A stretch of DNA of 64,000 nucleotides, taken from assembly GCF_002214185.1 (NCBI RefSeq), contig NZ_CP022161.1:7323486-7387485 (forward strand), in the 5' to 3' direction. This stretch comes from Streptomyces capitiformicae (GTDB lineage: Bacteria; Actinomycetota; Actinomycetes; Streptomycetales; Streptomycetaceae). The notes below the pieces were generated by a model. That model had not been told where the DNA came from. It saw only the letters and a program-made list of their open reading frames with translations, and did not search any database. Made by a program: the position numbers and the translations under genes. How positions within the stretch are numbered: the stretch's first letter is position 1; the number at the start of each line of letters is the position of its first letter. Below are positions 1-64,000 of this stretch, piece after piece.

Positions 1-60
1 GCGTACATCGTCTTCCAGCGCCAGGTCGTGCAGGGGCTGACGGCGGGTGCGCTGAAATAA
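1..60 (+). CDS. C-terminal end of a sugar ABC transporter permease (partial)
   Basis: Only the last 19 codons and the TAA stop are in the window; they read AYIVFQRQVVQGLTAGALK. The 'FQRQ-VQGLTAGA-K' ending is typical of MalG/CUT1-type inner-membrane permeases for sugar ABC importers. In S. coelicolor, as I recall it, the gene upstream of rok7B7 is ngcG of the NgcEFG chitooligosaccharide importer, so this is probably the same gene. That assignment is inference from synteny; 19 residues cannot show the substrate. Confidence 0.7.
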   Translation, partial: AYIVFQRQVVQGLTAGALK

Positions 61-91
61 GACGCTGAAGCAAGACATTCCCGAACACGTC

Positions 92-124
92 GTACACCGT
101 TCCTCTTGTGGGGGAGCGGTGTAC
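92..124 (+). terminator. Stem-loop terminator after the permease gene
   Basis: Positions 92-105 and 111-124 form a 14-bp stem (two G-T wobbles) around the loop TTGTG, 32 bp after the permease stop and before the ROK gene. There is no T-tract, as is usual for Streptomyces terminators. Confidence 0.6.
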
Positions 125-255
125 ACACGTGTGCGCCTGCCCCCGGAAACGGTTCAACCTCTTGACGGGAGGCGACCCGAACGGCTCAGCTTAGAGTTCA
201 CTAGTTGGACATAGACGGGGCCTCGTCGACGCGGCCCCGTGCGCAGGAGGTCGTC

Positions 256-1455
256 GTGGAGACTCCGGGGTCGCAGTCGTCGCTGCACCGAGCAAATCTC
301 GAGCGCGTCGTCCGGGCGGTGCGCCTCGCCGGATCGCTCACCCAGGCCGAGATCGCCAGGACGACGGGCCTGTCCGCGGCCACCGTCTCCAATATCGTTC
401 GGGAACTGAAGGACGGCGGAACGGTCGAGGTCACGCCCACGTCGGCGGGTGGCCGCCGGGCCCGCGCGGTCTCGCTCAGCGGAGACGCCGGGATTGTCAT
501 CGGCGTCGACTTCGGGCACACGCATTTGCGCGTCGCGATCGGAAATCTGGCCCACCAGGTGCTCGCCGAGGAGGCCGAGCCGGTCGATGTGGACGCCTCC
601 TCGACGCAGGGCTTCGACCGGGCGGAACAGCTGGTCAACCGCCTGGTCGACGCCATCGGAGTGGACCGTACGAAGATCGCGGGCGTCGGCCTCGGCGTGC
701 CCGGCCCGATCGACGTGGAGTCCGGCACGCTGGGCTCCAGCGCCATCCTGCCGGGCTGGACCGGCACCAAGCCCGCCGCCGAGATGCGCGACCGCCTCGG
801 TGTCCCGGTGCACGTGGACAACGACGCCAACCTCGGCGCCCTGGGCGAGCTGGTCTGGGGCAGCGGCCGCGGGGTGCGGGACCTGGCCTACATCAAGGTG
901 TCCAGCGGCGTTGGGGCCGGACTGGTGATCGATGGCAAGATCTACAGAGGGCCGGGTGGCACGGCGGGAGAAATCGGTCATATTACTCTTGATGAGTCCG
1001 GCCCGGTCTGCCGTTGCGGCAACCGCGGCTGCCTGGAGACCTTCGCCGCCGCGCGCTATGTGCTGCCGCTCCTCCAGTCCAGCCACGGCACCGATCTGAC
1101 CATGGAGAGCGTCGTGCGGTTGGCGAGGGACGGGGACCCAGGCTGCCGCCGGGTGGTCGCCGACGTCGGCCGACACATCGGAAGTGGAGTCGCCAATCTC
1201 TGCAATCTGTTGAACCCCAGCCGCGTGGTCCTCGGTGGCGATCTCGCCGAGGCCGGAGAGCTGGTTCTCGGACCCATAAGGGAGTCGGTCGGCCGGTACG
1301 CGATCCCCAGTGCCGCGCGTCAACTCTCGGTGCTGCCAGGGGCACTTGGCGGTCGGGCGGAGGTCCTCGGGGCCCTCGCACTGGCCCTCAGTGAGATGGG
1401 TGATTCGACCCTGTTGGACGGGGCTTTGTCCACCGCCACCCCTGCCTTCACTTAG
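256..1455 (+). CDS. rok7B7: ROK-family transcriptional regulator, Rok7B7-like
   Basis: This 399-aa protein has an N-terminal winged helix-turn-helix (LTQAEIARTTGLSAATVSNI, about residues 28-47) and a C-terminal ROK sugar-kinase-like domain beginning VDFGHTHLRV. The ROK zinc motif is intact (GHITL then CRCGNRGCLE, about residues 241-262). An open frame begins at a TTG (205), but the GTG at 256 is preferred because AGGAGG lies at 245-250. The gene is directly upstream of an xylFGH-type operon, the arrangement of S. coelicolor rok7B7. Rok7B7 there represses xylFGH and affects carbon catabolite repression and antibiotic production. Orthology is inferred from domain structure and gene order. Confidence 0.85.
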   Translation: METPGSQSSLHRANLERVVRAVRLAGSLTQAEIARTTGLSAATVSNIVRELKDGGTVEVTPTSAGGRRARAVSLSGDAGIVIGVDFGHTHLRVAIGNLAHQVLAEEAEPVDVDASSTQGFDRAEQLVNRLVDAIGVDRTKIAGVGLGVPGPIDVESGTLGSSAILPGWTGTKPAAEMRDRLGVPVHVDNDANLGALGELVWGSGRGVRDLAYIKVSSGVGAGLVIDGKIYRGPGGTAGEIGHITLDESGPVCRCGNRGCLETFAAARYVLPLLQSSHGTDLTMESVVRLARDGDPGCRRVVADVGRHIGSGVANLCNLLNPSRVVLGGDLAEAGELVLGPIRESVGRYAIPSAARQLSVLPGALGGRAEVLGALALALSEMGDSTLLDGALSTATPAFT

Positions 1456-1489
1456 AGAACGAAACACGTCGTTGCCAAGCCGTTAAGGA

Positions 1490-1502
1490 TTTACTTCTTG
1501 AC
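1490..1502 (+). promoter_or_regulatory. Candidate Rok7B7 binding site upstream of xylF
   Basis: TTTACTTCTTGAC fits at every position the Rok7B7 consensus I remember (TTKAMKHSTTSAV). A related imperfect copy with two extra central bases lies at 1521-1535. Both are between the regulator gene and the xylF start at 1580. The consensus is quoted from memory and not checked. Confidence 0.55.
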
Positions 1503-1579
1503 GTCGCACATGTGGCCGAGTTGACTTTCGTTCACCTCGGCCGCAGCGCTGCGGCCCGTGTCAGGGAGGCACAACCCAA

Positions 1580-2680
1580 ATGAACGCAAAGATGCGTAGA
1601 GTCGTGATCGGCGCCACGGCGGTTTCGCTGGCGCTCTCCGTGGCCGCCTGCGGCAAGGCCGGCGACGACAACTCGGACAGCGGCAGCACCAGCGGCTCGG
1701 ACAGCAAGTCCATTGGTCTGCTCCTGCCCGACACTGTCACCGCGCGCTACGAGAAGTTCGACAAGCCGTACTTCGAGGCCAAGGTCAAGGAGCTGTGCTC
1801 CGACTGTGACGTCCAGTACGCGAACGCTGCGGCCGACCCCACCAAGCAGGCCCAGCAGATGAGCACCATGGTGACCAAGGGCGTGAAGGTCATCGTGGTC
1901 TCCGCCCAGGACTCCGCCGCGATCAAGTCCTCCATCCAGTCCGCGGTGGACAAGGGCGTCAAGGTCGTCGCCTACGACCGTCTCGCCCAGGGCCCGGTCT
2001 CGGCCTATGTCTCCTTCGACAACGTCAAGGTCGGTGAACTCCAGGGCCAGGCCCTGCTCGACGCGCTCGGCGACAAGGCGACCACCAAGTCCAAGGTCGT
2101 CATGATCAACGGCGACGACGCCGACCCGAACGCCGGCCAGTTCAAGGAAGGCGCCCACAAGGTCCTCGACGGCAAGGTCGACATCGCCTACGAGCAGTCC
2201 GGCCTGTGGAAGGACACCGTCGCCGCCCAGAAGATGTCCGCGGCGATCACGCAGCTCGGCGCCAAGAACATCGCGGGCGTCTACGCCGCCAACGACGGCA
2301 TGGCCGGTGGCATCGCCAACACCCTCAAGGGTGCGAAGATCAGCAACATCCCGCTGACGGGTCAGGACGCCGAGCTCGCGGCCATCCAGCGGATCGTCGC
2401 CGGTACGCAGTCCGCCACGGTCTACAAGGCCTACAAGCCCGAGGCCGACACCGCCGCCGAGCTGGCGGTCAACCTGCTGGAGGGCAAGGACATCAAGTCC
2501 CTGGCCGACACCGAGGTGACCAGCGGTTCCGGTGACAAGGTGCCCGCGAAGCTGCTGACCCCGGTGTCCGTCACCAAGGAGAACATCGCGGACACGGTCG
2601 TCAAGGACAAGCTCTACACCGTCGCCGACATCTGCACCGCCGAGTACGCCGAGGCGTGCAAGAAGGCTGGTCTCGAGTAA
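1580..2680 (+). CDS. xylF: Xylose-type sugar ABC transporter substrate-binding lipoprotein
   Basis: This 366-aa periplasmic-binding-protein-fold protein (type 1, RbsB/XylF-like) captures a sugar outside the membrane. It starts with a lipoprotein signal peptide whose lipobox LSVAAC puts the lipidated cysteine at residue 24, followed by a Gly/Ser/Asp linker. The family pattern 'IGLLLPDT...ARYEKFDKPYFE' and a 'TGQDAELAAIQRIVAGTQ' segment support XylF. The start at ATG 1580 is backed by GGGAGG at 1564-1569. It is followed by an ATPase and a permease gene, but a strong hairpin separates it from them, which would favour more binding protein than transporter. Xylose as substrate is inferred from the rok7B7-xylFGH context. 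Confidence 0.85.
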   Translation: MNAKMRRVVIGATAVSLALSVAACGKAGDDNSDSGSTSGSDSKSIGLLLPDTVTARYEKFDKPYFEAKVKELCSDCDVQYANAAADPTKQAQQMSTMVTKGVKVIVVSAQDSAAIKSSIQSAVDKGVKVVAYDRLAQGPVSAYVSFDNVKVGELQGQALLDALGDKATTKSKVVMINGDDADPNAGQFKEGAHKVLDGKVDIAYEQSGLWKDTVAAQKMSAAITQLGAKNIAGVYAANDGMAGGIANTLKGAKISNIPLTGQDAELAAIQRIVAGTQSATVYKAYKPEADTAAELAVNLLEGKDIKSLADTEVTSGSGDKVPAKLLTPVSVTKENIADTVVKDKLYTVADICTAEYAEACKKAGLE

Positions 2681-2701
2681 GCACTCGAGTCCCGCACAGC
2701 C

Positions 2702-2755
2702 TGTCCGGCGCCCGCCCCACCTTTCAGACCCCGCTTCCGGGGCGGGCGCCGGACA
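2702..2755 (+). terminator. 17-bp perfect hairpin between xylF and the ATPase gene
   Basis: Positions 2702-2718 and 2739-2755 are perfectly complementary over 17 GC-rich bases with a 20-nt loop. The place, just after the binding-protein gene inside an operon, fits a partial terminator or an mRNA 3'-end stabiliser that adjusts component ratios. Confidence 0.7.
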
Positions 2756-2758
2756 GAA

Positions 2759-2777
2759 CCGTTGCCCAGTGCAACGG
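2759..2777. promoter_or_regulatory. Short palindrome CCGTTGC-N5-GCAACGG
   Basis: A perfect 7-bp inverted repeat with a 5-nt spacer, three bases after the large hairpin. It could be an operator for a secondary promoter in the 241-bp xylF-xylG gap or part of the RNA structure. No function can be assigned. Confidence 0.35.
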
Positions 2778-2921
2778 ATTCACGCATGTTCATCTTGTAA
2801 GCCTTGTGCGGCGGTCTCCCGGCTCTCGCCTTCGGGCCTCGCCTCGGGCCTCGCATAAACCTCCGCGCCTGATTCCAAGCGCGGCATCCCCGCCGGTCAG
2901 GCGGCGAAGGAGATGGTTCAC

Positions 2922-3704
2922 GTGTCCGCTACGCCCGTGCTGGCGTTGCGCGGAGTCTCCAAGCGATTCGGTGCGGTGCAGGCACTCACCGACGTCGATC
3001 TGGAGGTCCACGCCGGAGAAGTGGTCGCCCTGGTGGGCGACAACGGCGCAGGTAAGTCCACCCTGGTCAAGACGATCGCGGGTGTCCACCCCATCGATGA
3101 CGGCGTCATCGAGTGGGAGGGCAACGCCGTCAAGATCAACAAGCCGCACGACGCCCAGGGACTCGGCGTCGCGACGGTCTACCAGGACCTCGCGCTCTGC
3201 GACAACCTCGACGTCGTGGGCAACCTCTACCTCGGTCGCGAACTGCTGCACCGGGGCGTCATCGACGAGGTGACGATGGAGCAGAAGGCCCGCGAGCTGC
3301 TGTCCACGCTCTCCATCCGCATCCCGAGCGTGCGCATCCCGATCGCCAGCCTCTCCGGCGGTCAGCGACAGGTCGTCGCCATCGCCCGCGCCCTGATCGG
3401 CGACCCCAAGGTCGTCATCCTCGACGAGCCCACCGCCGCGCTGGGCGTCGAGCAGACCGCGCAGGTCCTCGACCTGGTCGAGCGGCTGCGCGAGCGTGAC
3501 CTCGGCGTCATCCTCATCAGCCACAACATGGCCGACGTCAAGGCGGTCGCGGACACCGTGGCCGTGCTGCGCCTGGGCAAGAACAACGGCTCCTTCTCCG
3601 TGAAGGACACCAGCCACGAAGAGATCATCGCCGCCATCACGGGCGCCACGGACAACGCCGTGACCCGTCGTGCGGGGCGTCGCACCGCGGAGGCGGCAAA
3701 GTGA
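2922..3704 (+). CDS. xylG: Sugar ABC transporter ATP-binding protein (single nucleotide-binding domain)
   Basis: This 260-aa ABC ATPase energises the adjacent permease. Walker A is GDNGAGKST (residues 39-47), the signature LSGGQRQ is near 143-149, Walker B is VVILDEPTAAL near 163, and the H-loop histidine is in LISHN. GTG 2922 is chosen as start: AAGGAG at 2907-2912 is 9 nt upstream, whereas the ATG at 2913 abuts it. Classical E. coli XylG has two fused ATPase domains (about 500 aa); this one has a single domain and presumably works as a homodimer. The stop overlaps the permease start by 4 nt (GTGA). Confidence 0.85.
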   Translation: MSATPVLALRGVSKRFGAVQALTDVDLEVHAGEVVALVGDNGAGKSTLVKTIAGVHPIDDGVIEWEGNAVKINKPHDAQGLGVATVYQDLALCDNLDVVGNLYLGRELLHRGVIDEVTMEQKARELLSTLSIRIPSVRIPIASLSGGQRQVVAIARALIGDPKVVILDEPTAALGVEQTAQVLDLVERLRERDLGVILISHNMADVKAVADTVAVLRLGKNNGSFSVKDTSHEEIIAAITGATDNAVTRRAGRRTAEAAK

Positions 3705-5047
3705 GCGACACGTCCAAGACCGTGAAGAGCGACACCAATGAGGCCGAGAAGGCCAAGGGCGTCGTGGAGGGCCAGACCACCGTCGCCCCCGCCGACGACC
3801 CCACGGCCGCCCCGGTGGCCGTCGTCGACCCGCGGCTGCTGGTCCGTGAAGAGGGCTTCAAGGGCTACGTCACCGAGTTCAAGCGCAAGGTCAAGGGCGG
3901 TGAGCTGGGCTCGCTGCCGGTCTTCATCGGCCTGATCGTCATCTGGACGATCTTCCAGCTGCAGAACGACCGTTTCCTCAGTGCCGACAACCTCTCGAAC
4001 ATCAGCTACTTCCTGTCGGCCACCGGCATGCTCGCCATCGGCCTGGTGTTCGTGCTGCTGCTCGGCGAGATCGATCTGTCGGTGGGTTCGGTCAGCGGTC
4101 TGGCCTCCACCCTGTTCGCCGTGTTCGTGGTGAACAACGGCATGAACGCCTGGCTGTCGCTGGTGCTGGCGATCCTCACCGGCCTCGGTATCGGCGCGCT
4201 GCACGGCTGGTTCTTCGCCAGGATCGGCGTACCGGCGTTCGTCGTCACCCTGGCCGGCTTCCTCGGCTGGAACGGTCTGATGCTGTGGCTGCTGGGCGAC
4301 AGCGGCACGATCAACATCCCGTCCGACACGGGTCCGGTCCATCTGCTCGGCCAGAGTTCCTTCTTCATGGACCAGGCCATCATCGGCGCGTACATGCTGG
4401 CCGGCCTCGCCGTCGTGCTCACCGCCGTCGGCAACTTCAACGAGCAGCGCCGCCGCCGGGCCGCGGGGGTGCCGTTCCGGCCGACCAGCGAGATCCTGCT
4501 GCGCGTCGGCGCGCTCGCCGTCGCGTCCTTCGCCGCCGCCGCCGTGCTCAACGACTCGGCCGGTGTCTCCAACGCGCTGGTGATCTTCCTGGCGGCGCTG
4601 GTGATCGTGGACTTCGTGCTGCGTCGTACGACCTACGGCCGCAAGGTGTTCGCGGTCGGTGGCGGCATCGAGGCCGCGCGCCGCGCCGGTATCAACGTGC
4701 CGATGATCCGGATCACCGTGTTCGCCATCTCCGGTGGGTTCGCGGCGGTCGGCGGTATGTTCTTCGCCGGTCAGACCGCGAGTGCGACGCTTTCCGCCGG
4801 TGGCGGTAACACGCTGATGCTCGCGATCGCCGCGGCGGTCATCGGCGGTACGAGCCTCTTCGGTGGACGGGGTTCGGTGTGGTCCGCGCTGCTCGGCATG
4901 TTGGTGATCCAGTCGATTCAGACCGGTCTTGACCTGCTGAACATGAACACGTCGATCCAGTACATGATCACTGGGGCGGTTCTGCTGGGTGCGGTCGTCA
5001 TCGACTCCGTCTCCCGTAAGAGCCAGAAGGCGGCCGGGCGCGCCTAA
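3701..5047 (+). CDS. xylH: Sugar ABC transporter permease, XylH/RbsC family
   Basis: A 448-aa membrane protein of the BPD_transp_2 (RbsC/XylH) family. About 65 hydrophilic residues are followed by around ten hydrophobic segments; the family motif GEIDLSVGSVSGLAS and the C-terminal glycine-rich stretch GGTSLFGGRGSVWSALLG are clear. It forms the membrane channel for the sugar captured by the upstream lipoprotein. Its GTG start overlaps the ATPase stop by 4 nt, so translation is coupled. Substrate is inferred from context. Confidence 0.85.
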   Translation: MSDTSKTVKSDTNEAEKAKGVVEGQTTVAPADDPTAAPVAVVDPRLLVREEGFKGYVTEFKRKVKGGELGSLPVFIGLIVIWTIFQLQNDRFLSADNLSNISYFLSATGMLAIGLVFVLLLGEIDLSVGSVSGLASTLFAVFVVNNGMNAWLSLVLAILTGLGIGALHGWFFARIGVPAFVVTLAGFLGWNGLMLWLLGDSGTINIPSDTGPVHLLGQSSFFMDQAIIGAYMLAGLAVVLTAVGNFNEQRRRRAAGVPFRPTSEILLRVGALAVASFAAAAVLNDSAGVSNALVIFLAALVIVDFVLRRTTYGRKVFAVGGGIEAARRAGINVPMIRITVFAISGGFAAVGGMFFAGQTASATLSAGGGNTLMLAIAAAVIGGTSLFGGRGSVWSALLGMLVIQSIQTGLDLLNMNTSIQYMITGAVLLGAVVIDSVSRKSQKAAGRA

Positions 5048-5135
5048 CCGCCATTGGGGCGCGGGTTGTTCCGCGTGTGCCGGTCTCTTGTGGCCGGTCG
5101 CGCAGTTCCCCGTGCCCCTTTGGTGTGCCCGGGGA

Positions 5136-5162
5136 TTGGCCCTGTGCGCGGAAGATTAGACT
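5136..5162 (+). promoter_or_regulatory. Possible dxs promoter
   Basis: A good -10 hexamer TAGACT (5157-5162) lies about 50 bp before the dxs start, with TTGGCC (5136-5141) 15 bp upstream as a weak -35. The spacing is short, so this is tentative. Confidence 0.3.
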
Positions 5163-5210
5163 TCGACGAGCCCGGAAACGCTCGAAACGCACTACCGCAA
5201 GGAGGCACGG

Positions 5211-7130
5211 GTGCCGCTGCTGACCCGCATCAGGGGACCGCGCGATCTGGACCGGCTCAGCCTGGAGCAGCTGGACCAGTTGGCGGAGGAGATCCGGACC
5301 TTCCTCGTGGAGGCGGTGTCCAAGACCGGCGGTCACCTCGGACCGAACCTCGGCGTGGTCGAGCTCACCATCGCGCTGCACCGCGTCTTCGACTCGCCGA
5401 AGGACAAGGTGCTGTGGGACACGGGCCACCAGTCCTACGTTCACAAGCTGCTCACCGGCCGTCAGGACTTCTCCAAGCTGAAGATGAAGGGCGGCCTGTC
5501 CGGCTACCCCTCGCAGGCCGAGTCCGAGCACGACGTCATCGAGAACAGCCACGCGTCGACGGTCCTCGGGTGGGCCGACGGGCTCGCGAAGGCCAACCAG
5601 GTGCTCAAACGCGACGACCATGTGGTCGCCGTGATCGGTGACGGCGCGCTGACCGGCGGTATGGCCTGGGAGGCGCTCAACAACATCGCCGAGGCCAAGG
5701 ACCGCCCGCTGGTCATCGTGGTCAACGACAACGAGCGGTCGTACGCCCCGACCATCGGCGGCCTCGCGAACCATCTGGCCACGCTGCGGACCACCGACGG
5801 GTACGAGCGGTTCCTCGCCCGCACCAAGGAGATCCTCGACCGCACCCCGGTCGTCGGCAAGCCGCTCTTCGACACCCTGCACGGCGCCAAGAAGGGGCTG
5901 AAGGACTTCATCGCCCCCCAGGGCATGTTCGAGGACCTGGGGCTCAAGTACGTCGGGCCGATCGACGGGCACGACATCGAGGCCCTGGAGTCCGCGCTGT
6001 CCCGCGCCAAGCGGTTCGGCGGTCCCGTCATCGTGCACTGCCTCACCGAGAAGGGCCGCGGCTACCAGCCCGCCCTCCAGGACGAGGCGGACCGCTTCCA
6101 CGCCGTCGGCAAGATCCACCCCGACACGGGCCTGCCGATCGCCTCCTCCGGCGCCGACTGGACCTCCGTCTTCGGCGAGGAGATGGTCAAGCTCGGCAAG
6201 GAGCGCGAGGACATCGTCGCCATCACGGCGGCCATGCTCCAGCCGGTCGGCCTCGACAAGTTCGCCAAGGTCTTCCCCGAGCGGGTGTACGACGTGGGCA
6301 TCGCCGAGCAGCACGCTGCCGTGTCGGCGGCGGGACTCGCCACGGGCGGCCTGCATCCGGTGTTCGCGGTGTATGCGACATTCCTCAATCGTGCCTTCGA
6401 CCAGGTCCTCATGGATGTCGCCCTCCACAAGTGCGGTGTGACTTTCGTACTGGACCGGGCCGGTGTCACCGGTACCGACGGTGCCTCGCACAACGGCATG
6501 TGGGACATGTCGATCCTCCAGGTCGTGCCGGGGCTCCGGCTCGCCGCACCGCGTGACGCCGAGCAGGTGCGCGCCCAGCTGCGCGAGGCCGTCGAGGTCA
6601 CGGACGCGCCGACCGTGGTCCGCTTCTCCAAGGGCGCCGTCGGCCCCGCCGTACCCGCCGTGGGCCGGATCGGCGGCATGGACGTGCTGCGGGAGCCGGG
6701 TACCGACAACCCGGACGTGCTGCTCGTCTCCGTGGGCGCCCTCGCCCCGATGTGCCTGGAGATCGCCGACCTGCTCGACAAGCAGGGCATCACCACCACC
6801 GTCGTCGACCCGCGCTGGGTCAAGCCCGTCGACGAGCACATGGCCCCGCTCGCCGACAAGCACCGCGTGGTCGTCACCGTGGAGGACAACTCCCGGGTCG
6901 GCGGCGTCGGTTCGGCGATCGCGCAGGCGCTGCGCGACGCGGGCGTCGACATCCCGCTGCGTGACTTCGGCATCCCGCCGCGCTTCCTCGACCACGCCTC
7001 CCGCGCCGAGGTCCTGGCCGAGATCGGGCTCACCGCCCCCGACATCGCCCGCCAGGTCACCGGGCTCGTCTCCAAGCTCGACGGCCGGTTCGACGACACC
7101 GCGGTCGAGGCGGAGCCGGCGCGCGACTGA
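5211..7130 (+). CDS. dxs: 1-deoxy-D-xylulose-5-phosphate synthase
   Basis: This 639-aa thiamine-diphosphate enzyme condenses pyruvate and glyceraldehyde 3-phosphate in the first step of the MEP isoprenoid pathway. The length is that of the family. Visible signatures are GHQSYVHK, the ThDP/Mg motif [16 protein letters not shown] (about residues 143-158), and the transketolase central motif with [10 protein letters not shown] and [10 protein letters not shown](A)SHNG. Start GTG 5211 follows a GGAGG site. It has its own upstream region and is closed by a 19-bp hairpin, so it is probably monocistronic. Streptomyces often carry two dxs genes; which copy this is cannot be told here. Confidence 0.95.
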
Positions 7131-7193
7131 CGTAGCCGATGCGTGCCTGACGTACGAAGCCGATGCGCGACTGACGTACGAAGCCGAGTCCGA
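7127..7193 (+). repeat. Three tandem ~20-24 bp units across the dxs stop codon
   Basis: Units beginning CTGACGTA start at 7127, 7147 and 7171; the second and third share 17 identical bases (CTGACGTACGAAGCCGA) and the first is a shortened version. The TGA of dxs lies in the first unit. Confidence 0.6.
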
Positions 7194-7195
7194 AC

Positions 7196-7236
7196 GGGCC
7201 GGTCTCCCCATCCGTAACGGATGGGGAGACCGGCCC
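7196..7236 (+). terminator. 19-bp perfect stem-loop terminator after dxs
   Basis: Positions 7196-7214 and 7218-7236 are perfectly complementary with a 3-nt TAA loop, beginning 66 bp after the dxs stop. This is one of the strongest hairpins in the window. Confidence 0.85.
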
Positions 7237-7267
7237 ATTCGCGTGAAACCGCCCGCGCCGGGGCATA

Positions 7268-7312
7268 CGCTCCCCCAGTCTCGGCTGCGCTCGACCGGGG
7301 GGACCCCCATCG
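7268..7312 (+). repeat. 45-bp dispersed intergenic repeat, copy A
   Basis: CGCTCCCCCAGTCTCGGCTG...CCCCCATCG. Closely related 45-bp copies are at 46937-46981 and 60130-60174. C-rich and G-rich ends can pair, so it is an imperfect hairpin. It lies 46 bp before the permease start. Confidence 0.7.
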
Positions 7313-7358
7313 CCCCCTCTCGATCATGTCGAGGACGACAAGCGTGGGAGGTACGCCT

Positions 7359-8882
7359 GTGAGCAGCACACTCTTCCGGACGAAGAAGGTCGAGCAGTCC
7401 ATCCTCGATACCGAGGAGCCAGAGCACGCGCTCAAGAAATCCTTGTCCGCGCTCGATCTGACGGTCTTCGGCGTCGGTGTCATCATCGGCACCGGCATCT
7501 TCGTCCTCACCGGCACGGTCGCCAAGAACAACGCCGGCCCGGCCGTAGCCCTCGCCTTCGTCGTGGCCGGGGTCGTCTGCGCGCTCGCCGCCCTGTGCTA
7601 CGCCGAGTTCGCGTCCACGGTCCCGGTCGCCGGATCCGCGTACACCTTCTCGTACGCCTCGCTCGGTGAGCTGCCCGCCTGGATCATCGGCTGGGACCTG
7701 GTGCTGGAGTTCGCGCTGGGGACGGCGGTGGTGGCGGTCGGCTGGTCCGGCTACATCCATTCGCTGATGGACAACGCGGGCTGGGACATGCCGGCGGCGC
7801 TCGGCCCCAGGGAAGGGACCGGTGACTTCGGCTTCGACATCCTCGCCGCCGCGCTCGTGCTGGTCCTCACCGGCATCCTCGTGCTCGGCACGAAGCTCTC
7901 CGCGCGCGTCACCTCGCTCGTCGTCGCCATCAAGGTGACGGTCGTTCTCACCGTGATCATCGCGGGCGCCTTCTTCATCAAAGGCGACAACTACGACCCG
8001 TTCATACCGAAGGCGCAGGAGGTACCGGCGGGCGAGAGCCTCCAGTCCCCGCTCATCCAGCTGATATTCGGCTGGGCGCCCTCCAACTTCGGGGTGATGG
8101 GCATCTTCACCGCCGCCTCCGTCGTCTTCTTCGCCTTCATAGGCTTCGACGTCGTCGCCACGGCCGCCGAGGAGACCAGGAACCCGCAACGCGACATGCC
8201 CCGAGGCATCCTCGGCTCCCTGTTCATCTGCACCGCCCTGTACGTGGCCGTGTCGATCGTCGTGACCGGTATGCAGCACTACACCGAGCTGTCCGTGAGC
8301 GCGCCGCTCGCCGACGCCTTCAAGGCCACCGGGCATCCCTGGTTCGCGGGCTTCATCAGCTTCGGCGCCGCCGTCGGCCTGACGACGGTCTGCATGATCC
8401 TGCTGCTCGGCCAGACCCGCGTCTTCTTCGCGATGAGCCGCGACGGACTGCTGCCCCGCTTCTTCTCCCATGTCCACCCGAGGTTCAAGACCCCGCACCG
8501 GCCGACCATTCTGCTCGGCGTGGTCATCGCGGTCCTCGCCGGCTTCACTCCGCTGAGCGAACTCGCCGCCCTGGTGAACATCGGCACCCTGTTCGCCTTC
8601 GTGGTCGTCGCGATCGGCGTGATCATCCTCCGCAGGACCCGCCCCGATCTGCACCGGGCGTTCCGCACCCCGTGGGTGCCGGTCATTCCGATCCTGTCGG
8701 TGCTCGCCTCGCTGTGGCTGATGCTCAACCTGCCCGCCGAGACCTGGCTGCGCTTCGCCGGCTGGATGGCCGCCGGCTTCGTCGTCTACTTCCTCTACGG
8801 CTATTCGCACAGTCGCCTGGGACGCCACGAGGAGACCACGGTGGGCGAGGTCCTCAAGCCGCCGGGGCGTGACGAACGGTAG
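7359..8882 (+). CDS. Amino-acid permease, APC superfamily (cationic amino-acid transporter type)
   Basis: A 507-aa integral membrane protein with about 12-13 hydrophobic segments. The APC motif VFGVGVIIGTGIFVLTG opens the first helix, and FAFIGFDVVATAAEETRNPQ marks the helix-6 region of cationic amino-acid transporters (YfnA/CAT type). The frame is open from 7221, but GTG 7359 is chosen because GGGAGG at 7346-7351 precedes it by 7 nt and the first 46 codons would otherwise run through the repeat. It presumably imports an amino acid by proton or exchange coupling; the substrate cannot be deduced. Confidence 0.85.
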   Translation: MSSTLFRTKKVEQSILDTEEPEHALKKSLSALDLTVFGVGVIIGTGIFVLTGTVAKNNAGPAVALAFVVAGVVCALAALCYAEFASTVPVAGSAYTFSYASLGELPAWIIGWDLVLEFALGTAVVAVGWSGYIHSLMDNAGWDMPAALGPREGTGDFGFDILAAALVLVLTGILVLGTKLSARVTSLVVAIKVTVVLTVIIAGAFFIKGDNYDPFIPKAQEVPAGESLQSPLIQLIFGWAPSNFGVMGIFTAASVVFFAFIGFDVVATAAEETRNPQRDMPRGILGSLFICTALYVAVSIVVTGMQHYTELSVSAPLADAFKATGHPWFAGFISFGAAVGLTTVCMILLLGQTRVFFAMSRDGLLPRFFSHVHPRFKTPHRPTILLGVVIAVLAGFTPLSELAALVNIGTLFAFVVVAIGVIILRRTRPDLHRAFRTPWVPVIPILSVLASLWLMLNLPAETWLRFAGWMAAGFVVYFLYGYSHSRLGRHEETTVGEVLKPPGRDER

Positions 8883-8919
8883 TCGACCTTCGGTCGAGCG
8901 TTTGATTTCTCTGAACTCT

Positions 8920-8961
8920 CCGGCCCCGTATGTTCCGCTTCAGGCGGGTATACGGGGCCGG
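8920..8961 (+). terminator. 12-bp stem-loop between permease and glycosyltransferase genes
   Basis: Positions 8920-8931 and 8950-8961 are perfectly complementary (CCGGCCCCGTAT / ATACGGGGCCGG), with a smaller CCGC/GCGG helix inside the loop. It ends 5 bp before the annotated GTG of the next gene, so it may also occlude that start. Confidence 0.65.
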
Positions 8962-8966
8962 ATAGC

Positions 8967-10445
8967 GTGCCGCTCATGCTCGTCACGCTCCTCGTGCCGT
9001 CACGCTCCGCGCCCGGGCGGCCGGGGGCCGACTACTGGAGACGGCTGCTCCCGGTGCTCGCCGCGCTGGCCTGCGTCACCCGGATCCCGTCCTTCGTCCC
9101 GCCGCTGTGGAACCCGGACGAGGGCTATCTCGCCGTACAGGCACGGCTGTTGGCGGACGGCGGAGAGTTGTACGAGACGGTCGTGGACCGCAAGCCGCCG
9201 CTGGTGCCGTGGCTGTACGCGGCGTCGTTCGCGGTGTTCGGCGACGACTCGCTGACCCCGGTACGGGTGCTCGCGACCGGCGCGCAGCTGGTGACCGCCG
9301 TCCTGCTGGCCTCGCTGGCCCGGCGCCGCTGGGGTGACAGGGAGGGGCGTACGGCGGGTGTCCTGTATCTGCTGACGTCCATCGGGCTCAACCCGGAGGA
9401 CGCCCAGGCCGCGCTCTTCGAGGTCTTCATACTGCCCTTCACGGCCTGCGCGATGTGGTGCGCGGACCGGCGCCGGTGGAGTGCGGCGGGTGTGGCGCTC
9501 GGCTGCGCGTTCCTGGCCAAGCAGACGGGCGGGGCGGTGCTGATGCCGGTGCTCTGGCTGCTGTACCGGTCCGGTGCGCACCGAAGTGGCGTGGTACGGC
9601 TGGGAGTCGGCGCCGTCGTGCCGGTCCTGGGCGCGGCGGCACTCACCGACCCCGCCGGGTTCCTGTTCTGGACCGTGACCGGATCCGGCGCGTACGCCTC
9701 CTTCACCGGGTCCGAACTCCACGTATTGGCAAGGGCGTTGACCAACACCGCGATTCTGGGCGTGGCGTGTGCGGGGCTGATCCCGCCGGTGGTGCGGGTA
9801 CTGCGGACCGCCACCCGCACCGGCTCGGTGGACCTGTGGCTGTGGCTCGGCTCGTCGGCGCTGGCGGTGGCTCTCGGCTTCCACTTCTTCGGCCACTACT
9901 ACCTGCAACTCGTCCCGCCCGTAGCGCTGTTGGGCACTTCCGCCCTGCGAAACCCGCCGGGCGAGAGGTGGGCGAGAGCTCTTCTCGTCTCCGGCTGCTG
10001 CGGTGCGCTCTTCCTGGCCTGGGGCCTGCTCGCACCCCGCCCCGAACTCGCCCACGCACACCGCCTCGCCGCCGAGATCGCCCGCCGCACGGCACCCGCC
10101 GACCGGGTCCTGGTCTGGGGCATACACCCGGAGACGTACTGGCTCGCCGACCGCCACCCGGCCACCCGCTATCTGACCGCCGGCCTGCTCACCAACTACA
10201 GCGGAGGCCGGGACGGACCACAGGTGGGGGAGCGGTACGGGGTGGAGGGCGCCTGGAAGATCTTCCGGGATGAGATGGCGAGCCGGCCACCGGCCCTGGT
10301 CGTGGACGACTCACGCGACAAGCCGTACGCCCCGGAAAGGATGCCGTCACTGCGGCGGATCCTGGCCGGCGGGTACGAGGAGGCCGGGAGGCTGGACGGG
10401 GCGGTGCTGTACGTCCGCGCGGGGGACGGGTTCGGTCAGGATTGA
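8967..10445 (+). CDS. Polytopic membrane glycosyltransferase, GT39/ArnT-like
   Basis: This 492-aa protein has many hydrophobic segments and the first-loop acidic motif PLWNPDEGYL (about residues 45-54), typical of the GT-C fold PMT/ArnT families that use polyprenyl-phosphate sugars outside the membrane. 'VDRKPPLVPWLY' just after it is also characteristic. The C-terminal part (VLVWGIHPETYWLADRHPATRY) is the usual extracytoplasmic tail. No Shine-Dalgarno is obvious at GTG 8967; ATG 8976 is an alternative. Donor and acceptor are unknown; cell-wall polymer or lipid glycosylation is plausible. Confidence 0.75.
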   Translation: MPLMLVTLLVPSRSAPGRPGADYWRRLLPVLAALACVTRIPSFVPPLWNPDEGYLAVQARLLADGGELYETVVDRKPPLVPWLYAASFAVFGDDSLTPVRVLATGAQLVTAVLLASLARRRWGDREGRTAGVLYLLTSIGLNPEDAQAALFEVFILPFTACAMWCADRRRWSAAGVALGCAFLAKQTGGAVLMPVLWLLYRSGAHRSGVVRLGVGAVVPVLGAAALTDPAGFLFWTVTGSGAYASFTGSELHVLARALTNTAILGVACAGLIPPVVRVLRTATRTGSVDLWLWLGSSALAVALGFHFFGHYYLQLVPPVALLGTSALRNPPGERWARALLVSGCCGALFLAWGLLAPRPELAHAHRLAAEIARRTAPADRVLVWGIHPETYWLADRHPATRYLTAGLLTNYSGGRDGPQVGERYGVEGAWKIFRDEMASRPPALVVDDSRDKPYAPERMPSLRRILAGGYEEAGRLDGAVLYVRAGDGFGQD

Positions 10446-10470
10446 CCGGAGTACCGGCCCGAGCGGTCTC

Positions 10471-10839
10471 TCAGGGCTGACCGCTCACCGTGCGCGGGCC
10501 CGCCACCTCGGCGCCCAACTCCTCTACTCTTCGACGGAGTTCACGGTCGGCGGTGATGACGAGGCAGGGTCGGTCGTGGCCCTCCTCGGCGACCAGTTCG
10601 ACGATGCGGTCGTCGCCGCTGCGGGGCGCCGGGGCCACCCGTACGCCCGGCACGGGCTCCACGCCCCGCGCCGCGCCCTCGACGACGAGCACGATCTCCA
10701 CGGTGTCGGACCGGCCCGGGATCCCGTCGCGGGCGAGCCGGTCGCGCAGCCGTTCCGCCGCGCCGCGCCGGTCGCGCCACCAGCCGTCGGGGACGGACCC
10801 GATGACGTTGGCGGCGTCGATGATCACGAGTGTCGTCAT
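10471..10839 (-). CDS. NYN/PIN-like domain protein
   Basis: A 122-aa single-domain protein starting MTTLVIIDAANVIGSVPDGW. The early aspartate and asparagine (IDAANV), a central acidic GDDRIVELV and the late TADRELRRRVEELG match the NYN/PIN nuclease fold, where clustered acidic residues bind a metal. Proteins of this type are often labelled hypothetical or NTP pyrophosphohydrolase; I favour an RNA-cleaving NYN fold. It is divergent from galE with 85 bp between the starts. Confidence 0.6.
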   Translation of the reverse strand: MTTLVIIDAANVIGSVPDGWWRDRRGAAERLRDRLARDGIPGRSDTVEIVLVVEGAARGVEPVPGVRVAPAPRSGDDRIVELVAEEGHDRPCLVITADRELRRRVEELGAEVAGPRTVSGQP

Positions 10840-10912
10840 GGGTCCCTATTGTCGTCCCTGTCGCGCGGACCTCTCGTAGGGCCGGCGAAGTCGATCTCCA
10901 CGAAGTGGTTCG

Positions 10913-10918
10913 TAGTAT
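10913..10918 (+). promoter_or_regulatory. -10 hexamer of galE, apparently leaderless
   Basis: TAGTAT ends 6 nt before the galE ATG and no Shine-Dalgarno is present. A transcript starting at or next to the ATG is expected; the -35 region is weak. Confidence 0.4.
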
Positions 10919-10924
10919 GAAGCC

Positions 10925-11917
10925 ATGACGTGGCTGATCACAGGCGGAGCGGGGTTCATCGGGGCGCACGTCGTGCGCGCGATGCTGGACGCGGGCGAGC
11001 GGGTCGCGGTGTACGACGACCTGTCCACCGGCGACCCCGGCCGCGTCCCGCGCGGCGTGCCCTTCGTGAAGGGTTCCGTGCTGGACGGCGAACCGCTCCG
11101 CCGTACCCTCGCCGACCTGGGGATCGAGGGTGTGGTCCATCTCGCCGCGAAGAAGCAGGTCGCCGAGTCGGTCGCACGGCCGCTGCACTACTACCGCGAG
11201 AACGTCCAGGGCCTCGCCACCCTCCTCGAAGCGGCCGCCGACACCGGCGTACGGAACTTCCTCTTCTCCTCCTCGGCCGCCGTGTACGGCATGCCCGACG
11301 TGAACCTGGTGACCGAGGACACGCCCTGCGCCCCGATCAACCCCTACGGCGAGACCAAGCTGGCGGGCGAGTGGCTGGTGCGCGCCGCCGGCCGCGCGCA
11401 CGGCATGCGGACCGCCTCGCTGCGCTACTTCAACGTGGCGGGCGCCGCCGACGAACTCCTCGCGGACACCGGGGTCTTCAACCTGATCCCGATGGTGTTC
11501 GAGAAGCTCACCGAGGGCGCCGCGCCGGTGATCTTCGGCGACGACTACGACACCCCGGACGGCACGTGCGTACGGGACTTCATCCACGTCGAGGACATCG
11601 CCTCCGCCCACCTGGCCGCCGCCCGCGCCCTCACCGGCCGCGAGCCCGGCAGCGACCTGACGGTCAACATCGGACGCGGCGAGGGCGTCTCCGTACGCGA
11701 GATGATCGAACTGATCGGCGAGGTCACCGGTTACGGTCCGGCCGCGGCCCCGGTGTCCGCCCCCCGCAGGCCCGGCGATCCGGCCCGCGTGGTCGCCGCC
11801 GCGGACCGCATCCGCGAGGAACTCGGCTGGTCGGCGCGGTACGACGTCCGCGCGATGGTGACCTCGGCCTGGGCGGGGTGGTGCGCGCGGCATCCGGGGG
11901 CGTTGCGCGGGGCGTAG
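10925..11917 (+). CDS. galE: UDP-glucose 4-epimerase (SDR family)
   Basis: A 330-aa extended short-chain dehydrogenase. The Rossmann NAD motif ITGGAGFIGAHVV is at the N-terminus; the catalytic Ser is in SSSAAVYG and the Tyr-Lys pair in YGETKLAGE. The cofactor motif YFNVAGA and the family motif VRDFIHVEDIA are present. It interconverts UDP-glucose and UDP-galactose in the Leloir pathway and supplies sugars for surface polymers. Length and motifs match GalE, though related 4-epimerases for other UDP-sugars are not excluded. The mRNA seems leaderless. Confidence 0.85.
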   Translation: MTWLITGGAGFIGAHVVRAMLDAGERVAVYDDLSTGDPGRVPRGVPFVKGSVLDGEPLRRTLADLGIEGVVHLAAKKQVAESVARPLHYYRENVQGLATLLEAAADTGVRNFLFSSSAAVYGMPDVNLVTEDTPCAPINPYGETKLAGEWLVRAAGRAHGMRTASLRYFNVAGAADELLADTGVFNLIPMVFEKLTEGAAPVIFGDDYDTPDGTCVRDFIHVEDIASAHLAAARALTGREPGSDLTVNIGRGEGVSVREMIELIGEVTGYGPAAAPVSAPRRPGDPARVVAAADRIREELGWSARYDVRAMVTSAWAGWCARHPGALRGA

Positions 11918-11941
11918 GTCCGGCCGTGAACGCATGAAGCG

Positions 11942-11977
11942 GAAGAGGGCCTCCGCCCGAAAGCGGAGGCCCTCTTC
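11942..11977. terminator. Bidirectional terminator between galE and fadB
   Basis: A 15-bp perfect stem (11942-11956 / 11963-11977) with loop CCGAAA, in the 78-bp gap between two convergent genes. Confidence 0.9.
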
Positions 11978-11995
11978 ATCTGGGCATCACGGCCG

Positions 11996-14125
11996 TTACG
12001 CCGGAACCGAAGCCACGCCCGGCTCCAGGAACTTCTTGCCGTTCACCCGCTCGCTGACGCCCTCGCGGTCCAGGTACGGCGTGATGCCGCCCAGGTGGAA
12101 GGGCCAGCCGGCGCCGGTGATCAGGCAGAGGTCGATGTCCTGGGCCTCGGCGACGACACCCTCGTCGAGCATGAGCCCGATCTCCTGGGCGACGGCGTCG
12201 AGGACGCGGGCCCGCACCTGCTCCTCGGTCAGGACGACATCGCCCTGCTTGAGGAGCGCGGCGACCTCGGGGTCGAGCTCCGGCTTGCCGGAGTCATAGA
12301 CGTAGAAGCCGCGCTTGCCGGCCTCGACGACGGCCTTGAGGTTGGGGGAGACCTTGAAGCGGTCCGGGAAGGCGCCGCCCAGGGTCTCGGAGACGTGCAG
12401 ACCGATGGCGGGGCCGACCAGCTCCAGCAGGACCAGCGGCGACATCGGCAGACCCAGCGGCTCGACCGCCTTCTCCGCCACGTCGACCGGCGTGCCCTCG
12501 TCGATGACGTTCTGGATCTCGCCCATGAAGCGGGTGAGGATGCGGTTGACGACGAACGCCGGGGCGTCCTTCACCAGGACCGCGGTCTTCTTCAGCTTCT
12601 TGGCGACGGCGAAGGCCGTGGCGAGTGAGGCGTCGTCGGTCGCCTCGCCCCGGACGATCTCCAGGAGCGGCAGGATCGCGACCGGGTTGAAGAAGTGGAA
12701 GCCGACGACCCGCTCGGGGTTCTTCAGCTTCGACGCCATCTCGGTGACCGAGAGGGACGAGGTGTTGGTGGCGAGGATCGCGTGCGCCGGGGCGACCGCC
12801 TCGACCTCCGCGAACACCTGCTGCTTGACCCCGATCTCCTCGAACACGGCCTCGATGACGAAGTCCGCGTCCGCGAAGCCCTCGGCCTTGTCCAGGACAC
12901 CGGTGACCAGGGCCTTCAGGCGGTTGGCCTTGTCCTGGTTGATACGGCCCTTGCCGAGCAGCTTGTCGATCTCGGCGTGGACGTAGCCCACACCCTTGTC
13001 GACGCGCTCCTGGTCGATGTCGGTCAGCACGACCGGCACCTCCAGGCGGCGGAGGAAGAGAAGGGCGAGCTGGGAGGCCATCAGACCGGCGCCGACGACA
13101 CCCACCTTGGTGACCGGGCGGGCCAGGTTCTTGTCCGGCGCGCCCGCCGGGCGCTTGCCGCGCTTCTGCACCAGGTTGAAGGCGTAGATGCCGGCGCGCA
13201 GCTCGCCACCCATGATCAGGTCGGCGAGGGCCACGTCCTCGGCGTCGTAGCCCTGCTGGAGGTCGCCGTTCTTGGCGGCGGCGATGATGTCCAGCGCGCG
13301 GTACGCGGCCGGGGCCGCCCCGTGCACCTTGCCGTCCGCGATGAACCGGCCGCGCGCGACGGCCTGGTCCCAGGCCTCACCGCGGTCGATGACCGGACGC
13401 TCGACCTCGACGTCACCCTTCAGGACGTTCGCCGTCCAGACCAGCGACTGCTCCAGGAAGTCAGCGCCCTCGAAGATCGCGTCCGCGATGCCGAGCTCGA
13501 AGACCTGCTGGCCCTTGAGCTGCTTGTTCTGGTTGAGCGAGTTCTCGACGATGACCGTGACGGCCTTGTCGGCGCCGATCAGGTTGGGCAGCAGCGTGCA
13601 GCCGCCCCAGCCCGGGACGAGACCGAGGAAGACCTCGGGCAGCGAGAACGCCGGGAGCGCCTTGGAGACGGTCCGGTAGGTGCAGTGCAGACCGACCTCG
13701 ACACCGCCGCCCATCGCGGCACCGTTGTAGTACGCGAAGGTCGGGACCGCGAGGGCGGCCAGCCGCTTGAAGACCTCGTGGCCGCCCTTGCCGATGGCGA
13801 GCGCGTGCTCGTGCTCCTTGAGCAGCTCGACGCCCTTGAGGTCGGCGCCGACGGCGAAGATGAACGGCTTGCCGGTGACACCGACACCGACGATCTCGCC
13901 GGCCGCGGCCTCCTTCTCGACCTGGTCGATGGCGGTGTTCAGGTTCGCCAGCGACGCCGGGCCGAAGGTGGTCGGCTTGGTGTGGTCGAAGCCGTTGTCC
14001 AGCGTGATCAGGGCGAAGCGCCCGGCCCCGAACGGCAGGTCGAGGTGGCGTACGTGCGCGGACGTCACGACCTCGTCGGGGAACAGCTCGGCCGCGCCCT
14101 TCAAAAGCTCAGCGGTGGTGCTCAC
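11996..14125 (-). CDS. fadB: Trifunctional fatty-acid oxidation alpha subunit (enoyl-CoA hydratase / 3-hydroxyacyl-CoA dehydrogenase)
   Basis: A 709-aa two-domain enzyme. The N-terminal crotonase domain has YYNGAAMGGGVEVGLHC and the catalytic glutamate in PEVFLGLVPGWGG. The dehydrogenase half has the NAD motif VGVVGAGLMASQ near residue 335 and ATNTSSLSV...GFHFFNPV with its catalytic histidine. It hydrates enoyl-CoA and oxidises 3-hydroxyacyl-CoA in beta-oxidation. The frame is open 21 codons further upstream, but GTG 14125 overlaps the thiolase stop by 4 nt and gives VSTTAELLKG as N-terminus, the natural start. Forms a two-gene operon with the thiolase. Confidence 0.9.
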   Translation of the reverse strand: MSTTAELLKGAAELFPDEVVTSAHVRHLDLPFGAGRFALITLDNGFDHTKPTTFGPASLANLNTAIDQVEKEAAAGEIVGVGVTGKPFIFAVGADLKGVELLKEHEHALAIGKGGHEVFKRLAALAVPTFAYYNGAAMGGGVEVGLHCTYRTVSKALPAFSLPEVFLGLVPGWGGCTLLPNLIGADKAVTVIVENSLNQNKQLKGQQVFELGIADAIFEGADFLEQSLVWTANVLKGDVEVERPVIDRGEAWDQAVARGRFIADGKVHGAAPAAYRALDIIAAAKNGDLQQGYDAEDVALADLIMGGELRAGIYAFNLVQKRGKRPAGAPDKNLARPVTKVGVVGAGLMASQLALLFLRRLEVPVVLTDIDQERVDKGVGYVHAEIDKLLGKGRINQDKANRLKALVTGVLDKAEGFADADFVIEAVFEEIGVKQQVFAEVEAVAPAHAILATNTSSLSVTEMASKLKNPERVVGFHFFNPVAILPLLEIVRGEATDDASLATAFAVAKKLKKTAVLVKDAPAFVVNRILTRFMGEIQNVIDEGTPVDVAEKAVEPLGLPMSPLVLLELVGPAIGLHVSETLGGAFPDRFKVSPNLKAVVEAGKRGFYVYDSGKPELDPEVAALLKQGDVVLTEEQVRARVLDAVAQEIGLMLDEGVVAEAQDIDLCLITGAGWPFHLGGITPYLDREGVSERVNGKKFLEPGVASVPA

Positions 14126-15339
14126 TTGTCCCCCTCGAAGTGCGGGTTCTCCCAGACGACGGTCGCGCCCATGCCGAAGCCGACGCACATGGTGGTCAGG
14201 CCGTAGCGGACGTGTGGCTGCTCCTCGAACTGACGGGCCAGCTGCGTCATCAGCCGGACACCGGAGGAGGCCAGCGGGTGGCCGAAGGCGATGGCGCCGC
14301 CGTACTGGTTGACGCGCGCGTCGTCGTCGGCGATGCCGTAGTGCTCCAGGAAGGCCAGGACCTGGACGGCGAAGGCCTCGTTGATCTCGAACAGGCCGAT
14401 GTCGTCGATCGACAGCCCCGCCTTGGCGAGGGCCTTCTCGGTCGCCGGGATCGGGCCGTAGCCCATGACCTCCGGCTCGACGCCCGCGAAGGCGTACGAC
14501 ACGAGGCGCATCTTGACCGGCAGGTCGTTCTCGCGGGCGAAGTCCTCGCTCGCGATGATCGAAGCCGTCGCGCCGTCGTTCAGACCGGCCGCGTTACCGG
14601 CGGTGACCCGCCCGTGCACACGGAACGGCGTCTTCAGGCCCGCGAGGTTGTCGATGGTCGTACCCGGACGCATCGGCTCGTCGGCGGTGACCAGACCCCA
14701 GCCGGTCTCACCGGCCTCGGCGTTGGTGCGGCGCACCGAGATCGGCACCAGGTCCTGCTGGATCTTGCCGTTGGCGTACGCCTTGGCGGCCTTCTCCTGC
14801 GAGCGCACGGCGTATTCGTCGGCGCGCTGCTTGGTGATCGTCGGGTAGCGGTCGTGCAGGTTCTCGGCGGTCATGCCCATGAACAGCGCGGACTCGTCGA
14901 CCAGCTTCTCGCTCACGAACCGCGGGTTCGGGTCCACGCCCTCGCCCATCGGGTGGCGGCCCATGTGCTCGACACCACCGGCGATGACGGCGTCGTAGGC
15001 ACCGAAGGCGATGGAACCGGCGGTGGTGGTGACGGCGGTCAGCGCGCCCGCGCACATCCGGTCGATGGAGTAACCGGGAACGGACTGCGGCAGCCCGGCG
15101 AGGATGCCGGCCGTACGACCGAGGGTGAGCCCCTGGTCACCGATCTGCGTGGTCGCGGCGATGGCGACCTCGTCGATCTGCTTCGGGTCGAGACCGGGGT
15201 TGCGGCGCAGCAGCTCCCGGATCGCCTTCACGACGAGGTCGTCGGCGCGGGTCTCGTGGTAGATGCCCTTCGGGCCCGCCTTGCCGAACGGGGTGCGGAC
15301 GCCGTCGACGAAGACGACGTCCCTGACGGTACGAGGCAC
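14122..15339 (-). CDS. fadA: Acetyl-CoA C-acyltransferase (thiolase, beta-oxidation)
   Basis: A 405-aa thiolase with all catalytic elements: nucleophilic Cys in DRMCAGALTAV (about residue 92), His in AFGHPLASSG and the second Cys in TMCVGFGMGA. It cleaves 3-ketoacyl-CoA to release acetyl-CoA and works with the FadB-type protein translated from the overlapping downstream gene. Start GTG 15339 has a GGAGGAG site. Some databases would call it acetyl-CoA acetyltransferase; the fadB partner favours beta-oxidation. Upstream palindromes suggest TetR-type control. Confidence 0.9.
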   Translation of the reverse strand: MPRTVRDVVFVDGVRTPFGKAGPKGIYHETRADDLVVKAIRELLRRNPGLDPKQIDEVAIAATTQIGDQGLTLGRTAGILAGLPQSVPGYSIDRMCAGALTAVTTTAGSIAFGAYDAVIAGGVEHMGRHPMGEGVDPNPRFVSEKLVDESALFMGMTAENLHDRYPTITKQRADEYAVRSQEKAAKAYANGKIQQDLVPISVRRTNAEAGETGWGLVTADEPMRPGTTIDNLAGLKTPFRVHGRVTAGNAAGLNDGATASIIASEDFARENDLPVKMRLVSYAFAGVEPEVMGYGPIPATEKALAKAGLSIDDIGLFEINEAFAVQVLAFLEHYGIADDDARVNQYGGAIAFGHPLASSGVRLMTQLARQFEEQPHVRYGLTTMCVGFGMGATVVWENPHFEGDK

Positions 15340-15380
15340 GATGGCTCTCCTCCAAGGGGTGCGGGATCTGCACGATGCGC

Positions 15381-15416
15381 TGAGCGCTCGCTCAGGCCCA
15401 TGCTACTTACGAGTAA
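15381..15416. promoter_or_regulatory. Two palindromic operator candidates upstream of fadA-fadB
   Basis: TGAGCGCTCGCTCA (15381-15394) is a TGAGCG/CGCTCA palindrome, and TTACGAGTAA (15407-15416) is a TTAC/GTAA palindrome, 42-77 bp upstream of the thiolase start. Such sites are typical of TetR-type acyl-CoA-responsive repressors of fatty-acid degradation in actinobacteria. The regulator is not in the window. Confidence 0.5.
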
Positions 15417-15554
15417 CAGTGCTGCACACCCCTGGGCGGGGGAGCGGCGAAGGTCACATGGGATTGACGTGTTACCGCCGGTTACATGCACCTACCCTAA
15501 GGGCGTGGGTAACTGCGCGACCAGCCCCGACACACCCGCAGCCCCCTGTGGCGA

Positions 15555-16580
15555 TCAAGGGGCAGGCGCTGTGGACCCCCGAGGAACCAGCACAGGCGTA
15601 GCCACCGGATGCGACTCCCCGTCCCCGGCGATCACCCCGAACAACGTCCGCGCGACCTCCGCCCCGAACCCGTGCACGTCATGACTCATCGCGGACAACG
15701 TCGGCCGCGTCAGCCGACAGAGCTGTGAATCGTCCCAAGCCAACAACGACACATCCTCCGGCGCCCGCAACCCCATCTCGCCCGCCACCGACAGCCCCGC
15801 CACAGCCATGATGTCGTTGTCGTACAAAATCGCCGTAGGCCGATCCGCCCCGGTCAACAGCGACCGCGTCGCCCGAGCCCCCGCCTCCCCCGAGAAATCG
15901 GTCGCCACCTGCCAAGCCCCGGCCAGCCCCAGTGCCCTGGCCGCCTCGTCGAACGCCGCCGTACGGATGGCCGTGTGCCCCAACGCCGCCGCACCCCCCA
16001 CCCGGGCGATCCGCCGATGCCCGAGCGCCGCCAGATACCGCACGGCCTCCGTCACGGCGGTGGCGTCATCCGTCCACACCGACGTGAGCCCCCCGGTCAG
16101 CGACGGATGCCCGACGGCCACCACCGGCATCCCCAGCCGCTCCACGGTCCCCACCCGGGGATCATCCGCGCGGAAGTCGACGAGGATCGACCCACTCACC
16201 TGCCGCCCCCGCCACCACGCGTCCTGAAGCCCCACCTCCTCGTCCAGATTGCGCACCAGTCGCAGCAGCAGCGAACAGGACCGCTCGGTCAGCACGCTCT
16301 CCACCCCGGAGATGAACTCCATGTAGAACGGCTCAAGCCCCAGCAGCTTCGCGGGCCGGCAGATCGCCAGCCCGACCACATCCACCCGCTGACTCGACAG
16401 CGACCGCGCCGCCAGATTCGGCGCCCACCCGAGTTCTCGTGCCGCCGCGAAGATCCGGTCCCGCGTGGCGTCGGACAGCCCCGGCTTACGGTTGAACGCG
16501 AGGGACACCGCACCCTTGGACACCCCGGCACGGGCGGCGACGTCCTTGATGGTCACGCGCGGAGTCGGCGGCGTGCTCAT
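15555..16580 (-). CDS. LacI-family transcriptional regulator of the mannoside cluster
   Basis: A 341-aa LacI/GalR repressor: helix-turn-helix and hinge at residues 8-60 (VTIKDVAARAGVSKGAVSLA, then LAARSLSSQRVDVVG) followed by a sugar-binding-protein-like effector domain. ATG 16580 is chosen because it overlaps the mannosidase stop by 4 nt (ATGA), so it is translationally coupled as the last gene of that operon. It most likely represses the mannosidase and the divergent ABC genes until a beta-mannoside appears; palindromes in the divergent promoter are its candidate sites. Confidence 0.85.
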   Translation of the reverse strand: MSTPPTPRVTIKDVAARAGVSKGAVSLAFNRKPGLSDATRDRIFAAARELGWAPNLAARSLSSQRVDVVGLAICRPAKLLGLEPFYMEFISGVESVLTERSCSLLLRLVRNLDEEVGLQDAWWRGRQVSGSILVDFRADDPRVGTVERLGMPVVAVGHPSLTGGLTSVWTDDATAVTEAVRYLAALGHRRIARVGGAAALGHTAIRTAAFDEAARALGLAGAWQVATDFSGEAGARATRSLLTGADRPTAILYDNDIMAVAGLSVAGEMGLRAPEDVSLLAWDDSQLCRLTRPTLSAMSHDVHGFGAEVARTLFGVIAGDGESHPVATPVLVPRGSTAPAP

Positions 16581-18979
16581 CGCCCCGGCTCCACGCAATA
16601 CAGCGCCTCTCGCACGGCAGCCACGTCAGGAACGCCCTCCCATCCGCGTACCCCGATGGTGACCCGCTCCCCGGGCAACAACGTGACCAGCCCGGTGTCG
16701 GCCCGAGCCGCCGACGCCAGCCGGTCCGCCTGCAACAGCAGATCCCGTACGACGGTCCGGGCGGTCACGATCACCGTCCCCGGACCGACCTCGACGTCGA
16801 ACTCCGGCCGTACATAAGGCACGTCACGATCCGGCGCCGGAAAGTGCAGCGCCCGCACCCCGTCCGCGTCGGCGACCAGGAACTCCTTCGCCCCGACGGG
16901 CTCCAGCTCACGCGGCACCCGCACCTCGGCGACCGTACGGGCACCGGCGGTGACCCTCACGTCCGAGGCCGAGGCGATCACGTCCCCCTCCACGGACATC
17001 CGCCGCAGCCGCACCTCCGCCGCCCACGCGTCCCGTGCCTGATTGACGACCGCCAACGCCAATACCCCGCCCCGCACCTGAAGCGTCAGCAACCGGTCCG
17101 CGTACACCCGCCGCAGCTCATGCCAGAGCGGCTTCTCCCGCCCGTCCCCGTCGATCGCCGCCCATGACGTCACCGGCCAGCAGTCGTTGAGCTGCCACAC
17201 GACCGTGCCCGCGCACACGGGCCACAGCGACCGCCAGTACTCGATCCCTGTGGCGACGGCCCGCGCCTGGTTGACCTGCATCAGATAGTGCCAGCGGTCG
17301 AAGTCGCCCTCGGGCACGGCGAAATGCCGCGCGAGCCCCCGCTGCAGCTTCCCGTTCCCGTCATCGGCCTTCTGGTGGTGCAGCATCCCGGGCGAGTCGG
17401 CCGACAACTCGCCTTCGCCCAGCGCCCGCCGCAGCGTCGCGTACGCCGGCGGTGCCTGCCATCCGAACTCGGCGACGAACCGCGGCACGTTCGCCCGGTA
17501 CTCGGCGTAGTCCTCCCGGTTCCACACCTCCCAGGAGTGGTGGGTGCCGTGCGCCGGATCGTTGGGGTGCCGCTCCCACGACCCCGACCACGGGCTGCCC
17601 GCCGTGTACGGCCGCGTCGGGTCCAACTCGGCGACGACACGCGGCAGTACGCCCAGGTAGTACCCCTCGCCCCACGATTCCCCGGCGAGCCGCTCCTCCC
17701 ACTCCCAGTCCCGGAACCCCCACAGGTTCTCGTTGTTGCCGTTCCACAGCACCAGCGAGGGATGCGGCATCAGCCGTACGACGTTCTCCCGCGCCTCGGC
17801 CTCCACCTCGCCCCGCAGCGGCTGCTCCTCCGGATAGGCCGCGCACGCGAACGGGAAGTCCTGCCAGACCAGCAGCCCCAGCTCGTCACAGGCGTCGTAG
17901 AAGTCCTCGCTCTCGTAGATCCCGCCACCCCAGACGCGCACCAGATCCACTCCGGCGTCGGCCGCCTGCCGCAGCCGCTCACGGTACCGCTCACGCGTGA
18001 TCCGGGACGGGAAGACGTCGTCCGGGATCCAGTTCACCCCGCGTGCGAACAGCCGCTCGCCGTTGACGACGAAGGTGAACCCGGTGCCGTGCTCATCGGT
18101 ACGCCGGTCCAGCTCCACGGTCCGGAACCCGATCCGCCGCCGCCACACATCCAGCGACTCGCCCCGGCATTCGTCGTACAGGGTCAACTCGACCTCGTAC
18201 AATGGCTGTTCGCCGTATCCGCGCGGCCACCACAGCTCCACGTCGGGCACGTCGAGCCGCACGACCCCGCTCGCGCCCTCGACCTCGGCGACCGCCCGGA
18301 CGCCGTCGCCGCCCACCCGGGCCTCCAGCCGCAGCCCCGCCTCGACGGCCGCCCGCTCCACGTCGACGAGCAGCTCCACCCGCCCCGTCGTACCGTCGAC
18401 CGTCACCACCGGCCGTACGCGGGCGATACGCGCGGTCGACCAGCGCTCCAGCCGAACGGGCCGCCAGATACCGGCGGTCACGAGCGTCGGCCCCCAGTCC
18501 CAGCCGAAGGAGCAGGCCATCTTGCGGATGAACTGGAAGGGCTCGGGATAGGCGCCCGGCCGGTCCCCGAGCCGCTCACGCACCGCCTCGGCCTCGGCGT
18601 ACGCGGAGGCGAAGCGCACCGAGAGCCGGCCGCTCATCCCGGTGATGTCGAAGCGGTACGAGCGGTGCATGTTCCGTACGGAGCCCAGGAGCCGGCCGTC
18701 GAGCCGGATCTCGGCGGCGGTGTCGAGCCCGTCGAAGACCAGGTCGGTCTGGTCGTGGCCGACCGTCCCGGAGCCGGACAGCCCGATCTCGTACGTCCAC
18801 TCCCGGCGCCCCACCCACGCCACCTCGGTCTCGTTCCGCCCGAGGAAGGGGTCCGGGATCAGCCCCGCCGCCAGCAGATCGGTGTGGACGCACCCGGGCA
18901 CCGAGGCGGACAGCGCACGTCCGGAGCCATCGGGGTGTCGCAGGATCCAGCCGTCGGTGAGCGGTGTGGCCTCCAGCAT
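16577..18979 (-). CDS. Glycoside hydrolase family 2 beta-mannosidase
   Basis: An 800-aa GH2 enzyme, cytoplasmic because no signal peptide is seen. The sugar-binding and immunoglobulin-like domains come first (WTYEIGLSGSG..., CSFGWDWGPTLVTAGIWRPV), then the TIM barrel with VRVWGGGIYESEDFYDACDE, the acid/base in WNGNNEN (about residue 416) and the nucleophile in FVAEFGWQ (about 501). The Trp-rich SFGWDWGP segment is typical of beta-mannosidase rather than beta-galactosidase. The open frame extends to 19282, but ATG 18979 with AGGAG 5 nt upstream is the likely start. It would cleave mannosyl residues from oligosaccharides imported by the divergent ABC system. Confidence 0.88.
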   Translation of the reverse strand: MLEATPLTDGWILRHPDGSGRALSASVPGCVHTDLLAAGLIPDPFLGRNETEVAWVGRREWTYEIGLSGSGTVGHDQTDLVFDGLDTAAEIRLDGRLLGSVRNMHRSYRFDITGMSGRLSVRFASAYAEAEAVRERLGDRPGAYPEPFQFIRKMACSFGWDWGPTLVTAGIWRPVRLERWSTARIARVRPVVTVDGTTGRVELLVDVERAAVEAGLRLEARVGGDGVRAVAEVEGASGVVRLDVPDVELWWPRGYGEQPLYEVELTLYDECRGESLDVWRRRIGFRTVELDRRTDEHGTGFTFVVNGERLFARGVNWIPDDVFPSRITRERYRERLRQAADAGVDLVRVWGGGIYESEDFYDACDELGLLVWQDFPFACAAYPEEQPLRGEVEAEARENVVRLMPHPSLVLWNGNNENLWGFRDWEWEERLAGESWGEGYYLGVLPRVVAELDPTRPYTAGSPWSGSWERHPNDPAHGTHHSWEVWNREDYAEYRANVPRFVAEFGWQAPPAYATLRRALGEGELSADSPGMLHHQKADDGNGKLQRGLARHFAVPEGDFDRWHYLMQVNQARAVATGIEYWRSLWPVCAGTVVWQLNDCWPVTSWAAIDGDGREKPLWHELRRVYADRLLTLQVRGGVLALAVVNQARDAWAAEVRLRRMSVEGDVIASASDVRVTAGARTVAEVRVPRELEPVGAKEFLVADADGVRALHFPAPDRDVPYVRPEFDVEVGPGTVIVTARTVVRDLLLQADRLASAARADTGLVTLLPGERVTIGVRGWEGVPDVAAVREALYCVEPGR

Positions 18980-18991
18980 GCGCACTCCTAA

Positions 18992-19064
18992 ACCGGTCCA
19001 GTCCTTGAGTCGGCAGTATTGCGAAATCTTTCGACAGCCTTGGCGAAATAGCGACTTTACCGGT
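18992..19064. promoter_or_regulatory. Divergent mannosidase/ABC promoter region with operator candidates
   Basis: The 158-bp divergent gap contains the palindrome CGAAA-TC-TTTCG (19022-19033) and two ACCGGT cores (18992-18997 and 19059-19064). All have the central symmetry expected of LacI-type operators, and the LacI gene is in the same cluster. Confidence 0.5.
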
Positions 19065-19137
19065 TCAGTGGCGGCTGCCAGAGTGCCGAACCAGCCAACC
19101 CACTCGTGCTCGTCCGTCCCGAACGGAGCTGGTGCAC

Positions 19138-20478
19138 ATGAACCACCGAAGGAACCGAAGGAACCGAAGGACACTCGCACGCACCGGAACACTCCTCGCC
19201 GCCGTACTCCTCGCCGCGGGCTGCACAGGCAGCGGAGGAAGTTCGAAGGGCGCCGACGCCAAGGCGGCCGACGACCCGTCACAGGTGTCCGGAACCATCA
19301 CGGTCCTCACCCACCGGACGGACCTGGTGCAGGACGGCACGATGAAGAAGTACGCGGATGCGTTCAGCAAGACCTATCCGAAGGTGAAGGTGAAGTTCGA
19401 CGCGATCACGGACTACGAGGAAGAAGTCAAGATCCGTATGAACACGGAGAACTACGGCGACGTCCTCATGATCCCGAACGTCATCAATAAGAACGACTAT
19501 CCCAGGTTCTTCGCCTCGCTGGGCACCCAGGAGGAGCTCAGCAAGAAGTACCGCTTCACCGGCTTCACCACGGTCGACGGCAAGGTCTACGGCCAGAGCC
19601 CGATGGGCGCGACCCCCGGCTTCCTCTACAACAAGCGGATCTGGGCCGAGGCCGGCGTCACCGAGTGGCCCACCACCCCGGAGGAGTTCCTCACCGCGCT
19701 GAAGGCCATCAAGTCCAAGACCGACGCCGTCCCGTACTACACCAACTTCGCGGCCCAGTGGCCGCTGACCCAGTGGACGTACGTCAACGGCTCGGTCAGC
19801 TGCGACACCGGGGCCACCGCCGCGCTGGCCGAGGGCAATCCGTGGGCCGAGGACGGCGAACTGCGCGTCGGTGACCGGCTGTTGTACGACATCGTGAACC
19901 AGGGCCTGATCGAGAAGGACCCGACGACCACCAACTGGGAGGGTTCCAAGCCCCAGTTGGCGAAGGGCGAGATCGCCACGGCCTGGCTCGGCAGCTGGGC
20001 GGTCATCCAGTTCCGGCAGGCGGCGGAGAAGGCCGGCGCCGACCCCGACGACATCGGGTTCATGCCGTTCCCCGCCCGCGTCGACGGCAAGGCCTGCGCG
20101 ACCGCCACCCCCGACTACAACCAGGCCGTCAGCATCCACTCCGAGCACAAGGAGGCGGCCCGCGCCTGGATCGACTGGTTCACCGAGAAGTCGGGCTACG
20201 CCGAGGACAACCTCTCGATCGCGACCCTCAGTGATGCCCCACTGCCCGAGGCCCTCAAGCCGTACGAGGAGCAGGGCGTCGAGCTCATCGAACTCGACGA
20301 CACCAAGGGCGGAGCGGTCAAGGACATCGACAGAGCCTCGGAGGTCGGCATCTACGCGCCCGAGTACCGCCAGGACCTCGTCGACCTCGCCCGCGGCGCC
20401 AAGGACGGCGACGTGGACGACTTCCTCGACGACCTCGGCAAGCGCTGGACAGAGGCCCAGAAGACCGTGGGGTCCTGA
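19138..20478 (+). CDS. Sugar ABC transporter substrate-binding lipoprotein (mannoside cluster)
   Basis: A 446-aa family-1 extracellular solute-binding protein. The Arg/Asn-rich n-region (NHRRNRRNRRT) precedes a hydrophobic core and lipobox LLAAGC with Cys at residue 29. The body shows the usual SBP1 pattern (ITVLTHRTDLVQDG...YADAFSKTYPKVKVKFD). ATG 19138 is preferred over GTG 19132 because GGAG at 19125-19128 is 9 nt upstream. It is first in an operon with two permeases and is divergent from the mannosidase, so mannobiose or another beta-mannooligosaccharide is the likely ligand. Confidence 0.85.
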   Translation: MNHRRNRRNRRTLARTGTLLAAVLLAAGCTGSGGSSKGADAKAADDPSQVSGTITVLTHRTDLVQDGTMKKYADAFSKTYPKVKVKFDAITDYEEEVKIRMNTENYGDVLMIPNVINKNDYPRFFASLGTQEELSKKYRFTGFTTVDGKVYGQSPMGATPGFLYNKRIWAEAGVTEWPTTPEEFLTALKAIKSKTDAVPYYTNFAAQWPLTQWTYVNGSVSCDTGATAALAEGNPWAEDGELRVGDRLLYDIVNQGLIEKDPTTTNWEGSKPQLAKGEIATAWLGSWAVIQFRQAAEKAGADPDDIGFMPFPARVDGKACATATPDYNQAVSIHSEHKEAARAWIDWFTEKSGYAEDNLSIATLSDAPLPEALKPYEEQGVELIELDDTKGGAVKDIDRASEVGIYAPEYRQDLVDLARGAKDGDVDDFLDDLGKRWTEAQKTVGS

Positions 20479-21422
20479 TGCCCCAGACGACTGAGAAGGT
20501 GGCGCGGCCTCCGGTGGTCGCGCCACCGTCTCCCCGGACGCGCGCCCCTCGCCGGGTGCGCCTCTGGGGGAAAGCCACCCCCTGGCTCTTCCTGGCCGCC
20601 CCGCTCGCTCTCCTGATCGTCTTCACGTACGCGCCGGTCGCCAACATGCTGGCGTACAGCTTCACCGACTGGGACGGCGTCAGCCCCGAGCTGGACTACA
20701 CGGGCGCCGACAACTACGTCGAGATCTTCACCCGTCCCGAACTGTTCCGGGTCTTCTTCGTCAGCGCCTACTACCTGGCCGCTTCCGCCGTCCAGATCGC
20801 CGCCGCCCTCTACTTCGCGACGATCCTCAGCTTCAACATCCGTTTCCGGAACTTCTTCAAGGGCGTCCTGTTCTTCCCGTACCTGATCAACGGCGTCGCG
20901 ATCGGCTTCGCCTTCCTCTACTTCTTCCAGGACGGCGGCACCCTCGACTCGGTCCTCGCCCTCTTCGGATACGAGTCCGACCACGCCTGGCTCTCCACCT
21001 CCACCTCGGCGAACATCTCCCTGGCCGGCGTCTCCGTCTGGCGCTACATGGGCCTGAACTTCGTCCTGTTCCTGGGCGCGATCCAGTCGATCCCGGGGGA
21101 GTTGTACGAGGCCGCGGAGCTCGACGGCGCGAACCGCTGGCACCAGTTCCGCCACATCATCGCCCCCGGCATCAGGCCGGTCCTGAGCCTGAGCGTGATC
21201 CTCTCGATCTCCGGCTCCCTCTCGGTCTTCGAGATCCCGTACATCATGACCGGCGGCGCCACCGGCACCGAGACCTTCGTGATCCAGACCGTCGACCTGG
21301 CCTTCCGCTTCAACAAGACGGGCCTCGCCTCGGCCGCCGCGGTCGTCCTCCTGCTGATCATCCTCGCGGTGACCTGGGTGCAGCGCCGCCTCGTACCGGA
21401 CGACAAGGTGGACCTCACATGA
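20478..21422 (+). CDS. Sugar ABC transporter permease (MalF type)
   Basis: A 314-aa inner-membrane permease with a short hydrophilic N-terminus, six hydrophobic segments and the ATPase-contact EAA loop YEAAELDGANRWHQFRHIIAPGI. The start overlaps the binding-protein stop by one base (TGATG). It pairs with the next permease to form the importer channel. Confidence 0.88.
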   Translation: MPQTTEKVARPPVVAPPSPRTRAPRRVRLWGKATPWLFLAAPLALLIVFTYAPVANMLAYSFTDWDGVSPELDYTGADNYVEIFTRPELFRVFFVSAYYLAASAVQIAAALYFATILSFNIRFRNFFKGVLFFPYLINGVAIGFAFLYFFQDGGTLDSVLALFGYESDHAWLSTSTSANISLAGVSVWRYMGLNFVLFLGAIQSIPGELYEAAELDGANRWHQFRHIIAPGIRPVLSLSVILSISGSLSVFEIPYIMTGGATGTETFVIQTVDLAFRFNKTGLASAAAVVLLLIILAVTWVQRRLVPDDKVDLT

Positions 21423-22273
21423 CGCTCGCGCTCTCCACACCGGTCGTACGCCGCCAAGTCGCCCGGACGCTCACGTATCTGTCCCTGGTGCTGGCGTCCG
21501 CGGTCGTCCTGCTGCCCCTCCTGGCGGTCCTGCTGACCTCGCTCAAGACCGAACGGCAGATGGCGGACGACAGCGGCGCACTCACGCTGCCGGACAATCT
21601 CCTGAACTTCGAGAACTACGTGACGGCGTTCCAGGACGGCGAGATGCTCGCCGCCTTCGGCAACACGGCCTTCATCCTCTTCTTCGCCATCACCGGAACG
21701 GTCCTCATCGGCTCGATGGCCGCCTACGCCATCGACCGCTTCACGTTCCGCTTCCGCAAGCTGGTCGTGGCACTCTTCCTGATCGCCACCCTCGTCCCGG
21801 GTGTCACCACCCAGGTGGCGACCTTCCAGATCGTCGACAGCTTCGGCATGTTCGACACGCTGTGGGCCCCGATTGCCCTCTACATGGGCACCGACATCGT
21901 CTCGATCTACATCTTCCTGCAGTTCGTACGGTCGATCCCGATCTCCCTCGACGAGTCCGCCCGCCTCGACGGAGCCAACGCCTTCACGATCTACCGAAAG
22001 ATCGTCCTACCGCTCCTGAAACCCGCGGTCGCCACGGTCGTCATCGTGAAGGGGATCACCGTCTACAACGACTTCTACATCCCCTTCCTCTACATGCCCT
22101 CCGACGACCGCGGCGTGATCTCCACATCCCTCTTCCGCTTCAAGGGCCCCTTCGGCGCCCACTGGGAAACGATCTCGGCAGGAGCCGTCCTGGTGATCCT
22201 GCCGACCCTGATCGTGTTCCTGGCCCTGCAGAGGTTCATCTACAACGGCTTCACGAGGGGAGCGACGAAGTAG
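21419..22273 (+). CDS. Sugar ABC transporter permease (MalG type)
   Basis: A 284-aa CUT1-family permease with six hydrophobic segments and the EAA loop DESARLDGANAFTIYRKIV. It overlaps the previous gene by 4 nt (ATGA). No ATPase gene follows; Streptomyces CUT1 importers commonly share the MsiK ATPase encoded elsewhere, so that is the expected partner. The operon ends 16 bp from the convergent rnd gene with no clear hairpin. Confidence 0.88.
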   Translation: MTLALSTPVVRRQVARTLTYLSLVLASAVVLLPLLAVLLTSLKTERQMADDSGALTLPDNLLNFENYVTAFQDGEMLAAFGNTAFILFFAITGTVLIGSMAAYAIDRFTFRFRKLVVALFLIATLVPGVTTQVATFQIVDSFGMFDTLWAPIALYMGTDIVSIYIFLQFVRSIPISLDESARLDGANAFTIYRKIVLPLLKPAVATVVIVKGITVYNDFYIPFLYMPSDDRGVISTSLFRFKGPFGAHWETISAGAVLVILPTLIVFLALQRFIYNGFTRGATK

Positions 22274-22289
22274 CGCTCATCCCTGGCGG

Positions 22290-23585
22290 TCAGGCATTCT
22301 TCGCCACCACCGTCAGCGCCCCCACCAGCACCGGCGTGACCAGCTCCACCTGCCAGGCCCGCGCCCCGTACCCGACCAGCGCCTTGGACACCGCCTCGGC
22401 GTCGATCGTGCCCGGCGGCTCCCAGCAGACCCGCCGCACGGTGTCCGGAGTGATCAGGTTCTCCTGAGGCATGTTGAGCTGCTCGGCCAGTGCACTCACC
22501 CCGGCCCGAGCCGCCGACAGTCGGGCCGCGGCGGCCGGATCCTTGTCGGCCCAGGCCTTCGGCGGCGGAGGGCCCGCCACGGGCTGCCCATGCGCCGGCA
22601 ACGCGGAGTCGGACAACGCCTTCGCCCGGTCCACCGCGGCCTGCCACTGCTCCAGCTGCCGCCGCCCCATCCGATGCCCGAACCCGTTCAACGCGGCCAG
22701 CGCGTGCACGTTGCCCGGCAGCGCCAGCGCCGCCTCCACGATCGCCGCGTCGCTGAGCACCTTGCCCGGCGACACGTCCCGCCGCTGCGCGATCCGGTCC
22801 CGCGCCTCCCACAGCTCCCGTACGACGGCCATCTGCCGCCGACGCCGTACCTTGTGCATGCCGGACGTACGACGCCAGGGATCCTTGCGCGGCTCGGCGG
22901 GCGGCGCGGCCGCGATCGCGTCGAACTCCTGCCGGGCCCATTCGAGCTTGCCCTGCCGGTCCAGCTCCTTCTCCAAGGCGTCGCGCAGATCGACGAGGAG
23001 CTCCACATCGAGGGCGGCGTAGCGCAGCCACGGCTCGGGCAGGGGGCGGGTCGACCAGTCGACGGCGGAGTGGCCCTTCTCCAGGACGTAGCCGAGGACG
23101 CTCTCGACCATCGCGCCGAGGCCGACGCGGGGGAAACCGGCGAGCCGTCCGGCCAGCTCGGTGTCGAAGAGCCGGGTCGGGACCATGTCTATCTCGCGCA
23201 GACAGGGCAGGTCCTGGGTGGCGGCGTGGAGCACCCACTCCGCCCCGGACAGCGCCTCACCGAGACCGGAGAGGTCGGGGCAGGCGACGGGGTCGATGAG
23301 CGCGGTGCCCGCGCCCTCGCGGCGCAGCTGCACGAGATAGGCGCGCTGGCCGTAGCGGTATCCGGACGCGCGTTCGGCGTCCACGGCGACGGGGCCGGAG
23401 CCGGCGGCGAAGGCGGCGATCACCTCGGCGAGCGAGGACTCATCGGCGATCACGGGCGGAATGCCGTCTCGGGGCTCCAGCAAAGGGATCGGCGCCCCCG
23501 CTTCAGAAGATCCGCCATCGTCCGGAGGGGCGCCTCCGGTGGTTCGCAGGGTGCTGTCTGCTGCGGTCTCTTGGGCGTCGGTCAC
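22290..23585 (-). CDS. rnd: Ribonuclease D (DEDDy exonuclease with HRDC domain)
   Basis: A 431-aa 3'-5' exoribonuclease. Exo I is VAVDAERASGYRYGQRAYLVQL with the D and E metal ligands, Exo II has HAATQDLPCL, and Exo III has the YAALDVELL pattern. The following region (VVRELWEARDRIAQRRDVSPGKVLSDAAIVEAAL) is the HRDC domain. It trims stable RNA precursors. Start GTG 23585. The gene is downstream of whiI on the same strand, separated by an inverted repeat. Confidence 0.88.
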   Translation of the reverse strand: MTDAQETAADSTLRTTGGAPPDDGGSSEAGAPIPLLEPRDGIPPVIADESSLAEVIAAFAAGSGPVAVDAERASGYRYGQRAYLVQLRREGAGTALIDPVACPDLSGLGEALSGAEWVLHAATQDLPCLREIDMVPTRLFDTELAGRLAGFPRVGLGAMVESVLGYVLEKGHSAVDWSTRPLPEPWLRYAALDVELLVDLRDALEKELDRQGKLEWARQEFDAIAAAPPAEPRKDPWRRTSGMHKVRRRRQMAVVRELWEARDRIAQRRDVSPGKVLSDAAIVEAALALPGNVHALAALNGFGHRMGRRQLEQWQAAVDRAKALSDSALPAHGQPVAGPPPPKAWADKDPAAAARLSAARAGVSALAEQLNMPQENLITPDTVRRVCWEPPGTIDAEAVSKALVGYGARAWQVELVTPVLVGALTVVAKNA

Positions 23586-23612
23586 CTGTCAAGGGTATCC
23601 GTGTATGGACAT

Positions 23613-23644
23613 GGCCCGCCGACGGAACGTTCCGTCGACGGGCC
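23613..23644 (-). terminator. 16-bp inverted repeat between whiI and rnd
   Basis: Positions 23613-23628 and 23629-23644 are complementary except for one mismatch, centred on GAACGTTC. The place, 74 bp after the whiI stop and 28 bp before rnd, fits a terminator of whiI. Confidence 0.6.
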
Positions 23645-23717
23645 TGCAGGGGTCGTAAACCAGTCATGTATCACACGTGTCAGTGAATATTCCCGGCGTA
23701 CCGTAAGGAGCCGGACA

Positions 23718-24377
23718 TCAATGGATGATTCCGGTGCGCAGGGCCACCGCCACCATTCCGGCCCGGTCGCCGGTGCCGAGCTTGCGGGCGATGCGGGCGA
23801 GGTGGCTCTTGACGGTGAGCGCGGACAGGCCCATCGAGACGCCGATCGCCTTGTTCGACTGCCCTTCCGCGACCAGGCGCAGCACCTCGACCTCGCGGCC
23901 CGACAGCTCCCGGTAGCCGCCCGGGTGGCTCGGGGCACCCGGGGGGCGGCGGTGCATACGGGCGGCGGAGCCGATGGGGGCGGCGCCGGGGCGGGTGGGC
24001 AGTCCGATGTTGGTGCGGGTGCCGGTCACGACGTACCCCTTCACACCGCCCGCGAGGGCGTTGCGTACGGCACCGATGTCGTCGGCGGCGGAGAGGGCGA
24101 GGCCGTTGGGCCACCCCGCCGCGCGGGTCTCCGAGAGAAGGGTCAGGCCGGAGCCGTCCGGCAGGTGGACGTCCGCGACGCAGATGTCGCGGGGGTTGCC
24201 GACGCGGGGACGCGCCTCCGCGATGGACGAGGCCTCGATGACGTCGCGTACACCGAGAGCCCACAGGTGACGGGTGACGGTCGACCGAACGCGCGGATCG
24301 GCCACCACCACCATCGCGGTCGGCTTGTTCGGACGGTAGGCGACCAGGCTTGCGGGCTGCTCGAGGAGAACGGACAC
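23718..24377 (-). CDS. whiI: Atypical response regulator WhiI (sporulation)
   Basis: A 219-aa NarL/FixJ-type protein with a receiver domain (about 20-120) and LuxR helix-turn-helix (about 155-212, ELSGREVEVLRLVAEGQSNK). The phosphorylation pocket is degenerate: only one acidic residue in the first cluster (ADP, D27 where DD is normal), D69 kept, S96 present, and the conserved lysine replaced (GYVVT, T118). This matches WhiI, which acts without normal phosphorylation and forms a heterodimer with BldM at late sporulation promoters. The gene lies between rnd and DUF3000-hemE as in S. coelicolor. Start GTG 24377 has AGGAGG just upstream. No histidine kinase gene is adjacent. Confidence 0.88.
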   Translation of the reverse strand: MSVLLEQPASLVAYRPNKPTAMVVVADPRVRSTVTRHLWALGVRDVIEASSIAEARPRVGNPRDICVADVHLPDGSGLTLLSETRAAGWPNGLALSAADDIGAVRNALAGGVKGYVVTGTRTNIGLPTRPGAAPIGSAARMHRRPPGAPSHPGGYRELSGREVEVLRLVAEGQSNKAIGVSMGLSALTVKSHLARIARKLGTGDRAGMVAVALRTGIIH

Positions 24378-24426
24378 CAGGCCTCCTGGGTGCGGGACAT
24401 GGGGGGCGGTTTCAAGGTCACAGAGA

Positions 24427-24454
24427 TCTTCGGCATCAAACCCATGCTCCTTTA
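24427..24454 (-). promoter_or_regulatory. Sigma-WhiG-type promoter of whiI
   Basis: On the minus strand TAAA (24451-24454) is followed after exactly 16 nt by GCCGAAGA (24427-24434). This matches the sigma-28-like WhiG consensus TAAA-N16-GCCGATAA at 10 of 12 positions. It lies 50 bp upstream of the whiI start; whiI is a known WhiG target in S. coelicolor. Confidence 0.75.
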
Positions 24455-24504
24455 GAGAATGATCACGATTTAGTGAGTAACAATACGGGCAATTCGGACA
24501 CGCC

Positions 24505-24525
24505 TTCGATCATTCGAAGATCGAA
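24505..24525. promoter_or_regulatory. Nested palindrome upstream of whiI
   Basis: TTCGATC-N7-GATCGAA, whose spacer contains TTCGAA. It is about 50 bp upstream of the WhiG -35 in an AT-rich stretch, where a regulator of whiI could bind. The rest of the 307-bp gap 24378-24684 holds the promoter and the DUF3000 terminator; no gene is seen. Confidence 0.4.
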
Positions 24526-24629
24526 CGGTGTCGCTTCGCGTCGATACGCGGCCGAAAGTGGCCGTATCGACAAAGAGATGGTTTCGTTCGGCGTGGCGGC
24601 TCACCCGGCGTGGCGGCACACACGAAGAA

Positions 24630-24654
24630 GGGCCGTGCTCATGGAGCACGGTCC
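24630..24654 (-). terminator. Terminator of the DUF3000 gene
   Basis: An 11-bp stem with one G-T wobble (24630-24640 / 24644-24654) and an ATG loop, 30 bp beyond the DUF3000 stop. Confidence 0.7.
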
Positions 24655-24684
24655 GAAGGTGAGGCGGAATCCCGGAGGGGGATC

Positions 24685-25356
24685 TCAGCGCGGCTGCGGG
24701 CCCCGCCGCTGCGGCAGCGTCACCACCGCGGCGTCCCCCGGGTCGGCAGCCGGCGGCAGCCCCGCGATCTGGGCGAGCAGGTCGCACCAGGACGCGAGAT
24801 GCGCGGCGGTGTCGGGAACGCCGCCCAGGACCTCCCGGGGCGTCCAGGACGCCCGGATCTCGATCTGGGAGGCGGCCGGGCGCGTGGACAGACCGCCGAA
24901 ATAGTGCGAGCTCGCTCGCGTCACCGTGCCGCTCGGTTCGCCGTACGACAGGCCGCGGGACTCCAGCGCGCCGGTCAGCCAGGACCAGCAGACCTCGGGG
25001 AGCAGCGGATCCGCGGCCATCTCGGGCTCCAACTCGGCCCGGATCAGGGTCACCAGCCGGAACGAGCCCTGCCAGGCGTCGTGGCCCGCAGGGTCGTACA
25101 GCAGGACGAGACGGCCGTCGGCCAGATCCTCGTCGCCCTCGACGACCGCGGCCTCCAGCGCGTACGAGTACGGGGCGAGCCGCTGGGGCGGCCTGGTCGG
25201 GTCGATCTCGATCTCCGGCCGCAGCCGTGTGGCCCTCAGCGCGTCGACGGCGGAGCGGAACGGCAACGGCGCCGTCTCCACCGCATCGCGCTCCCCCTCC
25301 TTCGCGTCGTCCATCCCGCCAGCGCCGTCCGACAGTCGTCCCTGAGCCGCAGCCAT
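24685..25356 (-). CDS. DUF3000 family protein
   Basis: A 223-aa soluble protein with the features of the actinobacterial DUF3000 family: FRSAVDALRATRLRPEIEID near residue 35, SYALEAAVV, and the C-terminal RASSHYFGGLSTRPAASQIE. Function is unknown. It is conserved next to hemE in streptomycetes and divergent from it, with 196 bp between starts. No membrane segment or signal peptide. The ATG at 25356 lacks a clear Shine-Dalgarno; ATG 25314 is an alternative. Confidence 0.75.
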   Translation of the reverse strand: MAAAQGRLSDGAGGMDDAKEGERDAVETAPLPFRSAVDALRATRLRPEIEIDPTRPPQRLAPYSYALEAAVVEGDEDLADGRLVLLYDPAGHDAWQGSFRLVTLIRAELEPEMAADPLLPEVCWSWLTGALESRGLSYGEPSGTVTRASSHYFGGLSTRPAASQIEIRASWTPREVLGGVPDTAAHLASWCDLLAQIAGLPPAADPGDAAVVTLPQRRGPQPR

Positions 25357-25552
25357 GCCGGAACATTAAGGGGAACGGGGCCTCGGCGCAGGGCAAGACA
25401 CCCGTGCGCTGGGTCACTGTCGGATCGCGCTCAGCGAACGGGGGCCGGGCCGCCCACCGGGAGCGGTGGCTGAAAGCATAGGGTCCCCGGTCGTCTCCGC
25501 TTGTCCACAGCCCCGGACCTCGCTGTCAAGCGGGCGTGCGAGACTTTGCCTC

Positions 25553-26620
25553 GTGAGTGCCAACGCCAGCCCCTCGGGCCACCAGCCGACCGCCACGTAC
25601 AACTCAGCCTTCCTCAAGGCGTGCAGGCGCGAGCCCGTGCCGCACACACCCGTGTGGTTCATGCGGCAGGCCGGGCGGTCGCTGCCGGAGTACCTGAAGG
25701 TGCGCGAAGGCATCCCGATGCTCGAGTCGTGCATGCGGCCCGAGCTGGTCACGGAGATCACCCTCCAGCCGGTCCGCCGGCACCAGGTGGACGCGGCGAT
25801 CTACTTCAGCGACATCGTGGTCCCGCTGAAGGCCATCGGCATCGACCTCGACATCAAGCCCGGCGTCGGCCCGGTCGTCGAGCACCCGATCCGCACCCGC
25901 GCCGACCTCGCCCGGCTGCGCGACCTGACCCCCGAGGACGTCTCCTACGTCACCCAGGCGATCACGCTGCTCACCGCCGAGCTCGGCGAGACCCCGCTGA
26001 TCGGCTTCGCCGGCGCCCCCTTCACGCTCGCCAGCTACCTCGTCGAGGGCGGCCCGTCCCGCACGTACGAGAACGCCAAGGCGATGATGTACGGCGACCC
26101 CGAGCTCTGGGCCGACCTGCTCGACCGCCTCGCCGAGATCACGGCCGCCTTCCTGAAGGTGCAGATCGAGGCGGGCGCCAGCGCCGTCCAGCTGTTCGAC
26201 TCCTGGGCCGGAGCGCTCGCTCCCGCGGACTACCGCCGCTCGGTGCTGCCCGCCTCCGCCAAGGTCTTCGACGCCGTCGCCGGGTACGGCGTCCCGCGCA
26301 TCCACTTCGGCGTCGGCACCGGCGAGTTGCTGGGCCTCATGGGCGAGGCCGGCGCGGACGTCGTCGGCGTCGACTGGCGCGTCCCGCTCGACGAGGCCGC
26401 CCGCCGCGTCGGCCCCGGCAAGGCCCTCCAGGGCAACCTCGACCCGACCGTCCTGTTCGCCGGCACGGAGGCCGTCGAGGCCAAGACCCGCGAGGTGCTG
26501 GACTCGGCAGCCGGCCTGGAGGGCCACGTCTTCAACCTCGGCCACGGAGTCCTGCCGTCCACGAACCCGGACGCGCTGACCCGCCTCGTGGAGTACGTCC
26601 ACACACAGACCGCGCGCTGA
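25553..26620 (+). CDS. hemE: Uroporphyrinogen decarboxylase
   Basis: A 355-aa enzyme converting uroporphyrinogen III to coproporphyrinogen III in heme biosynthesis. Both family signatures are clear: [15 protein letters not shown] near residue 30 and [17 protein letters not shown] near 150. The active-site aspartate follows in [11 protein letters not shown]. The frame opens at 25466, but GTG 25553 gives the usual N-terminus ([20 protein letters not shown]). Heme genes hemG-hemQ lie 3 kb downstream. Confidence 0.93.
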
Positions 26621-26680
26621 ACGCGGGCGCCTGGGCGTGCGTATGACTCCTCAACCGCGGATCTACGTGAGGAACAGGCG

Positions 26681-27019
26681 ATGAACGACCGAGTGATGCC
26701 TCCGATGCACGCCACGCCCGACGGTGAGGCTGAGATCGCCCTGGTGGTGAGGCTGCCCTGGGAAGACGTTGCCGCGCTCGGCCAGGAGGCCGGGCGACTC
26801 GCCGCGCGGATGCAGCGGCCGGTGACCCTTGATGAGGCGGTCAGTCATCGGTTGCGGTCCGTGCGGGCGGCTGCCGCGCATGCCAAGCCGGCGCAGGCCA
26901 CGGGGGCGCCCGCGGTGACTTCGGCGTCGGCGTCGGTGTCCTCGTTGCCGCCGCGGCCTCCGGCGGATCAGGCGATGCAGGCCATTGATCGGATCAGTGG
27001 GAATTCCTCGGCCGTTTAG
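26681..27019 (+). CDS. Small conserved hypothetical protein
   Basis: A 112-aa acidic/neutral protein (MNDRVMPPMHATPDGEAEIALVVRLPW start region) with a helical central part (EDVAALGQEAGRLAARMQRPVTLDEAVSHRL) and an Ala/Pro/Ser-rich tail. GAGGAA precedes ATG 26681 by a proper distance. It follows hemE by 60 bp and probably shares its transcript. No family is recognised. The stop abuts the stop of the convergent oxidoreductase without overlap. Confidence 0.65.
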   Translation: MNDRVMPPMHATPDGEAEIALVVRLPWEDVAALGQEAGRLAARMQRPVTLDEAVSHRLRSVRAAAAHAKPAQATGAPAVTSASASVSSLPPRPPADQAMQAIDRISGNSSAV

Positions 27020-28429
27020 TCAGACGCTCGAACGGATCGCCGCCACCGCCTTTCTCGCCGCCACCAGGATGGGGTCCCAGACCGGGGAGAACGGTGGGGC
27101 GTAACCGAGGTCCAGGCTCGTCATCTGTTCGACTGTCATGCCCGCTGTCAGGGCGACGGCCGCGATGTCGACCCGCTTGCCCGCGCCCTCCCTGCCCACG
27201 ATCTGGACGCCCAGGAGGCGGCCCGTGCGCCGCTCGGCGAGCATCTTGACCGTCATGGGGGCGGAGCCGGGGTAATAGCCGGCGCGGCTTGTCGACTCGA
27301 TGGTGACCGTTTCGAACTGGAGGCCCACCCTGCGCGCGTCCTTCTCTCGCAGGCCCGTGCGGGCGATCTCCAGGTCGCAGACCTTGCTGACGGCGGTGCC
27401 GACGACACCGGGGAAGGTGGCGTAACCGCCGCCGACGTTGGCGCCGATGATCTGGCCGTGTTTGTTGGCGTGGGTGCCGAGGGGGATGTGGCGTTCGCGG
27501 CCGGAGACCAGGTCGAGGACCTCCACGCAGTCGCCGCCGGCCCAGATGTTCTCGTGGCCGCGCACCCGCATGGAGAGGTCGGTGAGCAGGCCGCCGCGGT
27601 CGCCCAGCGGCAGGCCCGCCGCCTTCGCCAGTTCCGTCTCCGGGCGTACGCCGATGCCCAGGACCACCACGTCCGCCGGGTACTCGGCGTCCGCCGTGAC
27701 GACCGCGCCGACCCGGCCGTCGTCGCCGGTGCGGAAGCCGGTGACCTCGGAGTCGTTGACCATGATGATGCCGAGGCCCTCCATGGCCTTGTGCACCAGG
27801 CGACCCATGTCCGGGTCGAGCGTGGACATGGGCTCCTTGCCGCGGTTGACGACCGTGACCTCGTACCCGCGGTTGATCAGCGCCTCGGCCATCTCCACAC
27901 CGATGTAGCCCGCGCCGACGACCACCGCGCGGCGGCCCTCGGTGGCGGACAGTGAGTCGAGGAGGGCCTGGCCGTCGTCCAGGGTCTGCACGCCGTGCAC
28001 ACCGGGCGCGTCCACGCCGGACAGGGACGGGCGGATCGGGCGGGCGCCGGTCGCGATCACGAGTTTGTCGTACGAGGTCCAGGACTCCACGCCGGAATCG
28101 ACGTCCCGCGCGCGTACGCGCGCACCCTCGACATCGATCTCCACGACCTCCGTACGCATCCGGAGATCGATGTCGCGGGCCCGGTGCTCCTCGGGCGAGC
28201 GGGCGATGAGCCGGTCCCGCTCGGGGACGTCGCCGCCGACCCAGTACGGAATCCCGCACGCGGAGTAGGAGGAGAAGTGGCCGCGCTCGAACGCCACGAT
28301 CTCCAACTCGTCAGGGCCCCGTAGCCGTCGCGCCTGTGACGCGGCAGACATGCCCGCCGCGTCACCGCCGATGACGACCAGGCGTTCCTTCGAACGATCA
28401 GAAGGGCGATCTGTACGGCTCATGTTCAT
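27020..28429 (-). CDS. FAD-dependent pyridine-nucleotide disulfide oxidoreductase (CoA-disulfide reductase/NADH oxidase-like)
   Basis: A 469-aa flavoprotein. The FAD dinucleotide motif is VVIGGDAAGMSAASQARR, and the single redox cysteine is in SYSACGIPYWVGG (about residue 58), the hallmark of CoA-disulfide reductases and NADH oxidases. A second Rossmann motif VVVGAGYIGVEMAEAL binds NAD(P)H, and a late GGDCVEV contacts FAD. No rhodanese domain is fused. It could reduce CoA disulfide, polysulfide or oxygen; the sequence does not decide. Confidence 0.85.
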   Translation of the reverse strand: MNMSRTDRPSDRSKERLVVIGGDAAGMSAASQARRLRGPDELEIVAFERGHFSSYSACGIPYWVGGDVPERDRLIARSPEEHRARDIDLRMRTEVVEIDVEGARVRARDVDSGVESWTSYDKLVIATGARPIRPSLSGVDAPGVHGVQTLDDGQALLDSLSATEGRRAVVVGAGYIGVEMAEALINRGYEVTVVNRGKEPMSTLDPDMGRLVHKAMEGLGIIMVNDSEVTGFRTGDDGRVGAVVTADAEYPADVVVLGIGVRPETELAKAAGLPLGDRGGLLTDLSMRVRGHENIWAGGDCVEVLDLVSGRERHIPLGTHANKHGQIIGANVGGGYATFPGVVGTAVSKVCDLEIARTGLREKDARRVGLQFETVTIESTSRAGYYPGSAPMTVKMLAERRTGRLLGVQIVGREGAGKRVDIAAVALTAGMTVEQMTSLDLGYAPPFSPVWDPILVAARKAVAAIRSSV

Positions 28430-28470
28430 GGGAACACGCTACGAGGGCCCCGCATTTCAGTCCTGTCGGC

Positions 28471-29409
28471 TCAACTCTCCTCACTCTCGCTCTCGTCCGG
28501 CGTCGCCGCTGCCGGGCGCGGCCGACGCGTGCGGGTGAGGCGGAACCACAGCAGCAGGACGAGGGCCGTGGCCACGGCGAAGGGGAACACCGCGGCGAGG
28601 GCCATGGCCAGCCAGCGGAACACGGCGACAAACGCGTTCCAGCCGCCCGCCAGCGCGTCCACGAAGCCGGGGTCGTCGTCCTTGTCCGACTTCTTCACCG
28701 CCGTCTCGGACAGGGACAGCGTGATGGTGGCGAGGCTCGTGCGGTCCTTCAGGGACTCCTGCTGGGCCAGCAGCGCCTCCAGGTCCGCCTGACGCGTGCT
28801 CAACTCGCCCTCCAGGGTGACCACATCGCTCAGCTTGGTCGCCCGGTCCATCAGCTCGCGGATACGGGCCACGCTGGCCTGCTGCGTCTTGATACGGCTC
28901 TCCACGTCGACGACCTGCTCCGTGACGTCCTCGGCCTTGGTCTTGCGCTCGATCAGCTTGCCGGTGCCCTCCAGTTCGCCGAGGACCTCCTCGTACTTCT
29001 CGGTGGGCACGCGCAGGACGACACGGGTGCGTTCGCGATCCTTGCCGTCGCGGGTCGTCGACTCGTCGGCGACGAAGCCGCCGGCGTTCTCGGCGACGGT
29101 GCGGGCCTCGTCCAGGGCCTTCGGTACGTCCTTGACCCGCACGGTCAGCGAGGCGGTGCGGATGATGTGGCTCGGGGCGACCTTGATCGGCGCGTCGGCG
29201 GCCTCACCGCTGCTCTGGGCGCTGCCGCTGTCGCCGTTCAGGGCGCCCTCCTGCCGGCCGGACATGTCCGCCTTGCTGTCGGAGGCCGTTGTGCCACCCG
29301 AGCTGTCGCCATTGGCGCCACAGCCGGTGAGCGCCAGGGCGGCGGCGAGGAACAGGGCGGCCAGGGCCCCAGCGGGCCGCCGGGAACGTCGTGCGTGTGT
29401 TTCGGCCAT
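28471..29409 (-). CDS. DUF4349 lipoprotein with membrane-anchored coiled coil
   Basis: A 312-aa protein. The lipobox LALTGC puts Cys at residue 30, preceded by an Arg-rich n-region. The DUF4349 region (HIIRTASLTVRVKDVPKALDEARTVAE) is followed by a long coiled coil (EDVTEQVVDVESRI... to LEALLAQQESLKDRT) and one C-terminal transmembrane helix, then a basic cytoplasmic tail. So it is anchored at both ends on the outer face. The frame extends to 29496, but ATG 29409 directly precedes the signal peptide. Role unknown; the family is widespread in Gram-positives. Confidence 0.82.
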   Translation of the reverse strand: MAETHARRSRRPAGALAALFLAAALALTGCGANGDSSGGTTASDSKADMSGRQEGALNGDSGSAQSSGEAADAPIKVAPSHIIRTASLTVRVKDVPKALDEARTVAENAGGFVADESTTRDGKDRERTRVVLRVPTEKYEEVLGELEGTGKLIERKTKAEDVTEQVVDVESRIKTQQASVARIRELMDRATKLSDVVTLEGELSTRQADLEALLAQQESLKDRTSLATITLSLSETAVKKSDKDDDPGFVDALAGGWNAFVAVFRWLAMALAAVFPFAVATALVLLLWFRLTRTRRPRPAAATPDESESEES

Positions 29410-29580
29410 TGCGGCGTACCCCCGAGGGTCGTGACAGGCTTGTTCGCCTTGCTGACGGTCCTTCGACGCCTGAGCCGGCCGGAACGTTGGCGGCATCCGG
29501 TCCCGAAGCGGTCACGGTCCGGACTCGGCGAGGCCACATGCCCCCGCAGGGATGTCAGCGGCATCTGAGAGGGTGGATCC

Positions 29581-31035
29581 ATGAGCGGATCACGTACGGG
29601 CGCCGGGCATGCCGTCGTCATCGGGGCCGGGATCGCGGGGCTGGCCGCCGCGCACGGGCTGCTGGACCAGGGGGTGCGAGTGACGGTGCTGGAGGCCTCG
29701 GACCGGGTCGGCGGCAAGCTGCTGCCCGGCGAGATCGCGGGCGCGCGGGTCGACTTCGGCGCCGAGTCGATGCTGGCCCGCCGCCCCGAGGCGGTCGCCC
29801 TCGCGAGAGCGGTCGGTCTCGCCGACCGGCTCCAGCCGCCCGCCACCGCCACGGCCTCCCTGTGGACCCGGGGTGCCCTGCGCCCCATGCCGAAGGGCCA
29901 CGTCATGGGCGTCCCCGGCACCGCCTCCGCCCTCTCCGGGGTGCTGTCCGACGAGGGGCTCGCCCGTATCGAGCGCGACGCCGACCTGCCGCGCACCGAG
30001 GTCGGCGACGACGTGGCGGTGGGGGAGTACGTGGCGGCCCGCCTCGGCCGCGAGGTCGTCGACCGCCTGGTGGAGCCCCTGCTCGGTGGGGTCTACGCGG
30101 GCGACGCGTACCGCATCTCGATGCGCTCGGCGGTCCCGCAGCTCTTCCAGGCGGCCCGGACCCGCACCTCCCTCACCGAGGCCGTCCGCGAGATCCAGGC
30201 CCGCGCGGCCGCCGACCGGCAGACCGGCCCCGTCTTCATGGGCATCGAGGGCGGAGTGGGCCAACTGCCGCTCGCCGTCGCCGAGTCGGTGTCGTCGCGC
30301 GGCGCCGAGATCCTCACCCGGACCCCGGTCACGGAGCTGCGCCGCGAGGCCGACGGCGGCTGGCGCCTCAGCACCGGGGACCGCGTCCTGCACGCCGACG
30401 CCGTCGTCGTGGCCGTCCCCGCCCCGGCCGCCGCCGACCTGCTCCGCGCCGAGGCCCCCGAGGCAGCGGCCGAGCTGGCCGCCGTGGAGTACGCCTCCAT
30501 GGCCCTCGTCACCCTCGCCTACCGCCGCGCCGACATCACCCTCCCCGAGGGCAGCGGATTCCTGGTGCCGCCGGTCGACGGGCGGACCATCAAGGCGTCC
30601 ACGTTCGCCTCCCAGAAGTGGGCCTGGATCGCCGACCAGAACCCTGACCTGCTTCTCCTGCGCACGTCCGTCGGCCGCTACGGCGAGACGGAGATCCTTC
30701 AGCGCGACGACGCCCACCTCGTGGACGTGTCGAGAAACGACCTGCGCGCGGCCACGGGCCTGGACGCCACCCCGCTCGAAACCCGCGTCACCCGCTGGGA
30801 CAACGGCCTGCCCCAGTACCCCGTCGGCCACCACGCGCGCGTGGCCCGCGTCCGCGAGCACATCGGCAAGCTGCCCGGCCTCGCGGTCTGCGGAGCGGCG
30901 TACGACGGTGTCGGCATCCCGGCCTGCATCGCGAGCGCGGCCGCCGCGGTCGACCAGATCCACGGTGACCTGCGCGCTGTGCAGGACCTCACGGCCAACC
31001 CGGTGCAGAGCCTGCACGGCGGAGCGGGAGAATAA
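29581..31035 (+). CDS. hemG: Protoporphyrinogen/coproporphyrinogen oxidase, HemY type
   Basis: A 484-aa FAD enzyme beginning with the dinucleotide motif [20 protein letters not shown] and GGKLLP. The FAD-binding C-terminal part ends with [20 protein letters not shown], a HemY hallmark. In actinobacteria the HemY-type enzyme oxidises coproporphyrinogen III to coproporphyrin III (CgoX) ahead of HemQ. hemQ starts 4 nt after its stop, so the two are an operon. Confidence 0.9.
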
Positions 31036-31039
31036 GAAC

Positions 31040-31771
31040 ATGAGCGACGACGCCCCCACCACCGAGTCCGGCCGGATCCCGAACAAGGGCAAGCTGGCCA
31101 AGGACCTCAACGAGGTCATCCGCTACACGCTGTGGTCCGTGTTCAAGCTGAAGGACGTGCTCCCGGAGGACCGCGCCGGTTACGCCGACGAGGTCCAGGA
31201 GCTGTTCGACCAGCTCGCCGCGAAGGACGTGACCATCCGCGGTACGTACGACGTGTCCGGCCTGCGCGCCGACGCCGACCTCATGATCTGGTGGCACGCC
31301 GAGACCAGCGACCAGCTCCAGGAGGCGTACAACCTCTTCCGCCGCACCAGGCTGGGCCGCGCCCTCACGCCGGTCTGGTCGAACATGGCGCTGCACCGCC
31401 CCGCCGAGTTCAACCGCTCGCACATCCCCGCGTTCCTGGCGGACGAGACCCCGCGCAACTACGTGAGCGTCTACCCCTTCGTGCGCTCCTACGACTGGTA
31501 CCTGCTGCCCGACGAGGACCGCCGCCGCATGCTCGCCGACCACGGCAAGATGGCCCGCGGCTTCCCGGACGTCCGCGCCAACACGGTCGCCTCGTTCTCC
31601 CTCGGTGACTACGAGTGGCTCCTCGCCTTCGAGGCCGACGAGCTCTACCGCATCGTCGACCTCATGCGCCACCTGCGCGCTTCGGAGGCCCGCATGCACG
31701 TCCGCGAGGAGGTTCCGTTCTACACGGGGCGCAGGAAGTCGGTGGCGGAGCTGGTGGCAGGGCTCGCTTAG
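31040..31771 (+). CDS. hemQ: Coproheme decarboxylase HemQ (chlorite-dismutase fold)
   Basis: A 243-aa protein that makes heme b from coproheme by oxidative decarboxylation. Typical features are [34 protein letters not shown], the radical-site tyrosine region [13 protein letters not shown] and the axial-histidine segment [13 protein letters not shown]. Together with hemE and hemG it shows the coproporphyrin-dependent heme pathway. The start ATG 31040 lies 4 nt after hemG. Confidence 0.93.
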
Positions 31772-31779
31772 GCGGATCA

Positions 31780-31809
31780 CCCGCGCCCCTGGTCTTTCAG
31801 GGGCGCGGG
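31780..31809. terminator. 12-bp stem-loop after hemQ
   Basis: CCCGCGCCCCTG (31780-31791) pairs perfectly with 31798-31809 around GTCTTT. It lies between hemQ and the convergent DUF4142 gene and can serve both. The CCCGCGCCCC/GGGGCGCGGG stem is a very common Streptomyces intergenic motif. Confidence 0.85.
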
Positions 31810-31887
31810 GCGGTGTTGATCAGGGGCTTCGCCGCGGGGCGCGAACCGACCCGACGATTCCGTAAAGGACCGTGGAGAGGTGTCGCG

Positions 31888-32676
31888 CTACCCGCGGGGC
31901 CCCTGTGCGGCCGGCGGCAGCGAATAATCCGCCGACGACGGCGTGGGCGACGGTGCCGTCGGGGACGGCGTCACCGGAATCGGCGAGGCGGGATCGTTCA
32001 ACGGCGCCGGCGGCGCCGGAGAGTTGGTGATCGGCGGCGCGCTCGCGGACGCGGCCTCCCGGGCGATCGCGTCGTAGTCGACCAACCCCGTGGCCTCCAG
32101 GACCCGGATGTGGTCGAGCACGGTCGTGTTGGCGGCGTCGGCGAGATCACGGACGAGCGAGTTACGAGTCGTCGCCCGGACCTGGGCGACGACGGAGAAC
32201 ACCTTGCCGTGCGCCAGACGCAGAATGTTGGCGAACTCCCGGTCGTACGTCTCGCCCTGCGCCGCGCTCAACGTCTCCAGCCAGGCCTTCTGCTGGTCGC
32301 TCGGCTGATTGGGCAGCGGCAGGCCGATCCGGGCGGCGACATCGCGGACCCGGGCGTCGAGGTGGGTGTGCCCTTCGACGAGATGGTTCCCGGCGGTCCG
32401 TACGGCCTCGGTGGTGCCCTTCGTCTGGGCCTGCTGCCCGGCCGGCAGCTCCCAGAGTCCCGCCAGTCTGACCTTGGTGATGAAGTCCCGGTCCAGCGCG
32501 GACAACGGACCGTACTGCGTCGACACCGTGGACGCGTTCAGTGTGGCCACGCCGGTGCCGGAGCGGTCCGCGTACGACCAGATCGGGAAAACCATCGCCA
32601 CAAGGGTCGCGGTCAGCCCGGCGACGATGAGTCCGGTCCCGCTGACGAGTCTTCCGCTGTGGTGGGTGGATCGCAT
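31888..32676 (-). CDS. DUF4142 exported/membrane-anchored protein, paralogue 1
   Basis: A 262-aa protein with an N-terminal hydrophobic segment (LIVAGLTATLVAMVFPIW), then a helical DUF4142 domain (LDRDFITKVRLAGLWELPAGQQA... HLVEGHTHLDARVRDVAARIG) and a Pro/Ser/Thr-rich tail of about 55 residues. ATG 32676 is preferred because AGGAGG (32681-32686) is 4 nt upstream. DUF4142 is a ferritin-like four-helix fold of unknown role. Two further paralogues follow beyond a DUF692 gene. Confidence 0.8.
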   Translation of the reverse strand: MRSTHHSGRLVSGTGLIVAGLTATLVAMVFPIWSYADRSGTGVATLNASTVSTQYGPLSALDRDFITKVRLAGLWELPAGQQAQTKGTTEAVRTAGNHLVEGHTHLDARVRDVAARIGLPLPNQPSDQQKAWLETLSAAQGETYDREFANILRLAHGKVFSVVAQVRATTRNSLVRDLADAANTTVLDHIRVLEATGLVDYDAIAREAASASAPPITNSPAPPAPLNDPASPIPVTPSPTAPSPTPSSADYSLPPAAQGPRG

Positions 32677-32866
32677 GGTGCCTCCTGCTCGCGGCACCGC
32701 ACGCTAGTGCGTTTCGGGTGCTGATTGGCTTGAGAACTGGCATGTTACTGCCCGGTCTACGCCAACTGCCGTACGGGGAGGAAGGGTTGAGGACGGGACA
32801 AAGCGCGCCGGATGGGGTAAGCGGACCGGCGGACAGAAGCTATGAAATGCCTTTCAAGCAGGCGTG

Positions 32867-32968
32867 AAACCCGTGCGGGGGGCACGGGTTTGTTAATCGC
32901 AGCACATCTCGGGGCGACGGGGCTTCTGGTGGACATCCGTGCCGCCGCGGAGATCCACCAGAAGCCCC
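32867..32968 (-). terminator. Two stem-loops behind the DUF692 gene
   Basis: GGGGCTTCTGGTGGA (32919-32933) pairs perfectly with 32954-32968, just past the DUF692 stop. A second 10-bp stem (32867-32876 / 32882-32891) has a G5 loop. They isolate the DUF692 gene from DUF4142 paralogue 1. The 302-bp gap 32677-32978 holds only these and the paralogue promoter. Confidence 0.75.
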
Positions 32969-32978
32969 CTACCCCGGC

Positions 32979-34319
32979 TCAACGGCGCAGGAGCACCCTG
33001 CGGGTCGCACGCGCCAGGCGGGCGGCCGGGCGCCGTGAGAGCGGGGCCGGGCCCGACCGCTCCAGCCACCACGTACGCAACGCGCGCTTCGCGGTCGCGT
33101 CCTCCAGCCCCTGTTCCAGCAGCACGTGCTCGGCGAAGGAGAGGGCGTCGCGCCGGTAACCGTCGGTCATCGGGTGGCCCTGCGCGTACGCGAGGAAGGC
33201 CGGCCGGTACACCTTCCCGAGGATCTCCGGGAGTTCCGGCGCCACCTTCCCCACCACATCCGCCCGCTTGGCCGCGAGGGCCCGCGCCTGCACGCCCAGC
33301 CGCACCCGGTCGAACCCCTCGGGCACGGGCGTCCCGCCGACCAGCGCGGACAGCAGCGCGGCCTGCGCCAGCCCGAGCCGCTGCCGGGCGGCGGGCTCGG
33401 CCTCCCCGGCTTCCTCAGCGGCCTCGGCCTCGGCCTCCGCTGACGGCGCCGCCTTCTCCTCGGGACCCCGTACCTCGGCCTTCTCCAGGACCCCTCGGAT
33501 CGCCCCCAACTCCCGCTCCAGCTCGCCCGGCTCGGGAAAGTTCTCGTCGCGCTCCAGGAGGACCCCCGGAGGGGTCACGCGGGAGGCCAGGTCGGCGAGG
33601 ATGTCGAGGACCTGCTGGGGGACCGGGTGGGCGTGGCTGTCGTGCCAGACGCCGTCGCGCTCGAAGCCGCCCGCGACATGGACGTACGCGATGGCCTCGA
33701 CTGGCAGCTCGTCGAGCGCCTTGGCGGGGTCCTCGCCCCGGTTGACGTGGTTGGTGTGGAGGTTCGCCACGTCGATGAGGAGCCGGACTCCGGTGCGGTC
33801 GACGAGGTCGTACAGGAACTGGCCCTCCGTCATCTCCTCGCCGGGCCAGTTGATGAGGGCCGCGATGTTCTCCAGCGCGAGCGGCACGGGAAGCGCCTCC
33901 TGCGCGATGCGGACGTTCTCGCAGAGCACGTCCAGCGCGTCCCGGGTACGCGGCACCGGCAGCAGGTGTCCGGCCTCCAGCCGCGGCGACGCGGTGAGGG
34001 CACCCCCCGCCCGTACGAACGCGATGTGCTCCGTGACGAGAGGCGCGCCCAGGACCTCCGCGCGCTCGGCGAGGTCGCGCAGCCGCTGCTCGTCGGGGCG
34101 GTCGGCGCCGCCGAGGCCGAGCGAGACGCCGTGCGGGACGACCGTGACACCCCGCTCGCGCAGGCGGAGCAGCGACTCGGGGATGTGGCCGGGGCAGACG
34201 TTCTCGGCGACGACCTCGACCCAGTCGACCCGGCCCGACGGTCCGGCCATGCCCTCGACGGCGTCGGCGATCTCCGGCCGCCAGCCGATCCCCGCCCCCA
34301 ACTGCCTGATCTGCTCCAT
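32979..34319 (-). CDS. DUF692 / MNIO-family multinuclear iron oxidase with C-terminal extension
   Basis: A 446-aa protein with a TIM-barrel DUF692 domain over about residues 1-290. The expected metal ligands are visible: [70 protein letters not shown] and LLERDENFP. Characterised members (MbnB, TglH) oxidise cysteine-containing peptides using two or three irons. A Glu/Ala-rich linker joins a helical C-terminal domain ([14 protein letters not shown]... to a basic [13 protein letters not shown] tail). ATG 34319 has AGGAGGGG 3 nt upstream; the open frame to 34472 is upstream sequence. No Cys-rich precursor peptide or separate partner is adjacent, so the substrate is unknown. Confidence 0.85.
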
Positions 34320-34499
34320 CGTCCCCTCCTCGGTCACGGCTTCACCAGGACCCGCGTGTCGTCTCCTTACGGCGGACCCGTGTTCCGGCGTGACGGAGTC
34401 ATGGCCCCGGCAGCCGGGGCCGAACCCCGGGGAGGGGACCTTCAGAGCAACATTTGAGCTTCCGGAGGCCACTGCTTCCGGTGGCCCCGCTTTCGGTGG

Positions 34500-35309
34500 C
34501 TACGGGACGACCGGTTCGCCCTGTTCCTTGTTGAGCTCCTCCGGGTCCGGACGGCCGGTCGGGACCAGGCCGGGCGTGGTCGGCGACGGGACCGAGCTCA
34601 CGCGGGGGTTGGTGGACGGCTCGGCGGCGGGCGCGGCGGGCGGCACCTGACCGGGGACGGGCGGCGGCGGTCCGGTGGGGCTCGCCGTACCGCTGACCGA
34701 GTTGTTGGCGATGGTCTCGAAGTCGACCTCGCCGGTGCCCTCCAGGACCGTGATGTGGTCGAGCACGGTCTGGTTGGCGTCGGAGGCCAACTGGCGGATC
34801 AGGGTGTTGCGGGTGGAGTTCCGCACGGTGGCGATCGCCGGGAAGATCTTGCCGTGGGCGGCACGCAGCAGGTTCGCCCAGGTCTTGTTGTACTCGGCCT
34901 CGGTCTTGGCGGCGGTCATCTGGTCCAGCCAGCCCTGCTGCTGCGCCGTCGGCTGGTTCGGCAGCTCGACGCCCAGCTTCGCCGCGATGACCCGTGACCG
35001 CTTGTCGAGGTCGGCGTGGCCCACGATCAGGTGGTCGGCGGCTTCTCTGACGGACTTGCTGCCACTGCGCTCCAGCGCCTGCTGCCCGGCCGGCAGCTCC
35101 CACAGACCTGCCAGCCGCACGCGGATGAGCAGGTCGCGGTCGGCCGGGGTCAGCGGCCCCCACTGCGTGGTCACCGTGTCCCCGGTGGGCACGGCCGCGG
35201 CCGCCGCGGCGTTGCGGTTGGGGTACGAGTAGAACACGGGGTAGGCGACCGCACTGATCGTGCCGACGACCGCCACGGCGACGAGGACAGAGCCCTTGGA
35301 GCGTCGCAA
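34500..35309 (-). CDS. DUF4142 exported protein, paralogue 2
   Basis: A 269-aa protein with an N-terminal membrane/signal segment (VLVAVAVVGTISAVAYPVFY), the DUF4142 helical domain (ADRDLLIRVRLAGLWELPAGQQALE..., DHLIVGHADLDKRS) and a Pro-rich tail ending VVP. It starts at TTG 35309 with GGGAGG 6 nt upstream. It is much closer to paralogue 3 than to paralogue 1, including shared DNA stretches such as GGTCGAGCACGGTCTGGTTGG, so the two are a recent tandem duplication. Confidence 0.8.
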   Translation of the reverse strand: MRRSKGSVLVAVAVVGTISAVAYPVFYSYPNRNAAAAAAVPTGDTVTTQWGPLTPADRDLLIRVRLAGLWELPAGQQALERSGSKSVREAADHLIVGHADLDKRSRVIAAKLGVELPNQPTAQQQGWLDQMTAAKTEAEYNKTWANLLRAAHGKIFPAIATVRNSTRNTLIRQLASDANQTVLDHITVLEGTGEVDFETIANNSVSGTASPTGPPPPVPGQVPPAAPAAEPSTNPRVSSVPSPTTPGLVPTGRPDPEELNKEQGEPVVP

Positions 35310-35328
35310 AAGAGCCTCCCGGAGGAAA

Positions 35329-35345
35329 CCAACTGATCGTTGGGG
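35329..35345 (-). promoter_or_regulatory. Leader palindrome of DUF4142 paralogue 2
   Basis: CCAACTGATCGTTGGGG contains the inverted repeat CCAAC-N5-GTTGG, ending 20 bp upstream of the TTG start. An almost identical element lies at the same distance before paralogue 3. Confidence 0.5.
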
Positions 35346-35386
35346 ACTGAACGTTGCTTGGGGGGTGGGGTGCTGCCTCGGCTTGG

Positions 35387-35418
35387 CCGGGCCCTGTCAC
35401 TGGCTGCGACAGGCCCGG
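35387..35418 (-). terminator. Terminator of DUF4142 paralogue 3
   Basis: CCGGGCCCTGTC (35387-35398) pairs with GACAGGCCCGG (35408-35418) with one bulged base, 20 bp after the paralogue 3 stop. Confidence 0.65.
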
Positions 35419-35437
35419 TCCGTGCCGTGGGGCCGCG

Positions 35438-36046
35438 TCAGATCGTGCCGTTGGCGATGGCGTCGAAGTCGACCTCGCCGGTCTTCTCCAGCATCGTGAT
35501 GTGGTCGAGCACGGTCTGGTTGGTGTCCGAGGCGAGCTGGCGCACCAGGGTGTTCTGGGTGCCGTTCCGCACCTGCCCGATCGCCGGGAAGATCTTGCCG
35601 TGGGCCGAGCGCAGCAGATTCGCCCACACCCGGTCGTACTGGTCGTCCGTGGCGTTGTTCATCTGCTGGAGCCAGGCCTGCTGCTGCGCGTTCGGCACGT
35701 TGGGCAGCTCGACGCCCAGCTGGGAGGCCACGTTCCGCACCCGCTCGTCGAGGTCCTTGTGACCCACGATCAGGTGGTCGGCGGCCTCCCTGACGGCCGG
35801 GCTGTCCGACCGCTGCATCGCCTGCTCGGCGGCCGGCAGCTCCCACAGTCCCGCCAGCCGTACCCGGACGATCAGGTCCCGGTCGGAAGCCGTCAGCGGA
35901 CCCCACTGGGTGTTCACCATGCCGGACGCCATGTTGGCCTGGGCGGTGCCCGACCGGTCGGCGTAGGACCATACGGGGAACGCCAGCGCGCCGACGGTGA
36001 CAACGAGGGCCAGGCTGGCGATGACCGAGCCGTTGAGACGCTGCAA
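35438..36046 (-). CDS. DUF4142 exported protein, paralogue 3 (short)
   Basis: A 202-aa protein with a hydrophobic N-terminus (GSVIASLALVVTVGALAFPVWSY) and a DUF4142 domain (SDRDLIVRVRLAGLWELPAAEQAMQ, DHLIVGHKDLDERVRNVASQLG). It ends right after the domain (FDAIANGTI) and lacks the Pro-rich tail of the other two. It starts at TTG 36046 with GGGAGG 6 nt upstream, the same layout as paralogue 2. Confidence 0.8.
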   Translation of the reverse strand: MQRLNGSVIASLALVVTVGALAFPVWSYADRSGTAQANMASGMVNTQWGPLTASDRDLIVRVRLAGLWELPAAEQAMQRSDSPAVREAADHLIVGHKDLDERVRNVASQLGVELPNVPNAQQQAWLQQMNNATDDQYDRVWANLLRSAHGKIFPAIGQVRNGTQNTLVRQLASDTNQTVLDHITMLEKTGEVDFDAIANGTI

Positions 36047-36066
36047 AGTGATCCTCCCGGGTGAAG

Positions 36067-36083
36067 CCAACTGGTCGTTGGGG
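36067..36083 (-). promoter_or_regulatory. Leader palindrome of DUF4142 paralogue 3
   Basis: CCAACTGGTCGTTGGGG differs by one base from the element before paralogue 2 and begins 21 bp upstream of the TTG start. A weaker version (CCAACTGCCGTACGGGG) occurs upstream of paralogue 1 near 32762. Confidence 0.5.
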
Positions 36084-36220
36084 CAGTTACATGGCCAGTG
36101 CAGGAAGGTACGTACGGGGAGCCCGGGGTGTTCAACGACCTTTGCACGGGCCGAGAACGCCCAGTTCGGTGGGCGGACGCCTCACGAGAACTCGGGCCGG
36201 ACAGCCCCCGTGGCGTCGTC

Positions 36221-36273
36221 GCGTTGTTCGGGAGTTGTTTGTTCGGCACCGGTGCCCCGAACGCGAACAACGC
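36221..36273. promoter_or_regulatory. Nested palindromes upstream of a secreted-protein gene
   Basis: An outer perfect 10-bp inverted repeat GCGTTGTTCG (36221-36230) / CGAACAACGC (36264-36273) encloses GTTCGGCACCGGTGCCCCGAAC (36241-36262), whose core GGCACCGGTGCC is a perfect palindrome. It lies 52-104 bp before the ATG at 36325. It could be an operator or a cruciform-type regulatory hairpin. Confidence 0.5.
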
Positions 36274-36324
36274 CCGGGCCCCTACACCTGGAGGTGACCG
36301 GTACCGTCGATCAAAGGAGAACCC

Positions 36325-36747
36325 ATGAAGAAGGCAATCCCGCTCAAGCGGATGACGGCCGCGGCCACCGCAGGTTCCGCGCTCCTCACCGCCGGTCTCC
36401 TCGCCGCAGGGCCCGCGCAGGCGGCGACGCCGGAAACGAACTCCCCCGTAAGCGCCCTGGCCTGCGTGGTCGATCTGGACCCGCCGACCAGGGGCGGGGC
36501 CGGGGTGACCGCCTTGATCCGCACCAGCGGCTGCAGTCAGGGCGTCAAGTGGACCGCCAAGCTCCAGAGCTCCCGCTGGTGGGGCTGGGCCGATGACGCC
36601 GAGCAGACCTGGAACGGCAGCCAGTCGCGTCGGCTCACCGCGGGATGCGCCGGGGTCCACGACCACAGGGTCATCGTGCAGGCCGTCGTCGACGGCCAGG
36701 GCAGCCCGTGGAAGGTAGGACCCAAGGCCACGCTCAACTGCGGCTGA
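36325..36747 (+). CDS. Small secreted protein with four cysteines
   Basis: A 140-aa protein with a Sec signal peptide (MKKAIPLKRMTAAATAGSAL..., cleavage near AQA-ATPE). The mature ~105 residues have four Cys (ALACVV, TSGCSQ, TAGCAG, LNCG), an even set suited to two disulfides, and a Trp-rich centre (SSRWWGWADDAEQTWNG). AAAGGAG precedes the ATG by a normal distance. No family is recognised. It lies divergent from the DUF4142 genes behind a large palindrome. Confidence 0.7.
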   Translation: MKKAIPLKRMTAAATAGSALLTAGLLAAGPAQAATPETNSPVSALACVVDLDPPTRGGAGVTALIRTSGCSQGVKWTAKLQSSRWWGWADDAEQTWNGSQSRRLTAGCAGVHDHRVIVQAVVDGQGSPWKVGPKATLNCG

Positions 36748-36817
36748 TCCCGATCACCCGGACCGCCCGTGCGGGGCGGTCCGGCGACCGGGCCGCACGG
36801 GGAATCCACACAGCTGT

Positions 36818-37537
36818 TCAGCCGCGCAGCGCCGGATGGTCCGCGACGACCGTGCACGAGCCCGGGGCGATCTCCGTGAAGCCCGCGTCGCGCACGAGCG
36901 GCAGGCCGGAGGCGGTGAGGCCGGGCCAGTCGGCCGGGGTGGCGGTGCGGACGGCGAGGGGGAAGCCGGCATCGTGCCAGGCGGTGCGGGCCTCCTCGGA
37001 GAGGGCCCACCAGGCGAGTTGGGCGCCGTGGCCGGCCTGGGCCATGGCCTTGCCGGCGGACATGTCGAGGTCCGGGCTCATCCAGATGACCGGGGCGGAG
37101 AGGTCGGGCTCGGCCGGGGATTCCGGGTCGTCGAGGTCCGTGCCGGACACCTGGAGACGGGCCAGGTCCTTGGGCCAGCCGTCGAGGGGGACCGGCGGAA
37201 AGACGCGCACCTCCGCCGACTTGCCCGTCACCGTGATCCCGGGCAGCGCCTCGGCCCGCCGCCACTCCGCGCCACGCGCCCGCCGGACCACCTTGCGGAT
37301 CCGGGCGTCCTGCCAGTCCCGCATCGCCTCGGCCCACTCTCCCGCGCCCACCGACCGCTCGTCGCTGAGCATCACCAGCACCGCCCGCGCCGCCGTCTCC
37401 AACGCGTCCGTACGCGCCGGGGGCGACGCCTTCTCGATGTGCACGACCAGCGGCAGCACGAACTGCGGTGCCTCGTCGCGGGAGGTCCGCTCGTGCCGGA
37501 AGGGGCTGTCCTGGGAGTTCGGGTCACCGGTGCTCAC
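36818..37537 (-). CDS. PTH2-like peptidyl-tRNA hydrolase domain protein
   Basis: A 239-aa protein. The N-terminal half begins APQFVLPLVVHIEKASPPAR and is variable; the C-terminal half carries the PTH2 pattern (SPDLDMSAGKAMAQAGHGAQLAWWAL) with the Lys-x-x-x-Gln-x-x-His arrangement. PTH2 enzymes recycle peptidyl-tRNA by ester hydrolysis. Whether this actinobacterial variant does so is inference. Start GTG 37537. It is divergent from an ABC ATPase gene with 81 bp between starts. Confidence 0.65.
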   Translation of the reverse strand: MSTGDPNSQDSPFRHERTSRDEAPQFVLPLVVHIEKASPPARTDALETAARAVLVMLSDERSVGAGEWAEAMRDWQDARIRKVVRRARGAEWRRAEALPGITVTGKSAEVRVFPPVPLDGWPKDLARLQVSGTDLDDPESPAEPDLSAPVIWMSPDLDMSAGKAMAQAGHGAQLAWWALSEEARTAWHDAGFPLAVRTATPADWPGLTASGLPLVRDAGFTEIAPGSCTVVADHPALRG

Positions 37538-37582
37538 CCGCCCAGTCTGCCAGCCGGAAGATCCGTTCCCGGATGGGCCGCC

Positions 37583-37607
37583 CGTACAGCCGTACGACGG
37601 TTGTACG
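37583..37607. promoter_or_regulatory. 25-bp palindrome before the ABC ATPase gene
   Basis: CGTACAGCCGT (37583-37593) and ACGGTTGTACG (37597-37607) are inverted copies with one mismatch around ACG. It ends 11 bp before the ATG at 37619, in the core promoter or leader, and also lies upstream of the divergent PTH2-like gene. The form suits a GntR- or TetR-type repressor; none is adjacent. Confidence 0.5.
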
Positions 37608-37618
37608 AGGATGGGGGC

Positions 37619-38545
37619 ATGGGACGTGAGTTACTGCTGAGTCTGGAAGGTGTCGGCCGCCGCTACGGGTTCCGGGGGCCGTGGATCCTGCGCGGCGTCG
37701 ACCTCGCCGTCGCCCCCGGCGCGCTGATCCGCGTGGAGGGCGCCAACGGCACCGGCAAGTCGACGCTGCTGCGTGTCCTCGCCGGGATCGACGCCCCCAC
37801 GGAGGGCCGGATGGCGGGGCGCCCGCGAACGGCGTACGTTCCCGAGCGCTTCCCCGCCGCGCTGCCGTTCACCGCCGCCGAGTACCTCACTCACCTCGGC
37901 GCTGTCCACGGCCTTGACCGCCCTGCCGCCGCCCGTGCCGCCGACGACTGGCTGGAACGCTTCGGAGCCGCCGAGTACGCCCGTACGCCGATGGCCCAGC
38001 TCTCCAAGGGCAGCAGCCAGAAGGTCGCCGTCGCCCAAGCGCTCCTCGCGGAACCGGAGTTGCTCGTCCTCGACGAGGCGTGGACCGGCCTCGACGCCGA
38101 CGCCCGCGAGGAGTTGGAGCGGGTGGTCGTCGAGCGGACCGCGGCCGGGGCCGCCGTGGTGTTCGTCGACCACGATCCGCGTCGGCTGGCGGGGGTGCCG
38201 GACGCGACCTACGCGGTTGCCGGGGGCGCCCTCAACCTCCGTACGGGGGCGGGGACTTCGGAAGGGGTGGGCGAGGGCCCTGCGGTGGTCGTCGAGGCGC
38301 GCGGACCCTCTCGTGCGCAAGTACCGGATGAGGTGGTGAAGTTGGCGGCCGATGTGGAGGAGACAGGCGCCGGCAGCCACCGGTTCTCCGTTCCGGAGGC
38401 GGGGTCGGATGCCTTGCTGAGGGCGTTGCTGAGGGCTCGGCCGCCGTGGCATGTGGTGAGTGTGGGGCCCGGGAAAGCGATGGCAGAACCGGAAGAGGAA
38501 AGCGAACCGGAAGTGACCGGCGAACTGGAAGTGGAACGCTCCTGA
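37619..38545 (+). CDS. ABC transporter ATP-binding protein
   Basis: A 308-aa ATPase with Walker A GANGTGKST, a slightly unusual signature LSKGSSQK, and Walker B LLVLDEAWTGLDAD followed by the H-loop VFVDHD. About 80 extra C-terminal residues (acidic, Glu/Pro-rich end) follow the core. ATG 37619 is chosen; the frame upstream is only the antisense of the neighbouring gene. It is coupled to a small membrane protein gene (TGATG, 1-nt overlap), so it is probably a drug- or lipid-type exporter. Substrate unknown. Confidence 0.82.
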   Translation: MGRELLLSLEGVGRRYGFRGPWILRGVDLAVAPGALIRVEGANGTGKSTLLRVLAGIDAPTEGRMAGRPRTAYVPERFPAALPFTAAEYLTHLGAVHGLDRPAAARAADDWLERFGAAEYARTPMAQLSKGSSQKVAVAQALLAEPELLVLDEAWTGLDADAREELERVVVERTAAGAAVVFVDHDPRRLAGVPDATYAVAGGALNLRTGAGTSEGVGEGPAVVVEARGPSRAQVPDEVVKLAADVEETGAGSHRFSVPEAGSDALLRALLRARPPWHVVSVGPGKAMAEPEEESEPEVTGELEVERS

Positions 38546-39216
38546 TGACCGCCCTCCTCCGCTACCAGGCCGCCCTCCTGCTCCGCTCCCAGCGCTGGTT
38601 GCCGCCCGTCATCCTGTACGCGGCCTTCCTCGCCATCGGGGTGCAGAGCGGGCAGCCGGTGCTCGACTCGCTCGGCTACACGGCGGCCGCGCTGCTGCCC
38701 GTGGCCGCCTGGCTGGTACGTATCTGCGCCACCAACGAGCCGCCCGCGGCCCGGAGTTGTACGGGAGCGGCGGCCGGACCGGGCCGGGCGCACCTGGCGT
38801 GTCTGCTGGTCGCGCTCTCGGCGGCCGTGCTTCTCGGCGCGGCGGCCACAGCCTTCGTCACGATCATCAGCGCTCCCACGAGCACGGACCACCAGACGCG
38901 TATCGAGGCGGTCCCGGCGGCCGGCGCCGGGCTTCTCGCGGCCCTCGTCTGCGCCCTCCTCGGCGCGGCCGTCGGTACGCTCACGAACTGGCCGCTTCTG
39001 CGCTCGCCGGGCCAGGCCGTCCCCGCGCTCCTCCTCGGCGCGCTGCTGGCCCTGGTGCTCGCGGGCTCCCCGGCCCGCGCGGCGGTCACGTCCCTGGTCG
39101 AAGGCTCGCAGCACGCGACCGTCCCGGTCCCCGTCCTGCCCCTGGTCGCCGCCGCGCTGCTCACGGCGGTGGCGATCGCCGTGGCCTGCGCCCTGACGAC
39201 CCGCCGCTCACCCTGA
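38545..39216 (+). CDS. ABC-2-like membrane protein partner of the ATPase
   Basis: A 223-aa protein with about six hydrophobic stretches ([85 protein letters not shown]). ATG 38545 overlaps the ATPase stop by 1 nt. It presumably is the permease subunit of an exporter. It overlaps the convergent zinc-ribbon gene by 9 nt at its 3' end. Confidence 0.75.
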   Translation: MTALLRYQAALLLRSQRWLPPVILYAAFLAIGVQSGQPVLDSLGYTAAALLPVAAWLVRICATNEPPAARSCTGAAAGPGRAHLACLLVALSAAVLLGAAATAFVTIISAPTSTDHQTRIEAVPAAGAGLLAALVCALLGAAVGTLTNWPLLRSPGQAVPALLLGALLALVLAGSPARAAVTSLVEGSQHATVPVPVLPLVAAALLTAVAIAVACALTTRRSP

Positions 39217-39402
39217 ACAGGCGTTGCGCTCGGCCTCCCGCCACTCGCACACCGGGCACAGGGTGATCCCCTTGTACGACTCCGGGTACTCGGTGGGCTC
39301 CTGGCACAGCACACAGGCGGCGAAGGGCGGCCCGGCGGCTGGGGTGAGGGTTGGCTCCGGGTTCGGCTCGGTGGCCGGTTCGGTTCCGCAGTAATCGCTC
39401 AT
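39208..39402 (-). CDS. Small zinc-ribbon-like protein
   Basis: A 64-aa protein with two CxxC pairs, CVLCQEP and CPVCEW, separated by about 20 residues, which fits a one-zinc ribbon. The first third is Pro/Glu/Thr-rich. It lies 36 bp upstream of the deacetylase gene on the same strand. Function unknown; similar mini zinc-ribbon proteins are common in Streptomyces. Confidence 0.6.
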   Translation of the reverse strand: MSDYCGTEPATEPNPEPTLTPAAGPPFAACVLCQEPTEYPESYKGITLCPVCEWREAERNACSG

Positions 39403-39438
39403 ATGTCCAGCGTAGGTCGGGTGACTCCAGAAGCGGGT

Positions 39439-40290
39439 TTACTGCGCGGCCGCCGCCGCCCCCACCAGCTCCGACACCTTCACGAACCGGAAACCCCGCT
39501 TCCGCAGCTCCGGCACGATCATCCGTACGGCCCTCTCCGTGACCGGCGCGGCACTCCGCGTGCAGTGCATGACGACGACGGATCCCGGCCGCACGCCCTC
39601 CACCACCTCCCGGGCCACCGCGTCCGCGTCCGTCGCGAAGGCGTCCCCGCTCACCACGTCCCACTGCACCGCCGTCACCCCGGACGCGTTCAACCGCCGC
39701 AGCGCGCGCCCGTCGTAGCAGCCGCCGGGGAACCGGAAGTACGGCATCGGCTCCGGGACACCCGCCTCCCGGAACACGGTGTACGCCCGCTCCAGGTCCG
39801 CCCGCATACGCTCCGGCGCCATCGTCGGCAGGCCGTAGCAGTCGTCGGTGAAGGCGTAGTGGCTGTACGAGTGGTTCGCGACCTCGAACAACGGGTCCCG
39901 CCCGATCGACCGCGCCTGGATCGGGTACTCCTCGGCCCACCGCCCCGTCATGAACACCGTCGCCGGGACCTTCAGCTGCCGCAGCGCGGCGATGAGCTCC
40001 GGATTGTCGAACCGCTCACCCGCGGCGGCCCTGGCTCCCTGCCCTGCGGTCATGTCCGCGTCGAACGTCAGCGCGACCGTCTTGTCCGTGCCCGTGCGGG
40101 GGCCGTGCTCGAAGACGGGAGTCAGCCCGGCCGGCCCCGGCGCGAGCGTGGGCGGCCGGGACGCGGTGACCGTCGAGGGGCGGGTCACGACGGTACGGGA
40201 CGCGGACTGTGGCGCCCCGCAGGCGACGAGGGCGGCGCCGAGCGCGCCGAGTGCGCAGAGCGCTGTGATTCTTCGTGCAGGACTGATCAC
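39439..40290 (-). CDS. Polysaccharide deacetylase (NodB domain) lipoprotein
   Basis: A 283-aa carbohydrate-esterase-4 enzyme. The lipobox LVAC puts Cys at residue 24, so it is anchored on the cell surface. NodB motifs are intact: TFDAD (catalytic base and metal Asp), NHSYSHY (metal histidines), FRFPGG and the late VVMHC. It likely de-N-acetylates peptidoglycan or another surface polysaccharide. Start GTG 40290. Confidence 0.85.
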   Translation of the reverse strand: MISPARRITALCALGALGAALVACGAPQSASRTVVTRPSTVTASRPPTLAPGPAGLTPVFEHGPRTGTDKTVALTFDADMTAGQGARAAAGERFDNPELIAALRQLKVPATVFMTGRWAEEYPIQARSIGRDPLFEVANHSYSHYAFTDDCYGLPTMAPERMRADLERAYTVFREAGVPEPMPYFRFPGGCYDGRALRRLNASGVTAVQWDVVSGDAFATDADAVAREVVEGVRPGSVVVMHCTRSAAPVTERAVRMIVPELRKRGFRFVKVSELVGAAAAAQ

Positions 40291-40341
40291 CCGATGAACG
40301 TAAGCGGGCGAGCCGGTCGGATTGTCCGTTCAGCTACCCGT

Positions 40342-40443
40342 TTACCTGGAGTCCGGCATGAAGTCACTCGCGTGGGTGACGAAGGAGGTCCAGGCGGCGA
40401 GGGAGAGGATCAGCTCCGGGCTGGTGGACAGCTTGTCACTCGA
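40342..40443 (-). pseudogene. Possible C-terminal remnant of a DUF397-like gene
   Basis: On the minus strand a 33-codon open stretch ends LAAWTSFVTHASDFMPDSR then TAA. The 'aaW-sFv' pattern resembles the end of DUF397 proteins. There is no ATG or GTG start and an in-frame stop just upstream, where SPFH coding begins. It may be chance or a decayed fragment. Confidence 0.2.
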
Positions 40444-41335
40444 TCAGGCCCGGGGCGGTCGGCGGAGTTCCGGGTGGGGTGTCCAGTGTGGGGTCGAGAG
40501 GTTGCTCGGTCTGCTGGGGTGGGGTGGCGGGTGGCTCCTGGAAGCGCGGGGGTGCGGCGGCGTCCGGGTGCGGCTTGTCCTGGCCCCGCTCCAGGAACCT
40601 CAGCAGCTCCACCGGGATGGGCAGGACCAGGGTGGAGTTCTTCTCCGCCGCCACCGCCATCACTGTCTGGAGCAGTCGCAGCTGGAGTGCGGACGGGGCG
40701 TCGGCCATCTGGTGGGCGGCTTCCGCGAGTTTTCGGGAGGCCTGGAGTTCGGCGTCGGCGTTGATGATGCGGGCGCGGCGTTCGCGGTCGGCCTCGGCCT
40801 GGCGGGCCATCGAGCGCTTCATCGTCTCCGGCAGGGAGACGTCCTTGATCTCTACGCGGTCCACCTGGATGCCCCAGCCGACGGCCGGGCTGTCGATCAT
40901 CAGTTCCAGGCCCTGGTTGAGTTTCTCGCGGTTGGAGAGGAGGTCGTCCAGGTCGCTCTTGCCGATGATCGAGCGGAGGGAGGTCTGGGCCATCTGGGAG
41001 ACGGCGAACTTGTAGTCCTCGACCTTGATCAGGGCGTTCGCGGCGTCGACGACCTTGAAGTACACGACCGCGTCCACGCGGACGGTCACGTTGTCGCGGG
41101 TGATGCCTTCCTGGGCGGGGACCGGCATCGTGACGATCTGCATGTTCACCTTGCGGATGTGGTCGATGCCGGGGACGACCATGGTGAAGCCCGGGGAGCG
41201 GGGTTGGCCGAGGAGGCGGCCGAGGCGGAAGACCACGCCGCGTTCGTACTGTTTGACGACTCGGGCTGCGGCCGCGACGTACAGCACGGCTGCGGCGCCG
41301 GTTGCTGCGACAGCCGCGAGCAGTTCTTCGACCAT
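40436..41335 (-). CDS. SPFH/band 7 (stomatin/slipin-like) membrane protein
   Basis: A 299-aa protein with an N-terminal membrane hairpin (AAVAATGAAAVLYVAAAARVV), the slipin motif VVKQYERGVVFRLGR, a full band 7 domain (PGFTMVVPGIDHIRKVNMQ... VEIKDVSLPETMKRSMARQAEAD) and a Pro-rich tail. Such proteins oligomerise on membranes and organise microdomains or proteases. No NfeD-type protease gene is beside it, as would be common for slipins. ATG 41335 has AAGGGGG 6 nt upstream. Confidence 0.87.
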   Translation of the reverse strand: MVEELLAAVAATGAAAVLYVAAAARVVKQYERGVVFRLGRLLGQPRSPGFTMVVPGIDHIRKVNMQIVTMPVPAQEGITRDNVTVRVDAVVYFKVVDAANALIKVEDYKFAVSQMAQTSLRSIIGKSDLDDLLSNREKLNQGLELMIDSPAVGWGIQVDRVEIKDVSLPETMKRSMARQAEADRERRARIINADAELQASRKLAEAAHQMADAPSALQLRLLQTVMAVAAEKNSTLVLPIPVELLRFLERGQDKPHPDAAAPPRFQEPPATPPQQTEQPLDPTLDTPPGTPPTAPGLIE

Positions 41336-41544
41336 GACGACCCCCTTGAGTCGTCCCGTATTGCCGCGAATCCCACGATATGCCCGGGACTGGGGGCTGG
41401 TCGACCGGCGGCTGGGGCTGGGCGGGGATTGGAGACGCTTGCCGGCGCTGACAGGGTGCCGCTGCGCCCACCGGTGCCGCCCCGGCGGCACGACTGCCCG
41501 CAGCTGTGCATGGCTGGGACGGCACGGGTGGGGTGCGGGTGGGG

Positions 41545-43071
41545 TCAGGGCGTTCCCGACGTGGACTTCACCAGGTCCGGGCCCGTTACCCTGACCGGCT
41601 CTGTGCCTGTCGCGCTGTGGCGCTCCGCCCAGGTTTCGAGGGCGGTACGGCAGGCGTGGTCCAGGTGGTGGAGGCCGGAGAGGTGGAGTTCTACGGGGCG
41701 GTCCTGGGGGAGGGACTCCAGGTTGTCGAGGATCTTCGGGAGACGGAGGAACGTGGCGTTGCCGGAGAGGTACGCCTGGACCGGGCCGGCGCCCTTGTCG
41801 ATGACCTCCAGCTTGATGTGTGAGGCCTCCCAGGCGGTCTTGGCCACGGACAGGGCCAGGCCGATGAGCACGCCTTCGAACATGTTCACCGCGACGATCG
41901 CCACAGCCGTGGTGACCAGGATCAGCGCCTCGCCCCGGTGTGCCCGCCAGAGCGAGACCGTCTCGCGGAACGGGATCAGCTTCCAGCCCGCGTGGACAAG
42001 GATGCCGGCCAGGGCGGGGAGCGGGATCAGCGCGAGGGCGCCCGGGAGGAGGGCCGCGAACAGGAGGAGCCAGACGCCGTGCAGGACGCGGGACGCCTTG
42101 GTCTTCGCGCCGGCCTGGAGATTGGCGGAGCTGCGTACGATCACCGCCGTCATCGGCAGCGCGCCCAGCAGCCCGCACACCGTGTTGCCGGCGCCCTGGG
42201 CCATCAGCTCCTTGTCGTACTCGGTACGTGGCCCGTCGTGCAGCCGGTCCACTGCCGCCGCGCTGAACAGGCTCTCGGCGGAGGCGATGAGGGTGAAGGC
42301 GAGGATCGTGCCGATGACGGCGACGTCCGCCAGTTGACCGAAGGCGTCCGGGCCCGGCGGCTGGATGGCTTCCAGCAGGCCCTTCACCTCGACGTTCGCC
42401 ACCGGCAGGCTGAACGCCGACGAGGCGGCCGTGGCCAGGACGACCGCGGCGAGGGCGCCGGGCACCACCTGGACCTTCTTCGGCAGCCGCTTCCACAGCA
42501 CCAGCACCGCGACGGTGCCCGCGCCCAGGGCGAGGGAGGCGAGTGCCGTGGTGGAGGCCATGGCGTCGACGAAGGCACCGGGCAGCCCGGCGATCTTGTC
42601 GAGGCCGGAGGCCGGAGCCTTCAGGCCGGCCGCCGCGTACAGCTGGCCCGCGATGATCACGAGCCCGATACCGGCCAGCATGCCCTCGACGACGGAGACG
42701 GATATCGCGCGGAACCAACGGCCTAACCTCAGTGCGCCCATGGCGAGTTGAAGCAGACCGGCGGCCAGCACGATGACACCCAGCGCGGGCAGCCCGAACT
42801 GGCGCACCGCCTCGAAGACCAGCACGGTCAGACCGGCCGCCGGGCCGGAGACCTGCAGACTGCTGCCGGGCATCATCCCGGCGACGATGCCGCCCACGAT
42901 GCCGGTGACCAGGCCGAGTTCGGCCGGTACCCCGGAGGCGACGGCCACGCCCACGCACAGCGGCAGGGCGACCAGGAACACGACGAGCGACGCGGCGAAG
43001 TCCTGCCGCAGGTAAGGGAACTTGGAGCGGGTGGGGGGCATGGAGGTCGTGGAACGCGTTGCGGAGGTCAT
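41545..43071 (-). CDS. SulP-family anion transporter with STAS domain
   Basis: A 508-aa transporter with 10-12 hydrophobic segments (FPYLRQDFAASLVVFLVALP near the start, then MMPGSSLQVSGPAAGLTVLV) and a short C-terminal STAS domain (LEVIDKGAGPVQAYLSGNAT..., ELHLSGLHHLDHACRTAL). ATG 43071 is the natural start; the upstream open frame overlaps the carbonic anhydrase. It is 17 bp downstream of that gene and evidently co-transcribed, which suggests bicarbonate rather than sulfate as substrate, as seen for other SulP-carbonic anhydrase pairs. Confidence 0.85.
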   Translation of the reverse strand: MTSATRSTTSMPPTRSKFPYLRQDFAASLVVFLVALPLCVGVAVASGVPAELGLVTGIVGGIVAGMMPGSSLQVSGPAAGLTVLVFEAVRQFGLPALGVIVLAAGLLQLAMGALRLGRWFRAISVSVVEGMLAGIGLVIIAGQLYAAAGLKAPASGLDKIAGLPGAFVDAMASTTALASLALGAGTVAVLVLWKRLPKKVQVVPGALAAVVLATAASSAFSLPVANVEVKGLLEAIQPPGPDAFGQLADVAVIGTILAFTLIASAESLFSAAAVDRLHDGPRTEYDKELMAQGAGNTVCGLLGALPMTAVIVRSSANLQAGAKTKASRVLHGVWLLLFAALLPGALALIPLPALAGILVHAGWKLIPFRETVSLWRAHRGEALILVTTAVAIVAVNMFEGVLIGLALSVAKTAWEASHIKLEVIDKGAGPVQAYLSGNATFLRLPKILDNLESLPQDRPVELHLSGLHHLDHACRTALETWAERHSATGTEPVRVTGPDLVKSTSGTP

Positions 43072-43088
43072 TTCGGGTGCTCCGCCGC

Positions 43089-43667
43089 TCACAGCGTCTC
43101 GAACTTGTCGGTGTCCGCGCGGTGTTCGCGTACGGCGCCGGTGTGGACCTCGTAGTACCAGCCATGGAGGCGGAGTGTGCCGGCCGCGAGGCGCTTCTCC
43201 ACGCACGGATAGGAGCGCAGGCGCAGAAGCTGGCTGAGGATGTGGTTCTGGACGCCGTCGGCGACCGTCGGGTCCTCAATTGCCCCTTCCGGGCGGGGGG
43301 TCGCGTGGGTGAGCCAGTCGCGTACGGCGGGTACGGCGTCGAGATCGTCGCCGCGCACCAGTGCGCCGACGGCACCGCAGTGCGAGTGTCCGCAGACCAC
43401 GATGTCGGTGACGCCGAGCACCTCCACGGCGTACTCGATGGTGGCGGTCTCGCCGGTGGGGCGGTCCGGGGTGTAGGGGGGAACGATGTTGCCGGCGGTG
43501 CGCAGTTCGAAGAGCTCGCCGGGGCGGGCGCCCGTGATCAGGGCGGGGACGACCCGGGAATCGGAGCAGGTGATGAACAGGACCTCGGGGGACTGGCCTT
43601 CGGCCAGCCTGGCGAACTCCTCAGGGCGCTGTCCGAACGTACGGGCGTTGTCGATGAGGGGCTGCAT
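43089..43667 (-). CDS. Beta-class carbonic anhydrase
   Basis: A 192-aa enzyme interconverting CO2 and bicarbonate. Zinc ligands and the Asp-Arg dyad are present: ITCSDSRVVP, and CGHSHCGAVGAL with the second Cys and His. ATG 43667 has AGGAGGAG about 10 nt upstream. It is first in an operon with a SulP transporter, and a perfect 16-bp tandem repeat sits in its promoter. Confidence 0.92.
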   Translation of the reverse strand: MQPLIDNARTFGQRPEEFARLAEGQSPEVLFITCSDSRVVPALITGARPGELFELRTAGNIVPPYTPDRPTGETATIEYAVEVLGVTDIVVCGHSHCGAVGALVRGDDLDAVPAVRDWLTHATPRPEGAIEDPTVADGVQNHILSQLLRLRSYPCVEKRLAAGTLRLHGWYYEVHTGAVREHRADTDKFETL

Positions 43668-43709
43668 GATGTGGTGACTCCTCCTGGCGCGCCTCGGCGG
43701 CGCGTCGGG

Positions 43710-43741
43710 CTTGCACGACAGATGTCTTGCACGACAGATGT
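43710..43741. repeat. Perfect 16-bp tandem direct repeat in the carbonic anhydrase promoter
   Basis: CTTGCACGACAGATGT occurs at 43710-43725 and again at 43726-43741, 43-74 bp upstream of the start. The spacing of about 1.5 helical turns and the place suggest a regulator-binding array. Confidence 0.6.
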
Positions 43742-43763
43742 GGGGGGAGATGCTCCGGTCCGC

Positions 43764-44165
43764 TCAGCAGCGGAAGACCTGGAGCGCGGCCGGGGTGTGG
43801 GCCGCGAGGGGTCTCGACGGCCGGTGGTGCCGGGTCGAGAGCCGTTCCGGTTCGCTCGCGGCCGCTGGGTTCTCCCCCAGCAGCGGACGCGCGTGCGCCC
43901 CGGGAACGGTGTGGATGGCGGCGCGGTGACGGTCACGGGCGCGGAGGGGACCGGTCGGGTCCCCGGGGTGGCCGCACGTGCGGTACGTGACGGCCTTCTC
44001 ACGGACCGGCTTCGCCTTGGGAGTGTTTCCGGGCTCGGCTCTGGTCTTGATATGACCAGGCGTGTACGCGGCTGCGAAGGATGCCGCGGGAGCGAACAGC
44101 TGGAGCGTGAGCAGGACGGCGGCGAGGGCCGAAATGACGGTCCGGGTCGTCGTACCTCGCAACAT
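43764..44165 (-). CDS. Hypothetical secreted protein
   Basis: A 133-aa protein with a signal peptide (VISALAAVLLTLQLFAPAASFAAA) and a basic, Pro/His/Arg-rich mature part with two cysteines (TYRTCGH and the C-terminal VFRC). GGGGAGG lies just upstream of ATG 44165. No family is recognised. It is followed by the carbonic anhydrase gene. Its promoter carries 11-bp direct repeats resembling PHO boxes. Confidence 0.6.
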   Translation of the reverse strand: MLRGTTTRTVISALAAVLLTLQLFAPAASFAAAYTPGHIKTRAEPGNTPKAKPVREKAVTYRTCGHPGDPTGPLRARDRHRAAIHTVPGAHARPLLGENPAAASEPERLSTRHHRPSRPLAAHTPAALQVFRC

Positions 44166-44221
44166 ATGCCTCCCCACTGGCAGTTCGCGGATCCGCTCGC
44201 GCGTCGTCTGTTCCTCGACTT

Positions 44222-44254
44222 GGTCAACCGAGGGTCAACCGCTGGTCAAGAAAC
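44222..44254 (+). promoter_or_regulatory. Three 11-bp direct repeats, PHO-box-like
   Basis: GGTCAACCGAG, GGTCAACCGCT and GGTCAAGAAAC follow without gaps. The first two match the Streptomyces PhoP direct-repeat-unit consensus (G-G/T-TCA-YYY-R-G/C-G) at 9 of 11 positions each; the third is degenerate. They lie 57-89 bp upstream of the secreted-protein start but read on the opposite strand. Confidence 0.45.
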
Positions 44255-44256
44255 AC

Positions 44257-44288
44257 GTTAACCCTGCAAAGTTGTTTGCAGGGTTAAC
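44257..44288. terminator. 14-bp AT-rich stem-loop between zapE and the secreted-protein gene
   Basis: GTTAACCCTGCAAA (44257-44270) pairs perfectly with 44275-44288 around GTTG. It is 82 bp after the zapE stop and adjoins the direct repeats, so it may be a terminator or part of the promoter control region. Confidence 0.65.
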
Positions 44289-44370
44289 TTAACGTTTCGA
44301 GCTGAAGAGAGCCTGAAACGCGGGGGTTGGTTGGCTTGAAAAAGCCCTTGACCTGGGGGAGTTCGTGGGG

Positions 44371-45480
44371 TCAGTGCTCCACGACGCGCTTGGAGTCGCG
44401 GGCGAGCGCGGTGAGGCGGGAGATGGCGCGGAAGTACTTCTTGCGGTAGCCGCCCTTCAGCATCTCCTCGCTGAACAACTGGTCGAAGGGCATCCCCGAG
44501 GCGAGCACGGGCACCTCCCGGTCGTACAGCCGGTCGGCGAGCACCACCAGCCTGAGGGCCGTCGACTGGTCCGGGATCGGTTGGACGTCGGTCAGGCACA
44601 CCGCCTTCAGGCCGTCCGTGAGGGCGCCGTACCGGCTGGGGTGGACGCGCGCGAGGTGGTCCAGCAACTGCGGGAAGCCGTCGAGCGAGGCGCCCTCGGT
44701 GGCGTACGCCGTCTTGGCGACCACCTCGTCGGAGTACGGCGCCGGGGCCTCCGGCAGGCCGCGGTGGCGGTAGTCCTCGCCGTCGATGCGCAGGGCGCGG
44801 AAGTGGGCGGACAGACCCTGGATCTCGCGCAGGAAGTCGGCCGCCGCGAAGCGGCCCTCGCCGAGCTTGCCCGGCAGGGTGTTCGAGGTGGCGGCCAGGG
44901 CCACGCCCGCGTCCACGAGCTTGCCGAGCAGTGTCGACACGAGGACGGTGTCGCCCGGGTCGTCCAGCTCGAACTCGTCGATGCACAGGAGGCGGTGCCC
45001 GGAGAGGGTCTGGACCGTCTTCTGGAAGCCGAGGGCGCCGACCAGGTTCGTCAGCTCCACGAAGGTGCCGAAGGCCTTGAGCGCGGGCTCGGCCGGGGTC
45101 GCGTGCCAGAGGGAGGCCAGCAGGTGGGTCTTGCCGACGCCGTAGCCGCCGTCCAGGTAGACGCCGCGGGGGCCGGTCGGGACCTTGGGGGCCTTCGCCT
45201 TGCCGAAGAAGCCGAAGAAGCCGCGCTTGCCGGCGCCGCTCGCGTGTGCCCCGCCGAGGCCCGCCGCGAAACCGCTCAGGACGCGGACGGCCTCGGTCTG
45301 ACTGGGCTGGTTCGGGTCCGGGATGTACGTATCGAAGCGGACCGAGTCGAAGCGGGGCGGCGGCACCATCTCGGCGACCAGCCGGTCGGCGGGGACGTGC
45401 GGCTCGCGAGCGCACAGGGACAGCGGGACCGCTTCGGACAAGGGAACGATTCCGGACACGGTGGCGGAGGACGACGACAC
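44371..45480 (-). CDS. zapE: AFG1-like ATPase ZapE (cell division)
   Basis: A 369-aa ATPase of the ZapE/AFG1 family. The N-terminal part has PPPRFDSVRFDTYIPDP, the P-loop is GGYGVGKTHLLASLWH and Walker B is LLCIDEFELDDPGD. Sensor segment LAATSNTLPGKLGEGRFAA and the C-terminal MLKGGYRKKYFRAISRL are family-specific. In E. coli ZapE acts at the Z-ring under stress. An ATG at 45519 is in frame but would overlap the divergent gene start; GTG 45480, 8 nt after TAGACT, fits a leaderless start. Confidence 0.85.
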   Translation of the reverse strand: MSSSSATVSGIVPLSEAVPLSLCAREPHVPADRLVAEMVPPPRFDSVRFDTYIPDPNQPSQTEAVRVLSGFAAGLGGAHASGAGKRGFFGFFGKAKAPKVPTGPRGVYLDGGYGVGKTHLLASLWHATPAEPALKAFGTFVELTNLVGALGFQKTVQTLSGHRLLCIDEFELDDPGDTVLVSTLLGKLVDAGVALAATSNTLPGKLGEGRFAAADFLREIQGLSAHFRALRIDGEDYRHRGLPEAPAPYSDEVVAKTAYATEGASLDGFPQLLDHLARVHPSRYGALTDGLKAVCLTDVQPIPDQSTALRLVVLADRLYDREVPVLASGMPFDQLFSEEMLKGGYRKKYFRAISRLTALARDSKRVVEH

Positions 45481-45517
45481 GGTTACCGAGTCTAAAGGCC
45501 GTGCCAGACTGCACGAC
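45481..45517. promoter_or_regulatory. 37-bp divergent promoter with two apparently leaderless starts
   Basis: On the minus strand TAGACT ends 8 nt before the zapE GTG. On the plus strand CAGACT (7 nt before the ATG at 45518) with TTACCG 16 bp upstream could serve the reductase gene. No Shine-Dalgarno is present for either. Confidence 0.4.
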
Positions 45518-46291
45518 ATGCGACGCCTGTTCCCTGTGACCGAAGAGACAGCGCCCCAGAGCCGAGAGTGGGGTCTTGGTGAGCTGGCCGTGGCGTATGC
45601 CTATCCCGAGCTGTCCCCCGGCGGGCAGGAGGCGTGGTTGCGGGCCAACATGGTGTCCACGCTCGATGGGGCCGCTCAGCATGACGGGCGGTCGCAGCCG
45701 ATCTCCAGCGATGCCGACATGCGGATCTTCGGTACGTTGCGGGGGCTCGCGGATGTAGTGGTCGTGGGCGCGGAAACGGTACGGCAGGAGGGTTACCGTC
45801 CGGCACGCGCGCGTGAGGCCTTCGCGGAGGCGCGCAGGGCCGCCGGACAGGGGCCCGCGCCCGCCGTGGCGGTGGTCAGCGCGAGCCTGGACCTGGACTT
45901 CTCCCTTCCGTTGTTCACCTCCCCGCTGGTCCCCACCCTGCTGCTGACCGGTGCCGCCGCGGCTCCCGACCGGGTCGCCACCGCCGAGAAGGCGGGTGTC
46001 CAGGTGGTCATCGCCGGGGACGGCATGGGTGTCGACCCGTCCCGGGCCGTACGGGCTCTCGCCGACCGGGGGCTCACCCGGCTGCTCACGGAGGGTGGCC
46101 CGCGACTGCTGGGGCAGTTCGTGGCGGCCGGCGTCCTCGACGAGCTGTGTCTGACCGTGTCGCCGATGCTCACGGCGGGGGACGCCCAGCGGATCGCCGG
46201 TGGGCCCTCGGTGCCGGTTCCCAAACGCTTCGAACTCGTGTCGCTGCTGGAGGAGGCCGGGTTCCTGTTCGGTCGTTACCGTCGTACGTGA
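45518..46291 (+). CDS. RibD C-terminal-like pyrimidine reductase family protein
   Basis: A 257-aa protein of the dihydrofolate-reductase-like RibD_C fold. Typical are ANMVSTLDGAAQHDGRSQPISS, DVVVVGAETVRQEGY and LTRLLTEGGPRLLGQFVAAGVLDEL, where the glycine-rich TEGGP contacts NADPH. There is no fused deaminase. It may reduce a riboflavin precursor or another pyrimidine or lactone. It is divergent from zapE with only 37 bp between. Confidence 0.78.
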   Translation: MRRLFPVTEETAPQSREWGLGELAVAYAYPELSPGGQEAWLRANMVSTLDGAAQHDGRSQPISSDADMRIFGTLRGLADVVVVGAETVRQEGYRPARAREAFAEARRAAGQGPAPAVAVVSASLDLDFSLPLFTSPLVPTLLLTGAAAAPDRVATAEKAGVQVVIAGDGMGVDPSRAVRALADRGLTRLLTEGGPRLLGQFVAAGVLDELCLTVSPMLTAGDAQRIAGGPSVPVPKRFELVSLLEEAGFLFGRYRRT

Positions 46292-46396
46292 AAGCGTGAA
46301 TGTGTTCGGAATGCACCGTTCCGTTCAGCTTTCGCCGGGCACACTAGAAGCCTGAGGAGTGAGGGCCCGCGGGGTCCTCCCGGGAGAAGGGCGCCT

Positions 46397-46894
46397 GTGG
46401 TGTCGTTCACGAGCGTTTTGATGATCGAGAAGGCCCTGACGTCCGCGGACGTCGAGTTCGTCACCACCCTGCACGGCGACGAGCAGGCCTCTTTCCATGT
46501 GCTGCTCCAGCCGCGGGGCAACCAGGCCGACAGGCTGTTGCGGGCCATCGACGACCTCGCCCTCGGTGAGCTGGACGAGGCGGCGCGGGAGGGGGAGACG
46601 CCGGAGGGGGAGCAGGCGAGGGACGAGGGGGAGCGGGCCCTTGAGGTGTCGTTGCAGGCGTTGCGCGGGACGGGGAGCTCGGCGGAGGGGCGGTTGATCG
46701 AGGATCACCCGCTGGATGCGTTGAAGGCGTTGGTGGAGGAGGTCGACGCTGATGAGGTGCTGGTGTTGACCGATCCGCATTATGTGGAGGAGTTCTTCCA
46801 TCGGGACTGGGCGTCTCGGGCTCGGCACAAGGTGGGGGTGCCGGTGTTGAAGTTGTTTTCCCACGCGCGGGTTCAAGGCGGGGGGGCGTCGTAG
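46397..46894 (+). CDS. Conserved hypothetical acidic protein
   Basis: A 165-aa protein: MVSFTSVLMIEKALTSADVEF, a glutamate-rich middle (LGELDEAAREGETPEGEQAR) and a C-terminal alpha/beta part (VLVLTDPHYVEEFFHRDWASRARHKVGVPVLKLFSH). The latter looks like a Rossmann-type or USP-like segment, but no known family is certain. GGGAGAAGGG precedes GTG 46397. It stands alone upstream of murC. Role unknown. Confidence 0.6.
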   Translation: MVSFTSVLMIEKALTSADVEFVTTLHGDEQASFHVLLQPRGNQADRLLRAIDDLALGELDEAAREGETPEGEQARDEGERALEVSLQALRGTGSSAEGRLIEDHPLDALKALVEEVDADEVLVLTDPHYVEEFFHRDWASRARHKVGVPVLKLFSHARVQGGGAS

Positions 46895-46936
46895 GGGTTC
46901 CTGTGCGTCTTTGGCTACGGGTTTGTTGTGGCTGGT

Positions 46937-46981
46937 CGCTCCCCCACTCTCGGCTTCGCTCGAGCGGGGGGACCCCCATCG
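46937..46981 (+). repeat. 45-bp dispersed intergenic repeat, copy B
   Basis: CGCTCCCCCACTCTCGGCTT...CCCCCATCG, 40 of 45 bases as in copy A (7268). It lies in the 240-bp gap before murC; the rest of that gap shows nothing else but the murC ribosome site. Confidence 0.7.
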
Positions 46982-47134
46982 CGGCGGAGCCGCACATGTC
47001 ACAGCCCCGCGCCCCTTGACAGCGTGGGCCTGGGCCGGTGGCTGAATGGACCCCATTGCCTAGGCAATAGGCTGGGGCGGCGCTCCCTCGCGGGGCGTGA
47101 ACCGTCGTCGTACCGCACCTTGGGGAGAACACGC

Positions 47135-48520
47135 ATGGCACCCGGCCTTCCTACCGCCATGGACCGACCGCACTTCATCGGGATCGGTGGGGCGGGGATG
47201 TCGGGGATCGCGAAGATTCTGGCGCAGCGTGGGGCCAAGGTGGCCGGGAGCGATGCCAAGGAGTCGGAGACGGCCGAGGCGCTGCGGGCGCTGGGGGCCA
47301 CCGTGCACATCGGGCACGCCGCGGAGCATCTCGCCGACGACGCCACCTGTGTCGTCGTGTCGTCCGCCATCCGGGCCGACAATCCCGAACTGGCCCGCGC
47401 GGCCGAGCTGGGGATCCCCGTGGTCCACCGTTCGGACGCGCTCGCCCGGCTGATGGACGGGCTGCGCCCGATCGCCGTCGCCGGCACGCATGGCAAGACC
47501 ACGACCACCTCCATGCTGGCCGTGTCCCTGAGCGAGCTGGGCCTCAACCCCTCGTACGCCATCGGCGGCGACCTCGACGTGCCCGGGTCGAACGCCCTGC
47601 ACGGTGACGGCGAGATCTTCGTCGCCGAGGCGGATGAAAGCGATCGCAGCTTCCACAAGTACGCCCCCGAGGTCGCCATCGTCCTCAACGTAGAGCTGGA
47701 CCATCACGCCAACTACGCCTCCATGGACGAGATCTACGAGTCCTTCGAGACGTTCGCCGGGAAGATCGTGCCGGGGGGCACGCTGGTGATCTCCGCGGAT
47801 CATGAGGGTGCGCGTGAGCTGACTCGGAGGGTCGAAGGGGTTCGCGTCGTCACTTACGGTGAGCGCGAGGACGCCGACGTGCGGGTGCTGTCCGTCGTGC
47901 CGCAGGGGCTGAAGAGCCAGGTCACCGTGGTGCTGGAGGGGCAGGAGATCGTCTTCACGGTGTCCGTCCCCGGGCGGCACTACGCGCACAACGCGGTCGC
48001 CGCGCTGGCCGCCGGTGTCGCTCTCGGGGTGCCGGCCGACGAGCTGGCGCCCGCGCTGGCCGCGTACACCGGGGTGAAGCGGCGGCTGCAGCTGAAGGGC
48101 GAGGCGGCCGGCGTACAGGTCATCGACTCGTACGCGCACCACCCCACCGAGATGACGGCGGACCTGGAGGCGATGCGGGCCGCGGCCGGTGACGCGCGCA
48201 TCCTGGTGCTCTTCCAGCCGCACCTCTTCTCCCGTACCCAGGAGCTGGGCGCCGAGATGGGGCAGTCCCTGGCGCTCGCGGACGCGTCCGTCGTCCTCGA
48301 CATCTACCCGGCGCGTGAGGACCCGATCCCGGGTGTGACCAGTGAGCTGATCATCGACGCGGCGCGGGCGGCGGGCGCGGACGTCACGGCTGTTCACGAC
48401 AAGGCGGAGGCCCCCGCCGTGATCGCGGGAATGGCGAAGGCGGGTGATCTCGTTCTCACCATGGGCGCGGGTGACGTGACGGACCTCGGCCCGCAGATCC
48501 TGGACCGTCTTTCGAGCTGA
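47135..48520 (+). CDS. murC: UDP-N-acetylmuramate-L-alanine ligase
   Basis: A 461-aa Mur ligase that adds L-Ala to UDP-MurNAc in peptidoglycan precursor synthesis. The N-terminal motif HFIGIGGAGMSGIAKIL, the ATP-binding AGTHGKTTTTSMLA, and the later DSYAHHPTEM and FQPHLFSRT motifs are all diagnostic. The frame is open from 46928, but ATG 47135 has GGGGAG 7 nt upstream. It is outside the dcw cluster, as usual in streptomycetes. msrB follows 13 bp downstream. Confidence 0.95.
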   Translation: MAPGLPTAMDRPHFIGIGGAGMSGIAKILAQRGAKVAGSDAKESETAEALRALGATVHIGHAAEHLADDATCVVVSSAIRADNPELARAAELGIPVVHRSDALARLMDGLRPIAVAGTHGKTTTTSMLAVSLSELGLNPSYAIGGDLDVPGSNALHGDGEIFVAEADESDRSFHKYAPEVAIVLNVELDHHANYASMDEIYESFETFAGKIVPGGTLVISADHEGARELTRRVEGVRVVTYGEREDADVRVLSVVPQGLKSQVTVVLEGQEIVFTVSVPGRHYAHNAVAALAAGVALGVPADELAPALAAYTGVKRRLQLKGEAAGVQVIDSYAHHPTEMTADLEAMRAAAGDARILVLFQPHLFSRTQELGAEMGQSLALADASVVLDIYPAREDPIPGVTSELIIDAARAAGADVTAVHDKAEAPAVIAGMAKAGDLVLTMGAGDVTDLGPQILDRLSS

Positions 48521-48533
48521 GGGGCTGACGCTC

Positions 48534-48941
48534 ATGTCGTACGACGTCGAGAAGCCGGACGAGCAGTGGCGCGCGGAGCTGACCCCGGCCGAGTACACGG
48601 TGCTGCGCCAGGCCGGCACGGAGCCCGCCTTCACCGGTGAGTACACGAACACCAAGACCGAGGGCGTCTACTCCTGTCGCGCCTGCGGTGCCGAACTCTT
48701 CACCTCGGACACGAAGTTCGAGTCGCACTGCGGCTGGCCGTCGTTCTACGACCCCAAGAACAGCGACGCGGTGGAGCTGATCGAGGACCGGTCGTACGGG
48801 ATGGTGCGCACCGAGGTGCGGTGCGCCCGGTGCGGGTCGCACCTCGGGCATGTCTTCGAGGGGGAGGGGTATCCGACCCCGACCGACCAGCGGTACTGCA
48901 TCAACAGCATCTCGCTGCGACTTACCGCCGACGAGGGCTGA
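48534..48941 (+). CDS. msrB: Peptide-methionine (R)-S-oxide reductase
   Basis: A 135-aa MsrB that repairs oxidised methionine. Zinc-binding pairs are CRACGAE and CARCGSH, FESHCGWPSFYDP is the family signature, and the catalytic Cys is in RYCINSISL. It is 13 bp after murC, so co-transcribed. A short CACCGG tandem run follows the stop. Confidence 0.95.
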   Translation: MSYDVEKPDEQWRAELTPAEYTVLRQAGTEPAFTGEYTNTKTEGVYSCRACGAELFTSDTKFESHCGWPSFYDPKNSDAVELIEDRSYGMVRTEVRCARCGSHLGHVFEGEGYPTPTDQRYCINSISLRLTADEG

Positions 48942-49131
48942 CACCGGCACCGGCACCGGCACCATCTCCAGCAGGGTGTACGCCGGTTGTCGGGGTTGAC
49001 TGCGTGGCTACTGTTTGAAGATGGCAGCAAGGGACGGCATGCGGCCTCTTTGAGTCAGGAAGTCGGGAGCTCGCGGTGTTGACGGGGCAAGTGGAGAGAG
49101 AAGTCCCTCGGTCAGGGCCCGTGGGCCTGAC

Positions 49132-50349
49132 GTGAACGGATTGATCTACTACATATCCGCCGGGATCCTGTGGGCGGGCTTCGCAGCCCAGGTGCCCGGC
49201 CTGTGGCACGACTGGCGCGATCCGCTCAAACGCGCCCTCTGCGCCGTGATCTTCCTCGCCGGTTTCTGCTTCGCCCTCGGCGCCCCGCCCACCGTCGGCT
49301 TCCTCAACGGCGCCATCGGTGTGCCCAACGCCGCGGCGTGTGTCACCTACGCGGCCCTGAACGCGTTCTCCGCCGCCTCCCTCGTCCTGATCGTCCACTG
49401 GCGCGGTGCCGACAGCCCGGACCACGTACGGCGTATCTCGCACGGCTGGCTGATCACGTACGCGGTGGTGATCGCGGGTCAGGTCGCCCTCTTCGCCGCC
49501 GGTGACGCGCCGGTCGAGCGCCGCACGGACTTCGACACCTACTACGCGGACACGCCGTTCGTCCGGGAGATGATCGTCCTCTATCTCCTGGCCCACTTGG
49601 CGGCGGCCTCCACCACCACGATCCTGTGCTGGCGCTGGACCCTCCAGATCAGCGGATGGACACGGCGGGCGCTGGCCGTGCTCGCCCTCGGGTGGCTGTG
49701 CACGAGCGCGTACGGGGTCGTCAAGCTGATCGCGGTCGCCGGGCGGTGGGGCGGGCAGCAGTGGGATCCGCTGAGCACGCGCCTCGCGCCGATGCTGGTC
49801 ACCGTGGGCGCCGCCCTCACGTCGGCCGGGTACATCCTGCCGCTGTTGGGGCCGCGTATCGACAGCCTCGTCGCCTTCCTGCGGCTCGGCCCGCTCTTCC
49901 GGCTCGTCGGCTCCCGGAGCGGCAAGCGTCACACGGTGCTGTCCTGGCGGTCCCTCGGCAACGTCGAGCTTCGGCTGACCCACCGTACGACGGCCATCCG
50001 CGACGGCCTCAGGGACGTGTCCGTGCACTTCGACGAGGGGGTCCGGGAGCGGGCCTACCGCCAGGCGCTGTCCGTCGGTTCCAGCACGGCCGAGGCGCAG
50101 GCCATCGGCGACGCCGCGATGGTGGCCGTGGCCGCGCTGTCCGACCCTCGCCGGCGCGCCCCGCGTCTCGACCCGGCCGTCCTGGACAGCGTCGCCCTCG
50201 ACGCCATCGCCGGATTCACCGGGCCAGTGGTCGGCGCGCAGACCCTGGACACCGGCCAGCCGTCCCTGATCCGGATGTCCCGAGCCGTACGCGCCGCCAT
50301 CGTCGAGGGCGCGGTCCGCGCCGAACGCGCGCACAGCCGTCAGGCGTGA
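49132..50349 (+). CDS. MAB_1171c-like putative membrane transporter
   Basis: A 405-aa protein with about seven hydrophobic segments in the first 260 residues (LIYYISAGILWAGFAAQV, LCAVIFLAGFCFALG, LITYAVVIAGQVALFAAG, MLVTVGAALTSAGYILPLLG) and a cytoplasmic C-terminal half (VELRLTHRTTAIRDGLRDVS). This is the layout of the actinobacterial MAB_1171c family, of unknown function. No clear Shine-Dalgarno precedes GTG 49132; an imperfect hairpin (GTCAGGGCCC/GGGCCTGAC) ends right at it. It converges on the FAD enzyme with 7 bp between stops. Confidence 0.7.
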   Translation: MNGLIYYISAGILWAGFAAQVPGLWHDWRDPLKRALCAVIFLAGFCFALGAPPTVGFLNGAIGVPNAAACVTYAALNAFSAASLVLIVHWRGADSPDHVRRISHGWLITYAVVIAGQVALFAAGDAPVERRTDFDTYYADTPFVREMIVLYLLAHLAAASTTTILCWRWTLQISGWTRRALAVLALGWLCTSAYGVVKLIAVAGRWGGQQWDPLSTRLAPMLVTVGAALTSAGYILPLLGPRIDSLVAFLRLGPLFRLVGSRSGKRHTVLSWRSLGNVELRLTHRTTAIRDGLRDVSVHFDEGVRERAYRQALSVGSSTAEAQAIGDAAMVAVAALSDPRRRAPRLDPAVLDSVALDAIAGFTGPVVGAQTLDTGQPSLIRMSRAVRAAIVEGAVRAERAHSRQA

Positions 50350-50356
50350 CCAGGCC

Positions 50357-51775
50357 TCAGTGCCCGCCGCTCAGGGACGAGAGGACGGCGCGTTCCTCCG
50401 GGGTCAGCGGTGGGCCCGCGAGGGGTGGGAGGACCGGGCCGAGGAGTGTGGACAGGAGGAGGGACGGGCGGAGCAGGTGGAGGGCGTCCGCCTGGAGGGT
50501 GGTTACCTCGCACATCGCGGTGGAGACGCGGTACGAGCCGGTGGCGACGCGGGCCATGCGGCCGGTGTAGGCGGACAGCCAACGGTCCGCGAGTGTGGGG
50601 GACTTGCCGCGTACGTCGGGGAACCACTGGTCCTGGCCGACGGACATCATCCATGCCGCGTCCACCACCTTCGCGGCCGCCCGCTGCACGCGGCGCGCGA
50701 AGCCGGGCGCGAGGATGCCGGTCCGGTCCAGTTCGCCGCTGAGCGCACGCGCGCCGAGGGCGGCGACCGACATGCCCTGCCCGTAGACGGGGTTGTACGT
50801 GGCGACGGCGTCGCCGAGCGCGATCAGGCCCTCGGGCCACCGGGCGGTCTTCTCGAAGTACCGGCGTTCGTTGCGGGTGCTGCGGCTGAGGACGACGTCG
50901 CTCAACGGCTCGGCGCCGGTGATCAGTTCAGCGACGATGGGGTGGCGCAGGCCGTGTGCGAAGCGTACGAAGTCGTCGGGGTCGGCGGTGGGTTCGCCGC
51001 CTCGGGTGCCGCCGAGACTGACCAGCCAGCGGCCGCCCTCGATCGGCAGGAGGAGCCCCGACCGGCCGGGCCGCCCGCCGCCCGGGTCGGCGGTGACCTG
51101 CGCCGGCGGGAAGGCTTCCGCTCCCTCGGGGGTGCGGTAGAGGCGGCTGGCGTAGACGAGTCCGGCGTCCACGACGTCCTTGGGGATGTCGGTGATGCCG
51201 AGTTCGGAGAGCCAGTGTTCGATCCGGGTGCCACGGCCGCTCGCGTCGACGACGAACTCCGCGCGCAGGTCCTCGTTGCCCACGGCGCCCTCGCCGCCGC
51301 CGATACGGACACCGGTGACGCGTTCGGCCGTGCCCAGCAGACCGGCGGCCGAGGCGCGGCGGATGCTGATACGGGTGGTGCTCGTGAGGACGGCGTCGCG
51401 TACGGTCCAGTCGATCAGATCACGGCTCGCGACGAGCAGGGGATGGCTCTCGTGATGCCGTGAGCGCCGGTACCAGCCCTGCGGGCCCAGCGTCACCAGC
51501 CCGGAGGTGAGGCCGCGTTCCGTCGCGCCCGCCGCCAGCAGCCGCTTGCGCACCCCGCCGCCGGGCACGATCTCCTCGATGGCGTCGCGTCCGCTGGGCA
51601 GGAGGATGTGGGCGTGGCGGCCCTGCGGGAGGCCCTTGCGGGGGCGGGGCTCGTCCGGGAGCTCGTCGCGCTCCAGCACGATCACTTCGTCCACTGTGTC
51701 GGCGGACCTGGCCAGGGCCGCGGCGGCGAGCATGCCGGCCATGCTCGCCCCGATGACGACCGCAGTGCGTGGCAT
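50357..51775 (-). CDS. FAD-dependent monooxygenase/oxidoreductase
   Basis: A 472-aa flavoprotein. The GxGxxG-type motif is VVIGASMAGMLAAAAL, followed by LERDELPDEPRPRKGLPQGRHAHIL, typical of a halogenase/hydroxylase-like FAD family. A second FAD motif GLIALGDAVATYNPVYGQGMS confirms the fold. ATG 51775 is preferred to GTG 51781 because AGGGG is 5 nt upstream. Substrate unknown; it may belong to a secondary-metabolic or lipid-modifying step. Confidence 0.8.
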   Translation of the reverse strand: MPRTAVVIGASMAGMLAAAALARSADTVDEVIVLERDELPDEPRPRKGLPQGRHAHILLPSGRDAIEEIVPGGGVRKRLLAAGATERGLTSGLVTLGPQGWYRRSRHHESHPLLVASRDLIDWTVRDAVLTSTTRISIRRASAAGLLGTAERVTGVRIGGGEGAVGNEDLRAEFVVDASGRGTRIEHWLSELGITDIPKDVVDAGLVYASRLYRTPEGAEAFPPAQVTADPGGGRPGRSGLLLPIEGGRWLVSLGGTRGGEPTADPDDFVRFAHGLRHPIVAELITGAEPLSDVVLSRSTRNERRYFEKTARWPEGLIALGDAVATYNPVYGQGMSVAALGARALSGELDRTGILAPGFARRVQRAAAKVVDAAWMMSVGQDQWFPDVRGKSPTLADRWLSAYTGRMARVATGSYRVSTAMCEVTTLQADALHLLRPSLLLSTLLGPVLPPLAGPPLTPEERAVLSSLSGGH

Positions 51776-51979
51776 GGACACCCCTGCTCTTCAAGGACCC
51801 CGATGGAAGCCTCACCGTACATTCACGTACCCGGTCGCGACAGAAGATCAACGCAACCGCTTTGTGTGCATGGGGAGTTGACGAGAAGTCGACGACGGTG
51901 TCACGGATTGTCAGGTCTATGTCGTATTGAGACTGACTGTTGTTGGATTTCGGGAATTTGTCGAAACGGGTTGCTGAAC

Positions 51980-52014
51980 GCCGACGCTCGCGGGACATTG
52001 CCCAGAGCGTCGGC
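51980..52014. promoter_or_regulatory. 10-bp inverted repeat before the GTPase gene
   Basis: GCCGACGCTC (51980-51989) and GAGCGTCGGC (52005-52014) are perfectly inverted with a 15-nt loop, 78 bp before the GTPase start. The 316-bp gap 51776-52091 is relatively AT-rich around 51850-51960 and probably holds both promoters; no gene is seen. Confidence 0.45.
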
Positions 52015-52091
52015 TGCGGGGGCGGGAACCGGTTCGAGGGGTGACCGGGCGGGCCTCGCCGTGGGGGAGGCGCTGGGGGAGGTCTGTGGCC

Positions 52092-54770
52092 GTGGGCGAC
52101 AGTGTGGAGCGGTACGTTCGGTGGACCGTCGGCATGCTGGAGGCGCTGGAGCGGTCCGAGCCGGGCGGCCTCGGCGGCGAGGGCGGCGAGGGCGATGGGG
52201 GCGATGGGAGCGGTGGGAGAGATCGGGGCGATGATCTCGAACTGCCGCGGAAGCGGGCCGAGTTCAGGGTCGCCGTCGCCCGGCTGCTCGGGGAGGCGCG
52301 GGGGCCGCTCTCGGTGGGGGTGGTCGGGGAGTTCAGCGCGGGCAAGTCACTGCTGATCGAGACGCTGCTGGGGCTGCCCGGTCTGCTGTCGGTGAGCGAT
52401 GTGGCGACCACCGGGAACGTCACCTCCCTCCACGTCACCCAACTGCCCGGCGACGAGGCATCCTCGGTGCTCGACGGGCGCGCCGTCGTCTACTGCACGG
52501 CCGCCGAGACGAGCGAACTCATGGCCCATCTCCACAGCAGGCTGGTCGAGTTGGCGCGACTCGAGGAAGGGCTGGGTGACCAGTGGCTGGGCGAGTTGCG
52601 CGCCGCCACCCCGGGGCCGGGCGCCGGCGGCTGGGAGGCGCTCGCCGCCTGGTGCCGGAAGCACGGCGCAGGTGTCAGCGGGACCAAGATGCGGTCCGTC
52701 GCCGAGGAAGTCGGGCTGGTGCAGGCGGCGTACGAGCGCGGGGCGCCACTGCTCGGCCGCCGGTACGAGCTGTCGGACGCGCAGGCCAAGCGGGCCATGT
52801 CCCTGCCGGGCGTGCGGTTGGGGGAGAAGGGCGGCGGCCGGGCCGGGCCGGATACGGGGGCGGACTCCGAGGCGTACGGGCAGGCCGTCGGCGGGCCCGG
52901 GCAGCGGATACCCGACGATGTGCTCGCCGCCTGTGTGCCGCTGATCCGGCGGGTCGAGCTGAGGGTGCGGGTGCCGCGCCGGGTCTGGGACCTGCGCGAC
53001 ATCGGAGCGCTCACCCTGCTGGACTTCCCCGGGCTCAACAGCCCGCAGTCCGGGGAACGGGACCGGTTCCTCAGCCGCCGGGAGCTGCGGGACATCCACA
53101 CCGTCCTCGTCCTGATGAACGCGCAGCGCGGGCCCGTCTCCAGTGAGCAGGACTTCTTCGACATGCTGCGCGAACCCACCGCCGACGGGCGGGAACGCCG
53201 ATCGGACGAGGTGCTCAGGGAGAGCCTGCTCGTCGCGGGCGGTCGCTTCGACCAGATGCCCGTGGAACCCGAGGTGCTCAGCGAACTGCTGGGCAGCGCC
53301 CCCGAGCCGCTCACCGAGCGGCGGCTGCGCGGGCTGCCCGGCACGGCCGTACTGGACGAGGTCGTCGAGGCCGCCCAGCGGCTGCTGCCGCCCGGGCAGC
53401 GCAAACAGCTCGTACTGGTGTCGGCCATGGCCGGACTGGCCGCGCTGCACCGCTCGGGCGCCGTGGAACTCGACGAGTCGACGCGGGCCCGGCTGCGGCC
53501 CGGCACCGAGGCCGACCGGCTGACGCGGATCACCGAGCTCTGGGGCAAGATCGCCGACCGGCTGGCGGAGGACCAGCCGGGGGCACCGCTCAGCAGGGTG
53601 CTGCGGGAGTTCGCCAAGGACGGCGGGCTCGGCCTGCTGCGCGAGCAGTTGGTGCGGCATGCCGCGGAGCACGGCGGCGCCATCCGGCGGGACGCCGTAC
53701 GGCGCCGGGCCGGGGCGGTGGACCGGATGCGGCTGGCCCTCATCGCAGCCGAGCGGGCCGCGCACCCGGAGGCCGAGTACCCGCCCGCCTTCCGGGAGAT
53801 GCGGCAGGCCCTGGACGACACCCGGCGGCTGCTCACCGACCTCCGCGACACCCTGGTCCTCGGGCTGGGACCGGGCACCGTCCAGGCCGACGACGCCCTG
53901 CGACGGCGCGTCGCCGACGAGGCCGCGACCCTGGTCGCGGGCTGGCCGGAGTGGAAGGAGCTGTTCGCGGCGGTCGACCGGGACAAGCAGCTCGTCACGG
54001 TGGGGCAGGGCTGGAGCGACGAGGACCGGGCGTTCACCGACAGCGTGTGGGCGGCCGCGGCGGAGATCGGGCTCGACCTCGACATGGGCGCCGGGCCCGA
54101 CGTACCCGCCGACGGGCCGCCCCCCGGCGTCTCGGGCGACCCCGAGGAACTGGTGCCGAGGTTCCGCGCCGGACACGCCGCCCTGCTCAAGCTCGTCCAC
54201 GACCGGGTCCGGGTCGGCTACGAGGAGCGGCTCGCGGACCACGTCGACACCATGGACGAACTCCGCGACCGCTGGCGGCAGTTGATCGCCGCCGAGCGGG
54301 AACGCGGCCCCATGACCCCGACCCGTACCCAGCGGATGCTCGAACTGTTCGCCACCACCCGGGCTGAGGAGTGGCGCGACCGGTTGCGCAGGGCCGACTC
54401 CCCGCAGACCGACCCCGCCGCCGTGGACGCCGCGTTCCCGCTCCGCCGGGACCGCTGTCTGCCCTGGCACTCCGAGCAGCCCCCGGGCCGCGACCCGCTG
54501 GAGCGGCACGTCGTGCACGCCGTGCGGATGCGGCGCGAACTGGTCACCGCCCTGCTCCAGCTGGTCCACGGCCAGTTGGCGAAGGAGCAGCTCGCCCTCG
54601 CCGCGACGGCCGAGTCCGTCATCGCCGCCCGGGAACGCACCGTCACCGCGCACGACACCCTCGACCTGCTTCTCTCCGACAGCGCGGCGAAGGAGGGGGA
54701 CCACGCGGGCGCTCCGCTCGACCTGGCCGCGCGGCTGGAGGCCACGCCCCCGCCCACGAGGACCCGCTGA
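52092..54770 (+). CDS. Dynamin-like large GTPase (SrfC-like)
   Basis: An 892-aa protein. The P-loop is GEFSAGKS (residues 79-86), followed by TTGNVTS as probable switch I and DFPG (residues 311-314) as G3. A canonical N/TKxD G4 is not seen. About 200 residues lie between switch I and G3, far more than in classical dynamins. The rest is long alpha-helix (AEHGGAIRRDAVRRRAGAVDRMRLALIAAERA and similar), as in dynamin stalks. Residues 23-50 are Gly/Glu/Asp low complexity. GTG 52092 is chosen for its spacing from GGGGGAGG (52075-52082). It is first of five co-directional genes; an Hsp70-like gene follows, as in srfC/srfB pairs. Confidence 0.75.
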   Translation: MGDSVERYVRWTVGMLEALERSEPGGLGGEGGEGDGGDGSGGRDRGDDLELPRKRAEFRVAVARLLGEARGPLSVGVVGEFSAGKSLLIETLLGLPGLLSVSDVATTGNVTSLHVTQLPGDEASSVLDGRAVVYCTAAETSELMAHLHSRLVELARLEEGLGDQWLGELRAATPGPGAGGWEALAAWCRKHGAGVSGTKMRSVAEEVGLVQAAYERGAPLLGRRYELSDAQAKRAMSLPGVRLGEKGGGRAGPDTGADSEAYGQAVGGPGQRIPDDVLAACVPLIRRVELRVRVPRRVWDLRDIGALTLLDFPGLNSPQSGERDRFLSRRELRDIHTVLVLMNAQRGPVSSEQDFFDMLREPTADGRERRSDEVLRESLLVAGGRFDQMPVEPEVLSELLGSAPEPLTERRLRGLPGTAVLDEVVEAAQRLLPPGQRKQLVLVSAMAGLAALHRSGAVELDESTRARLRPGTEADRLTRITELWGKIADRLAEDQPGAPLSRVLREFAKDGGLGLLREQLVRHAAEHGGAIRRDAVRRRAGAVDRMRLALIAAERAAHPEAEYPPAFREMRQALDDTRRLLTDLRDTLVLGLGPGTVQADDALRRRVADEAATLVAGWPEWKELFAAVDRDKQLVTVGQGWSDEDRAFTDSVWAAAAEIGLDLDMGAGPDVPADGPPPGVSGDPEELVPRFRAGHAALLKLVHDRVRVGYEERLADHVDTMDELRDRWRQLIAAERERGPMTPTRTQRMLELFATTRAEEWRDRLRRADSPQTDPAAVDAAFPLRRDRCLPWHSEQPPGRDPLERHVVHAVRMRRELVTALLQLVHGQLAKEQLALAATAESVIAARERTVTAHDTLDLLLSDSAAKEGDHAGAPLDLAARLEATPPPTRTR

Positions 54771-54806
54771 CCTCTTCCGCCACCCGTCACCGATTTGGGA
54801 GAACCC

Positions 54807-57800
54807 ATGGGACTGCACGCCCACTTCGTCTCCTCGGGCGCGTCCTGCGTCGCCGACTCCTACGGGAACGGGTTCACCCTGCTCGGACCGCTGTCCGCGC
54901 TGGAGCTGCCCGCCCTGCGGCTGCTGCCGACACCGGGCGGCGACGTCCTCGTCCGGGGCGTCGAGGTGATCGCCCCGCCCGGTCTGCCCGCGGGCCAGCT
55001 GGCCGCCCTGCGCGAGCTGTGGCGGGGAGTGGAGGGGCGTGTCATCACCGAGCCCACCGTGGTGGCCGCCTCCGGCCCCGCCGCCCTGACCCGGCTGCCG
55101 GGCGACACCGATCTGGCCCTGCTGCTGATCGTCCACCACCACGGGACCGACACGGCCGCAGGACAGGTGATGAGTACGACCGAGGTCACCACGACCCTCC
55201 ATCTGGACCGGGCGAGCGCGCCGGTCCCGGGGCCGCCGGGACCGGCGGCGGGGAATGGGGCCTGGTACGACCCGAACCAGTGGACGCCGGCGCGGCCTAC
55301 CGCTGTGACGCAGACGGCCGCGACGCAGACCGCGGGGACGCACGCCGGCGCCCAGGTGAGCGGGGACGGCACCCCGTTCCAGCGGGTCCCCGACGACGTG
55401 CAGCGCCACCGCGGCTTCGCCGCCATCGACTTCGGCACCACCAACTCCACCGTGACCATCCACGACATGCGCCAGCTCGACGTACGCGCCATGTCACGCC
55501 ACCAGGAGGCGCGGCTGCGCCGGGAACTCGTGGCCCTGCTCTCCGAGCCGTCCGTGCCGGGGGCCGAGCGCGGACAGTGGCGCGAACTGCTCGGCGACGT
55601 GGCCCGACAGCTCCTCCCCGAGCGGGGCGGGGACCACGGCGAGCCCGGGCGGGCGCTGGCCGACGCGCTGGAGGGCGGGTACGGCGGTGACGGCTGGCTG
55701 CACGCGCTGTACACCGCGCTCGAACTGCGCCTCGCAGCCAGGAGCGACCGGCTGCGCGGCGCCGTGGCCCCGCTGCTGCACGCCTGCTTCGACCGGGCCT
55801 TCGACGAGCTGCCGCTGGATGTGCTGCGGCTGTTCCCCGCCGACCTCGACCAGTCCGGCGGCACCGAACTGGCCAGCCGGGTCGAGGTGGTCGAGACCCG
55901 GCCCGACTTGCGCGTACGGATGGGCGAGGAACGCGTCGCCGTCGGGGGCACCCCGGACGACGCGCCCCGCGCCTACCGTGGCCTGAAGCAGTACCTGGGC
56001 CGTGACCTGCCGATACCCGAGCTGCCGGCCCGCGCCGACGGCAGCCCGACCACCGCCGACGACCTCATCCGGGAGGGACTGCGCCATCTCCTGGACCAGG
56101 GCGACGAGTTCATCACCACCAACCCCAAGGAGTTCCACCAGGGCCGTATCGACCACCTCGTCATGACGTACCCGACGATCGCACCGCCCGCCGTACGCCG
56201 ACGGCTGCGCCAGCTGGTCGGCGCGGGCGGCGACGGTGTGGACGGGCTCGGTGTCACGCTCGTGGACACGCAGTTCGACGAGGCCGTGGCGGCGGCCCTG
56301 TTCTTCATCATGCGGGACTTCGGCGGGGACTTCGCGGCGGGCGTCGAGGCGTTCCGGGCCCGCTGTCGCCCACTGCCCGGCAGCGGCCGGGCCTGGCAGC
56401 AGAACGTCATGGTCCTCGACATCGGCGGCGGCACCAGCGACCTCGCCCTGATCAACCTCAAACTCAAGGACAACACCCCCGACCCCGTGCCCGGCCAGGA
56501 CCCCCGGTTCACCGGACGGCTGTACGTCCTCACCCCCAAGCTGCTCGGCTCCACCGGCCATCTGCAGCTCGGCGGCGATCTGATGACGCTGCGTCTGTTC
56601 CGCTGGTACAAGGCCGCGTTCGCCGACCACCTCCTCACCCGGTGGCCCGACCGCCACGAACGGGTCGTCGCCACGCTCAAGGTCCCCTACGCCACCGGCG
56701 ACGGGGCGTACGTCCCCGGCAGCCTGCTCGCCCGGGACACCGAGACCGACGGCTATCCGGGCGACCTGGTCGACCTCGTCGTACCCACCCGCTGGGACGA
56801 TCTGCCGCCGACGCGGGCGCGGGAGGTCGAGCAGACGTTCTGGCTGCTGTGGCGGCTCGCCGAGGAGGCGAAGATCCAGCTGGGCGCGGGCGTCGCCGAG
56901 CACCGGCCGCCGCCCGAGGCGTTGGAGGCGCTGCTGACCCGGTTGAGGGGAGTCGAAGGGTGGAAAAGCGCGGCCGGCGAGGAGTGGGCGCCGTGTCTGG
57001 ACGCCGACCGGTTCGAGCGGCTGATGGCCCCGGTACTCGACGAGATCATGGACCTGGTCGTGGCCCTCGCCGAGAACGGGCTGCAGGGCGGTGAGCTCGA
57101 CCGGATCTTCCTCAGCGGCAAGAGCAGCCGGATGCCGCTGATCCGCCGGGCGTTGGAGCGCCGGCTGTGCCGGGAGGCCGGGGTGCGCTGGAACTCCGCG
57201 GGCATCGCCGTCGAGGAGCAGTACGGGAAGCTGGCCACCTCCATCGGGGCCTGCTGGGGCCACCACGTACGCCGGTTCGCGCACGACGAGGGCAATGCGC
57301 AGGGTGTCCTCGGCCGCGGCCGCTACGTGCTGCGCATCGAGGTCGACAACCTCCGCTACTACCTGCCCTGCGACTTCGGCGCCACCTTCCAGCTGGGCTC
57401 GGCCGCCGCCCCCACCTACGCGCTGCTGAAAGTGGGCGACCAGCTCAGCCCCATCGGCCCAGGCGGCACCTGGGCGATCCGCAGCAGGTGGGAGAAGCAG
57501 CCCAAGAGCCTGCGCGTCCACCGGGGCACCGGCACCGGGTGGGTCGAGTGGGGCGCGTTCGACCCCGACGATTGGATCAGCCGCCGGGAACCGGACTTCG
57601 GCCTGGACCTGGAGGAGTGGGCGAAGCAGGTCCTCTTCCAGGTCGAGGTCGACGCGGACCTCTCCCTCCACCTCCATCTCGTACGCGGCGAACCGCAGTA
57701 CGAGGTGCGCGGCCGGGCCCAGGCCCGGGTCGACCTCGACTCCGGGGCCGGGCCGGACGGGCGGTGGACGCCTCTGGAGATCGTCGTGGACTCCAGGGTC

Positions 57801-58352
57801 GCCGGGGACCGGCCGGACAAGGGGGCGGTGGTGTTCAGCATGGCCGAGGATCCGCGGGTGCGGAGCGAGCAGGAGGCCGTGGAAGCCGGGGAGGCTCGAC
57901 AGGGCGCCGCGGCCGGTGGGTGGTTCGACCGGCTGTTCCGGGAGGACGGGCCGGCCGGGGTGCGACTGGTGCGGGGGCGGATGAGTGAGCCGTTGCCTCC
58001 GCCCCCGCACGACGGGTGGTCCTTCTATGTACGCCGCCCGACACAGCCGGACCGGGCGCTGGAGCTGGTGGACGTCGTCCCCGTGCCCCGCCGCGACGAC
58101 GCGGACCGGCAGGACCCGGCCGTCCGCGGGGAGCGCCGGGACGAGGGCGGCGAGCAGCACGAGGGGACCGAGTACGTGGCGACGCTGGACGAGCACGGCC
58201 GACTGCGGGTGCACCGTACGCCGGTGCCGTACTGGGCGGCGGACACCGTCGCCGAGATGTGGCACAACGAGGGAGCGGTGTTCCGGGTCGGCATGAACGA
58301 CGCGGCGGCCGCGCACATCGCCGAGCGCGACCCCTTCAACGGCAGGCACTGA
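54807..58352 (+). CDS. Hsp70/actin-fold ATPase, SrfB-like, with large insertions
   Basis: An 1181-aa protein. The ASKHA nucleotide pocket is clear: phosphate-1 AAIDFGTTNSTVTI (Asp about 208), phosphate-2 VMVLDIGGGTSDLALI (Asp about 538) and the adenosine motif LSGKSSRMPLIRRAL near 768. Phosphate-1 to phosphate-2 spans about 330 residues against roughly 190 in DnaK, so subdomain IB has a large insertion. An extra 200-residue N-terminal region and a 400-residue C-terminal region replace the DnaK substrate domain. ATG 54807 has GGGAGA 5 nt upstream. It is 36 bp after the GTPase gene. Confidence 0.78.
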   Translation: MGLHAHFVSSGASCVADSYGNGFTLLGPLSALELPALRLLPTPGGDVLVRGVEVIAPPGLPAGQLAALRELWRGVEGRVITEPTVVAASGPAALTRLPGDTDLALLLIVHHHGTDTAAGQVMSTTEVTTTLHLDRASAPVPGPPGPAAGNGAWYDPNQWTPARPTAVTQTAATQTAGTHAGAQVSGDGTPFQRVPDDVQRHRGFAAIDFGTTNSTVTIHDMRQLDVRAMSRHQEARLRRELVALLSEPSVPGAERGQWRELLGDVARQLLPERGGDHGEPGRALADALEGGYGGDGWLHALYTALELRLAARSDRLRGAVAPLLHACFDRAFDELPLDVLRLFPADLDQSGGTELASRVEVVETRPDLRVRMGEERVAVGGTPDDAPRAYRGLKQYLGRDLPIPELPARADGSPTTADDLIREGLRHLLDQGDEFITTNPKEFHQGRIDHLVMTYPTIAPPAVRRRLRQLVGAGGDGVDGLGVTLVDTQFDEAVAAALFFIMRDFGGDFAAGVEAFRARCRPLPGSGRAWQQNVMVLDIGGGTSDLALINLKLKDNTPDPVPGQDPRFTGRLYVLTPKLLGSTGHLQLGGDLMTLRLFRWYKAAFADHLLTRWPDRHERVVATLKVPYATGDGAYVPGSLLARDTETDGYPGDLVDLVVPTRWDDLPPTRAREVEQTFWLLWRLAEEAKIQLGAGVAEHRPPPEALEALLTRLRGVEGWKSAAGEEWAPCLDADRFERLMAPVLDEIMDLVVALAENGLQGGELDRIFLSGKSSRMPLIRRALERRLCREAGVRWNSAGIAVEEQYGKLATSIGACWGHHVRRFAHDEGNAQGVLGRGRYVLRIEVDNLRYYLPCDFGATFQLGSAAAPTYALLKVGDQLSPIGPGGTWAIRSRWEKQPKSLRVHRGTGTGWVEWGAFDPDDWISRREPDFGLDLEEWAKQVLFQVEVDADLSLHLHLVRGEPQYEVRGRAQARVDLDSGAGPDGRWTPLEIVVDSRVAGDRPDKGAVVFSMAEDPRVRSEQEAVEAGEARQGAAAGGWFDRLFREDGPAGVRLVRGRMSEPLPPPPHDGWSFYVRRPTQPDRALELVDVVPVPRRDDADRQDPAVRGERRDEGGEQHEGTEYVATLDEHGRLRVHRTPVPYWAADTVAEMWHNEGAVFRVGMNDAAAAHIAERDPFNGRH

Positions 58353-58357
58353 CCGCC

Positions 58358-59671
58358 GTGGACGCCCTCAGGACGCTTCTGGGCCGCGCCCCCGGTTCCT
58401 GGCTCGCCGTCATGACCCGCGCCCAGCTCACCGGATTGTGCGCCGCCCTGCGCGAACTCCTCGGCACCCGCCCCGAGGACCCGGGGGCGGAGGAGTGCCG
58501 GGCCGTGCTGGCCGAACTGGAGGCGCTGCTCGCGGTGCCGGGCGGGCCGGTGTCGGCCGAGGCGCCGCCTGCGGGGGCCGGGCCGGTGGTGCCCCTTCCG
58601 GTGCCGGACCGGCCCCATACCGCCCCTGGGATGCCTGTGCTGGGGACGCCCTCTGCCGGAGTGCCCGTTCCCGGGCCGCCCGCCTCCGGAACGGCCCCGC
58701 CCGCTCCCCCCGCCGGTCTCCTCTCCCGTACCACTCAATCGGCGGCCTGGGTGCACGGGAACGCCCCCGCCGTCGATCCCGAACTCTCTTCTCTCGCCGG
58801 GGAGTTGGTGAACAGCGCGGACGCCGTCGACTATCTCGGGCCGGTGCAGTTGCCCGCGGGGGCCGACACCCCGGCCCTGTGGCGCTGGTTCCACCTCACG
58901 CTGCTCCGGCTGCCCGCCGCGCAGGTGCCGAAGTGGCGGGAGCGGGCGGAGAGGCTGGCGGTGGCGGATCCGGTGGGCGCGCGGTGGATCGAGTGGCGGG
59001 CGCTCGACCGTGAGCAGGTGCTGATGCCGGGCCTGCCCCGGTACGGCATGGCGGGCGTACGGCTGGCCGTGCGGGGCGGCGTCGCGCCCTGGGTGCTGGA
59101 CGTGGCGGGAATCGAGGACGCCGTACCCGAGGGGGACGACCGGTCGCCCGTGCGGGCGTGGGCCGTACTCGCGGGCTGGGTCGCCGCGCTCGCCGAACTC
59201 GACGACCACGTGCACCACTGCGTGGAGAGCCTCACCCACCGGGGCACCCTGTCCCTCGCCGACCCCGTCCACCGACGCGCCTACCAGCAGGAACTCGCCC
59301 AGCGGCTCGGCCGGCTCGCCGCCCGCCGTTCCCAGGACTCCGCGGCGGAGCTCCAGGCCGCGCTGGCCGTCGACGAGGCACTGTGCTCGGTCGTCCACCT
59401 GCCCCCGGCGGCCCCCGGCAGCTGGTGGGCCGAGGTGGCGGAGACCTCCCAACGAGCCGTCCTCGAAGTACGCCGCCGGGCCCGCGCGGACGGCGCCGAC
59501 GTCGCCGTCGAGGTTCTGGCCCCTTCCTACCGCGAGGCCCGCCGCCGAACCGGCGGCAACGACATCCCCCTCGACGCGGGCGGCCGCAAGGGCCAGATCC
59601 TCGCCGGCCTCCGCCTGTGGGCCCGGATCGACGGGCGCGAGCTGCCGGGACGGGTGGTGTATCGGGGATGA
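58358..59671 (+). CDS. Unrecognised third component of the GTPase-Hsp70 operon
   Basis: A 437-aa protein starting at GTG 58358, 5 nt after the Hsp70-like stop. Residues 1-55 are helical (TRAQLTGLCAALRELLG), 60-120 is a Pro/Ala/Gly linker, and the rest is helical with Trp-rich patches (ALWRWFHLTLLRLP, RWIEWRALDREQVL). The C-terminus (VEVLAPSYREARRRTGGNDIP... RIDGRELPGRVVYRG) vaguely recalls the beta domain of GrpE, so a nucleotide-exchange or adaptor role is possible. SrfA-like is another guess. No family is recognised with confidence. Confidence 0.6.
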   Translation: MDALRTLLGRAPGSWLAVMTRAQLTGLCAALRELLGTRPEDPGAEECRAVLAELEALLAVPGGPVSAEAPPAGAGPVVPLPVPDRPHTAPGMPVLGTPSAGVPVPGPPASGTAPPAPPAGLLSRTTQSAAWVHGNAPAVDPELSSLAGELVNSADAVDYLGPVQLPAGADTPALWRWFHLTLLRLPAAQVPKWRERAERLAVADPVGARWIEWRALDREQVLMPGLPRYGMAGVRLAVRGGVAPWVLDVAGIEDAVPEGDDRSPVRAWAVLAGWVAALAELDDHVHHCVESLTHRGTLSLADPVHRRAYQQELAQRLGRLAARRSQDSAAELQAALAVDEALCSVVHLPPAAPGSWWAEVAETSQRAVLEVRRRARADGADVAVEVLAPSYREARRRTGGNDIPLDAGGRKGQILAGLRLWARIDGRELPGRVVYRG

Positions 59672-59766
59672 GGGGCCGGGGGGTGGCTGAGGGTCGACCC
59701 CGCCGGACCCGCCGGGGCGATGCCGACCCGGGGCGGGGTAGGCGGGAAGAGAAGGGAGGGGAACGC

Positions 59767-62700
59767 ATGAGCGGATACGAGGCCGCGGCTTTCGAGGGGG
59801 ACGACCGGAGTGGGCGAGGCGGCCAAAGCCGCAAGGGTGGTTCAGGAGGGCAGGGCAGCGAATTCGGCGGGGTGTTGACCGAACTGTTGCTGTTCGAGCG
59901 GCGGGGGGTCGATCCCGCCGCCCATCGGACCGACGGGCCGCGACACACCCGGCAGGGGGAGGCCGGCCTGGAGCGGTGTCTCGCCGTGGCGGCCGCGCTT
60001 GCTGCCGGGGAGCCCAAGCGGGCCTCGGTGTTGTCGAGCGGGTGGCCGCCGGACGAGGGCCACCCCGGGCGCGACGGCGTACAGCTAGTGCCCCGACAGG
60101 CAACGTTCGCCCCGTCGCGACGTCCGGCACGCTCCCCCACTCTCGGCTTCGATCGAGCGGGAGGGGCCCCCATGAGCGGGAGGGGCCCCACCGCCGCACC
60201 GGCCGAAAGCCCAAGTACATCCGGTCCATCTACGGGGCCTTCCGGCCGGCACACCGAGAGCACGCACCGGACGCCGCTCCTTGACGGGCAAACGTTGCCT
60301 GCCGGGGCACTAGCTCGGGCGTTGCGAGCCGCCGCTGTCGCCATGGACCACAACTGGCAGCCCGGCACCTCGACCGTGCCGCTGCGGGCCGAGGCGGTCG
60401 CGGCACTGCACGCCACCGGTGGAGGCACCGAGGCGGCCGTCGCCTCTGTCGGCGACCGGCGGCTCCGGCTCGCCGCGCATCTCGCCGGGCGGGTCTGGCC
60501 CGTACTCCTCTCCGCCCGGATGACGCTCGGCCACACCAGGGGCATGAGCGCCGCTCAGGAGGAGTCCGTCCGGTACGGGGCCGACGCGCCCTGGACCGGG
60601 TGGGACCTGTCGGAGGGGCTGCGGGAGCCGCTCAAGTGGTTCGACGAGTTGTATGAGTTGTACGAATTGTACGAGTTGTGCGACGTGTACGAGGACGCCC
60701 TCGCCCATCACCTGCTGCTGGCCGCCGATCTCCGCGTCCGGGCGGGCGACCGGGAGGCGGCCGAGCCCCTGGCCCGGCGGAGCGTGGCGTGCGCCTCGCG
60801 GACTCCGGCGTCGGTCGGAAGCGTCGCGTTGTTTGTCGGGGACTGGCGGCTGGGCGTCCCCGGTACGGCGGAGCAGTGCGCGGCGGTGTCGGATCCACCC
60901 GGCTCGCGCGCCCTGTCCAGGGCCGCCGCGCAGTACGAGCGTGCCGAAGCCGCGTACCGGCAGGCCGGTTCGGAGCGGGGCCGGGCGGCGGCGCTGCTGC
61001 GTCTCGCCCACACCCAACGGCTCGCGGGGCGGCGGGAGACCTGCCAGGAGACCCTTCACCGGGCCCTGGAGTCGGCGCTCGAGGCCGGCGACGGAGCGTG
61101 TGCCGCGCTCATCCGCGTACATCAGGAGGTCGACGCGATCGCCACCGGTGCGGAGACCGACGCGGAGGCCGTGGACGCCGTCGTGCACTGGGCACGGACG
61201 GACGGCAGTACCTCGTGGCTGCGGGGGTTACGACAACTCGCTGTGGAACGTGCCGAGTTCTGGAGCGCGCGGGGGGATGTAGTCAAGGCCAAGCGAGCGG
61301 TTTCGCTGGCCCAGCGGCTGGTCCACCGGCCGGCCGGGGAATCCGACGACACCGGGGGCATGGCGGTTGCGTCGGTGGCGGGCACGTTCCGGCGGGCGCG
61401 GCACCGGCTTGCCGGGATCGTGCTGACCGACATGGAGCAGCGGGAACACACGGACGCGATCCGGTCTCTCGTCGACCGGGGCGAGCCTCCGGAACTACAG
61501 AACTGTCTGGGCGTCATCGAGGCCGCCAAGACCTACCACGACCAGGCGTCGGCGCTGCGCGACCCCGATCTGATGGCCGCCTCGCGCGCCGCGATCGAGT
61601 TCGCGCTCGACATCGGGACGCGGTACCTGGCCGGCGGCGATCAGGTGGACACGGCCCTCGGCATGCTCTGGTCCGATCTCGCCGCCGGTCAGGCGCAGGA
61701 GACCTTGTTCCGCTCCCGTCGCGCCCGTGCGGCCGGGCTGGCTGAGGAGGCGGATCGCCTCGCCCGGCAGGTCCTGCGGGAGGCCGAGGACATCCCGGAC
61801 GAACTGTTCCGGCTCCTCGTGCGCTGCGCCGCCCACACGGACCTGCGGCAGCCGGCCGAGGCCGTCGCCGCGACGGCGGCGGCCGAGCCGAGGCTCCCGG
61901 CCATCGTCGCCGCCTCGCTGTGGCTGCGGTTGGGGGAGCCCGAGCGGGCCGCGCCGCATGTCCCGCGCATCGGTGTCGACGGCCCCGGACCGGACCAGCC
62001 GTGGGAGGTGCCCGCGATCCGGGCCGACCTCGCACTGGCCGGGCATGCCTACGACGAGGCCGCCGCGCATGCCCGGCAGGGGCTCGCCGCGTTCGAGGAG
62101 CACCGCCGCAGGCTCGCCCGTGACGCCCTGCGCGCCTCGTCGGCCGACGACTTGATCATCGCCGGGCTCCAGCACGCCGCCGTGCTCGCCCTGCTGTCGT
62201 CCGGCGGCCCCGACGCGGCAGCCGCCGCTTTCGACCAGGCCGAACGCGGCCGCGCCGGCTTCCTCGACGCCGTCCACGCCCTCGACACGGCCACCGCCGG
62301 GCCGCCGACCGCCCGCGCGGCGGTACGCGACTGGCTTGCCGCCGAGGTCCGCTGGTCGGCCGCGTTCGAGGAACGGGCGGCCGAGATCCGCCGCCGGGCG
62401 GACCCGGAACGTACGGACGCGCCGACGGTGACATGGGCGGCCGACCCGGAACAGGCACAGGCGCACATCGGCGAGGTGGAACAGGCCCTGGACGCCGCCG
62501 AGTCGGAGGTACGGCGGCTCGCTCCCGCATCGCTGAGCGCCTCGCCCACCGCCTTGCATACTTCCGTGCACGCCGCCTCCCACGACTCCGCACTGCCGAA
62601 CGCGGCGTCCGTGGCCGAGGCGCTGCCCGAGGACGCCCTTCTGCTCACCTATCACGTCTTCGACGACATCCTCGTCGGCTGGGCGATGACCCGTGAGGCG

Positions 62701-63828
62701 CTGGTTCACGAGCGGTTCACCCGGCGGCCGCACACCACGGTGGCGGCGGCCCGGCGCTTCCGCGACTGGTGCGCGCTGGCGGACGCCCACGGGGACGACC
62801 ACGGCGGTGCGGCGGCGGGGCGGGACCTGGCCGACGACCTGCTGCGGCCCTTCGCCGCAGCGCTGCGCGATCACCGGCGGGTGATCGTGGTGCCCCCGGC
62901 CGCGTTGGCCCTGCTGCCGTTCCACGCGCTGCCCTGGAACGGTGACGTCCTCGGCGCCGGCCACGACGTGTCGTACCTTCCCGCGGCCTCCCTCCTCACC
63001 CGGCGCCACCGGCAGCCGCCGGAGCGGCCCTGGACCGAGCTGGACGCCCTACTGGTCGGCGCTCCCGCGAGCGATCCCCGCCATGGCCTGCGGGAGCTGC
63101 CGGGCACCGCCGCCGAAGTCGTCGAAGCCGCCCGGTTGTTGCCCCGGGGGCGGGCGCTCACGGGGGCCACCGCCACCCGCGACGAGGTGCTGAGGGCGGC
63201 GCGCGGATGCGGCGTGCTGCATCTCGCCACCCACGGGCTGGTCGACGAACTCGCCCCGAACCGCAGCCGGTTGCCCCTCGCCGGGGACGACGTCCTCGGC
63301 CTCGCCGACCTCCTGGCCGTCGCCCACGACCCCCAACTGCTGGTGCTGTCCGGCTGCGACACCGGACGGGGCACCGCCACCGCCGGCGGAGATGTACTGG
63401 GCCTGACCCGAGCCGCCCTGATCACCGGCGCCCGGCACGCGGTCGTCTCGCTCTGGCCGGTCGGCGACGCCACCGGCTGCCTCGTCCTGGCCCACACCTA
63501 CCGGCATCTGACCGCGGAACCCTTGCCCACCGCGCCCGTCGTGTCCCTCGGCGCGGCGCTGGCCAGGGCGCAGCGCGAGGTACGCGACATGTCCGGCGCC
63601 GAGCGGTACGAGGAGTTCCGCGAGCTCACGCGGAGGGCCGAGGTCCATCCGGGCCCGGCCTCGCGTGCCCGCAGCCGGGCCGGAAATCCTTGGGACTCCA
63701 GGGACTCCAGGGACTCCAGGGACTTCAGGGACTCCAGGGACTTCAGGGACTCCGCACCGCTCCGTCGCCGCGAGGCAGACCACCGGCACCCGTACCACTG
63801 GGCGCCCTTCATCCACGTAGGGGTGTGA
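59767..63828 (+). CDS. Helical-repeat CHAT-domain cysteine protease
   Basis: A 1353-aa protein. After a low-complexity N-terminus come several hundred residues of TPR-like helices (AAQYERAEAAYRQAGSERGRAAALLRLA and similar). The CHAT caspase-like protease domain covers about residues 960-1290, with catalytic His in VLHLATHG (residue 1156) and Cys in LVLSGCDTG (residue 1197). ATG 59767 is chosen for its strong GGAGGG site; open frame further upstream overlaps the previous gene. Three oddities: an in-frame inverted-repeat element (60085-60313), 9-bp coding repeats, and a TTA leucine codon at 61228. CHAT proteases often execute programmed cell death in bacterial conflict systems, here presumably gated by the upstream NTPases. 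Confidence 0.82.
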   Translation: MSGYEAAAFEGDDRSGRGGQSRKGGSGGQGSEFGGVLTELLLFERRGVDPAAHRTDGPRHTRQGEAGLERCLAVAAALAAGEPKRASVLSSGWPPDEGHPGRDGVQLVPRQATFAPSRRPARSPTLGFDRAGGAPMSGRGPTAAPAESPSTSGPSTGPSGRHTESTHRTPLLDGQTLPAGALARALRAAAVAMDHNWQPGTSTVPLRAEAVAALHATGGGTEAAVASVGDRRLRLAAHLAGRVWPVLLSARMTLGHTRGMSAAQEESVRYGADAPWTGWDLSEGLREPLKWFDELYELYELYELCDVYEDALAHHLLLAADLRVRAGDREAAEPLARRSVACASRTPASVGSVALFVGDWRLGVPGTAEQCAAVSDPPGSRALSRAAAQYERAEAAYRQAGSERGRAAALLRLAHTQRLAGRRETCQETLHRALESALEAGDGACAALIRVHQEVDAIATGAETDAEAVDAVVHWARTDGSTSWLRGLRQLAVERAEFWSARGDVVKAKRAVSLAQRLVHRPAGESDDTGGMAVASVAGTFRRARHRLAGIVLTDMEQREHTDAIRSLVDRGEPPELQNCLGVIEAAKTYHDQASALRDPDLMAASRAAIEFALDIGTRYLAGGDQVDTALGMLWSDLAAGQAQETLFRSRRARAAGLAEEADRLARQVLREAEDIPDELFRLLVRCAAHTDLRQPAEAVAATAAAEPRLPAIVAASLWLRLGEPERAAPHVPRIGVDGPGPDQPWEVPAIRADLALAGHAYDEAAAHARQGLAAFEEHRRRLARDALRASSADDLIIAGLQHAAVLALLSSGGPDAAAAAFDQAERGRAGFLDAVHALDTATAGPPTARAAVRDWLAAEVRWSAAFEERAAEIRRRADPERTDAPTVTWAADPEQAQAHIGEVEQALDAAESEVRRLAPASLSASPTALHTSVHAASHDSALPNAASVAEALPEDALLLTYHVFDDILVGWAMTREALVHERFTRRPHTTVAAARRFRDWCALADAHGDDHGGAAAGRDLADDLLRPFAAALRDHRRVIVVPPAALALLPFHALPWNGDVLGAGHDVSYLPAASLLTRRHRQPPERPWTELDALLVGAPASDPRHGLRELPGTAAEVVEAARLLPRGRALTGATATRDEVLRAARGCGVLHLATHGLVDELAPNRSRLPLAGDDVLGLADLLAVAHDPQLLVLSGCDTGRGTATAGGDVLGLTRAALITGARHAVVSLWPVGDATGCLVLAHTYRHLTAEPLPTAPVVSLGAALARAQREVRDMSGAERYEEFRELTRRAEVHPGPASRARSRAGNPWDSRDSRDSRDFRDSRDFRDSAPLRRREADHRHPYHWAPFIHVGV
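60085..60313. mobile_element. MITE-like inverted-repeat element inserted in frame in the CHAT gene
   Basis: Terminal inverted repeats of about 33 bp (left AGTGCCCCGACAGGCAACGT from 60087; right its complement with two mismatches and one indel, ending 60311) are flanked by CTAG on each side (60085-60088, 60310-60313). Removing one TA- or CTAG-type target copy takes out 225 bp, exactly 75 codons, and joins GVQL to ARALRAAAVAMDHNW as one helix. It has no transposase gene and no stop in the host frame. Confidence 0.75.
60130..60174 (+). repeat. 45-bp dispersed repeat, copy C (inside the inserted element)
   Basis: CGCTCCCCCACTCTCGGCTT...CCCCCATG, related to copies A (7268) and B (46937). It is the only one of the three inside a coding sequence, and it lies within the inverted-repeat element. 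Confidence 0.65.
60646..60690 (+). repeat. Five 9-bp coding tandem units (ELY)n
   Basis: GAGTTGTAT, GAGTTGTAC, GAATTGTAC, GAGTTGTGC, GACGTGTAC encode ELYELYELYELCDVY. The codons are unusually AT-rich for this gene, pointing to recent slippage expansion. Confidence 0.75.
61228..61230 (+). other. TTA leucine codon (bldA-dependent translation)
   Basis: Codon 488 of the CHAT gene is TTA (context ...WLRGLRQ...). In Streptomyces TTA is read only by the bldA tRNA, which accumulates late in growth. I noticed no other in-frame TTA in the genes of the window, but the check was by eye. Confidence 0.8.
63692..63754 (+). repeat. Seven 9-bp coding tandem units near the C-terminus of the CHAT protein
   Basis: GGGACTCCA-type units (variants GGGACTTCA, last GGGACTCCG) encode DSRDSRDSRDFRDSRDFRDS. 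They lie after the protease domain in an Arg/Asp-rich linker, 72 bp before the stop codon. Confidence 0.85.
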
Positions 63829-63829
63829 G

Positions 63830-64000
63830 ATGACGCTGCGAGCGGTGCTGATCGGCGCCGAGACCTACGGCCTGACCGGCGTCCACACCGATGTCGAGCT
63901 GATGGGCGAACTGCTCACCGGACACGGCTTCACCGACATCCGGACCCATACGGGCGACCGGGCGGGCTACGCGCGCATCAAGGGAGCGTTGAGCGCACTC
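63830..64000 (+). CDS. Caspase-like (peptidase C14) protein, N-terminal part
   Basis: The first 57 codons are present: MTLRAVLIGAETYGL, then GVHTDVELMGELLTGHGFTD and RAGYARIKGALSAL. This is the opening of a caspase p20 domain (alLIG--Y-L-G---D---M--lL---GF--I and then an I--AL--L helix). The catalytic His and Cys would be beyond the window. ATG 63830 is one base after the CHAT stop, so the two are translationally coupled. Confidence 0.7.
   Translation, partial: MTLRAVLIGAETYGLTGVHTDVELMGELLTGHGFTDIRTHTGDRAGYARIKGALSAL

What the first reader, a model, noticed from the sequence alone, without database searches (positions are those of the whole stretch)
52092..64000. Five-gene GTPase / Hsp70-like / partner / CHAT protease / caspase-like locus: candidate undescribed conflict or cell-death system
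Seen: five co-directional genes with gaps of 36, 5, 95 and 1 bp. They encode a dynamin-like GTPase (GEFSAGKS, DFPG), an ASKHA ATPase (DFGTTNS, DIGGGTSD), an unrecognised 437-aa protein, a TPR-like protein with a CHAT His-Cys dyad, and a caspase-like N-terminus. Known: SrfB/SrfC pairs combine Hsp70-like and dynamin-like proteins, and CHAT and caspase-like proteases are effectors in bacterial immunity of multicellular bacteria. Inference: the two NTPases sense or remodel a membrane or protein state and license two death proteases. I know no described system with this exact set.
Basis: partly seen in the sequence, partly recalled or inferred. Interest (0 to 1): 0.9.

Follow-up and report, generated by a model that had tools for sequence, protein, structure and literature searches.

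The report
Dynamin–Hsp70 switch beside death proteases
A rare gene cluster in a soil bacterium puts a two-engine molecular switch (a dynamin-like and an Hsp70-like protein plus an unknown partner) next to two death-type proteases, and its relatives suggest an undescribed self-destruct or immunity system built from swappable modules.

Summary
In detail: five co-directional genes with gaps of 36, 5, 95 and 1 bp; the fifth runs past the window end and is a full 676-aa caspase-like protein. Pfam supports dynamin (gene 1), Hsp70-type ATPase (gene 2), CHAT (gene 4) and caspase (gene 5); gene 3 (G3) matches nothing. Both protease dyads are intact. The locus is two modules rather than one five-gene unit. 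T (GTPase, Hsp70-like, G3) keeps its order wherever examined, across three families. C (CHAT, caspase) is in relatives often followed by a Crp-like receptor and a cyclase-like protein; here those two are deleted, leaving a scar. T and C lie within about 10 kb of each other in five Streptomyces, in different orientations and with two different CHAT-caspase subfamilies on similar T cores; some distant T loci carry CHAT, Crp and cyclase-like genes. That suggests repeated functional pairing. Against it, in a draw of 100 other Streptomyces genomes T (2) and C (3) never co-occur. Best reading: an NTP-gated conflict or cell-death system, close in concept to published GTPase/Hsp70 and caspase conflict systems but failing their membership tests. 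No function was tested.

The parts
52092..54770 (+). Gene 1, dynamin-like GTPase, 892 aa (module T); P-loop GEFSAGKS at residue 79, DFPG at 311
   Evidence: Dynamin_N 34.9 bits, cut-off 27; 8 of 8 aligned relatives match Dynamin_N; motifs
54807..58352 (+). Gene 2, Hsp70-like ATPase, 1181 aa (module T); long C-terminal part unlike the DnaK substrate-binding domain
   Evidence: HSP70 24.8 bits, cut-off 20.6; profile matches the DnaK nucleotide-binding domain, best 4.6e-11, no listed match in the C-terminal third
58358..59671 (+). Gene 3 (G3), orphan 437-aa protein (module T)
   Evidence: No Pfam match for the window protein at E <= 1, no PDB match; conserved downstream of gene 2 by similarity in 11 of 13 loci
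59767..63828 (+). Gene 4, CHAT-domain protein, 1353 aa (module C); His1156/Cys1197
   Evidence: CHAT 1.5e-48; dyad kept in 8 of 8 relatives aligned, window included
63830..64000 (+). Gene 5, start of a caspase-like protein (module C); continues outside the window to 65860, 676 aa in all; His74/Cys126
   Evidence: Peptidase_C14 1.8e-17 on the full protein; dyad kept in 9 of 9 relatives aligned, window included

Best explanation
A two-module conflict or cell-death system. Module T (dynamin-like GTPase, Hsp70-like ATPase, orphan G3) is an NTP-driven switch that watches a membrane or protein-assembly state; G3 is its dedicated adaptor. Module C is the effector: when T changes state it frees the CHAT protease, which acts with, and probably cuts, the caspase-like protease to kill or arrest the hyphal compartment. 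In fuller versions a cyclase-like protein and a Crp-type receptor add a cyclic-nucleotide step that amplifies or transcribes the response; this genome has lost that arm. Shown: gene content, conserved order of T, intact catalytic residues, repeated T-C neighbourhood, deletion of the Crp and cyclase-like genes. Inferred: the signal, contact between T and C, the order of the two proteases, and death as outcome.
For: T order kept in 12 of 12 loci where the GTPase side was examined. Caspase at the T locus in 5 of 8 T-positive Streptomyces genomes, in line, convergent or upstream. CHAT/caspase subfamilies do not follow the T tree: G422's T is 79% window-like but its CHAT is 58% L008-like and 36% window-like. 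Distant T loci G216 and G403 carry CHAT, Crp and cyclase-like genes, G190 Crp and cyclase-like genes, G042 a Crp gene. Dyads intact in 9 of 9 caspases and 8 of 8 CHAT proteins. Other conflict genes beside T: TIR (G154), CATRA-TIR (G410), DO-GTPase (G042). T is rare and patchy: 2 of 100, 3 of 147, 0 of 167 other genomes.
Against: In the draw of 100 other Streptomyces genomes T (2) and C (3) do not overlap. G190's caspase is 0.68 Mb from T; six T-positive genomes besides the draft G425 and the incomplete G001 have no caspase match: G042, G216, G154, G403, G410, G402. CHAT genes were not counted genome-wide, so a CHAT gene near a distant T locus may be chance. Window and L006 share one chromosomal site and count once. 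The window genome has lost the Crp and cyclase-like genes, so its locus may be decaying. No experiment, and both structure models are poor.
Confidence: 0.5

Rival explanations
1. Two or three independent conflict systems sharing a defence island: T, C and a further dynamin/Hsp70 module (K) each work alone and merely accumulate at the same spots.
For: C occurs without T in 3 of 3 C-positive genomes of the 100-genome draw; T occurs without a caspase in G042 and others. K adjoins T in L007 and G190 and C in G079 and G085. Other conflict genes (TIR, DO-GTPase) lie near T too.
Against: The same kinds of module (C with T) recur in different orientations with different subfamilies; in the window and L006 they form one co-directional run with small gaps.
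Confidence: 0.32
2. A developmental or envelope-stress programme of filamentous actinobacteria (membrane remodelling plus regulated proteolysis), not a defence against invaders.
For: Dynamin-like proteins usually act on membranes (general knowledge); a DUF4407 membrane gene precedes T in 5 of 5 non-Streptomyces loci with upstream DNA.
Against: A developmental function should be widespread, but T is in 2 of 100 other Streptomyces genomes drawn and 0 of 167 of a phylum draw; neighbours include typical conflict genes.
Confidence: 0.15

Closest known systems
GTPase-centric conflict systems (DO-GTPase + GAP1, some with Hsp70/GrpE), Kaur et al. 2020, PMC7159879 (passages seen)
   Same: GTPase plus Hsp70 plus a dedicated third protein, in multicellular bacteria, with protease and cyclic-nucleotide parts elsewhere in the same network
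   Different: Gene 1 matches Dynamin_N, not the DO-GTPase models; 'dynamin' and 'CHAT' do not occur in that text
EACC1-caspase systems, Kaur et al. 2020, PMC7159879 (passages seen)
   Same: Caspase as second gene of a pair
   Different: Score 55.4 against the NCBIfam cut-off 140; the first gene is a 1353-aa CHAT protein, not a small one-helix membrane protein
SrfABC operon (PMC6950479, passages seen)
   Same: Three genes of similar size: published srfA/B/C 1395, 3021, 2682 bp, here G3 1314, Hsp70-like 3546, GTPase 2679 bp; weak SrfB match in 9 of 10 relatives
   Different: Window's SrfB score 17.9 bits is below the cut-off 27.1; no SrfC match in 8 of 8; no published link of SrfABC to CHAT or caspase genes was looked for
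Craspase TPR-CHAT protease Csx29 (search listings only)
   Same: CHAT protease with a long N-terminal region
   Different: 16.7 bits against a cut-off of 300; no CRISPR gene was recognised in the proteins annotated here
CATRA caspase-dependent conflict systems (named in PMC8195603, passage seen; original paper not held)
   Same: Caspase-linked; a CATRA-TIR gene lies upstream of T in G410
   Different: None of the window's five proteins matches a CATRA model at E <= 1

Membership tests
Dynamin-like GTPase (gene 1) | Dynamin-type G domain | tested here: met
   Dynamin_N over cut-off, 8 of 8 relatives match at E <= 0.1
Dynamin-like GTPase (gene 1) | Stalk/paddle fold and membrane action | tested here: inconclusive
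   Model mean pLDDT 46.9, unusable; no PDB sequence match
Hsp70/ASKHA ATPase (gene 2) | Hsp70 nucleotide-binding domain | tested here: met
   PF00012 over cut-off; DnaK NBD 4.6e-11
Hsp70/ASKHA ATPase (gene 2) | Substrate-binding domain of chaperone Hsp70s | tested here: not met
   No match of the C-terminal third to DnaK chains or Pfam
SrfABC | SrfB (PF07520) over cut-off | tested here: not met
   17.9 bits against 27.1; weak matches in 9 of 10 relatives, best 7.8e-6
SrfABC | SrfC (PF10139, accession from the finding) match in the GTPase | tested here: not met
   0 of 8 at E <= 0.1; that the model is in the library was not checked
DO-GTPase/GAP1 system | GTPase matches DO-GTPase1/2 (PF19975, PF19993) | tested here: not met
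   No match for gene 1 or 8 relatives; the same models do match a neighbour gene in G042
DO-GTPase/GAP1 system | Third component is GAP1 | tested here: inconclusive
   G3 has no credible Pfam match, but presence of GAP1 models in the library was not checked
EACC1-caspase system | Caspase of the EACC1-associated type and an EACC1 membrane partner | tested here: not met
   55.4 bits against 140; partner gene is CHAT; no clear transmembrane segment
Caspase (C14) and CHAT proteases | Family match over cut-off and His-Cys dyad | tested here: met
   dyads in 9 of 9 and 8 of 8
Craspase Csx29 | Csx29 model over cut-off | tested here: not met
   16.7 bits against 300
Antiphage defence system | Described system models match | tested here: inconclusive
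   PADLOC gives short partial matches for genes 1, 2, 4 (LeoA 20.2, PDC-M61B 13.2, BovA 23.8 bits), a generic caspase match of 40.7 bits for gene 5, none for G3
Antiphage defence system | Protects against phage | not testable with these tools
   Needs an experiment

The most novel reading that the evidence does not exclude
A prokaryotic counterpart of an apoptosome-like switch: a Srf-like dynamin/Hsp70/adaptor core gates a CHAT-to-caspase protease cascade with an optional cyclic-nucleotide relay (cyclase-like protein and Crp-type receptor). Cores and effector pairs are exchanged as modules between loci, and a second module (two dynamins, C39 peptidase, Hsp70) joins the same cluster.
Probability: 0.3. 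Interest if true: 0.85.

Novelty: new variant of a known kind. Interest (0 to 1): 0.64.

Why it matters
If the coupling is real, it adds a dynamin plus Hsp70-like switch with an unrecognised third protein to the few candidate triggers of bacterial caspases and CHAT proteases, whose activation is mostly unknown. It would offer a tractable actinobacterial model of a two-protease cascade, and it would give the dynamin/Hsp70 pairing seen in Srf-type operons a testable role.

Tried and rejected
Single five-gene unit: rejected because CHAT-caspase occurs without T and T without a caspase.

SrfABC, DO-GTPase, EACC1 and Craspase membership: each failed at least one tested feature.

Carriage on plasmids or phages: no relative of the Hsp70-like protein in 72,556 plasmid records (E <= 1e-20) or 50,697 phage records (E <= 1e-10); the other four proteins were not searched there.

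Structures of G3 and the GTPase: mean pLDDT 45.6 and 46.9 from 4 and 5 sequences; no fold search was run because such models give meaningless matches.

Cyclase-like domain: no Pfam or NCBIfam match; one weak match to an adenylate/guanylate cyclase structure (3mr7, 5.5e-4). Metal-binding-like Asp residues are kept; the usual catalytic Asn is not evident (motifs recalled), so activity is uncertain.

First motif check missed some dyads because I had trimmed the proteins; one search repeated it on whole ORFs.

Literature: ten searches of the held library and passages of PMC7159879, PMC8195603 and PMC6950479 showed no description of this gene set. The library lacks most subscription papers, among them the paper that I recall as the CATRA description (not held).

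Full report
What is there. The window is bases 7323486-7387485 of a single 10,989,391-base chromosome, of the genus Streptomyces by inference (its closest named relatives, 80% identical in gene 2 and syntenic, are Streptomyces). Five co-directional genes lie at 52092-54770, 54807-58352, 58358-59671, 59767-63828 and 63830-65860, the last crossing the window end. Gene 1 is a dynamin-like GTPase, gene 2 an Hsp70-type ATPase with long unmatched flanks, gene 3 (G3) an orphan, gene 4 a CHAT protein, gene 5 a caspase-like protein. None has a clear transmembrane segment by a simple hydropathy scan (one marginal window in CHAT).

Module T. A scan of genome contigs with the Hsp70-like protein gave five loci (L006-L010). 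Genome searches gave two of 100 other Streptomyces genomes, three of 147 other genomes of a class draw, none of 167 others of a phylum draw, and four of the 34 other genomes of G216's family, one of them (G154) already found. With the window that is 14 T-positive genomes. In two the GTPase side was not examined (L009: 3.3-kb contig; G402: the gene is split over two contigs and the other contig was not fetched); in the other 12 of 12 a GTPase lies directly upstream. G3 is recognisable by similarity in 11 of the 13 loci with downstream DNA; in G154 and G410 an ORF of suitable size stands in its place. Identity of the Hsp70-like protein falls to 26-32% between families, so the order is old. In 5 of 5 non-Streptomyces loci with upstream DNA a DUF4407 membrane gene precedes T (Pfam for four; tblastn for G403); none was seen in the Streptomyces loci by tblastn.

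Module C. CHAT and caspase genes are neighbours in 8 of 8 Streptomyces loci examined: same strand in 7, divergent in G422. In the window genome these two genes are gone: DNA just after the caspase gene matches 36 bp near the start of the L006 Crp gene (94%), three bases later 48 bp near the end of L006 CAP (85%), and then, after a short tandem repeat, the convergent neighbour gene. So an ancestor probably had CHAT-caspase-Crp-CAP.

Are T and C one system? For: the caspase profile matched 6 of the 14 T-positive genomes. In five, all Streptomyces (window, G421/L006, G423/L008, G424/L010, G422/L007), it is at the T locus; in G190 it is about 0.68 Mb away. Arrangements differ: in line (window, L006), convergent (L008 about 1.5 kb, L010 about 7 kb away), and about 10 kb upstream with another module between (G422). 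CHAT and caspase fall into two subfamilies that do not follow the T tree: G422's T core is window-like (79%) but its CHAT is L008-like (58% against 36%). In the distant relatives G216 and G403, T is flanked by CHAT, Crp and cyclase-like genes, and by an ORF that by eye resembles the N-terminal part of CAP; G190 has Crp and cyclase-like genes, G042 a Crp gene, G402 a CHAT gene about 9 kb away.

Against. In the one draw not seeded by the window, 100 other Streptomyces genomes, T (2) and C (3) do not overlap; these searches scored only 7 and 12 candidates per genome and may miss divergent copies. CHAT genes were not counted genome-wide, so CHAT near a distant T locus could be chance. A comparison of C in T-positive Streptomyces other than the window (4 of 7) with T-negative ones (3 of 98) gives p = 2.4e-4, but five of the seven came from a scan seeded with window peptides and are related, so I give it little weight. 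The window and L006 share one chromosomal site (murC-msrB side, gene names recalled) and count once.

A third module, K. Two dynamin-like genes, a C39-peptidase-like gene and an Hsp70 lie beside T in L007 and, convergent, after CAP in G421. Two dynamin-like genes and the start of the Hsp70 lie beyond the Crp and cyclase-like genes in G190. The first dynamin, the C39 gene and part of the second dynamin, with kinase-like and PP2C genes, lie beside C in G079 and G085. In the 100-genome draw the first K dynamin is in 3 genomes, 2 of which are these C-positive ones (Fisher p = 0.0018; the two are 79-81% identical in C, and may be one event). In the window genome, beyond base 64000, the K Hsp70 survives (Pfam 4.2e-41), and the end of an ADP-ribosylglycohydrolase ORF resembles the tail of the second K dynamin; a first dynamin and C39 gene with open frames sit at 1.53 Mb.

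Mechanism. Shown: gene content, conserved T order, intact catalytic residues (9 of 9 caspases, 8 of 8 CHAT proteins), recurrent neighbourhood with protease and second-messenger genes. Inferred: T is an NTP-gated switch with G3 as adaptor; CHAT and caspase are its effectors; the cyclase-like protein and Crp receptor form an optional relay. CHAT before caspase is a guess by analogy with CHAT proteases that cut a partner.

Known systems. The nearest concept is the set of GTPase/Hsp70 and caspase conflict systems of Kaur et al. 2020 (PMC7159879, passages), but the DO-GTPase and EACC1 tests fail and 'dynamin' does not occur in that text. SrfABC (PMC6950479, passages) is similar in gene sizes and, weakly, in SrfB, but not in SrfC. 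A CATRA-TIR gene upstream of T in G410 ties T to published caspase-linked conflict components; PMC8195603 only names the CATRA systems and the paper I recall as their source is not held. That is the main prior-art risk.

Verdict. A real, rare combination that I did not find described in the searches named; most likely a new variant of the NTP-gated conflict systems of multicellular bacteria.

Noticed in passing
L004:15346-15680 (window numbering about 65860-66194, outside the window): Scar after the caspase gene: short matches to the start of the L006 Crp gene and the end of its CAP gene, then a 15-bp tandem repeat; about 2 kb present in L006 is missing here.
   Followed up: yes
L004:16147-18524 (-); L007:1-7256 (-); L052; L017:15983-19998: A further module K (two dynamin-like genes, C39-peptidase-like gene, Hsp70) beside T or C; in the window genome only the Hsp70 and a dynamin-tail-like end of an ADP-ribosylglycohydrolase ORF remain at the locus.
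   Followed up: partly
G000:C1:1533047-1534732 (L058): A K-type dynamin and C39 gene with open frames far from the T/C locus in the window's own genome, without the other K genes nearby.
   Followed up: partly
L023:2750-5308: A DO-GTPase gene and an Hsp70 gene near T in G042: a published conflict-system component beside the new core.
   Followed up: no
L040:515-2551: CATRA-N, CATRA-C and CAP12/Pycsar TIR domains in one protein upstream of DUF4407 and T in G410.
   Followed up: no
G000:C1:491886 and 5830532 (L001, L003): Two other caspase-domain genes in the window's genome, in open frames of 1718 and 1815 residues.
   Followed up: no
L010:21134-23727 (-): The caspase here has a longer C-terminus and is followed by a gene with a weak vWA match (below cut-off); a beta-lactamase-family and a protein-kinase gene lie between it and T.
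   Followed up: no
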